Source: a virus
Reading direction: 5' to 3' (one strand)
DNA: 27,021 bases
IMG/VR virus record: IMGVR_UViG_3300042154_001475
Location: 1 to 27,021 of that record
In this document: positions 1 to 27,021 of the stretch, piece by piece
Position numbering within the stretch: the first letter of the stretch is position 1
Layout: the number at the start of each line of letters is the position of its first letter
Program-made: the position numbers and the translations under genes
Notes under the pieces: generated by a model
What the model was told of the DNA's origin: nothing
The model's input: the letters and a program-made list of their open reading frames with translations, nothing else
Databases searched by the model: none

Positions 1-1
1 C

Positions 2-1324
2 GCCATGCTTGATGGGCTTGATGATTGCCTTTTTATCCCTAATTTCTCTTCTGGCTGTATTGCCCATTCCTTTGATTCTGCAAAAGATATCTACCGAAGC
101 AAAATAAAGTTTGCTTATCAAAAAATAAATCATGCATTTGTCAAGTTTTTAACAGGCGGGCGTTTTGTGCTTCCTGTTCCGGTAAATGATAAAAACACTG
201 GGTTTGTATTTAGCAATGGGTCAAGCATACGCGTAGGTACTGGATATCGAGGCGATACGCTTCAATCACTGCACATATCAGAATTTGGCAAGATATGCAA
301 GAAGTATCCAGAAAAGGCAAAGGAGATTGTAACTGGCGCTCTTGAGTCGGTAGGCATTGGCAATCGAATTACCATTGAAAGCACCGCAGAAGGTCGGGAA
401 GGTTATTTCTACGAGTATGCAGAGGCAGCAAGGATCTTAAAAGAGAAGAGCAAAAAGCCTAACTCAATGCAATATCAATTCCACTTTTATTCATGGTGGC
501 AAGATCCTGCTTATACGATGGATGAAGAGCAGGATATACCTGAACGTCTATCTGCTTACTTTGCAAAGCTTGAATCAAAGCATGGCATTGCATTAACTGC
601 CGGACAGAAGAAGTGGTACGCAAGCAAGGAGGCAAAGCTAGGCAGTGAGATGACTAGAGAGTACCCAAGCACACCAGAAGAGGCGTTCTTGCAGGCCATT
701 GAAGGGGCTTATTACTCGCAGCAATTCAGTAAGATCTATAAAGATGGCCGTATCTGTGTATTGCCTGATAATGATCACCTTGCCGTGCATACATGCTGGG
801 ATATCGGTATCGGGGATAGTACGGCGATCTGGTTCTATCGCATGGTAGGCGATGCGCCCCATATTCTTGATTACTATGAAAACTCAGGCGAGTCTATGGG
901 TCATTACATCAAGATAATCGAGGATAAGGGCATTGCTAATGGTTGGAAGTTTGGCAATCATACTGCCCCGCATGATATCAATAATCGCGAGTTTGGCAGC
1001 AAAGGTAAGACACGCAAGGATTTAGCAGCGGAAGGCGTGGAATACATGGGTAAGACGTACGCTATCAAGTTTCAGGTAGCGCCTAAGCTGTCGATTATGG
1101 ACGGTATCGAGGCTGCAAGGTTGTTGCTAGCTAAGTGTGTTTTCGATGAAGAGAAGACGACAGAAGGGGTTAAGGTGCTAGAGCATTACAGAAAGGAATG
1201 GAACGATAAGCTAGGCTGCTGGCGAGATAATCCGCTACATGACTGGTCGTCACACGGTGCTGATGCGTTCCGTTATCTGGCAGTAGTAGAGAATAAGCGT
1301 AAGTCAGGTGGATTGTTCACCTAA
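2..1324 (+). CDS. terL: Terminase large subunit, 5'-truncated by window edge
   Basis: ATPase-nuclease motor that packages phage DNA into the prohead. The reading frame is already open at base 2, and the first ATG (base 5) is probably internal because the Walker A segment normally near the N-terminus is absent. Numbering from that ATG, a Walker B-like strand ends in ISEF (about 91-94) and a coupling motif IESTAEG lies at 124-130. The C-terminal RNase H-like nuclease shows acidic residues D266 and D271 (WDIGIGD), HD at 323-324, and a final DWSSHGAD cluster (D413, D420). It ends against a bidirectional terminator facing the minus-strand lysis cassette. The family call is firm; the packaging subtype (cos or pac) cannot be told from this part. 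Confidence 0.93.
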   Translation, partial: AMLDGLDDCLFIPNFSSGCIAHSFDSAKDIYRSKIKFAYQKINHAFVKFLTGGRFVLPVPVNDKNTGFVFSNGSSIRVGTGYRGDTLQSLHISEFGKICKKYPEKAKEIVTGALESVGIGNRITIESTAEGREGYFYEYAEAARILKEKSKKPNSMQYQFHFYSWWQDPAYTMDEEQDIPERLSAYFAKLESKHGIALTAGQKKWYASKEAKLGSEMTREYPSTPEEAFLQAIEGAYYSQQFSKIYKDGRICVLPDNDHLAVHTCWDIGIGDSTAIWFYRMVGDAPHILDYYENSGESMGHYIKIIEDKGIANGWKFGNHTAPHDINNREFGSKGKTRKDLAAEGVEYMGKTYAIKFQVAPKLSIMDGIEAARLLLAKCVFDEEKTTEGVKVLEHYRKEWNDKLGCWRDNPLHDWSSHGADAFRYLAVVENKRKSGGLFT

Positions 1325-1325
1325 T

Positions 1326-1355
1326 AAAAAACCCGCCTTAATTGGCGGGTTTTTT
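1326..1355. terminator. Bidirectional rho-independent terminator between terminase and spanins
   Basis: A7/T6-flanked hairpin: ACCCGCC, six-base loop, GGCGGGT. It has A and T runs on both sides, so it can stop transcription arriving from terminase (+) and from the converging spanin operon (-). Confidence 0.88.
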
Positions 1356-1814
1356 ACTTTGCAAAGCAGCATCCCTACCCATTAATAACTCCTGAGCCGC
1401 CTTTAGTTGCCTTGTAATGTCGTCCGCTTCAGCTCCAATTCTAGCAATCTCTTCAGAAATGTAGGCTCCCGCTTCACCATTACATCCGCTGGTGCAGGTG
1501 GGATTACTGGACACACTTGCACTGGTGGCGGTACGGTTGCGCAGCCGCTCAGCACGAAGCTTATCAATAGCGGTATTAAGCTCTTTTTTTCCATCGTTTA
1601 ATCCTTCTTGGTATGTTTTAGATGTTGCTACGTATGACTTTGCAATTGATTGTTCTTCTGTGCGAGCATGAGCTACAGCAGAGGCCTGCATGGTCATAGT
1701 GGCAGTTGTTTTAATGGCATGTTTGCCATCATTGTATTTGTATCCAACATATAATCCACCAGAAGCGCCAACAATAAAACTTGCAATTATTAATTGAAGT
1801 AGAATTGAATTCAT
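1338..1814 (-). CDS. Rz: Rz-like inner-membrane spanin
   Basis: 158 aa. An N-terminal membrane anchor (about residues 4-25, LQLIIASFIVGASGGLYVGY) is followed by a long polar, helix-prone periplasmic region rich in Lys, Glu and Ala. This is the usual layout of i-spanins, which act with an outer-membrane lipoprotein to fuse the two membranes in the last step of lysis. A second reading frame encoding a small lipoprotein lies wholly inside this gene, the classic Rz/Rz1 arrangement. The start ATG overlaps the stop of the upstream endonuclease-like gene (ATGA), so translation is probably coupled. The identification rests on topology plus the nested partner, since i-spanin sequences diverge widely. 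Confidence 0.85.
   Translation of the reverse strand: MNSILLQLIIASFIVGASGGLYVGYKYNDGKHAIKTTATMTMQASAVAHARTEEQSIAKSYVATSKTYQEGLNDGKKELNTAIDKLRAERLRNRTATSASVSSNPTCTSGCNGEAGAYISEEIARIGAEADDITRQLKAAQELLMGRDAALQSKKPAN
1403..1594 (-). CDS. Rz1: Rz1-like outer-membrane lipoprotein spanin, nested in Rz
   Basis: 63 aa, read in another frame wholly inside the Rz gene. The N-terminus is a lipoprotein signal: basic MEKK, a hydrophobic stretch LIPLLISFVL, then lipobox LSGC with Cys18 as the lipidated residue. The mature part opens with a proline-rich segment (VPPPVQVCPVIPPAPADV), typical of o-spanins. It would sit in the inner leaflet of the outer membrane and bind the Rz periplasmic domain. The nested position, lipobox and proline content together make this a confident call and fix the host as Gram-negative. 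Confidence 0.88.
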   Translation of the reverse strand: MEKKSLIPLLISFVLSGCATVPPPVQVCPVIPPAPADVMVKREPTFLKRLLELELKRTTLQGN

Positions 1815-2422
1815 AATTTTATCGCCTCCAATCCGTTATCAATATCATGTTGAAGTTGTGTACATCTTGAAAGTAAAGCATTCTTTACTTGTTCGTCTTC
1901 TTGTTCAAATGCAGCGCTGTAGATTAATTCTTTTTTTGCATGTTGCCATGCTTGATGAGCGTGAAAATAAGTTTCAAAGTAACCAAGATGCTTTCTTTTG
2001 CCACTCGATACTATTTGAGATAAAAATTTTCCATTTCTACCACACCAAGACGCACCTATTGGGTATGATCCTCGCTTAGCAGCCGCGTCACATAGAATCA
2101 TGTTTAAATTACGATGGACAAAAACACAAGAAATAGGACTATATTCTTTATTACCGCTAAATATAATATCTTTATCTAGTTGCTTTCCTTCATAATCCTG
2201 ATTTTTCATCCACTTTTTAAAATTAGAAAAAGTTAGCCATTCATCGCAGACCGAACATCCCTTGTATGTTGGTCTTCTTTCCTGAAAACTTTTACTATAA
2301 CACCTCTTTAGCATTGAAGACCACGTCGCATGGAAATGGCAGTATAACTTTTTACCATTTACTATGTTTTGAACCATATAATCTGCATCATTAATGCCAA
2401 TGCCAAGCACTAACTTTTTCAT
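1811..2422 (-). CDS. HNH-like endonuclease with AP2-type DNA-binding domain (homing-type)
   Basis: 203 aa. The N-terminal half carries the pattern of a common phage HNH-like family: TWSSMLKRCY (33-42), PTYKGCSVCDEW (51-62), then LDKDI, a GN..YSP segment and CVFV. The C-terminal half has an AP2-like signature, with a PIGASW strand, then KHLGYF and AHQAWQHAK. Such proteins are usually free-standing homing endonucleases that cut and spread between related phages. It lies inside the lysis cassette with its stop overlapping the Rz start. A diverged copy lacking about the first 50 residues lies at 8406-8873. Nuclease activity is inferred, not shown. Confidence 0.7.
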   Translation of the reverse strand: MKKLVLGIGINDADYMVQNIVNGKKLYCHFHATWSSMLKRCYSKSFQERRPTYKGCSVCDEWLTFSNFKKWMKNQDYEGKQLDKDIIFSGNKEYSPISCVFVHRNLNMILCDAAAKRGSYPIGASWCGRNGKFLSQIVSSGKRKHLGYFETYFHAHQAWQHAKKELIYSAAFEQEDEQVKNALLSRCTQLQHDIDNGLEAIKL

Positions 2423-2445
2423 TAATTAATATCCTTTATATTAGA

Positions 2446-2472
2446 CAAAAACAGCCCCCATAATGAGGGCTG
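2446..2472 (-). terminator. Minus-strand terminator within the lysis cassette
   Basis: On the minus strand CAGCCC and GGGCTG flank a short loop, followed by five T residues. It lies downstream of the small gene ending at 2496 and before the endonuclease/spanin genes, so those may be read through at reduced level. Confidence 0.7.
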
Positions 2473-2495
2473 CTAGGATTGATGATAATAAAAGG

Positions 2496-2678
2496 CTATT
2501 CATAGTCATGCATAGCAGCCATAACTTCATTCTGTTGATCAAACAATTCTTCTGATAGTGGTTGTAGTGGGGTGTGATTGGTCATTGTATTAATTCCTAG
2601 AGTAGTGATTAACTCTTCATGGCTCATTGTCTTTGCTAAATCAGCAACATTAACTTCAAACTCTTTATTTATTGACAC
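2496..2678 (-). CDS. Small hypothetical acidic protein
   Basis: 60 aa from a GTG start that overlaps the end of the holin-like gene by 14 nt. The product is acidic, has no membrane segment, and ends in a Glu/Asp/Met-rich tail (SEELFDQQNEVMAAMHDYE). No family is recognised. The start has no clear Shine-Dalgarno sequence, so expression may depend on coupling to the upstream gene. A terminator follows at 2446-2472. It is probably real because it fits the tightly packed minus-strand series, but it could be a chance frame. Confidence 0.5.
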   Translation of the reverse strand: MSINKEFEVNVADLAKTMSHEELITTLGINTMTNHTPLQPLSEELFDQQNEVMAAMHDYE

Positions 2679-2910
2679 TTACATTTAACTTATCCTTCTT
2701 AAAAGAAACAATCCTTAGAAATATGACAATCCAAGGAATCCACTTACCCAGCCCAGCCTCTGCTGGCATGTGCTGAGCAATTATTGGTAATTCATGATAA
2801 GCGAATGATAGCACATCTGTATAGTATTGTGCAAGTACGCCCATGAATGCGCAGAAGATAACCGTGGCTTTTTTGTGGGAGGTGCGCCAGTCATCTATCA
2901 AACGGATCAT
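2665..2910 (-). CDS. Holin-like small membrane protein (DUF7940-type)
   Basis: 81 aa. It begins MIRLIDDWRTSHKKATV, a start seen in a family of small phage holin-like proteins, with two hydrophobic stretches (about 17-38, VIFCAFMGVLAQYY, and about 57-68, WIPWIVIFLRIV) and a basic C-terminus (KKDK). This topology and its place in the same cassette as the spanins suggest it forms the inner-membrane lesion that triggers lysis. It overlaps the gene upstream by ATGA and the one downstream by 14 nt. The family resemblance is from memory of the pattern; holin function is inferred. Confidence 0.6.
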   Translation of the reverse strand: MIRLIDDWRTSHKKATVIFCAFMGVLAQYYTDVLSFAYHELPIIAQHMPAEAGLGKWIPWIVIFLRIVSFKKDKLNVSVNK

Positions 2911-3098
2911 TTCTTAACCTCCTTCTTGCACGCCCAATACTCATTTACATCACTACTTGGTAGGCCGATGCAATGTGCTTTGTTGATGTATTTTGATTCG
3001 TCAAAACGAATCGTAATACGAGTAACGCTTAATAGCCCAAAAATAAGCAAAACAAGAGTTATTAGAAAAAATATATCAACTATTTTTCGTAACATCAT
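2907..3098 (-). CDS. Small membrane-anchored protein of unknown function
   Basis: 63 aa with two adjacent Met starts (3098 or 3095). One strong hydrophobic helix covers about residues 6-26 (IVDIFFLITLVLLIFGLLSV). The rest is polar, holds two Cys (HCIGLP and WACKK) and a lysine-rich end. The stop overlaps the holin-like start by ATGA. A single-anchor protein beside the holin could be an antiholin or lysis regulator, but nothing in the sequence proves that. Confidence 0.6.
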   Translation of the reverse strand: MMLRKIVDIFFLITLVLLIFGLLSVTRITIRFDESKYINKAHCIGLPSSDVNEYWACKKEVKK

Positions 3099-3179
3099 TC
3101 ACCCCACAAAATACCAAATTAAAGAATAAACAACGCCAGCGGATAGCGTTAGTAGGAAGTATTTAAGGTCTTGGTTCAT
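3099..3179 (-). CDS. 26-aa single-span membrane peptide
   Basis: MNQDLKYFLLTLSAGVVYSL plus six residues: almost the whole chain is one hydrophobic helix after a short polar head. Its TGA directly abuts the ATG of the next gene, and its ATG directly follows the TAA of the previous one. This no-gap packing is the main reason to believe it is translated. Function unknown; a small lysis-related membrane peptide is possible from context. Confidence 0.5.
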   Translation of the reverse strand: MNQDLKYFLLTLSAGVVYSLIWYFVG

Positions 3180-3587
3180 TTATTTTCCATCTAGACAATC
3201 AATAAATGATTCAATCATAGAGACAAGTTCTTCAAGCTTTTCTTTTGCTTCGCTAGAGCTTAAAGACTTGTCTGCAAAAATACCTTGAATGGCCTTTACA
3301 GCTATTTCATAATATTTCCTTTTTTTGTATTCCTCATAGTCTGCGGTGGATTGTTCGCGGGATAATGGGGTTTGCCAGTCCTCTGATATAACTGGTATAT
3401 ATGGAAGTGACTGATTAGGGACCATGAAATCAATTAGCCACATTTTTTTATGATGTTTGGAGAGTAATGGCATTTTTGAATATTCAGCCAAAATCCCATC
3501 ATCCCCATCCTGCGCAATAAACTTGCAATCAGGATGCAAATGATTAGGTGTTACTCCTGATTTAATTAGGATTTGGGATAGGTTCAT
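3180..3587 (-). CDS. Hypothetical soluble protein in lysis cassette
   Basis: 135 aa, start ATG overlapping the stop of the upstream membrane peptide gene. The N-terminal two thirds contain mixed hydrophobic and aromatic segments (WLIDFMVP, LPYIPVISEDW). The C-terminal third is a charged helix (AKEKLEELVSMIESFIDCL). No signal peptide, membrane helix or known motif is visible and I do not recognise the family. It is part of the continuous minus-strand transcription unit starting near 4461. Confidence 0.65.
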   Translation of the reverse strand: MNLSQILIKSGVTPNHLHPDCKFIAQDGDDGILAEYSKMPLLSKHHKKMWLIDFMVPNQSLPYIPVISEDWQTPLSREQSTADYEEYKKRKYYEIAVKAIQGIFADKSLSSSEAKEKLEELVSMIESFIDCLDGK

Positions 3588-3733
3588 TTTTTATTCCCTA
3601 TTTTTTTAAATAAATTAATTACATCAAAAAATATGTTATACGAAATGTAAAAAACAACCCATAACACGCCAATTGCTGCAAGGGCGCCAAAAAAATACAT
3701 GGCGACCACATCTTGTATTGTGTATACAAACAT
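3584..3733 (-). CDS. 49-aa single-span membrane protein
   Basis: Starts at ATG 3733 behind a strong ribosome-binding site (AAAGGAG, 8 nt upstream) and ends in TGA overlapping the ATG of the next gene. The chain has a hydrophobic core (MYFFGALAAIGVLWVVFYIS) and a basic tail (NLFKKIGNKK). The very good ribosome-binding site and the stop-start overlap support it. The role is unknown; it is one of four small membrane proteins in this cassette. Confidence 0.65.
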   Translation of the reverse strand: MFVYTIQDVVAMYFFGALAAIGVLWVVFYISYNIFFDVINLFKKIGNKK

Positions 3734-3791
3734 TATTTATTCTCCTTTGCCATTTCAGCGGCGACTGCGGCGCGTGGTGTATGACAACATA

Positions 3792-4418
3792 TCAACGCCC
3801 CAAGAAACTTTTGATAATTTCGGCTTGCTTTGCCTTTGCTGCGTCCCGTGCTGCGCCCCATGCTACGTCCCGTGCTGCGTCCCCTGCTGCGGCCCATGCT
3901 GCGTCCCGTGCTGCGTCCCCTGCTGCGGCCCATGCTACGTCCCGTGCTACGTCCCGTGCTGCGTCCCGTGCTGCGTCCCATGCTACGTCCCGTGCTGCGG
4001 CCCATGCTACGGCAAGCTCTTCCTCTGTCGCCTCACCATTCGCAAAGCGCTCTGCAACATCAAGTGCATTTAAACTGCTCGGGTCAGTTATTAAATACTG
4101 AACTTCACGCACAAATTTAACCGCCATTAAACGAGCTACTTTGTCACATTTTTGTGTCGTTGCACATAGCGCCCACAAGCAGTCATCTACTCCGTTTGAT
4201 TCAAGAATATCAAGAATATTGATTTCTTCTTTGTGAGCAAATCGGATATAGCTACAACTATCGTTATCTTTTTCTGTAAATGGTAAGTTTTGCAGCGAGC
4301 GGACAACTTTGTTATATCCTCCGTAGCAAGCGCCAGCTTTGCGTAATTGTTTTAGCGTGGTGGTTAAAATAAATCGTTCTTGTTTTGCTCGGATGATTGC
4401 TTCGATTTGGCTAATCAT
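3792..4418 (-). CDS. Ala-rich tetrapeptide-repeat protein, Imm-5-like
   Basis: 208 aa, first gene of the minus-strand cassette, with ribosome-binding site ACGGAG before ATG 4418. Residues 1 to about 115 are ordinary mixed sequence (YGGYNKVVRSLQNLP; LWALCATTQKCDKVARLMAV). A segment ending RFANGEATEEELAVAW leads into about 14 four-residue units of the type AARD, VAWD, AAWA or AAGD, then AEIIKSFLGR. A NGEATEEEL lead-in followed by AWAAARDAA repeats is seen in phage and bacterial proteins labelled putative immunity protein, Imm-5-like; what they do is not settled. The repeats should form helices. At DNA level the unit is 12 bp, so slippage could change its length. Confidence 0.65.
   Translation of the reverse strand: MISQIEAIIRAKQERFILTTTLKQLRKAGACYGGYNKVVRSLQNLPFTEKDNDSCSYIRFAHKEEINILDILESNGVDDCLWALCATTQKCDKVARLMAVKFVREVQYLITDPSSLNALDVAERFANGEATEEELAVAWAAARDVAWDAARDAARDVARDVAWAAAGDAARDAAWAAAGDAARDVAWGAARDAAKAKQAEIIKSFLGR
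3839..4015. repeat. 12-bp tandem repeat array with 36-bp higher-order unit
   Basis: About 14 direct copies of a 12-bp unit near GCTGCGTCCCGT. Two consecutive 36-bp blocks, 3871-3906 and 3907-3942, differ at a single base (G3901 against A3937), pointing to recent duplication. The array encodes the tetrapeptide repeats of the minus-strand gene and keeps several opposite-strand frames open by its composition. Confidence 0.9.
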
Positions 4419-4460
4419 TTTGAAACTCCGTTACGTTGCGTTGTTTGATTCGATGTAGTG

Positions 4461-4489
4461 AGTATAGATAAGTGTATAAAATTATGCAA
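4461..4489 (-). promoter_or_regulatory. Sigma70-type promoter for the minus-strand lysis cassette
   Basis: Read on the minus strand: TTGCAT, exactly 17 nt, TATACT. It lies about 45 nt upstream of ATG 4418 and overlaps the palindromic site at 4474-4487. Confidence 0.65.
4474..4487. promoter_or_regulatory. Operator-like palindrome, GTATA-N4-TATGC
   Basis: GTATAAAATTATGC, one of eight related 14-bp imperfect palindromes found only in intergenic promoter regions of this window. It lies between the -35 and -10 of the minus-strand promoter and so could block it. Confidence 0.5.
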
Positions 4490-4509
4490 GCACTATCTTT
4501 GCATTTAGT

Positions 4510-4518
4510 TGTTATAAT
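4510..4518 (+). promoter_or_regulatory. Extended -10 promoter upstream of portal
   Basis: TGTTATAAT, a perfect TG-N-TATAAT, with TATAAT starting 32 nt before the portal ATG. No recognisable -35 at 16-18 nt spacing. One of a set of near-identical boxes before + strand blocks. Confidence 0.65.
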
Positions 4519-4544
4519 GATAAAAATTATCCGAGGTTGACAGA

Positions 4545-5864
4545 ATGAACTTAATGATGACGATAAATAGCGCTGTGTCAGCAGCTCGCCAAGCGTTTGC
4601 TGGCAGCATGTCACTAGACAGTAAGCGGCCTGATGCATGGTGTACCTATGGCTACCCGACTGAGATCAGTTTCGAGGAGTTCAAGACAGCATACGAGAGA
4701 ACTGGTGCTGGGCATGGTGCGGTAGAGCGTATCCTTGGTAAGTGCTGGGAGAAAGTGCCGCGCATTAAACTTGATGATGGTAAGGATAACGAATCCACAT
4801 GGGAAAAACAGGTAGGTGTATTTTTCCAAGAAAAGAAAACGAATGTATGGAATAAAATTATTGAGCTGGATCGCCGGGGTCTGGTAGGTTATTACTCGGC
4901 TATCATTTATCAAGTAGCGGATAACAAGCGATGGGATCAACCGCTTGAAACCGCACAGCGTCTAGTAAAGCTTATCCCTTGCTGGGAAAATGAGATTAAG
5001 GCTAGTGCTTGGGATATGGACACCAGCTCAGAGCGTTATGGCGAGCCTACCATGTGGAGCTATACCGAGAACAGGCCATTTGCTCAGTATAAGCAGCCAG
5101 TAACACAGGTACAAATCCATTGGACACGTGTTCAAGAGATGCGGACTGTTCCACTATTAAAGGCTGGCTTCAATCACATTATTGATATGTGTAAAGTTTC
5201 TGGCGGTAGTGGTGAGTCATTCTTAAAGAATTCAGCACGCACGGTTTCTGTTGAGTTTGATAAGGATGCAGATCCGACAGTAAAGGGAGTAGATGGAGCA
5301 GAGCCAGTTAGCCTAAAGGACGCTCTAAATAAGCAGATCCGCGCACTAAACACAAACCAGGACGCGGCGATTGTCTTGCAGGGTGCAAAGGTAACGACAC
5401 TACAAACAACCATTGCAGATCCTACTGGCCCATGGGCTGTACCTGCTAATGAGTTTGCTGCGTCTGTTCAGTTGCCATTTACCGTTCTATTCGGTCAGCA
5501 GACAGGCCGACTAGCATCTGATCAAGATAAGACTGATACTGCAAACCGTTGTGGATCACGCCGTTTAAATGAATGCGAGCCTATGCTAACTGAGTTTATT
5601 CATCGCATGCAGGCAGCAACCCTGCTACCGGCTGGCGAGTTCAAGATTGAATGGTCTGATTTACTTGAGCCAAGCGACAAAGATCGGCTAGAGAAGACCA
5701 AGATCATGGCCGATACAAACAAAGTGACGTTTGAATCAGGAGCCGAGCCAGTTTATACGCAAGAGGAGATGCGATTGATGGCTGATTATGATCCGATGGA
5801 GATTGAAAGGCCGGTAGTGGATGTGCCTACGGATACGCCGCCTAAAGATAAGCCAGTGATGTAA
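4545..5864 (+). CDS. Portal protein (DUF1073-type)
   Basis: 439 aa. Forms the dodecameric ring at the unique head vertex through which DNA enters and leaves. The protein resembles the DUF1073 portal family: an N-terminal ARQAFAG start, a central segment with VSGGSGESFLKNSARTVSVEF, then PFTVLFGQQTGRLASDQDKTDTANR, where portal-like proteins carry a GL.S...D..N signature. A charged C-terminal tail is rich in Pro and Asp. Gene order (terminase, portal, Mu F-like minor head, protease/scaffold, capsid) supports this strongly. ATG 4545 follows a moderate ribosome-binding site (CCGAGG); Met codons at 4554 and 4557 are alternatives. It is separated from terminase by the lysis cassette and has its own promoter. 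Confidence 0.85.
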   Translation: MNLMMTINSAVSAARQAFAGSMSLDSKRPDAWCTYGYPTEISFEEFKTAYERTGAGHGAVERILGKCWEKVPRIKLDDGKDNESTWEKQVGVFFQEKKTNVWNKIIELDRRGLVGYYSAIIYQVADNKRWDQPLETAQRLVKLIPCWENEIKASAWDMDTSSERYGEPTMWSYTENRPFAQYKQPVTQVQIHWTRVQEMRTVPLLKAGFNHIIDMCKVSGGSGESFLKNSARTVSVEFDKDADPTVKGVDGAEPVSLKDALNKQIRALNTNQDAAIVLQGAKVTTLQTTIADPTGPWAVPANEFAASVQLPFTVLFGQQTGRLASDQDKTDTANRCGSRRLNECEPMLTEFIHRMQAATLLPAGEFKIEWSDLLEPSDKDRLEKTKIMADTNKVTFESGAEPVYTQEEMRLMADYDPMEIERPVVDVPTDTPPKDKPVM

Positions 5865-5889
5865 AAAAAGCCCCGTTATGGGGCTTTTT
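5863..5889. terminator. Bidirectional terminator after portal
   Basis: AAAAAGCCCC, loop GTTAT, GGGGCTTTTT: a perfect 10-bp hairpin with A and T runs, placed between the portal stop and the converging gene ending at 5891. The portal TAA overlaps its left edge. Confidence 0.9.
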
Positions 5890-5890
5890 G

Positions 5891-6262
5891 TTAATCTTCT
5901 AATCGATAGCCGTATGGATTTAACCTTAGATTAAGAATTCCAAGCAATTCATTTTTTCTATTTGCTAATGCCAATCCATCTGTATTTACTTGTGCTAGTT
6001 CTTTAAGTAACTGCTCAATAGTTTGTTGCTGTTGTGGTGCTGGCTCTTCTTCAATAATATCGAACTCGCGACGGGGAAACCAATAAACACCATCATTTGA
6101 AATAATTGAACATACAACGCCAAACTCGGAATCTTTTACATACACACCACTCGAGTTTTTATCTTTTTTAGCATAAACGTCCACAGGGAATTTAATTGCT
6201 TGAAGATCGTCATACCCACCTTTATTCAACAACCGCACCTTAACCATTTTTTCTTTGTTCAT
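5891..6262 (-). CDS. Hypothetical protein, small beta-rich domain plus helical tail
   Basis: 123 aa from ATG 6262, preceded by GGAGAAACAAA and overlapping the upstream stop (ATGA). A longer in-frame extension exists but lacks such a start. The chain begins MNKEKMVKVRLLNKGGYDD, continues with alternating hydrophobic strands (VDVYAKK, VVCSII, VYWFPRREFDII) that resemble a small SH3-like barrel, then a PAPQQQQ linker and a helix (IEQLLKELAQVNTDGLALAN). No family is recognised. It is the last gene of the minus-strand cassette promoted at 7029-7057. Confidence 0.65.
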   Translation of the reverse strand: MNKEKMVKVRLLNKGGYDDLQAIKFPVDVYAKKDKNSSGVYVKDSEFGVVCSIISNDGVYWFPRREFDIIEEEPAPQQQQTIEQLLKELAQVNTDGLALANRKNELLGILNLRLNPYGYRLED

Positions 6263-6642
6263 TTTGTTTCTCCAATAACAACAGGCCGCATCACTAGCGA
6301 CTCTCGCCAGTCGCATTTTCCTTGGGTGAATGATGAGAAGTTATCAGCAGCATGGCTGGCCGTTGTAGATTTACTTTCCCATTTAAGACTAGGCATTGAT
6401 GGCTCTGCAGTAAAAAGGCAAGAAGAACCATCGGCCCCAGTTGCTAGCCACGTTAATAACTCACTCACATGCTCCCAATTAATCCACGGCTTGGATTTGA
6501 TGCGGTATTGGAACACCGGCTTAAAATCAGGGTCTTCATCTAATTCCCACTGTTCACGAATGTTTGAATATCGTTCAACCTCTGGCCTATCCATCCGCTC
6601 CCATTCTGGGATTAGCCATGTGTGGTGGTCGTATTTTTTCAT
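6259..6642 (-). CDS. Hypothetical phage protein with W-R-E-S-L..RPV tail
   Basis: 127 aa from ATG 6642, which overlaps the TGA of the upstream gene and has GGGAGAAG before it; an in-frame earlier Met at 6657 is less likely. It is rich in Trp and charged residues (WLIPEWERM, WELDEDPDFKPVFQYRIKSKP) and ends in DWRESLVMRPV. The same WRE(S/T)L..RPV motif occurs in the gene at 16442-17152. That motif is widespread at the ends of small phage accessory proteins of unknown function. No enzymatic motif seen. Confidence 0.65.
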   Translation of the reverse strand: MKKYDHHTWLIPEWERMDRPEVERYSNIREQWELDEDPDFKPVFQYRIKSKPWINWEHVSELLTWLATGADGSSCLFTAEPSMPSLKWESKSTTASHAADNFSSFTQGKCDWRESLVMRPVVIGETK

Positions 6643-6836
6643 TTCATCTTCTCCCATTTAACTTTATCAGCAGCACTACCGCGACAACTTACACATAATC
6701 CATCGTACTCACTGCCATAACCTTTGCCGCATCTGCATATTGGCTCGTTTGTTCTTGAGCTGCGTTTCCATAGATGCGTAGGCAATGGATCCTTTACATT
6801 TATATTGCTTGTTTTTGTGGTTATGTAGTACGTCAT
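6639..6836 (-). CDS. Small zinc-ribbon-like protein
   Basis: 65 aa from ATG 6836 (a GTG one codon earlier is also in frame). Near the centre four cysteines are arranged as C-x-C-G-x-G-Y-G-S-E-Y-D-G-L-C-x-x-C (PICRCGKGYGSEYDGLCVSC), consistent with binding one zinc ion. The N-terminus is MTYYITTKTSNINV. It overlaps both neighbours by a few bases, as expected in a coupled operon. A small nucleic-acid-binding protein is plausible but unproven. Confidence 0.65.
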   Translation of the reverse strand: MTYYITTKTSNINVKDPLPTHLWKRSSRTNEPICRCGKGYGSEYDGLCVSCRGSAADKVKWEKMK

Positions 6837-6994
6837 CACTTAGCCTCAACAAGAATTAAATCAGCATGGTCATGCTTGGTAAGCTTACTTAGCATCGTGC
6901 ATGCTTCATGATGGTTTAATGGCGACGATGTCATCACGGTTACTTTTTTAGTTTTTACGTTAACGCAATGTATGTGGAATAATTTTTCAGACAT
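6836..6994 (-). CDS. 52-aa hypothetical protein, first gene of cassette
   Basis: MSEKLFHIHCVNVKTKKVTV, then MTSSPLNHHEACTMLSKLTK, ending DLILVEAK. Its TGA overlaps the next ATG, it has a GGGG-containing ribosome-binding site, and the promoter at 7029-7057 lies about 35 nt upstream. The HHEACTMLSK segment looks like a helix after a two-strand start, a layout common in small phage inhibitors. I do not recognise it. Confidence 0.6.
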   Translation of the reverse strand: MSEKLFHIHCVNVKTKKVTVMTSSPLNHHEACTMLSKLTKHDHADLILVEAK

Positions 6995-7028
6995 TTTCTA
7001 ACCCCGTTAAGTTGTTTGGTATGCCTGC

Positions 7029-7057
7029 ATTATTAACTAACGCATAAAACTATGCAA
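7029..7057 (-). promoter_or_regulatory. Sigma70-type promoter for the 5891-6994 cassette
   Basis: Minus strand TTGCAT, 17 nt, AATAAT, upstream of ATG 6994. An alternative reading, TTGATT-N16-CATAGT, starts slightly further upstream. Both overlap the palindrome at 7042-7055. Confidence 0.55.
7042..7055. promoter_or_regulatory. Operator-like perfect palindrome, GCATA-N4-TATGC
   Basis: GCATAAAACTATGC, perfect 5-bp arms around AAAC. A member of the eight-site family; it overlaps the minus-strand promoter. Confidence 0.5.
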
Positions 7058-7065
7058 GCACTAAA

Positions 7066-7259
7066 TCACAAATCAATATTTAAATTTTTAGCGACTATAA
7101 AATACACTGCTTTCCTCTTCATGCTCTTAGTTGGTTCTGCGTAGATCATCTTACGAAGCAGCCCAAGCGTCTTGTATTTTTCCCGCCACTCACCTTTTTT
7201 ATGTTGTGAAGTGTTTCTATTTGTTGCTTAGAATATGGCCCTAGAATAATTTCACTCAT
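7066..7259 (-). CDS. Small basic protein split by a -1 frameshift at A_AAA_AAG
   Basis: From ATG 7259 the zero frame gives MSEIILGPYSKQQIETLHNI, KK, then a short tail to a stop at 7146. In the -1 frame the sequence continues as GEWREKYKTLGLLRKMIYAE and on to a stop at 7066, for 64 aa in all. The shift falls on a six-A run, and in the zero frame the bases read A AAA AAG, a canonical -1 slippery heptamer of the dnaX type. The joined product is far more protein-like (basic helix, then KSMKRKAVYFIVAKNLNIDL) than the zero-frame tail. Either programmed frameshifting or a one-base deletion in the A run explains it; no strong stimulatory hairpin is evident. Confidence 0.5.
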
Positions 7260-7413
7260 TTTTTACCGTCCTTACTTTCTCTAGTGTTTTTGAATGGTCG
7301 CAGTTGAAAGATGTTTTCCAAAATGTGACGCATTCATCCTGATAATCTGGATATTTCGCCATCTTCTTGAGAAACGTCTCTGCCTCCTGCTTTGTTGGTT
7401 GTCTTATCTTCAT
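7252..7413 (-). CDS. 53-aa hypothetical protein, possibly leaderless
   Basis: MKIRQPTKQEAETFLKKMAK, then YPDYQDECVTFWKTSFNCDH and a basic end. It overlaps the frameshifted gene by 8 nt. The -10 of the best promoter ends only 8 nt before the ATG and there is no Shine-Dalgarno sequence, so the transcript may be leaderless or nearly so. The residue pattern (charged helix, then Trp and two Cys) looks like a real small protein, but no family is recognised. Confidence 0.55.
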   Translation of the reverse strand: MKIRQPTKQEAETFLKKMAKYPDYQDECVTFWKTSFNCDHSKTLEKVRTVKNE

Positions 7414-7427
7414 GTATAGAATAATAC
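7414..7427. promoter_or_regulatory. Operator-like palindrome, GTATA-N4-AATAC
   Basis: GTATAGAATAATAC, one mismatch from a perfect palindrome and a member of the eight-site family. It covers the -10 of the minus-strand promoter at 7421-7449 and lies directly upstream of ATG 7413. Confidence 0.45.
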
Positions 7428-7449
7428 GCAATCATTTGTTATAATACAA
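7421..7449 (-). promoter_or_regulatory. Minus-strand promoter overlapping the minor-head promoter
   Basis: Minus strand TTGTAT, 17 nt, TATTAT. It shares DNA with the + strand TGTTATAAT box at 7437-7445, so the two divergent promoters should compete for polymerase. Confidence 0.5.
7437..7445 (+). promoter_or_regulatory. Extended -10 promoter upstream of minor head gene
   Basis: TGTTATAAT; TATAAT begins 29 nt before ATG 7469, predicting a leader of about 17 nt. No -35 at normal spacing. Confidence 0.65.
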
Positions 7450-7468
7450 ATATTATTTAAGGATCATC

Positions 7469-8374
7469 ATGAAAAACCCAATAATCCCACGCAGCAAGAC
7501 AGATCCGGTAGGTGCAAATCGTATCTTAACCAAGGCACTAAAAGAGATTGACGCACGCTTTAAAGGCGCTGAGAGCGATTTGCTAGCTGCATTCAATGCA
7601 ATACCAGTCTATGCATTTAACGATCTGGCAGAGGTGGCTTATGGCCTATCTAATGCTGATCGCTTAGCACTTGCTGAGACAACGCAGCGTATTCTTGATA
7701 AGTGGCTAGTAGATGGAAAATCACCCGATGACTTTTTCTATGCAACGTTCAGCGAGCAGGCAGTAAAGAAAGCAACGGCTATCGCATACACGAACATAGC
7801 CGCCGTTAGTGCCACCTACGCCGCTGCTAAGTCGCTTTCTAATATCATTCATAGCCAACCATATCAAAACGCGATCGCGACAGCTCAGTTTAAGAGTTAT
7901 TCTCACTGGGTTGGTCTTAGCGCACAAACTAAAGCGGATTTGATGCAAGTGATCGCTCAAGCAGTAGCAAGCGGGAATAATCCTAAGAGTGTCGTAACAG
8001 AAATAAGCGATAGGTTAGGAGTTAGCAGAAGTAAAGCGCGTCAATATGCGCAAACCGAAATAACTGATACTTTGCGACAGACGACGATAAACGAGGACGC
8101 CAGGGTAGAAAAAGAATACGGCATAAAAACGGGCCTACTCCACACTTCGGCATTTCTTCCAACAACTAGGCCAACACATGCGGCTAGATCTGGGAAGGTG
8201 TACACAAGGGAGCAGGTGGAAGAATTCTATAGCCAAATAAAAAACAAGGCGAATTGCCACTGTGGGATTACTACTGTGCTATTAGATGAAAACGGAAAAC
8301 CATTATTAACAAAAAACCTAACTGAAAGAATGGAGGAAGAAAGAAAAAAATGGGAAGATAAATACGGTGAATAG
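7469..8374 (+). CDS. Minor head (morphogenesis) protein, phage Mu F-like
   Basis: 301 aa, ribosome-binding site AAGGATC. The C-terminal part carries the Mu F-like head morphogenesis pattern: RQYAQTEITDTLRQ (the R...A.TE helix), TTRPTHAARSG, and a closing NCHCGITTVLL that corresponds to the conserved N-C-x-C end of the family. The N-terminal half is helical and variable. Such proteins sit inside or at the neck of the prohead near the portal and help assembly or DNA ejection. Position after portal and before protease/scaffold fits. It ends at a bidirectional terminator facing the truncated endonuclease gene. Confidence 0.82.
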   Translation: MKNPIIPRSKTDPVGANRILTKALKEIDARFKGAESDLLAAFNAIPVYAFNDLAEVAYGLSNADRLALAETTQRILDKWLVDGKSPDDFFYATFSEQAVKKATAIAYTNIAAVSATYAAAKSLSNIIHSQPYQNAIATAQFKSYSHWVGLSAQTKADLMQVIAQAVASGNNPKSVVTEISDRLGVSRSKARQYAQTEITDTLRQTTINEDARVEKEYGIKTGLLHTSAFLPTTRPTHAARSGKVYTREQVEEFYSQIKNKANCHCGITTVLLDENGKPLLTKNLTERMEEERKKWEDKYGE

Positions 8375-8375
8375 C

Positions 8376-8404
8376 AAAAAAGCCCACTGTATGTGGGCTT
8401 TTTT
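8376..8404. terminator. Bidirectional terminator after minor head gene
   Basis: AAAAAAGCCCAC, loop TGTAT, GTGGGCTTTTTT: a perfect 12-bp stem including A and T tracts, between the + gene and the converging fragment ending at 8406. Confidence 0.9.
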
Positions 8405-8405
8405 A

Positions 8406-8873
8406 TTAGTAATGAGTTGTTTCTATGTCGATATCCAAATCACCCTGTACCTTGTCTGCAATCCTATTCAGTGCCGCAACCAGCCTTTCGTCATTCTCTT
8501 CCTTAGCAGCATCCCTGATGATTGCTATCTTTGCACGCTGCCATGCTTGATGGGCTTGGTGTGGGCAGTCAAAATAACCAAGGTGTGTAACTTTAGAGTT
8601 TATATTTACCTGAGATTTTAGCTTTCTCTTTGATTTATTAAAATACAAACCAATTGGGTATTCTCCTCTTCTTGAGGCATGGAATATAGTTAAACTATTT
8701 ATTTTTTGAGAAACAAAAATGCACGTATCAGGCCCATAAACTTTGTTGCCACTAACCAATAGATCCTTATCTAGCTCTTTCGCTTCCCAGTCCTGAGTCT
8801 CCATCCATGCTTTAAATTTACTAAAAGTTAGCCATTCATCACAAACGGTGCATCCAACATAGGTAGGTGAAAC
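8406..8873 (-). pseudogene. Truncated copy of the AP2/HNH-type endonuclease gene
   Basis: 155 codons open in frame, starting after a TAA at 8874-8876 with no start codon at the 5' end. The first residues read PTYVGCTVCDEW, matching PTYKGCSVCDEW of the gene at 1811-2422. The match continues through LDKD, GN..Y, the AP2-like HLGYF and AHQAWQRAK. About the first 50 residues of the full-length protein, including the TWSSMLKRCY segment, are missing. An ATG at 8804 could still give a 132-aa product with the AP2-like part, but no good ribosome-binding site is seen. Probably a decaying homing-type gene left by recombination at about 8874. Confidence 0.75.
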
Positions 8874-9057
8874 TTAAATGAGCTGTAATTCTCACCACTA
8901 ATCAGGCTTTTCTTTCAAATATCAAGGCTATTCGTTTACGTAAAATGTAATTATTACAAAATAACATACTTATTTGTCGTCGTTCTTTCTAGAAACGTAA
9001 ACAAAAATGATATTTCCCGCTCTTGTTCGTGTCGTGAAATGCTCTGAAAAAAGTTCT

Positions 9058-9112
9058 TGTGACGCTTAACGATGTAGATATAAAAGCATTACTCTCGTCG
9101 TTAAGCGTCACA
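9058..9112. repeat. Perfect 15-bp inverted repeat, 25-nt spacer
   Basis: TGTGACGCTTAACGA (9058-9072) and its exact complement (9098-9112). No T run follows at once on either strand, so it is not an ordinary terminator. It sits at the start of an open frame of doubtful reality. Confidence 0.85.
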
Positions 9113-9304
9113 GAAAAAATCAGTGTTTTTTTAGCTAGTAAGGCACAGGAGCATTCAAGGCGGCGCTCTATCGGACAACAGCAAGCATGCAACACGCGGC
9201 AATACACAATGCCGCCACGCCTATCTGCCTACACACGCATGGTTCAGCGCTGGATAAGTCGTAGTGACACATCAGTCATGCAATCGCTCTATCGTCGTTT
9301 GTGA
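9059..9304 (+). CDS. Doubtful open frame, GTG start
   Basis: 81 codons from GTG 9059, with the 15-bp inverted repeat in its first 54 bases. The start gives MTLNDVDIKALLSSLSVTEK, which is helix-like. The later part (RRRSIGQQQACNTRQYTMPP) is basic and low in hydrophobic core. There is no Shine-Dalgarno sequence, and the opposite strand also stays open. I do not recognise any family. It may be the remnant of a gene or of a small mobile element. Confidence 0.25.
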   Translation: MTLNDVDIKALLSSLSVTEKISVFLASKAQEHSRRRSIGQQQACNTRQYTMPPRLSAYTRMVQRWISRSDTSVMQSLYRRL

Positions 9305-9321
9305 GTTGTTGAAAGTAAATG

Positions 9322-9350
9322 TTGTATATTTTTGTACGATGATTTAAGAT
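9322..9350 (+). promoter_or_regulatory. Promoter TTGTAT-N17-TAAGAT for the immunity cassette
   Basis: -35 TTGTAT (9322-9327), exactly 17 nt, -10 TAAGAT (9345-9350). The same two hexamers at the same spacing recur at 17643-17671 before the other small + cassette. Confidence 0.55.
9324..9337. promoter_or_regulatory. Operator-like palindrome, GTATA-N4-TGTAC
   Basis: GTATATTTTTGTAC, a member of the eight-site family with one arm mismatch, lying between the -35 and -10 of the promoter above. Confidence 0.42.
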
Positions 9351-9380
9351 GCAGTCATCAACAAACAAGGAGCGGGAAAG

Positions 9381-9617
9381 ATGGTAACAAGAGAAGCAGC
9401 ACACAAGACACTACTGGCAAAGTTTGGATCTGTGGTGTCGGTAGATATGGAAAGAGGATTTACAAGAGCATGGCAGCAACAGGGGGATAATGTTAATGAG
9501 TTGATAGCAAAACTAGAAGAACTAGTCGATGCCGTAAAAACACCTTGGAATGAAAAGACTGCTGAAATATTAAAAAGCGCTGAAGAAATGGTGAGTGAAT
9601 ACCGGAGCAATGTGTGA
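9381..9617 (+). CDS. Small helical hypothetical protein of the immunity cassette
   Basis: 78 aa with a strong ribosome-binding site (AAGGAG) and a promoter about 30 nt upstream. It starts MVTREAAHKTLLAKFGSVVS and continues with charged helical segments (NELIAKLEELVDAVKTPWNE, TAEILKSAEEMVSEYRS). No membrane helix or known motif. Its TGA overlaps the ATG of the next gene, so it is co-translated with the 36-aa peptide and lies in one transcript with the superinfection-immunity gene. The role is unknown. Confidence 0.7.
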   Translation: MVTREAAHKTLLAKFGSVVSVDMERGFTRAWQQQGDNVNELIAKLEELVDAVKTPWNEKTAEILKSAEEMVSEYRSNV

Positions 9618-9727
9618 TGAAATCCAAAACAGTAAACACAAACCTCAAGCCACACTATTTCATCCAAGACGGTTATGTCGTTAGGTCATGGCGTGGTCAA
9701 GTTAAATTCCTTCATAAGGCGGGTTGA
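9617..9727 (+). CDS. 36-aa basic peptide
   Basis: MKSKTVNTNLKPHYFIQDGY followed by VVRSWRGQVKFLHKAG. The ATG overlaps the upstream stop (TGATG) and the next gene begins 2 nt after its own stop. It is basic and rich in aromatic residues. The tight packing between two better supported genes is the main evidence that it is translated. Confidence 0.5.
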   Translation: MKSKTVNTNLKPHYFIQDGYVVRSWRGQVKFLHKAG

Positions 9728-9729
9728 TT

Positions 9730-9897
9730 GTGAGTCTACTAATCGCACTATTCGTATTTTTTCTTTACATGTTTCCAACAATTGCAGCAGCACGATGCGA
9801 CAACAAAAACACTCAAGCTATTAGCGTGTTGAATATTTTACTTGGCTGGACTTTCATCGGTTGGGTTGTTTGTTTGGTATGGGCGGTGAAGAAATAG
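9730..9897 (+). CDS. Superinfection immunity protein (Imm-like, PF14373-type)
   Basis: 55 aa from GTG 9730; an in-frame TTG at 9724 is an alternative. Two hydrophobic helices, LLIALFVFFLYMFPTIAA and VLNILLGWTFIGWVVCLVWA, flank a short charged loop (RCDNKNTQ). The second helix carries the LLGWT.IGWVV..VWA signature of phage superinfection immunity proteins, such as the T4 Imm type, which stay in the inner membrane and block DNA entry by related phages. It ends the small + cassette and is followed by a terminator. The signature is clear; immunity itself is inferred from the family. Confidence 0.85.
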   Translation: MSLLIALFVFFLYMFPTIAAARCDNKNTQAISVLNILLGWTFIGWVVCLVWAVKK

Positions 9898-9918
9898 CCT
9901 AAACAATATTTTATAGAT

Positions 9919-9950
9919 AGCGCCATGTGTAACAGCATGGCGCTTTTTTT
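9919..9950 (+). terminator. Rho-independent terminator after immunity cassette
   Basis: AGCGCCATG, 8-nt loop, CATGGCGCT, then seven T. It separates the immunity cassette from the capsid block promoter just downstream. Confidence 0.88.
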
Positions 9951-9956
9951 ATTCTG

Positions 9957-9965
9957 TGGTATAAT
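9957..9965 (+). promoter_or_regulatory. Extended -10 promoter of the capsid block
   Basis: TGGTATAAT, immediately after the terminator. Unlike its siblings it is far (about 168 nt) from the next confident start, leaving a leader of about 160 nt that contains a small hairpin (GATGC/GCATC, 10080-10099). Confidence 0.6.
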
Positions 9966-10127
9966 TGTTTTTGATGCACTAACACGTGCCTATTATCTCG
10001 CATGCGGGTAACGTATGGAGCCCTGTAGAGAGCGTCACTTAGTTGTTTCCCGTTGCGTACAAGGCCACCTAACCGCGCCGATGCTTCACGAAACGCATCA
10101 AAATGTATTTTTACACAGGGTTATCCC

Positions 10128-11381
10128 ATGCCAAGAATGAATATTGTTAGCCAAGTAAACAGCAAGAAGATTACCCGTAGTGGTAATCGCATTACCTTGC
10201 GCGATGTAGTGCCGATTGTTGATGACATCGTCATGAATGGTATTCTCTATCCTGCGGCTAACGTAAAAGCTGCCACGCCAAGCCTTAATAGCGTTCCTAT
10301 GCCTATGGGCCATCCTCAAGACAAGCAAGGGAATTACATCTCTGCTTCGTCCGGTGAAGCGCTGCTGAATGACTACGCTGGTGCGATTGCAACCAATGCC
10401 CGCCATGACGGTACAAAGTCGCTGATTGACGTTGTTGTTAATGTGGATCAGGCAAACGCCCATACGGATGGTGTAGAGCTTGTGAATCGTCTAGAAGCGG
10501 CCATGAATGGGCAATCAATTGATCCTATCCATATCAGCACCGGCGTATTGCTGACTAAAACACCGATGGAAGGAACAAGCAAAGGCAAAGCACACAACGC
10601 CGTTGCGGGCAGTATGAGTTACGACCATGTTGCAATCTTGCTACACCAAGAAGGCGCAGGCACGCCATCCGAAGGGGTTGGAATGTACCTGAATGCAGCG
10701 GGGGAATCTGAACCAATTGAAACGGTTCAATTAATTGTAAACGAAGAGCAACCGCGCGGTATACTTAAATGGATCGCGTCATTGTTTGGCAATTCATCAG
10801 ACGTTAGTTTTAATCAAATAACCTCTGCATTACAGCAGGCCATTGGTGGCTACGATGGCAATAAATGGGTGCAGGAAGTTTATGATAAATATTTTGTTTA
10901 TCGCGATAACGACAAACTTTATCGTCAAGACTATGTAATTGATAGCGAGAATGCTGTACAATTACTTGGAAGCGTGCTAGAAGTTAAGCGAGAAGTAGAA
11001 TATAAAACCATAAACACGAAAAAGGTAGACCACATGAAAGAAAGCATTATCGCCGCCCTTAATGCGGCAGGTATCGCAACAGAGGGCAAAGATGAAGCTG
11101 CCTTACTGTCTGCCTATAACGCATTGGTGACTAAGCCAGTGTCAGATAAATTAACTGCTGCTAATAGCAAAATTGCTGAATTTGAGCAAGTAGCGAACGC
11201 TGCTAAAGATGCTGAATTGACAGCATTGGCTACGCCGTTGGCTGTTAATTCTGCTTTGACAGTAGAAGAGCTAAAAGCATTGGGCGCTGATCGTTTGAAA
11301 GAATTGTCTGCTAAAGCAGCGCCAATCATTGCTAACACCGGTGCTCCACAAACAACAAATACCGCGTTTGACGCGCTGTAG
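10128..11381 (+). CDS. Prohead protease with scaffold-like C-terminus (DUF2213-type)
   Basis: 417 aa from ATG 10128; the frame is open further upstream but without a good start. The N-terminal part shows the DUF2213 head-maturation protease pattern: PMPMGHPQD with a candidate catalytic His, a DYAGAI strand, and HISTGVL with a candidate catalytic Ser, then YDHVAILLH. After about residue 300 the sequence changes to an Ala/Glu/Lys-rich helical region (LTAANSKIAEFEQVANAAKD) typical of scaffolds. An internal ATG (11034) behind AAGGTAG could give a separate scaffold. The gene precedes decoration and capsid genes, the usual order. Confidence 0.78.
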   Translation: MPRMNIVSQVNSKKITRSGNRITLRDVVPIVDDIVMNGILYPAANVKAATPSLNSVPMPMGHPQDKQGNYISASSGEALLNDYAGAIATNARHDGTKSLIDVVVNVDQANAHTDGVELVNRLEAAMNGQSIDPIHISTGVLLTKTPMEGTSKGKAHNAVAGSMSYDHVAILLHQEGAGTPSEGVGMYLNAAGESEPIETVQLIVNEEQPRGILKWIASLFGNSSDVSFNQITSALQQAIGGYDGNKWVQEVYDKYFVYRDNDKLYRQDYVIDSENAVQLLGSVLEVKREVEYKTINTKKVDHMKESIIAALNAAGIATEGKDEAALLSAYNALVTKPVSDKLTAANSKIAEFEQVANAAKDAELTALATPLAVNSALTVEELKALGADRLKELSAKAAPIIANTGAPQTTNTAFDAL

Positions 11382-11398
11382 TAATAAGGGGATAAGAT

Positions 11399-11824
11399 AT
11401 GGCTCGTTATAATCGCATTAATCTTGACGGTGAATCAGTTACACGCACAGCCTTAACGGGTGCTGCGTTAAAAGCTGGTAATCTGGTCAAGCTAAACGCA
11501 TCAGGCGCATTTGTTGTGCATTCTACTGCTGGTAAAAAGCAAGACTTCGTTTATCTAATGAATGTGGACTATCTGCAAGGTAAAAAAGCAGACGACACAA
11601 TCACATCGGGTGATACCGGCGTTGGTGAAATGTTTGTCACTAACCGTGAATGTGCAGCTTTGGTTGTTGCCGCTACCGTACTAAAGCTTGATAGCCCATT
11701 AACATCAGATGGCGCTGGCCTGTTAAAGCTTGCCGTTCTTGGTACTGATGAAGTGGTTGCGTATTCATGCGAAGCCTTAACCGTAGCCGCTGGTGGTGAA
11801 TTAGTCCGCGTCCGCGCAGCTTAA
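11399..11824 (+). CDS. Putative head decoration/cement protein
   Basis: 141 aa. It starts MARYNRINLDGESVTRTALT and is rich in Ala, Gly, Val and Thr, with short beta-type segments (AGNLVKLNASGAFVVHSTAG, LLKLAVLGTDEVVAYSCEAL, GELVRVRAA). It lies between the protease/scaffold and the major capsid gene with 17- and 12-nt gaps, the place where small capsid-stabilising proteins are usually encoded. No specific family motif is recognised, so the role rests on position and composition. Confidence 0.6.
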   Translation: MARYNRINLDGESVTRTALTGAALKAGNLVKLNASGAFVVHSTAGKKQDFVYLMNVDYLQGKKADDTITSGDTGVGEMFVTNRECAALVVAATVLKLDSPLTSDGAGLLKLAVLGTDEVVAYSCEALTVAAGGELVRVRAA

Positions 11825-11836
11825 AGGGAAACATAA

Positions 11837-12979
11837 ATGATTATTTTTGACGAAAAGAAATACAATCCTGAATCTGCTGATTTTGACGCTAATCACGCTA
11901 ATCAGCGCAAGGCTTGGAAGTCTAAAGTTCAAGTGCATGCGATTAATGAAAGTCGCATTGTAAACATGTTCGGGAACGCCTTCAAAGACGGCGGCGAAGA
12001 AGAGCAGAATTTGCTAATGGCTGCTAATCAATTTGCTGGCCTAGCCACAAACGATGGTAAGCCCGCACTTGACTTCTGGCGTTCTACTGATCGTACTATT
12101 CGTGAAGTAATGGACAACGATCAAGGCCGTGATTTAGTTGGTGATTTGATGGGTATCTCTACCGCTCTTGATATCGGTGTAACGTCGAATGCTTATGGCA
12201 TTGAAACAGATCTGAGCAAAGAAGTTATTCGTTCTATGGACTTCCAAACACCGGTTGGTAAAGATCATAACGAAATTGGTTACGATTCTGATCCTATCCC
12301 TACCTTTACCGCTGGCTACGGTGTGTCGTTCCGTAAAGCGCGTGGTGGGCTGCGTGTAGGTATTGATCTGGCCGCTTCATCTCTTCGCCTTAAATCCAAG
12401 TGGATGATCAGTAATATCGCTGATTACTTCTTGACTGGTGATGCAACGATTAAAGTTGATGGCGTTACTGGTCAGGGCATTAAGAATCACCGCAACACCA
12501 AGAAAATCAACTTGGGCGCGTCTGGTTTTAATATTGATATTTCTGCAAGCGCGACAACCAACGACAACATTTTCCAATTCTGGACTCGTGATTTTATCAA
12601 GCAGCTTGATGATAATTACTGCCAGAAAGTAGATGTGCTGTGGGTTTCTCCTGAAATTATGCGCCGTCTTAACCTCGCATATAGCGCATCAGGTGCGTTT
12701 AAAGAAGGCACGCTGAAAGACTACGTGATGAATTTTACGAACGGCCGTATTGGTGAAATTCGCCAGACGTTTAAACTGACTGGCAATGAATTCTTGTGCT
12801 ACGTTCGCAGCAAAGAATATATTACCCCGTTGGTTGGTGCTCCAATGTCAACAGTTCCAGTTCCACGTGTAATGCCTTACGATAATTACAACTTCGCCTT
12901 ATACGCTGCTGTTGGTTTGCAAGTGAAGGCAGATGCAAACGGTCGTGGCGGTGTATTTTACGCGGCTAACTTAGGATAA
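11837..12979 (+). CDS. Major capsid protein
   Basis: 380 aa, a usual length for an HK97-fold capsid protein. Features include an N-terminal helical arm (NHANQRKAWKSKVQVHAINE), a long mixed central domain with YGVSFRKARGGLRVGIDLAA, and a late PRVMPYDNYNFALYAAVGLQ stretch resembling the C-terminal strands of this fold. The position directly after protease/scaffold and decoration genes is diagnostic. It resembles capsid proteins annotated as DUF6260, though I cannot confirm the family here. A UUCG-capped hairpin follows the stop, which may limit read-through or protect this abundant message. Confidence 0.8.
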   Translation: MIIFDEKKYNPESADFDANHANQRKAWKSKVQVHAINESRIVNMFGNAFKDGGEEEQNLLMAANQFAGLATNDGKPALDFWRSTDRTIREVMDNDQGRDLVGDLMGISTALDIGVTSNAYGIETDLSKEVIRSMDFQTPVGKDHNEIGYDSDPIPTFTAGYGVSFRKARGGLRVGIDLAASSLRLKSKWMISNIADYFLTGDATIKVDGVTGQGIKNHRNTKKINLGASGFNIDISASATTNDNIFQFWTRDFIKQLDDNYCQKVDVLWVSPEIMRRLNLAYSASGAFKEGTLKDYVMNFTNGRIGEIRQTFKLTGNEFLCYVRSKEYITPLVGAPMSTVPVPRVMPYDNYNFALYAAVGLQVKADANGRGGVFYAANLG

Positions 12980-12983
12980 TAAC

Positions 12984-13007
12984 AGGCGGGGCTTCGGCCC
13001 TGCTTTT
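12984..13007 (+). terminator. UUCG-loop hairpin after major capsid gene (weak terminator)
   Basis: GCGGGGC, TTCG loop, GCCCTGC with one G-T pair, then only four T. Likely a partial terminator or mRNA-stabilising hairpin between the capsid gene and the 64-aa gene. Confidence 0.6.
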
Positions 13008-13019
13008 GGAGAATAAATA

Positions 13020-13214
13020 ATGGCCCTATACAAAATCGTAAAATCGTGGTGCTATGATGCAGGCTATGAAGAAGGTAAGATTATCTCTTTGGACTCGCTT
13101 CATCCATCTTTAGAAGCACACGTTGTAAAAATCTCAGATACCGATGAAGTAGAAGTTGCGAATGTTGTATTGGAAGTGGCAACACCAGAAGAACCCCCCA
13201 AGCGTCGCGCTTAA
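13020..13214 (+). CDS. Small hypothetical head-region protein
   Basis: 64 aa, start ATG 13020 preceded by GGAG. It starts MALYKIVKSWCYDAGYEEGK and continues with ISLDSLHPSLEAHVVKISD and an acidic/Pro-rich end (ATPEEPPKRRA). It follows the capsid gene and precedes a strong terminator. Small proteins in this place are often head-completion factors or unknown structural parts. I cannot assign a family. Confidence 0.65.
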   Translation: MALYKIVKSWCYDAGYEEGKIISLDSLHPSLEAHVVKISDTDEVEVANVVLEVATPEEPPKRRA

Positions 13215-13235
13215 ATAGCGTAAAATCAGTATAAG

Positions 13236-13262
13236 CCCGTCCATCTTTGGGCGGGTTTTTTT
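13236..13262 (+). terminator. Rho-independent terminator after the 64-aa gene
   Basis: CCCGTCC, loop, GGGCGGG (one G-T pair), then seven T. Confidence 0.85.
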
Positions 13263-13275
13263 ATAGGGAAAAGAT

Positions 13276-13647
13276 ATGCCTATTAATACATTTGTACTCA
13301 ACGCATCAGGCGGGACGATTTTACCTACTGCTGATGCTACGTTCTATACGCCGCTAGTAGATGGTAATTACACTTCACATCAAGTCTATGTTGAATTCTT
13401 TAGTGATGCGGCTGCAACCACGCCTGTTACACCTACGGCTGGAACTGTGACAATTGCCGCGTCCCCCACTGGTACTCACTACTTGGCCGCAACCAATCCA
13501 GTAGTTACCGCCAACACCGTGATTGTAACTGGATTGGCAACATACACCCCACCAAGTATCAGCGGTGATGTTTCCAAGATGCGCGCCATATTGGCAGGCA
13601 TTACCGGCGCTCCTTATGCGCGTGTTACGCTATGGAGTAAATTCTAA
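13276..13647 (+). CDS. Putative capsid-associated beta-rich protein
   Basis: 123 aa. It starts MPINTFVLNASGGTILPTAD, is rich in Thr, Ala and Val and poor in charged residues, with alternating strand segments (QVYVEFFSDAAATTPVTP, TVTIAASPTG, VIVTGLATYTPP). This composition is typical of all-beta phage surface proteins. It starts 14 nt after the terminator and leads a group with the C1q-like and collagen-like genes. A surface decoration or head-fibre part is likely; the exact role is unknown. Confidence 0.55.
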   Translation: MPINTFVLNASGGTILPTADATFYTPLVDGNYTSHQVYVEFFSDAAATTPVTPTAGTVTIAASPTGTHYLAATNPVVTANTVIVTGLATYTPPSISGDVSKMRAILAGITGAPYARVTLWSKF

Positions 13648-13721
13648 TGACAGACAAGTTGGACACCATCGCACGGCGCGGGTTTATTAAAAGGGAACAA
13701 CATGCCTTATCCAGACAATAG
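13647..13721 (+). CDS. 24-aa possible linker peptide
   Basis: ATG overlaps the upstream stop (TAATG) and the frame runs 20 nt into the next gene: MTDKLDTIARRGFIKREQHA plus four residues. It could serve translational coupling or be real. There is no further support. Confidence 0.25.
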   Translation: MTDKLDTIARRGFIKREQHALSRQ

Positions 13722-14193
13722 GCAGCAAACATACGCACTAGACGCACAGAAACGTAGTGCCTCAGCGTTAGCCATTCCAACAGTAACCACTACGCCATTT
13801 GTGTGGGATACAATCGTAAACGAGAACGGCGTACCGTCGTATAACCCAGCAACAGGCGTATTTACCTGCCCGTTTACCGGCGTTTACATTTTCGTTTTAC
13901 GCTTCAATGTCACCGTAGCATCTGGCACTAGGCAGTTATCGGCTGGCGCTGAAACGTGGAACGGCTCTGCATGGGTTAAATCAGAGTTTTCTGCTGTATT
14001 TGATGCCGTTCGTGATGGTGAAGCTAGGCAGGTTGTATTTTCGTCACCGGTAAACTTTGCGGCAGGCGTGCAGATTCGATTCCCATTTTGGTGCGAGAGC
14101 AATGTCACCATTGCAAATGGTATTCCAGTGAATTCGACTGGGTTGACAGTACCGGCGTCTCGATTAATGATTGCAGCAGTATCTTCACAATAA
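13702..14193 (+). CDS. C1q/TNF-like jelly-roll surface protein
   Basis: 163 aa. After a polar N-terminus the sequence reads YNPATGVFTCPFTGVYIFVL, then RFNVTVASGTRQLSAGAE. The F..P..GVY.F pattern is the core strand signature of C1q-like domains, which form trimeric beta sandwiches. A later GVQIRFPFWCESN and the final ASRLMIAAVS correspond to the closing strands. Phage proteins with such domains are usually surface-exposed fibres or capsid decorations. The next gene encodes a collagen-like stalk, the natural partner of C1q heads. The domain call is moderate and the surface role is inferred. Confidence 0.6.
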   Translation: MPYPDNRQQTYALDAQKRSASALAIPTVTTTPFVWDTIVNENGVPSYNPATGVFTCPFTGVYIFVLRFNVTVASGTRQLSAGAETWNGSAWVKSEFSAVFDAVRDGEARQVVFSSPVNFAAGVQIRFPFWCESNVTIANGIPVNSTGLTVPASRLMIAAVSSQ

Positions 14194-14206
14194 AAAGGGT
14201 AATTCA

Positions 14207-14386
14207 ATGCCATATCCAAGTGAAGGTGGAACGGGGCCTATTGGGCCAATCGTCCCAGCAGGTAAAGACGGTAAAAACGGTGCGGATGGCGCAAATGTAC
14301 CTCCAGAATCAATCCTTCCAGCACCATTCTCTTATGCTGTAAATGTAGGGGTCTTCTCTGAGAATGGCTATCATGTGCGGCAATAA
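14207..14386 (+). CDS. Short collagen-like protein
   Basis: 59 aa from ATG 14207, ribosome-binding site AAAAGGG. MPYPSEGGTGPIGPIVPAGK and then DGKNGADGANV form a Gly-X-Y tract of about nine triplets, as in trimeric collagen-like phage fibres. The remaining residues (APFSYAVNVGVFSENGYHVR) look like part of a small C-terminal head. The N-terminal MPYP is shared with the upstream C1q-like protein, suggesting a common capsid-anchoring start. It is short for a fibre, and two terminators follow. Confidence 0.65.
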   Translation: MPYPSEGGTGPIGPIVPAGKDGKNGADGANVPPESILPAPFSYAVNVGVFSENGYHVRQ

Positions 14387-14440
14387 TGCTGTTACGTGCA
14401 TTGGATTAAAAATGCAAGTTTGGCAGGAAACATAAACAAA

Positions 14441-14467
14441 GAAGCCCACTAGTGATAGTGGGCTTTT
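14441..14467. terminator. Terminator after the collagen-like gene
   Basis: AAGCCCACTA, loop GTGA, TAGTGGGCTT, then T residues; T-rich on both strands. First of two tandem hairpins between the capsid block and the converging accessory genes. Confidence 0.85.
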
Positions 14468-14562
14468 ATTATTAGTTACGAGTTGTGAAGTCGGTAGCGG
14501 ATAAGAAGTGGATTTGTACACGTAACGGCATGGCATTTGTCTAAGGTGTGGGTCTGTAATTG

Positions 14563-14589
14563 AAAGGCCCGCTATATGCGGGCCTTTTT
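14563..14589. terminator. Second terminator, adjoining the minus-strand cassette
   Basis: AAAGGCCCGC, loop TATAT, GCGGGCCTTT, with five T on the + side and a weaker T tract on the minus side. The 95 bases between this and the first hairpin hold no convincing gene. Confidence 0.82.
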
Positions 14590-14590
14590 A

Positions 14591-14767
14591 TTACCACCAA
14601 TAACTTTTATCCCGCTCTTTTTGTAGCTGAATTCGCAGAGCAAAACGTTTAAGTCGTTCTTCTTCCTCCTTTATTTGTAGTATTTTTTCTTTTTGATAGT
14701 CGATATATAGAGAAGCGACAACATATGCAATTAAAATCAAAGAAATTATTAGTGCAAGTATAAACAC
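14591..14767 (-). CDS. Small membrane-anchored coiled protein
   Basis: 58 aa from GTG 14767 behind AGGA. It starts MFILALIISLILIAYVVASL, a clear membrane helix, followed by a strongly charged helix (QKEKILQIKEEEERLKRFAL) and an aromatic end (SYWW). It lies 14 nt after the KilAC-type gene in the same transcription unit and ends directly before a terminator. Possibly an accessory lysis or membrane-stress protein; no family recognised. Confidence 0.6.
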   Translation of the reverse strand: MFILALIISLILIAYVVASLYIDYQKEKILQIKEEEERLKRFALRIQLQKERDKSYWW

Positions 14768-14780
14768 TAGGATAGTCCTG

Positions 14781-15056
14781 TTATTTTGTTGTTAATTGAG
14801 CCAGTTTAGCCAATCCCTTAGCAGTAACTAGCACTTGATCACATACGCGCTCGCCGCCGTCTGGTTTTATGATAACTACTGTCTTATGCACCAATAAACC
14901 CTGCTGAATCTTGTCTTGATATGCCAGCCAACTCTTACCACCTGCGCGCTTATAAATCCATTTTTCAGCACTAAGAAACTCAGTTAATCGTTTTGGTTGC
15001 AGCCCTAACTCCTTAGCGGCTGTCGTGATGTTTGTTTCTCCATCAGCTTTAGACAT
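14781..15056 (-). CDS. KilAC/ANT-domain antirepressor fragment
   Basis: 91 aa: MSKADGETNITTAAKELGLQ, then PKRLTEFLSAEKWIYKRAGG and VCDQVLVTAKGLAKLAQL. This is the complete KilAC (phage antirepressor C-terminal) domain, in which a helix-turn-helix with I..AAK.LG is followed by a W.Y.R.G strand and a TAKG.A.L helix. In other phages it sits at the C-terminus of antirepressors, often after a Rha or BRO domain. Here it is out of frame (-1) with the Rha N-terminal domain directly upstream, overlapping by 52 nt, with no strong ribosome-binding site of its own. It is either a separate coupled gene or half of a broken Rha-ANT fusion. Confidence 0.8.
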   Translation of the reverse strand: MSKADGETNITTAAKELGLQPKRLTEFLSAEKWIYKRAGGKSWLAYQDKIQQGLLVHKTVVIIKPDGGERVCDQVLVTAKGLAKLAQLTTK

Positions 15057-15250
15057 GCGATCTCACGGTCGAGATTGAAAAGCGGCAATTCTTTGTTTTG
15101 CTCGCTTAAATAGGAGCGCTTAAAATTCAGCTCTCCTCCATCTCCATGCAATTCAATCAACATCTTGCGAATGTCAGCAAGAACATTCTTATGTTCTTTA
15201 CCAGTCAGTTCCGAAATTTCCAACGATGACATCGTTTTTACTGCAATCAT
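15005..15250 (-). CDS. Rha-family regulatory N-terminal domain, out of frame with ANT
   Basis: 81 aa. MSSLEISELTGKEHKNVLAD (from residue 7), then IRKMLIEL and SYLSEQNKELPLFNLDRE are the hallmark segments of phage Rha proteins, which act as regulators when the host lacks IHF in the related P22-type phages. After LFNLDRE the family normally continues into a conserved region ending near a W..LE motif. Here the sequence instead runs IACLKLMEKQTSRQPLRS to a stop, and the other frame becomes the KilAC domain. An internal deletion that joined the two domains out of frame at about 15060 explains this. Confidence 0.75.
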   Translation of the reverse strand: MIAVKTMSSLEISELTGKEHKNVLADIRKMLIELHGDGGELNFKRSYLSEQNKELPLFNLDREIACLKLMEKQTSRQPLRS

Positions 15251-15263
15251 ATTAAGTTACTCA

Positions 15264-15398
15264 TTATTTATTCTCCAATGATGAAAAACCAAGTTCAACA
15301 AGTCGTTTGACGGCGCCAGCAAAGGAGCGGCCTTCTTTTTCTTTAAATTCATTGATGCGATTCCATAATTCAAGTGGAAACATGATGCTATGTAACAT
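15264..15398 (-). CDS. Arc-like ribbon-helix-helix protein
   Basis: 44 aa, with ribosome-binding site AAGGGG before ATG 15398. MLHSIMFPLELWNRINEFKE followed by KEGRSFAGAVKRLVELGFSS has the ribbon-helix-helix plan: a short beta strand (HSIMFP), helix A (LELWNRINEFKEKE), a G-R-S-F turn and helix B (AGAVKRLVELGF). Such proteins bind DNA as dimers of dimers and often repress phage promoters. It leads the Rha/ANT unit and has an excellent promoter upstream. It is a candidate, though unproven, for a regulator of the repeated operator-like sites in this window. Confidence 0.75.
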   Translation of the reverse strand: MLHSIMFPLELWNRINEFKEKEGRSFAGAVKRLVELGFSSLENK

Positions 15399-15425
15399 TT
15401 TTTACCCCTTCGATTAAGATGATTA

Positions 15426-15454
15426 ATAATAGTTAAATAAAAATGATTCGTCAA
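15426..15454 (-). promoter_or_regulatory. Strong sigma70 promoter for the RHH-Rha-ANT unit
   Basis: Minus strand TTGACG, exactly 17 nt, TATTAT, about 28 nt before ATG 15398. This promoter lacks a good copy of the operator-like palindrome, unlike the other accessory promoters. Confidence 0.7.
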
Positions 15455-15462
15455 TATTTATT

Positions 15463-16107
15463 TCAACCAAACAGCGGATCAAAATCCACCATCAAATCAC
15501 GTCTTGCTTCTATCCTTCGTCTAGCGTTATCAATTACGGCTGTTTTCTGACTAGCCTTTAGGTTTTCGCAGTGCTTGCATTGTGGATATAGACCTTTTTT
15601 GTAATGCCTGAAATGAATAACCGGCTTTGACTCGTTACACTTTGAGCAGGTTTTAGTCTCCTGAAATATCTTTACCGACTTTTCTCTCTTAGTCTTGCTG
15701 GCATTTGTTTTTGTAGGTTTACTAGGTGTATGAATACGCGGTGGATGCTTAGCGCGTGATGGCCTAACGTATGGTTGTGCCTCTCCATTCTTTGCTCTTG
15801 GCTTATGATCTGTAACCATCTCTAGTGTTTCTTTCCAGATTACAAAGTAATGTGATATCTCTCCTTTACAGTGCATGTATCTTTTTTTTCCTGAGTCACG
15901 ATGAGATACGCCTTTAGCACCGCATATAGGACACGACATAGGCATTTTACGACGCTGCCCGTCAACTACTTCACCAGTCAAAACATTTGTCCTAACAGAG
16001 TCACTACAAATCACACATTTTGTGCAGCGAACGTTATTTTTGAAATAACTTATTTTCATCTCGCCGTTGCACTTGGCGCAAGGTTCAAAAAACATTTTTG
16101 GGGGCAT
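15463..16107 (-). CDS. Multi zinc-finger protein of unknown function
   Basis: 214 aa. Several cysteine pairs are spaced as zinc ligands: CAKC (10-13), CTKCVIC near 28-34, CPICGAKGVSHRD near 59, and in the last third CSKCNESKPVIHFRHYKKG followed by CKHC. The last group matches a small treble-clef-like finger often found at the ends of phage HNH or recombination-associated proteins. A basic, proline-rich linker (RPSRAKHPPRIHTPSKPTK) joins the halves. Binding to nucleic acid is likely. No nuclease motif (HNH with paired His) is evident. ATG 16107 is followed by another Met four codons on. Confidence 0.65.
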   Translation of the reverse strand: MPPKMFFEPCAKCNGEMKISYFKNNVRCTKCVICSDSVRTNVLTGEVVDGQRRKMPMSCPICGAKGVSHRDSGKKRYMHCKGEISHYFVIWKETLEMVTDHKPRAKNGEAQPYVRPSRAKHPPRIHTPSKPTKTNASKTKREKSVKIFQETKTCSKCNESKPVIHFRHYKKGLYPQCKHCENLKASQKTAVIDNARRRIEARRDLMVDFDPLFG

Positions 16108-16132
16108 GATTGATGCTCATAAGAGTGTGTAT

Positions 16133-16146
16133 GTACAAAACTATAC
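16133..16146. promoter_or_regulatory. Operator-like palindrome, GTACA-N4-TATAC
   Basis: GTACAAAACTATAC, member of the eight-site family. It covers the -10 (TATAGT on the minus strand) of the promoter for the zinc-finger gene. Confidence 0.48.
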
Positions 16147-16168
16147 AGCAACAATAAAACTTGTGCTA
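16140..16168 (-). promoter_or_regulatory. Minus-strand promoter for the zinc-finger gene
   Basis: Minus strand TAGCAC, 17 nt, TATAGT. The -35 is weak. It overlaps a divergent + strand extended -10 box (16164-16172). Confidence 0.45.
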
Positions 16169-16172
16169 GAAT
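16164..16172 (+). promoter_or_regulatory. Extended -10-like box upstream of the 70-aa gene
   Basis: TGCTAGAAT, one mismatch from TG-N-TATAAT, with the hexamer starting 28 nt before ATG 16195. It shares bases with the divergent -35. Confidence 0.45.
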
Positions 16173-16194
16173 ATGTTTTTACATGGAGATTACT

Positions 16195-16407
16195 ATGGAC
16201 TTTAAATTGCGTGATGAGCTGATGAATATTGTTAATGATGACTCGGCTGAATTCGGTATTGCTGTTCTCTTTGTGACAAGCGAAGAGAAGTTTATCGTTT
16301 TCAATCGCCAATTCGAGAAGGCCTTGCACATGCAAGGCCAAGAACGTGCAGCTGATGCGGTGCGGATCTCTCAAAAACTGTGGGCGAGTTGTTGCACAGC
16401 GAGCTAA
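16195..16407 (+). CDS. 70-aa hypothetical protein, + strand island
   Basis: MDFKLRDELMNIVNDDSAEF, then GIAVLFVTSEEKFIVFNRQF, then EKALHMQGQERAADAVRISQ and a Cys-rich end. ATG 16195 is chosen because TGGAG lies 7-8 nt before it; an earlier Met at 16183 overlaps that site. The pattern is helix, two strands, helix. A single + gene lying between two divergent minus-strand units and ending at its own bidirectional terminator suggests an independent accessory cassette. No family recognised. Confidence 0.65.
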   Translation: MDFKLRDELMNIVNDDSAEFGIAVLFVTSEEKFIVFNRQFEKALHMQGQERAADAVRISQKLWASCCTAS

Positions 16408-16408
16408 T

Positions 16409-16440
16409 AAAAAACCCCACTGATTAGGTGGGGTTTGTTT
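16409..16440. terminator. Bidirectional terminator between converging accessory genes
   Basis: AAACCCCAC, loop TGATTAG, GTGGGGTTT, followed by GTTTTTT and preceded by A residues. Confidence 0.87.
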
Positions 16441-16441
16441 T

Positions 16442-17152
16442 TTACCCTAACAATTCCTTGCTTCGCTCAATAGACTGAATAGCTTCATTCATATCCTGAG
16501 TTGCGTCTTTCGCCCCACGCTTGCCCGCCATTAGGCACTTCTTGATAGCGTGCTGCATAGCTGGGCATGTCACTTCAAACGCTTTTAAAACATCGTAAAC
16601 GTCGATTGTGATCCCTTTGCAGGGCTTGTTGTATTTGTTTGCCAACTCCTCGCTTAAATTGGTTGTTGTTACGTGGTTGATGTTTGTGTCAATTACTGGC
16701 CTAAATTCCAGCGTTTCTCGCCAGTTTGGGTTTGGGGTGCATTTTAAAGATGATATCCAATACCCCTTTCCAACATCAACCCAGCCGGTGCATTTTGAAG
16801 ATGATATCCAATACCCTTTTCCAACACCAACCCAGCCGTCGTGATTTTTAGGGATATTTGCATCTTCAAATGTACCCCAAAACCACGGCCCGTCAATATG
16901 ACCTACAAGAATTTTAGCATTTGCTGGCGCATCATCCCAGCTAGGCTTATTTGATGCTGGCTTGTCATTGACTACGCGGTATTTGATAATTTTTTCTTCT
17001 CTATAAGAGCCGCCCCACGCAAGTTTACGTGCCAAAGCACTACCTCTGGTTCCGTCAGCAAGCTCAACCTCAACCATCACGTCACCTGCAACGGGGCATT
17101 TTCCGCCATCGTGATTAATCCAGTCATTATAAATAGGTTCTCTATTCATCAT
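16442..17152 (-). CDS. Mosaic accessory protein with 17-residue tandem duplication
   Basis: 236 aa. ATG 17152 (or 17149) follows GGAGGAAGGG. Three parts are visible. An N-terminal W..H.GGKCPV segment, common in small phage proteins, ends in IIKYRVV. A middle part contains two consecutive 17-residue copies built on GW-V-VGKGYWISS-KCT, followed by WRETLEFRPV. A C-terminal helical domain (YNKPCKGITIDVYDVLKAFE, then MQHAIKKCLMAGKRG) closes the chain, a module seen at the end of many lambdoid accessory proteins. No enzymatic motif. It is probably assembled from modules, and its function is unknown. Confidence 0.7.
   Translation of the reverse strand: MMNREPIYNDWINHDGGKCPVAGDVMVEVELADGTRGSALARKLAWGGSYREEKIIKYRVVNDKPASNKPSWDDAPANAKILVGHIDGPWFWGTFEDANIPKNHDGWVGVGKGYWISSSKCTGWVDVGKGYWISSLKCTPNPNWRETLEFRPVIDTNINHVTTTNLSEELANKYNKPCKGITIDVYDVLKAFEVTCPAMQHAIKKCLMAGKRGAKDATQDMNEAIQSIERSKELLG
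16740..16841. repeat. 51-bp tandem duplication inside the mosaic gene
   Basis: Two adjacent 51-bp copies (16740-16790 and 16791-16841), nearly identical, in frame, each encoding 17 residues including GKGYWISS. The near identity suggests a recent event. Confidence 0.88.
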
Positions 17153-17231
17153 CCCTTCCTCCAAAAACATGCTTAATTTCTAGCCACCGATCAGTAGCTC
17201 CTTTGATAGTACCTAAGTCTAGTTGCGGCAA
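17142..17231 (-). CDS. Possible 29-aa coupled peptide
   Basis: In one frame the 100 bases before the mosaic gene read LPQLDLGTIKGATDRWLEIK, then HVFGGRDDE and a stop overlapping the next start. The residues look protein-like, but the only start is TTG 17231 without a clear ribosome-binding site. It could be a real small gene or the remnant of a longer one. Confidence 0.3.
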   Translation of the reverse strand: MPQLDLGTIKGATDRWLEIKHVFGGRDDE

Positions 17232-17248
17232 GATGCGCCCAAAACTTA

Positions 17249-17521
17249 TTAATACTTCATATCACGATCATCTTTTCTTTCCATTGCTTTTAAGAAAGAT
17301 TTTATGCCAATACATGACATATCATATAAAGCACGGCTTTGCTTATCTGCTGCGATGATCTGAGTGATAACAAGATTACGTGTTATCTGGCCGCATATCG
17401 CATCATCTGCTTTGTTTTCCTTAAGAAGATCAAGCCATATAAGGTTGCGTAGTGCAATATCTGTTACTTCTTCCGGTGTTGGCTTTGTTTTTGCTGCTAG
17501 GAGCATGAATGGGTTAATCAT
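17249..17521 (-). CDS. 90-aa helical hypothetical protein
   Basis: ATG 17521 overlaps the TGA of a 14-codon leader frame (ATGA). It starts MINPFMLLAAKTKPTPEEVT, then DIALRNLIWLDLLKENKADD and ITRNLVITQIIAADKQSRAL, ending in KDDRDMKY. It is almost wholly helical. Repeated LxxL spacing suggests a small bundle. I do not recognise it. A longer start (TTG 17539) adds six residues but is not supported by a ribosome-binding site. Confidence 0.6.
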   Translation of the reverse strand: MINPFMLLAAKTKPTPEEVTDIALRNLIWLDLLKENKADDAICGQITRNLVITQIIAADKQSRALYDMSCIGIKSFLKAMERKDDRDMKY

Positions 17522-17562
17522 GGTTGCGAGTCTAGCCAAGGTGTTTCTGTATATTTATTCAT
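17518..17562 (-). CDS. 14-aa leader peptide coupled to the 90-aa gene
   Basis: MNKYTETPWLDSQP, start ATG 17562 with AGGAAAGAG upstream; its TGA overlaps the ATG of the downstream gene. The good ribosome-binding site belongs to this peptide and not to the downstream gene, which points to translational coupling. Confidence 0.45.
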   Translation of the reverse strand: MNKYTETPWLDSQP

Positions 17563-17590
17563 TTCTCTTTCCTAGTAGTGGTTGGTTGAT

Positions 17591-17604
17591 GTATTAAACT
17601 ATAC
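17591..17604. promoter_or_regulatory. Operator-like palindrome, GTATT-N4-TATAC
   Basis: GTATTAAACTATAC; covers the -10 of the minus promoter at 17598-17626. It is paired with the site at 17645-17658, 54 bp away centre to centre, in the same divergent region. Confidence 0.5.
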
Positions 17605-17626
17605 GTTATCAATTTATAGAGTGCAA
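17598..17626 (-). promoter_or_regulatory. Sigma70-type promoter for the 16442-17562 unit
   Basis: Minus strand TTGCAC, exactly 17 nt, TATAGT, upstream of the leader peptide. Confidence 0.65.
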
Positions 17627-17642
17627 GTACTAAAAATAAATC

Positions 17643-17671
17643 TTGTATAAATTTATACATCATACTAAGAT
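17643..17671 (+). promoter_or_regulatory. Promoter TTGTAT-N17-TAAGAT for the 17702-18478 cassette
   Basis: -35 TTGTAT and -10 TAAGAT at 17-nt spacing, identical in both hexamers to the promoter of the superinfection-immunity cassette at 9322-9350. Confidence 0.6.
17645..17658. promoter_or_regulatory. Operator-like perfect palindrome, GTATAAATTTATAC
   Basis: A perfect 14-bp palindrome between the -35 and -10 of the + promoter; the most symmetric member of the eight-site family. Confidence 0.52.
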
Positions 17672-17701
17672 GACGTATCAAAACGAAACGGAGTGGGGAA
17701 G

Positions 17702-17890
17702 ATGAGCAAAATTACTGTGCACATATTTGGAAATATCCATGAAAATGCAAATGGAGCGCTAGAGTTCAGCGGTTTCCATGTAGACGGCAACGGAACAAAT
17801 AAAAGTACATCAGAAGTGTTATTACAAGCAGTAATTGAAAGAATTCAATTAGAACTTGACGAAATAACTTCATGTGGAGATAGAAAATGA
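17702..17890 (+). CDS. 62-aa hypothetical protein
   Basis: ATG 17702 has GGAG 8 nt upstream. It starts MSKITVHIFGNIHENANGAL, then EFSGFHVDGNGTNKSTSEVL and a C-terminal helix (LQAVIERIQLELDEI). The plan is strands followed by a helix. Its TGA overlaps the next ATG. First gene of a four-gene + cassette with its own promoter and operator-like site. Not recognised. Confidence 0.65.
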   Translation: MSKITVHIFGNIHENANGALEFSGFHVDGNGTNKSTSEVLLQAVIERIQLELDEITSCGDRK

Positions 17891-18018
17891 AAAAAATCTA
17901 CATATACGATGTAAAATCAGGCAAACTCATGGGAACTTACCAAAGTGAAACAGTAAAAGTAGTATATATGATTAATGTTTTAACAATCGAAGGAGTTGCA
18001 CGATGCGTAATCGTTTAA
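17887..18018 (+). CDS. 43-aa hypothetical peptide
   Basis: MKKIYIYDVKSGKLMGTYQS, then ETVKVVYMINVLTIEGVARC and VIV. The ATG overlaps the upstream stop, and the 3' end overlaps the start of the next gene by 16 nt. The beta-hairpin-like start looks like a genuine small protein. Confidence 0.45.
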   Translation: MKKIYIYDVKSGKLMGTYQSETVKVVYMINVLTIEGVARCVIV

Positions 18019-18347
18019 TCATCTCTCTACTACTTCTATCCGGTCTTGCTCAAGCTGATGAATGGACGGGAAAAGACAAGAAACAACACTTTGCTGGTAG
18101 CGCATTAATGTGCGTGGCTGCATCGGCAGCATTCAAAGACTCAGATCATCCAGTGTTATATCCTATGGCTGCTGTGTTAGCTGTTGGCCTTGCAAAAGAG
18201 ATACGCGACGAAGTAGCAACGTCAGGAAGTGGATTCAGCTATAAAGGCCTTGCCGCTGATGCTTTGGGTGCTGCATTGGGTGTATCAGTAGGTAATGGCA
18301 TGATCTATGCGACACGGAATACTATTAACTTTACAGGGAAGTGGTAA
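18003..18347 (+). CDS. Periplasmic YfiM/DUF2279-like protein
   Basis: 114 aa with a signal peptide (MRNRLIISLLLLSGLAQADE, cleavage near ALA-type QA/D). The mature part begins WTGKDKKQHFAGSALMCVAA and continues with AVGLAKEIRDE, GSGFSYKGLAADALGAALGV. The W.gkDK.qHf.gs and KE.rDe...GsGfs.kDl.aD..Ga..G pattern is that of small exported proteins like YfiM, frequently carried by phages. Their function is unknown. GAAGGAG precedes the start. It may act in the envelope during lysogeny or lysis; that is inference. Confidence 0.75.
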   Translation: MRNRLIISLLLLSGLAQADEWTGKDKKQHFAGSALMCVAASAAFKDSDHPVLYPMAAVLAVGLAKEIRDEVATSGSGFSYKGLAADALGAALGVSVGNGMIYATRNTINFTGKW

Positions 18348-18478
18348 TGAAATATTCAACAATAATGACGGTATGCACCATAGGAGTAATCGGGTGTTTT
18401 GTCTCTCTTCTCTATGTGCTTGATGTGGTGGATCTGCCAACTATAAATAGCCCCATAGTCATCGTGTTTATGTCTTAA
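18347..18478 (+). CDS. 43-aa membrane peptide
   Basis: The ATG overlaps the upstream stop (TAATG). MKYSTIMTVCTIGVIGCFVS followed by LLYVLDVVDLPTINSPIVIV is almost entirely hydrophobic with one or two helices. Last gene of the + cassette. No terminator is visible between it and the methylase promoter, so transcription may continue. Confidence 0.5.
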   Translation: MKYSTIMTVCTIGVIGCFVSLLYVLDVVDLPTINSPIVIVFMS

Positions 18479-18496
18479 TATAACCCAGGTTTTTTA

Positions 18497-18505
18497 TGCT
18501 ATAAT
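18497..18505 (+). promoter_or_regulatory. Extended -10 promoter upstream of the methylase
   Basis: TGCTATAAT, with TATAAT starting 29 nt before ATG 18529; no -35 at normal spacing. Confidence 0.65.
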
Positions 18506-18528
18506 ATTTGCAATTATTGAAGTTTACT

Positions 18529-19245
18529 ATGAGATATTTCGGCGGAAAGGCTAGAACTGCAAAATATATTACTGAGTTTTTACTAAATAACATCAGTAAA
18601 GATCGTTATTTTATTGATCTTTTTTGTGGGTCTTGCAACATTACAAGCAAAATTTCATCCAAACATGGTTTAGTCATGGCGAATGATGTACATCGTGAGC
18701 TTATTTGCATGTGGAAAGAGGCTGTGAATGGTCGTGAATTCCCTATTAATGTTAGTGAGGAAGACTTTAACAATGCAAGATCAAGCAATGATTCTGCATT
18801 AAAAGCTTTCATAGGATTTGGCGGATCATTTGCTGGAATTTATTTCAGCGGCTATGCTAGAGGCGGCGGACGCAATTATTTTAGAGAGGCCAAGGATGGT
18901 ATTGCCAAAAAAATAAAAACAATGAGCAATGTTATTTTTTCAAATAAAAGCTATCAAGATGTAAATTTACCAGCTAACAGCGTAATTTACTGCGATATAC
19001 CATACAAGAATGCAGTTGGTTATACGCAAGGAAGCTTCAATCATGAAGAATTTTATGCTTGGTGTGTAGACAAGAGATCAGAAGGACATGATATTTTTGT
19101 ATCGGAATACAAGCAAAATTTACCTGATGGATGGATTGTTTTATGGGAAAAAGAAAGCCGTAAATCAGTGCGCAATAAAGATGGTGAGCAAGAAACAACC
19201 ATAGAAATAATTATGACTCCTTTGCTAGGTGATAATACATGGTAA
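18529..19245 (+). CDS. D12-class DNA adenine N6-methyltransferase
   Basis: 238 aa from ATG 18529 (an in-frame TTG lies at 18508). Motif order is that of the Dam (alpha) class: YFGGK at 3-7 (SAM pocket, motif X), DLFCGS at 30-35 (motif I), a target-recognition region, then motif IV as CDIPY at 155-159, followed by a Y..GSFNHEEFYAW helix typical of the family. Motif IV reads D-I-P-Y instead of D-P-P-Y; the catalytic Asp, second Pro and Tyr are kept. It probably protects phage DNA from host restriction or mimics host Dam. It overlaps the next structural gene by 7 nt, so it is built into the connector operon. No cognate endonuclease is next to it. Confidence 0.87.
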   Translation: MRYFGGKARTAKYITEFLLNNISKDRYFIDLFCGSCNITSKISSKHGLVMANDVHRELICMWKEAVNGREFPINVSEEDFNNARSSNDSALKAFIGFGGSFAGIYFSGYARGGGRNYFREAKDGIAKKIKTMSNVIFSNKSYQDVNLPANSVIYCDIPYKNAVGYTQGSFNHEEFYAWCVDKRSEGHDIFVSEYKQNLPDGWIVLWEKESRKSVRNKDGEQETTIEIIMTPLLGDNTW

Positions 19246-19619
19246 CGCTAGATCAAGTAAAACAGTTTTTAGATTCATCCTACGGGGTTTCTATCCCTGA
19301 TTTTATCCTGCAAGCTGCGATTGATAGCGTTGCCAGTGTTCAGCCATGCCTTGATGGTGCTGGTCATACTGCTTCAACTATGTTATTTATCCAGCTTTAC
19401 GCGGTTGCAATCATTGCCAGCTCTGCCGATCCGCGGAAACTTAAGTCGCAAGGCGCACCAAATGGTGCTAGCCGGTCGTTTGAGTATGGTAAGAAAGGCG
19501 TAGATTCAATGCGTGTAAAATTGCGTGAGCTGGATACAAGCGGTTGCACTACTGCTATCGTGGGTAATTCAGCGACAAATAACGCTTTTATGATGGTTTT
19601 AGATGGGGGTTGCGCTTGA
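19239..19619 (+). CDS. Head-tail connector/adaptor protein
   Basis: 126 aa. It starts MVTLDQVKQFLDSSYGVSIP, has DSVASVQPCLDGAG, then SQGAPNGASRSFEYG, and ends with a LRELDTSGCTTAIVGN segment. The I.LPD..L...I..V..CLD and SqgAPsGaSRSf.y pattern occurs in a family of small proteins encoded between capsid and tail genes of siphophages, taken to be neck adaptors. The gene overlaps the methylase and its stop overlaps the endolysin start. Family recognition is by pattern; the exact neck role is inferred from position. Confidence 0.65.
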   Translation: MVTLDQVKQFLDSSYGVSIPDFILQAAIDSVASVQPCLDGAGHTASTMLFIQLYAVAIIASSADPRKLKSQGAPNGASRSFEYGKKGVDSMRVKLRELDTSGCTTAIVGNSATNNAFMMVLDGGCA

Positions 19620-20032
19620 TGGATATTATCCAAGAATTTGAAGGCTGCAAGCTTACCGCCTATTTATGCCCTGCGGGTGTATGGACGATTGGCTGGGGAA
19701 GTACGGGAGTAGGCGTTAGCAAGGGTGTTGTATGGACTCAAGAAGAAGCAGACGAACGCTATAAAAAAGATATGACAGTATTTAAGGCTGGCGTGCAAAA
19801 GCTTGTTACAGTTCCAGTCAATAAAAATCAGTTAGAAGCACTTACTAGCTTTGCATATAACCTAGGCATTGGCGCGCTAAAAGGCTCTACGCTGCTAAAG
19901 TTTCTGAATGCTGGTAATTATCAAGCAGCGGCTAATCAGTTTTTAAGATGGGACAAGGCCAATGGTAAAGTTTTGGCAGGTCTAACGCGTCGCCGTACTG
20001 CTGAGCGTAATCTATTTTTGAAGGGGGTGTAA
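19619..20032 (+). CDS. Endolysin, GH24 lysozyme (T4-type)
   Basis: 137 aa from ATG 19619, overlapping the upstream stop; an in-frame TTG at 19610 is possible. It hydrolyses the glycan backbone of peptidoglycan. FEGCKLTAYLCPAGVWTIGWG gives the catalytic triad positions E8, residue 17 and T23, with the same spacing as T4 lysozyme E11-D20-T26; here the Asp is replaced by Cys17, a variant seen in other phage lysozymes. Later segments (LTSFAYNLG; RRTAERNLFL) are family hallmarks. No signal or SAR anchor, so a holin is needed. It lies far from the spanin/holin cassette, among connector genes. Confidence 0.9.
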   Translation: MDIIQEFEGCKLTAYLCPAGVWTIGWGSTGVGVSKGVVWTQEEADERYKKDMTVFKAGVQKLVTVPVNKNQLEALTSFAYNLGIGALKGSTLLKFLNAGNYQAAANQFLRWDKANGKVLAGLTRRRTAERNLFLKGV

Positions 20033-20033
20033 T

Positions 20034-20378
20034 ATCTCTTCAGTCGCAAATTGGGCCAATACTGGCAAAGCAACCATCTGGCGCTGCACTGGAAAAGATG
20101 ACTGGACGCATGTTAAAACATTTGCGCAGCCGGTTATTATTGCCGTGAGCTATGCCGTAAAAAACGAACGCATGACAATGGCTAATGGTCAGGAATTTGT
20201 GTCTACTATGAAGTTCTGGACTGAGTATAGTTTGGCTGGGCAGGGCGACTATTTAGCTGTGGGTGAATTTACTTCTATTTACAATCCGTTACTTGTTGAT
20301 TCTTCAGAAATTAAAGCAGTATTGCGCGACCAAGATGTATTTGAGAATATCGCAGACGATTACACACTGGTTACGTGA
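20034..20378 (+). CDS. Head-tail connector-like protein with apparent ATC start
   Basis: The frame is open from 20016 to 20378 and reads ISSVANWANTGKATIWRCTG, then KDDWTHVKTFAQPVIIAVSY and onward, which looks coding throughout. The first canonical start (GTG 20145) would remove 37 plausible residues. At 20034 an ATC codon stands 6 nt after AAGGGGG, an ideal ribosome-binding site, with no ATG, GTG or TTG in frame nearby. Either a rare ATC start is used or a base was changed. The protein lies in the neck-gene series after the connector and endolysin. Homologues of this size in such a place are neck or tail-completion proteins; that role is inferred. Confidence 0.6.
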   Translation: MSSVANWANTGKATIWRCTGKDDWTHVKTFAQPVIIAVSYAVKNERMTMANGQEFVSTMKFWTEYSLAGQGDYLAVGEFTSIYNPLLVDSSEIKAVLRDQDVFENIADDYTLVT

Positions 20379-20737
20379 TGGCTAACAATAAGTTCACAGT
20401 TAGAAACAATATCGGCAGCTTCGTTACTAGGCAAGAAAGAAAAATGCTTGGAACCATGCATAAGATACTTATACTTGGTGGAAGTCATGCGGCGTTACTA
20501 ACTCCAATCGGTGATACGTCTAACTTGATTAATTCTGTATATCGTGAAGTTGAAAATACAGGATCATCTGTTGTTGGTAGGCTTGGCTACACTGCAAACT
20601 ATGCAAAATACGTTCACGATCCAAACATAAAACAAAAGTTTATACGTGCTACTGCAAAGAAAGAATTTCTAAGGCTTGGTTTTGAAGAAGCTAAGCCACT
20701 TATTGATGCGATTGTTAAAAAGGATCTTGCTGTATGA
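20378..20737 (+). CDS. HK97 gp10-like neck/tail-completion protein
   Basis: 119 aa from ATG 20378 (GTG 20375 is also in frame). It starts MANNKFTVRNNIGSFVTRQE and contains LTPIGDTSNLINSVYREVEN, then GRLGYTANYAKYVHD. The L..iP.DTG.L..S......g..v..g....YA..vh pattern matches HK97 gp10-like proteins, which join head and tail. The C-terminus is a lysine-rich helix. It overlaps the previous stop, and its 3' end is near the next start. Confidence 0.72.
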   Translation: MANNKFTVRNNIGSFVTRQERKMLGTMHKILILGGSHAALLTPIGDTSNLINSVYREVENTGSSVVGRLGYTANYAKYVHDPNIKQKFIRATAKKEFLRLGFEEAKPLIDAIVKKDLAV

Positions 20738-20759
20738 TCCATATATATTTGGGTTATGT

Positions 20760-21122
20760 ATGACACCATCAGAAGACCTTAAGAATTATCTTGAATCTAC
20801 CGGCTTATCCACTGGTTTCCGTGTGCAATTCGGCATGTATGAAGCTGACAAACCTACTGACAAATACCTAGTCATTCGTCCACAAAACGGTGGTAATGCA
20901 GAGGTAATTCGCTATCCGTATCACAGCATTATTCTAGTAGGTGAAGTAAATTCATCAAGATTTGCTTTACTTAGTAGCGCTAATGCTATAATAGAAGCTA
21001 TGCGCTCTAATGTTCATAGCTCAGGGCGCACTTTTAACATGCAGTCGAGCGAGCCAGTATTTTTCCAGACGGATGACATGCGGCCCGTATTTGAACTGTC
21101 AATTGATATGCTTTACAGCTAA
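20760..21122 (+). CDS. Tail terminator/minor tail-like protein
   Basis: 120 aa from ATG 20760; the frame extends upstream but overlaps the previous gene. It starts MTPSEDLKNYLESTGLSTGF, then RVQFGMYEADKPTDKYLVIR, and has a strand-rich middle (YPYHSIILVGEV) and an end PVFELSIDMLYS. Size, fold pattern and place (between HK97 gp10-like and tail tube genes) are those of tail terminators that cap the tail tube. The ribosome-binding site is poor (only GGG), so coupling to the upstream gene is possible. A TG-N-TATAAT box lies inside this gene at 20984. Confidence 0.6.
   Translation: MTPSEDLKNYLESTGLSTGFRVQFGMYEADKPTDKYLVIRPQNGGNAEVIRYPYHSIILVGEVNSSRFALLSSANAIIEAMRSNVHSSGRTFNMQSSEPVFFQTDDMRPVFELSIDMLYS
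20984..20992 (+). promoter_or_regulatory. Extended -10 box inside the tail-terminator gene
   Basis: TGCTATAAT, followed by A as in most others. It lies within a coding region, about 148 nt before the tail tube start; it may boost tail tube transcription or be a coincidence. Confidence 0.35.
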
Positions 21123-21134
21123 AAGGAATTAAAT

Positions 21135-21584
21135 ATGACAGCAATGGTAGGGCGCGATACGCAAATCGAATTCGCAATTGCCCCTGAAACAGCACTGGTT
21201 AATAGTTTGGTGTGGAAGTCTTTAGGAATGGCTCGTTCTAAGTCGCTATCCGACAAATGGGAAACAGTAGATACAACAGCAGATAAAAGTCCTGACTTTA
21301 CAAAAACAAGTTTAGTGACTTTTAAATCTGTGTCGTTTTCTGCTGACGGGGTAACATATACAGAAGACGCATATAATCAGGATGAATTTTCTTCAAATGT
21401 TTGTACCGTTCCAGCGATTAAAGCAAACGCCGCTAAGGTTTGGCTGCGTATTTCTAATGCAAACAAAGTACGCACTGGCCCATTTATCGTTACTGAATGG
21501 TCTGAAGAAATGCCTTATGATGGCGCTTGCACATGGTCTATCAGTGCAGAATCTAATGGTCAAGTTACCGTACAATTACTATAA
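21135..21584 (+). CDS. Major tail (tube) protein
   Basis: 149 aa behind AAAAGGAATT. It starts MTAMVGRDTQIEFAIAPETA, then SLVWKSLGMARSKSLSDKWE, with later KTSLVTFKSVSFSADGVTYT and a final GACTWSISAESNGQVTVQLL. The strand-rich plan and the W.......g...Y..S..s.g.v end are typical of siphophage tail tube proteins, which polymerise around the tape measure. The place just before the tail chaperone and tape measure fits. It is translated with the next small protein 9 nt downstream. Confidence 0.72.
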   Translation: MTAMVGRDTQIEFAIAPETALVNSLVWKSLGMARSKSLSDKWETVDTTADKSPDFTKTSLVTFKSVSFSADGVTYTEDAYNQDEFSSNVCTVPAIKANAAKVWLRISNANKVRTGPFIVTEWSEEMPYDGACTWSISAESNGQVTVQLL

Positions 21585-21593
21585 GGAATAATC

Positions 21594-21944
21594 ATGGCCG
21601 CTATTACAGCTATTTCAGCAAGCAACTTAACCGATTTTATTGATGCACCAGAAACAACACTGACTGCATCGGATACAATCATTTTTAACAGCACGAAAGT
21701 GCAAATCTTGCTAGTAACCAACACAACGGCGGCCGCATTATCACTAAAGATTGATGGTGATGCTGGTACTACCGTTTTTGTCTCTGGTATTGGCACTATA
21801 GACGTGTCAGTCGGTAAAACCATCGTAGTTCCAGCAACAACGGGTAGCAAATTGATTACCCTATCTACTATTTCAGCATATCTACAAGGCGTAGTCATAC
21901 TTAGCGGCGCGGTAGGGGCTAAAGTTCGGTTGATTGAGTTGTAA
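21594..21944 (+). CDS. Small beta-rich tail-associated protein
   Basis: 116 aa, ribosome-binding site AAGGAATAATC. It starts MAAITAISASNLTDFIDAPE and alternates Thr/Ile/Val strands (VQILLVTNTTAAALSLKIDG, VSVGKTIVVPATTGSK, VVILSGAVGAKVRLIEL), nearly without Lys-rich or helical parts. It follows the tail tube gene and ends at a bidirectional terminator. A tail decoration domain encoded as a separate gene is plausible, but I do not recognise a family. Confidence 0.55.
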   Translation: MAAITAISASNLTDFIDAPETTLTASDTIIFNSTKVQILLVTNTTAAALSLKIDGDAGTTVFVSGIGTIDVSVGKTIVVPATTGSKLITLSTISAYLQGVVILSGAVGAKVRLIEL

Positions 21945-21946
21945 AA

Positions 21947-21977
21947 ATAAAACCCCTCTTTTTAAAGAGGGGTTTTT
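21947..21977. terminator. Bidirectional terminator after tail genes
   Basis: AACCCCTCTTT and AAAGAGGGGTT with a 2-4-nt loop, A run before and T run after; it faces the converging exonuclease gene. Confidence 0.88.
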
Positions 21978-21978
21978 G

Positions 21979-22545
21979 TTAATTAATCAAAGAATTCCAA
22001 GCCGCAGACGCGCACTTAATCTGATATTTGCAGTCATCAATTGCATTATGTCGAATTCCTTGAAAAATTTCATCTCTAAAGTCATGGCCTGTTTTGTGCT
22101 TTGCAATATATTGCAATGTTCGATAGTCCATATCTTCATTGTATTTAATTGGGTCATCAAGCCCGCATGCTTTATATGCGCTTAACAGCCATACGTTATC
22201 GCAACGAATTCCATTTCCCCATAAAAATACTTTGCCTCTACAGTCTCGTCTAACTTTCTGTACATACTCGGTAAAAAGCTCAAGCGCATACCTTAGATCG
22301 TAAGTAATTTCTGATCCAAAAACAGCATCTTTTGCTGCTTGTGACTGCTGTGCCCACCAAGCAATGGTGGATTGATCTACGGTAAGGCCGTATTGATTGT
22401 AATCACGATGCTCAATATGAACATTAAATTCTGACTTTGATAATCCAGTTGAAATATCGAATTCAACAGCAGAAATCTGAGCAATGACAGGGTCAATCCT
22501 GTTTCCTAGTGTTTCAAGGTCTAGCATTATGAATCTATCCTGCAT
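21979..22545 (-). CDS. DnaQ-like (DEDDh) 3'-5' exonuclease
   Basis: 188 aa. Motif ExoI MLDLET gives D9 and E11; a later WGNGIRCDNVWL holds the ExoII Asp (D116); and RHNAIDDCKYQ gives the ExoIII His166 and Asp171, the DEDDh set. The arrangement resembles phage-borne 3'-5' exoribonucleases and exonuclease VIII-like domains (PF16473-type). It could degrade RNA or DNA ends in phage metabolism. It lies alone on the minus strand between tail genes, with its own promoter and operator-like site, and so looks like a single-gene cassette. Confidence 0.8.
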   Translation of the reverse strand: MQDRFIMLDLETLGNRIDPVIAQISAVEFDISTGLSKSEFNVHIEHRDYNQYGLTVDQSTIAWWAQQSQAAKDAVFGSEITYDLRYALELFTEYVQKVRRDCRGKVFLWGNGIRCDNVWLLSAYKACGLDDPIKYNEDMDYRTLQYIAKHKTGHDFRDEIFQGIRHNAIDDCKYQIKCASAAWNSLIN

Positions 22546-22565
22546 TTTTCTTGCTCCTAGTTAAT

Positions 22566-22579
22566 GTACATTACTATGC
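22566..22579. promoter_or_regulatory. Operator-like palindrome, GTACA-N4-TATGC
   Basis: GTACATTACTATGC; covers the -10 of the exonuclease promoter. Member of the eight-site family. Confidence 0.45.
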
Positions 22580-22601
22580 GTCATTAATTATCTACTGTCA
22601 A
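22573..22601 (-). promoter_or_regulatory. Sigma70 promoter of the exonuclease gene
   Basis: Minus strand TTGACA (consensus -35), exactly 17 nt, CATAGT. Its -35 directly adjoins the divergent + box TGCTATAAT (22602-22610). Confidence 0.65.
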
Positions 22602-22610
22602 TGCTATAAT
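22602..22610 (+). promoter_or_regulatory. Extended -10 promoter for the tail-chaperone/tape-measure block
   Basis: TGCTATAAT, with TATAAT starting 29 nt before ATG 22634; no -35 at normal spacing. Back to back with the exonuclease promoter. Confidence 0.65.
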
Positions 22611-22633
22611 ACAAAAATATTCTAGGGGCGAGC

Positions 22634-23218
22634 ATGCAAGCATTGACAGAGATTGGCCAGATAGGCGTAACGGATGATGAAGGTAACTATTTTTTATTCA
22701 ATCCTTCTTTTGAAAATATCGCTAAAATTGGCAATCCAAAAGAGATTGTCCAATATTTCCACTGGCTACATAACGAGCGTATGTGTTTGTTGGCTGCTAT
22801 GCGCGTTATGAGGGTTTGCTTAGAGCACGATGTTTATAGTGACAAATTAATCGGTTGGATTGATGGAGACAAGGATAGTAAAACTTTTGACAAGAGGATA
22901 GATGGATCTATCCCTGATGGTGAACTCATCATACTGGCCCGCTCTTTGATGACTGATGGAATTGCCGGGCGCGCTAAGCCAACTGGTAAATCAGGAGAAG
23001 GTAAATACAGCGATTCATTCGACGCTAGCGAGTTTGTAGACGCTGCTATGGTACACTTAGGCACCAGCGCTGCTGATGCTTGGCGATTGACTATGACTCA
23101 ATTTCAGCGACAAATTGAAATGAAATTCCCTGCTAAAAACAAAGTCGATATGACAGAAGATCAATATAAGAAAGCCAAAGCTGAGCTGATGGCTAAACGA
23201 GAAAAGGCTGGGCTATGA
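22634..23218 (+). CDS. Tail assembly chaperone (DUF6246-type)
   Basis: 194 aa behind AGGGGCG. It starts MQALTEIGQIGVTDDEGNYF and continues LFNPSFENIAKIGNPKEIVQ, with SIPDGELIILARSLMTDGIA and a later FDASEFVDAAMVHLGTSAADA, RLTMTQF. The G..Y.L.PSF..I..IG.P.EIV start and the later T.MT.F pattern match a family encoded immediately before siphophage tape measures. Such proteins bind the tape measure during tail assembly. A frameshifted longer form, common for chaperones, is not obvious, because the stop overlaps the tape measure start (ATGA). Confidence 0.72.
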   Translation: MQALTEIGQIGVTDDEGNYFLFNPSFENIAKIGNPKEIVQYFHWLHNERMCLLAAMRVMRVCLEHDVYSDKLIGWIDGDKDSKTFDKRIDGSIPDGELIILARSLMTDGIAGRAKPTGKSGEGKYSDSFDASEFVDAAMVHLGTSAADAWRLTMTQFQRQIEMKFPAKNKVDMTEDQYKKAKAELMAKREKAGL

Positions 23219-26200
23219 GCGAGAATGTTGGTGGCATTGAGTATGATGTACGGTTTAATACAGGCGAGTTGATTGACGGCAGAAGAAGTATTGATAGAGA
23301 AGTAAATGCTGCTGGAAAGTCGTTTGAAGGACTAACAAAACAAGCAAATGTGCTAGCTACATCCATTGCGGGTATCTTTGCAGCTGGTGCTTTAGTTGCT
23401 CAGCTAAAGGCTGCTAGTGATGCTGCACGCGTATTCGAGCGTGGATTATCCAATCTTTCCGCACTGACAGGTGCTACCGGAAAGGATCTTGTTTTCTTTG
23501 GCGATGCAGCTAAAGAACTGGGCCTAAAGTACGGAAAGTCTGCCAGTGAAATTGTCGAGGCAATGAAGCTTATCGGATCAACAAAGCCAGAGCTTTTAGA
23601 AAATAAAGAAGCTTTAAAAGAAGTAACCGATCAGGTATTAACATTGGCCAAGGCGGCTACAATCGGGGCACCGGAGGCGGCTGCTGCTCTTACTAGCGCA
23701 TTAAATCAGTTTGGCGAAGGTGCAAACAAGGCCGGTGAATTCATTAACATCATGGCCGCTGGTGCACAACAAGGAACGGCTGAGATCGTTCAAGTTAATG
23801 AGGCTCTAAAGAATGCAGGAGCCACTGCAAATGCTGTTGGTATTTCATTCTCAGATGTAAATGCCGCCATTCAGGGTCTGGCAAAGGGCGCAATTGTAGG
23901 GTCAGAGGCAGGAACTGCACTTAAGTCAGTTCTACTTAAGTTAGAAAATGATGCCAATACGAAGTTAAAACCATCTGTAAATGGCTTAAGTGGTGCAATT
24001 AATAACCTTGCAAAAGAAAATCTAAGCATCGCTGATTTAACTAAGAAGTTTGGACTTGAGAACGTCAACGCTGCTTTGACATTGATAGCTCAAAAGGATG
24101 TAGTAGATAAGCTATCTACCTCACTTGTCGGCACGTCTTCGGCATACGATCAAGCAAAAACAAACAGCGATAACTTCCAAGGATCGATGGATAAGCTAAA
24201 AGCTTCTTTTGATCAAATGCAAATCGCAATAGGTGAGAAGCTTAATCCTTCCCTTCGTGTATTTGCAGATGCATTGACAGCAGCACTTACCGGAAAGGTT
24301 GAGGCTGGAAGCGCTCTTGAAAAGGTGTTGCTGGGAATTGAGCTAGCCGCTCTGTCGCTGGGTGCTGTGGTGGCATCACGCCTAATTGTGGCTATGACTG
24401 CATGGGGTGCATCAATGGTTGCTGCTGGAACATCCACTTTACTGGCTGTACCTGCGGTTACTGGTATGTCAGCGGCGCTTGGAATGCAGGCATCAGCAGC
24501 AACCGCATCAACCATTGCTACTAATGCTCTTACGGCAACAATGTTAGGGCTACGCACAGCAATGGCCTTTCTAGGTGGGCCAGTAGGTATTATCGCTCTG
24601 GCAGCTGTTGCCATGTTTGAATTTCAAAAGAACATAGACAAGAAAAAAGCTGATGAATATGCAGAATCGATTGGGAGGGTAGAGAAAGCCTTTCGCTCAC
24701 TAAATGCTGCTGCTCGCTCTGCGACACTCGCAGAAATTAACACGCAGATGGATGCATTAATCGCAAAACAAAAAGCTCAGGATGCAATAGTAAAGAGCAA
24801 AGCAGGGAAAGTCGGCGGGGTATTAGGAACAAGCGCTGGTGAAATAACTGCAACTGCAGAGGCTGGCAAAACTGCTGCTCAGATAGAAGCGCTTGCAGGT
24901 CAAAAAGCTAATTTATTAAAAGTTAATCAAGAGCTAATAGATCAAGAAAAAAAATCATTAGAGCCAGCGGCATCAAAGCCAAAACGTGTGATCAATAGCG
25001 GATCAGCTGATAGTGAAGATAATGCTAAGAAACTAGCAGCACAGCAAGAAAAAGGCTACCAAGAATTGCTGCGTTTGCGCTCAGCCGCGGCTGCTGGCTT
25101 AGCCAAAATTGACGCGCAAGAACTGGACGAACTGGATAAAGTAAACAAGCTTAAATTCAAGAATACTGAGCAATACGAAGAGGCAAAATTTCTTGTTGCT
25201 CAGAAGTATGCGCAAGATCGTGTTGCATTCCTTGAGTCTGAATCAGACAAAGAGGTGGCTATTCAAGAGAAGGTGCAAGCGGCCAATCTTGAAGTGCGAA
25301 ACAAGACGATTGATGTCACAACAAAGTTCCGTGGTCTTGATCCGGTAACAGCTCTTGAAGATGAATATAAAGCAAAGCTTGAAATTGTAAATCAGTATGA
25401 AACAGAAATGGCGGCGGCTGGGGTTAATGCATCAGCAGAAGCAACAGCAACAAAATTGCAACTTGAAACGGATTACAACGTCGCAAAACAAGATTTAGCT
25501 ATTCAAACGTGGGGGAAGCAAAGCGAGATCAACCAATTTACTCTTGATGCTCTAGACGCATTTGGTTCCGCATCAGCATCAGCTATTGAGGGGCTTTTAA
25601 CTGGCACCATTGGAGCACAAGAGGCTATGCGTGGCCTTGCTTCTTCAATACTAAATGAGGCAGTAGGTGCGCTTGTACAGATGGGCGTTCAATATGTCAA
25701 AAACTCCATCATTCAAGAGACAGTAGACACATCACGCAAAGCAGTGGGAGCGGCGGCAATGACAGCAGCGGCTTCTGGTCAGGTCGCGATGATGACAAGT
25801 ATGGCCGCCATGAATGCCTTTGCCGCTACTGCTGCTATTCCAATTGTAGGGCCAGCATTAGCCCCTGCGGCTGCTGCTGCTGCTGGCGCTGCTGCTGCTG
25901 GTCTAGGAGCTGCCTCTATTTCTGCAGCTCCTATAGCTGGAGCGCGTCGGTACGGCGGTGCTGTTGATGCTGGATCTATGTATCGAGTTAATGAATCAGG
26001 CGCACCGGAGATGTATACTGCTAACAATGGCGCTCAGTACATGATGCCTACGTCAAACGGTAACGTAACACCCGCCAATCAGGTCGGTGGCGGTGGTGGC
26101 GTTACAATCAACATTAGCAACTATACCGGCGCAGATATCCAGACAACAACTTCACCAGATGGTAAAATGATTGAAATAGCGGTACGTCAAGCAGTGCAGG

Positions 26201-26283
26201 CCGTTGGTGATGGGCTTAGGTCAAATACTGGCCCAGCATGGGATGGCTTAAAAGCCGGTTCAAACGCACAGAGTAAACTATGA
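23215..26283 (+). CDS. Tail tape measure protein
   Basis: 1022 aa, by far the longest gene; its length should set tail length. The N-terminal third has the TP901-type core (LSALTGATGKDLVFFGDAAK, AAGAQQGTAEIVQVNEALKN, GLAKGAIVGSEAGTALKSVL). Next come hydrophobic stretches (near 380-460, including FLGGPVGIIALAAVAMFEF), long charged helices in the middle, and a Gly/Ala-rich C-terminal part (GPALAPAAAAAAGAAAAGLG) followed by GGAVDAGSMYRVNESGAPEM, as in many siphophage tape measures. Its ATG overlaps the chaperone stop and its TGA overlaps the next ATG. Confidence 0.92.
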   Translation: MSENVGGIEYDVRFNTGELIDGRRSIDREVNAAGKSFEGLTKQANVLATSIAGIFAAGALVAQLKAASDAARVFERGLSNLSALTGATGKDLVFFGDAAKELGLKYGKSASEIVEAMKLIGSTKPELLENKEALKEVTDQVLTLAKAATIGAPEAAAALTSALNQFGEGANKAGEFINIMAAGAQQGTAEIVQVNEALKNAGATANAVGISFSDVNAAIQGLAKGAIVGSEAGTALKSVLLKLENDANTKLKPSVNGLSGAINNLAKENLSIADLTKKFGLENVNAALTLIAQKDVVDKLSTSLVGTSSAYDQAKTNSDNFQGSMDKLKASFDQMQIAIGEKLNPSLRVFADALTAALTGKVEAGSALEKVLLGIELAALSLGAVVASRLIVAMTAWGASMVAAGTSTLLAVPAVTGMSAALGMQASAATASTIATNALTATMLGLRTAMAFLGGPVGIIALAAVAMFEFQKNIDKKKADEYAESIGRVEKAFRSLNAAARSATLAEINTQMDALIAKQKAQDAIVKSKAGKVGGVLGTSAGEITATAEAGKTAAQIEALAGQKANLLKVNQELIDQEKKSLEPAASKPKRVINSGSADSEDNAKKLAAQQEKGYQELLRLRSAAAAGLAKIDAQELDELDKVNKLKFKNTEQYEEAKFLVAQKYAQDRVAFLESESDKEVAIQEKVQAANLEVRNKTIDVTTKFRGLDPVTALEDEYKAKLEIVNQYETEMAAAGVNASAEATATKLQLETDYNVAKQDLAIQTWGKQSEINQFTLDALDAFGSASASAIEGLLTGTIGAQEAMRGLASSILNEAVGALVQMGVQYVKNSIIQETVDTSRKAVGAAAMTAAASGQVAMMTSMAAMNAFAATAAIPIVGPALAPAAAAAAGAAAAGLGAASISAAPIAGARRYGGAVDAGSMYRVNESGAPEMYTANNGAQYMMPTSNGNVTPANQVGGGGGVTINISNYTGADIQTTTSPDGKMIEIAVRQAVQAVGDGLRSNTGPAWDGLKAGSNAQSKL

Positions 26284-27021
26284 CAATTATTGCTTATCCA
26301 GTTGGTTTGCCGACTTTCTTATTTGCTGGTAAATCACGCACCCAGCCCGCGCAATTTACAGAATCAAACCCTAGGCGCGGTCCTGCATACACTCAAAAAA
26401 TTGGCTCAGATATGCCTGTTTTTTGGGATGTTACCTTTCGATTTAATGAGGATGATGCGCAGCGTTTTAAGTTATGGGTGCAGCTATCACAATATCTTGA
26501 TAATGGCCTAAATGAATTCATTCTACCCATCAAGACAGAATTTGGCCTTGTAGATCACACATGCCGATTTTTATCTACTGGCTTCTTGGATGCAAAGCAA
26601 GATAGCCAAACATCATTCACATATAACGCCACTATCATGGCGCGTAAATTGGTCGTTCCTAAAGAATATCTAGATACCGGCGATTACATTGTGACATTGC
26701 CAGATTGGAAAACGTATGCAAGCCTACTTGATGTAACAGTCAATCAAGAATGGCCGACTGTTGAGTATGTAGATATTGTTAAAGATGGTGTGCTGCATGA
26801 AAAAGCCGTCTTTACTCGTGCAAGCGGTGGTACTACTGAAATTACACAAGGGGTATTTACACAAGCCGGTGTTAATGAGCCGCGCTATAGATGGTCGTAT
26901 GGATATAAAGAGCTACTGATTGAAGAGGCCAGAACCAACCTTGTATTCCCTTCTGATGTTGGTGTTACGCAGACTAGGACGGTAAAAGCTACCGCGCATA
27001 CATTGTCATTCTATGGTAAGG
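26280..27021 (+). CDS. Minor tail protein with C-terminal ligand-binding region, 3'-truncated
   Basis: At least 247 aa; the frame runs off the window. ATG 26280 overlaps the tape measure stop. It starts MTIIAYPVGLPTFLFAGKSR and continues with a tail-associated N-terminal region (FWDVTFRFNEDDAQRFKLWV; TYNATIMARKLVVP). It later has RYRWSYGYKELLIEEARTNL; the GLLIEEARTNL phrase is a hallmark placed before carbohydrate-binding (lectin-like) modules in many phage tail and fibre proteins. It is therefore probably a distal tail or receptor-contact protein. The missing C-terminus should hold the binding domain. Confidence 0.7.
   Translation, partial: MTIIAYPVGLPTFLFAGKSRTQPAQFTESNPRRGPAYTQKIGSDMPVFWDVTFRFNEDDAQRFKLWVQLSQYLDNGLNEFILPIKTEFGLVDHTCRFLSTGFLDAKQDSQTSFTYNATIMARKLVVPKEYLDTGDYIVTLPDWKTYASLLDVTVNQEWPTVEYVDIVKDGVLHEKAVFTRASGGTTEITQGVFTQAGVNEPRYRWSYGYKELLIEEARTNLVFPSDVGVTQTRTVKATAHTLSFYGK

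What the first reader, a model, noticed from the sequence alone, without database searches (positions are those of the whole stretch)
3792..4015. Length-variable Ala-rich tetrapeptide repeat protein heading the lysis cassette
Seen: about 14 12-bp units encoding AARD/VAWD-type tetrapeptides, with two adjacent 36-bp blocks differing at one base. Known: similar NGEATEEEL plus AWAAARDAA proteins are called Imm-5-like putative immunity proteins, without settled function. Inference: repeat number can change by slippage, giving rapid variation in a helical protein that could interact with a host or competitor factor.
Basis: partly seen in the sequence, partly recalled or inferred. Interest (0 to 1): 0.52.

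Follow-up and report, generated by a model that had tools for sequence, protein, structure and literature searches.

The report
Hypervariable repeat tail on phage protein
A phage gene carries a tail of four-amino-acid repeats in which two alanines stay fixed while the other two residues change very fast between nearly identical phages, which looks like a small evolvable recognition module used by many phages.

Summary
Window 3792-4418 (-) encodes 208 aa: a conserved helical domain (residues 1-135), 14 units of 12 bp (Ala-Ala-X-Z), and a conserved C-terminus. The Imm-5-like label holds only at one remove: the window protein matches no Pfam family, but 6 of 7 relatives tested pass the Imm5_like cut-off. 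Lysis is only its address here; relatives lie elsewhere.

Near-identical phages differ 54-290 times more inside the array than around it. In six alleles of the window's clade, 101 units fall into 29 kinds, yet 180 of 180 Ala codons are GCA. Across 44 lineages, amino-acid-changing differences between units outnumber silent ones (178 versus 24). Arrays of the same plan sit on several unrelated phage proteins.

Best explanation: array turnover plus diversifying selection on X-Z, making a helical surface that tracks a changing partner, perhaps a toxin or defence protein. Shown: variability, silent-site constancy, modular spread. Inferred: selection as cause, partner, function. Caveats: most contigs are metagenomic, where repeats assemble badly, and other coding repeats in these phages lean the same way.

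The parts
3792..4418 (-). whole gene, 208 aa: N-terminal Imm5_like-related domain, AAXZ array, conserved C-terminal motif
   Evidence: ORF; phrog_18326 E 1.1e-40 over residues 18-200; relatives
4014..4418 (-). N-terminal helical domain, residues 1-135 (invariant in A1: N75, D79, W82, A118; nearly invariant R96, D112)
   Evidence: alignment of 33; AlphaFold2 pLDDT about 85-92 over most of it
3843..4010 (-). array of 14 complete 12-bp units G[C/T]A GCA NGG GNC = Ala-Ala-X-Z (X = R/W/G, Z = D/A/G)
3867..3938 (-). two adjacent 36-bp (three-unit) blocks differing at one base
3795..3842 (-). degenerate last unit AAKA plus conserved C-terminal motif KQAEIIKSFLGR
   Evidence: last 48 nt identical in each of three close pairs
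3180..3587 (-). next ORF downstream, 135 aa, unknown
   Evidence: weak phrog_1826, E 0.0015
2665..2910 (-). holin-like ORF, downstream on the same strand
   Evidence: phrog_1356 holin E 3.8e-6
1338..1814 (-). Rz-like spanin, downstream on the same strand
   Evidence: phrog_1327 E 1.6e-10
4545..5864 (+). portal protein gene, divergent neighbour
   Evidence: PF06381 E 1.5e-16; phrog_146 E 6.4e-90

Best explanation
The gene is a phage accessory gene made of a stable helical scaffold, distantly related to the Imm5_like immunity proteins, and a fast-evolving helical array. The array grows, shrinks and is reshuffled by whole 12-bp units (slippage or recombination between units). Diversifying selection acts on the two variable residues (X, Z) of each Ala-Ala-X-Z unit. 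The Ala frame and the C-terminal motif are kept. The result is a long helix showing a combinatorial pattern of aromatic, positive, small and negative side chains that can be changed quickly. The most likely use is recognition of a variable protein partner in a phage-host or phage-phage arms race, for example a toxin or defence effector. Shown: anatomy, hypervariability against flanks, whole-unit length change, silent-site constancy within arrays, same array type on other phage proteins. Inferred: diversifying selection as the cause, helix as a binding surface, nature of the partner.
For: Close pairs: window/L005 22 mismatches in 177 aligned array nt plus 24 gap nt, against 10 in 4320 outside; L002/L003 13 in 213 plus 12 gap nt, against 2 in 4595; L006/L009 16 in 201 plus 48 gap nt, against 1 in 3640. 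L014/L016: gene 900 vs 468 nt, 4 mismatches and 432 gap nt = 36 units. Six alleles of the window clade: 101 units, 29 distinct, 180 of 180 Ala codons GCA although other window ORFs use GCT 185, GCA 152, GCG 71, GCC 60. 53 distinct arrays with 607 units: X1 varies in 53 of 53, Z2 in 52, the two Ala third bases in 10 and 11. One array per lineage (44 lineages): 178 least changes at four amino-acid-changing sites, 24 at two fourfold sites, 38 lineages in favour, 3 against, 3 equal. N-domain dN/dS 0.81 and 0.63 against portal 0.05 and 0.08 in L002 and L006. The Ala codon pair is arbitrary between arrays but fixed within most, so codon preference does not explain the constancy.
Against: Most alleles come from metagenome contigs; short tandem repeats are prone to misassembly, and no reads could be examined. 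L010, identical to the window over 4770 nt, ends just before the array. A control of 28 other variable coding tandem repeats in the same loci also leaned to amino-acid-changing positions (21 of 28), including pentapeptide-type repeats, so the excess is not unique to this array. In L014 some X-Z differences may already have been present in the short founder array, so some counted changes are old. A helix with a four-residue period gives a stripe that winds round it, not one flat face. No partner, no recurrent toxin neighbour, no solved fold. Array pLDDT is only about 61-76.
Confidence: 0.47

Rival explanations
1. The array is a slippage-prone helical spacer. Its length and content drift, limited only by the need to stay helical and soluble; the functional parts are the N-domain and the C-terminal motif.
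For: Length varies from 14 to 158 residues between fixed anchors in 136 members; 11 of the 136 sit at the 14-residue minimum, so long arrays are dispensable. Other coding repeats in the same phages behave similarly.
Against: Drift should leave silent changes as often as others; 0 of 180 Ala codons changed silently in the window clade, and 178 vs 24 across 44 lineages. Trp is very frequent at X (190 of 607), odd for a neutral spacer.
Confidence: 0.25
2. It is a true immunity protein: the Imm5_like domain neutralises a polymorphic toxin or a toxin-like defence effector, and the array tunes specificity.
For: 6 of 7 relatives tested pass the PF21805 cut-off (27.8-42.3 bits, cut-off 25) and one passes PF14423 Imm5 (25.1 bits). 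Imm5 is described as mostly alpha with conserved R and D, paired with DYW deaminases and CdiAC (PMC3482391, passages); R96 and D112 are nearly invariant here.
Against: The window protein has no Pfam match. No recurrent toxin neighbour in 102 contexts. The relatives match only part of the 129-position profile, and a bacterial Imm5_like protein (L255) has no such array.
Confidence: 0.13
3. The hypervariability is largely an assembly artefact of short tandem repeats.
For: Most contigs are from metagenomes; repeats of this kind are reported unreliable from short reads in a fungal case (PMC12222747, abstract); L010 breaks at the array.
Against: Unit kinds unique to one allele (e.g. six AAGY units in L005, none in the window) cannot come from misassembling the other allele. 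Three contigs with different IMG sample numbers (L006, L007, L008) carry the same array. The length difference L014/L016 is exactly 36 units with intact flanks.
Confidence: 0.08
4. The 12-bp repeat acts at DNA or RNA level (binding site, packaging or recombination signal), and the peptide is incidental.
For: Regular spacing; strong GC contrast with the genome; several bases constant.
Against: Ala codon third bases differ freely between lineages, while the protein pattern stays; in L006-L009 most of the supposed motif bases change; the reading frame is kept, with 81 of 136 spacings in one class mod 4 residues.
Confidence: 0.04

Closest known systems
phrog_18326 (unknown function)
   Same: Match over residues 18-200, E 1.1e-40; the Pseudomonas phage AF homologue (L043) matches the whole profile
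   Different: The family carries no function in PHROGs; hypervariability is not part of its description
PF21805 Imm5_like and PF14423 Imm5
   Same: Six relatives pass the PF21805 cut-off; one passes PF14423; helical domain with conserved R and D
   Different: Window protein itself does not match; about profile positions 7-93 of 129 covered in relatives; AAXZ array at the C-terminal side; no recurrent toxin neighbour; bacterial member L255 lacks the array
Fungal HNWD/NLR sensor repeats (het-d, het-e of Podospora anserina)
   Same: Near-identical repeats kept alike, with hypervariable sites under diversifying selection inside them (PMC12222747, abstract); works-like comparison only
   Different: Those are WD40 beta-propeller repeats in a fungal immune receptor; here 4-residue helical units in a phage protein with no NLR part
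TAL effector repeat-variable di-residues (recalled, not from a call)
   Same: Two variable residues per otherwise constant repeat
   Different: 34-residue repeats that read DNA; no evidence of DNA reading here
Variable proteins of diversity-generating retroelements (definition recalled; named in the abstract of PMC5299996)
   Same: Localised hypervariability in phage proteins
   Different: No template copy or YxDD-type frame in the window, and adenines in the Ala codons never change silently in the window clade

Membership tests
phrog_18326 | profile match over most of the protein | tested here: met
   E 1.1e-40, residues 18-200, profile 3-184 of 203
PF21805 Imm5_like | window protein scores over the curated cut-off | tested here: not met
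   no match at E<=1 or E<=0.1
PF21805 Imm5_like | homologues of the window protein score over the cut-off | tested here: met
   6 of 7 family members given to (L019, L031, L032, L034, L036, L037; not L038); 7 of 33 at E<=0.1
PF21805 Imm5_like | coverage of the whole 129-position profile | tested here: not met
   matches span about positions 7-93
PF14423 Imm5 / polymorphic toxin immunity | adjacent toxin gene | tested here: inconclusive
   no recurrent toxin-like neighbour among 102 relative contexts, 691 neighbour ORFs clustered, the 14 widest clusters inspected by eye; polyimmunity operons usually lack toxin genes (PMC3482391, passage)
PF14423 Imm5 / polymorphic toxin immunity | neutralises a toxin | not testable with these tools
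   needs a co-expression assay
Diversity-generating retroelement target | template repeat and reverse transcriptase nearby | tested here: not met
   no second copy and no YxDD-like motif in frames of 120 aa or more in the 27-kb window; the rest of the phage is not held
Diversity-generating retroelement target | changes fall on template adenines | tested here: not met
   180 of 180 GCA codons unchanged at the third base in the window clade; no variation at A-ending Ala codons in several other arrays
Fungal HNWD-type repeat sensors | highly alike repeats with a few hypervariable positions | tested here: met
Fungal HNWD-type repeat sensors | WD40 propeller in an NLR protein | tested here: not met
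   helical models; no such Pfam match
Phage lysis protein | match to a lysis family | tested here: not met
   no lysis family in Pfam or PHROGs for this protein

The most novel reading that the evidence does not exclude
Ala-Ala-X-Z arrays are a general phage device for making recognition helices: independent scaffolds in many phages carry the same minimal module, in which a two-residue 'word' per 12-bp unit is diversified extremely fast, either by very strong selection or by a still unknown mutagenic process aimed at those codon positions, much as fungal NLR repeats or TAL di-residues carry specificity.
Probability: 0.28. Interest if true: 0.82.

Novelty: new variant of a known kind. Interest (0 to 1): 0.6.

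Why it matters
If right, many phage 'hypothetical proteins' with Ala-rich tails are not low-complexity noise but hypervariable binding modules. They would point to a fast arms race inside infected cells whose other side is unknown, and the array could be used as bait to find that partner. It also offers a simple natural system for studying how short coding repeats evolve faster at amino-acid-changing than at silent sites. At present it is a pattern in sequence, with no function shown.

Tried and rejected
Lysis role: rejected as a general role, because relatives sit in other places, for example near recombination or replication genes. DGR: rejected within the window. Fold by structure: AlphaFold2 models of the window protein and of the short-tailed L016 gave no PDB match at E<=0.001, and the best VIA-align Z was 4.5. 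BFVD gave one match at E<=0.001, an uncharacterised phage protein (E 7.1e-8), and next an 'Imm-5-like domain-containing protein' at E 1.6e-3. PDB sequences: nothing below E 0.049. PADLOC: one weak match in 33 members. NCBIfam: a few members matched unrelated models (best E 5.8e-6, a glycine-zipper lipoprotein model, 2 of 33), which I read as low-complexity matches. The first codon-position control was spoiled by arrays read in a wrong frame and was replaced. Plasmid search: one weak relative. Cultured-phage searches with two other scaffold proteins found 1 and 0 records, so array change could not be checked in sets of cultured phages. Promoter and terminator scan: no more than in shuffles. Antisense and shifted ORFs over the array were set aside: a stop-free 12-bp repeat is open in other frames by itself.

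Papers: nine searches found no description of this array; only open-licence papers are held. Seen: abstracts of PMC12222747 and PMC5299996, passages of PMC3482391; the rest only as listings.

Rows dropped before counts: A1 took 33 of 45 proteins (44 loci plus window), leaving out truncated, near-identical or partly covered ones. One search examined 164 family ORFs found through the N-domain (re-fetched duplicates included); 66 had at least 6 contiguous AAXZ units, 53 distinct; the others were not counted. The pattern-found loci (L135 on) were kept out and used only, where X2, X3, Z1 and Z3 are fixed by the search pattern and were not counted.

Full report
WHAT IS THERE. The minus strand of the window holds a 208-aa gene at 3792-4418. 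It has three parts: residues 1-135, a conserved mostly helical domain; 14 complete units of 12 bp (3843-4010), each Ala-Ala-X-Z with the first Ala sometimes Val; and a conserved C-terminus KQAEIIKSFLGR. TRF scores the array 280 (period 36) and 239 (period 12). The two 36-bp blocks that differ at one base are real (3867-3938). The array is 71.5% GC in a 42.4% GC window.

SURROUNDINGS. The gene is divergent from a portal gene (4545-5864) and lies upstream, on the same strand, of a 135-aa ORF, a holin-like ORF, an HNH-type ORF and an Rz-like spanin. In cultured phages the relatives lie elsewhere, such as near replication or recombination genes in Pseudomonas phages PPpW-3 and AF. Over 102 relative contexts the recurrent neighbours that I recognised, apart from those of the window's own clade, were YqaJ-like and RecT-like genes (7 and 5 contexts; named by eye from sequence, not by a family search), and there was no recurrent toxin. 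The lysis setting is therefore an address, not a function.

FAMILY. The protein matches phrog_18326, unknown function, E 1.1e-40, and no Pfam family at E<=1. Of 33 family members scanned, 7 match PF21805 Imm5_like and 5 PF14423 Imm5 at E<=0.1; of 7 members tested one by one, 6 pass the PF21805 cut-off and one also passes Imm5. These matches cover about positions 7-93 of 129. A bacterial Imm5_like protein (L255) has an ordinary C-terminal part and no array. I therefore call the N-domain Imm5_like-related and do not file the window protein as a member. It is mainly a phage family.

HYPERVARIABLE ARRAY. In three pairs of nearly identical phages the array differs far more than the rest. Window and L005: 22 mismatches in 177 aligned array positions plus 24 gap positions, against 10 in 4320 outside. 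L002 and L003: 13 in 213 plus 12, against 2 in 4595. L006 and L009: 16 in 201 plus 48, against 1 in 3640. That is roughly 54, 140 and 290 times the flank rate. The array gap totals are multiples of 12. In the L014/L016 pair, the gene is 900 against 468 nt, with 4 mismatches and 432 gap positions, that is 36 whole units. Over 136 members the distance between fixed anchors runs from 14 to 158 residues, and 81 of 136 fall in one class modulo 4.

CONTENT, NOT ONLY NUMBER. In six alleles of the window's clade there are 101 units of 29 kinds: window RD, WA, GD, WD, WG; L005 adds GY and RA; L002/L003 add WT, RN, RE; L007/L009 carry PH, FA, HH, QS, KR, ED, KL and others. Yet all 180 Ala codons at the two Ala positions are GCA; the 22 other codons there are all amino-acid changes (17 GTA, 4 GAA, 1 ACA). 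The third base of the X codon is G in 92 of 101 and that of the Z codon is C in 98 of 101. Other ORFs of the window use GCT 185, GCA 152, GCG 71, GCC 60, so codon preference does not explain it.

ACROSS LINEAGES. In 53 distinct arrays (607 units; found through the N-domain, not through the DNA repeat pattern) the first base of X varies in 53 and the second base of Z in 52, while the third bases of the two Ala codons vary in 10 and 11. With one array for each of 44 lineages, at least 178 changes at four amino-acid-changing sites stand against 24 at two fourfold sites; 38 lineages favour amino-acid change per site, 3 the reverse, 3 are equal; binomial P 1.8e-12 against one third. Which Ala codons an array uses is arbitrary between arrays but mostly fixed within. 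The simplest reading is that units are copied within an array faster than silent changes collect, while changes in X and Z are kept much more often than neutral ones.

CONTROL THAT CUTS THE OTHER WAY. Among 28 other variable coding tandem repeats in the same loci, third codon positions were less variable than the first two in 21, and pentapeptide-type repeats in L014 and L015 had no third-position variation at all. Amino-acid-changing excess is therefore not unique to this array, and part of it may come from a cause shared by young coding repeats in phages. A few of those 28 are themselves Ala-rich or may be read in a wrong frame. An earlier version of this control mixed in arrays read in a wrong frame and is not used.

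NOT ONE PROTEIN BUT A MODULE. A search by DNA pattern that leaves Ala third bases, X1 and Z2 free gave 118 ORFs with the pattern in frame, 116 of them distinct, which fall into 10 groups by the sequence before the array (those with at least 40 residues there): 58 in a group with the Imm5_like-related domain (47 of them by profile match), then 25, 8, 6, 4, 2 and four singles; one single (L145) looks like the group of 6. Several groups have clearly different scaffolds and their own conserved sequence after the array. Their arrays behave alike in most groups: for the 25-member group, 61 changes at X1 and Z2 against 1 at Ala third bases over 23 arrays; the 6-member group is an exception, with 13 against 7 over 4 arrays. 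Some loci hold two such genes, for example two neighbouring Imm5_like-related genes with different arrays in L053 and two arrays in L151.

STRUCTURE. AlphaFold2 predicts a helical N-domain and helices over the array (132-165 and 169-205), with pLDDT about 61-76 in the array. A short-tailed relative (L016) gives a similar helical core. No PDB relative was found. With four residues per unit the X-Z pair turns by about 40 degrees per unit round an ideal helix (my arithmetic), so the variable residues wind round it.

MECHANISM, WITH WHAT IS SHOWN. Shown: array turnover in whole units, hypervariable content, silent constancy, anchor conservation, several scaffolds. Inferred: diversifying selection; a binding surface; an arms-race partner. 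The Imm5 link makes a toxin or toxin-like defence effector a fair guess. Imm5 itself is recorded as mostly alpha with conserved R and D and as partner of DYW deaminases and CdiAC (PMC3482391, passages). The nearest known pattern of evolution is the fungal het-d/het-e WD40 repeats, kept alike by concerted evolution with hypervariable sites under diversifying selection (PMC12222747, abstract); this is a likeness in how it evolves, not kinship.

MAIN DOUBTS. Metagenome assembly of repeats is unreliable and no reads were available; the L010 contig breaks just before the array. However, unit kinds private to one allele, identical arrays in three contigs from different sample numbers, and exact whole-unit differences argue that most of the variation is real. 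Function remains unknown, and a neutral slippage-prone spacer is the strongest rival.

Noticed in passing
window about 3778-3780, against L002 6678-6959: The window and L005 lack about 280 bp present in L002 just after the gene; in L002 this holds an ORF of about 89 aa of which the window seems to keep only the last codons, in another ORF.
   Followed up: partly
window 7314-8867: This region (a MuF-like gene, named by eye) is 99.9-100% identical to L006-L008 although the neighbouring portal gene is only 88% identical to L006: a recent module exchange.
   Followed up: no
window 16736-16838: Two copies of a 51-bp unit, 94% matches, inside the ORF at 16442-17170.
   Followed up: no
L014 5157-5510 and L015 5247-5510: Pentapeptide-type repeats (GANLA units) just upstream of the family gene, also variable at first and second codon positions with no third-position variation.
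   Followed up: partly
L041 3992-4579 (Curvibacter phage P26059A): The homologue is annotated 'tail fiber protein', for which I saw no support.
   Followed up: no
L053 about 393-1564: Two neighbouring, slightly overlapping open frames both carry the N-domain with different arrays, which looks like a tandem duplication.
   Followed up: no
window 2118-2314 and 8406-8867: Two stretches in HNH-type ORFs appear related to each other: sequences of L005, L006 and L010 that match one also match the other at 71-73% DNA identity.
   Followed up: no
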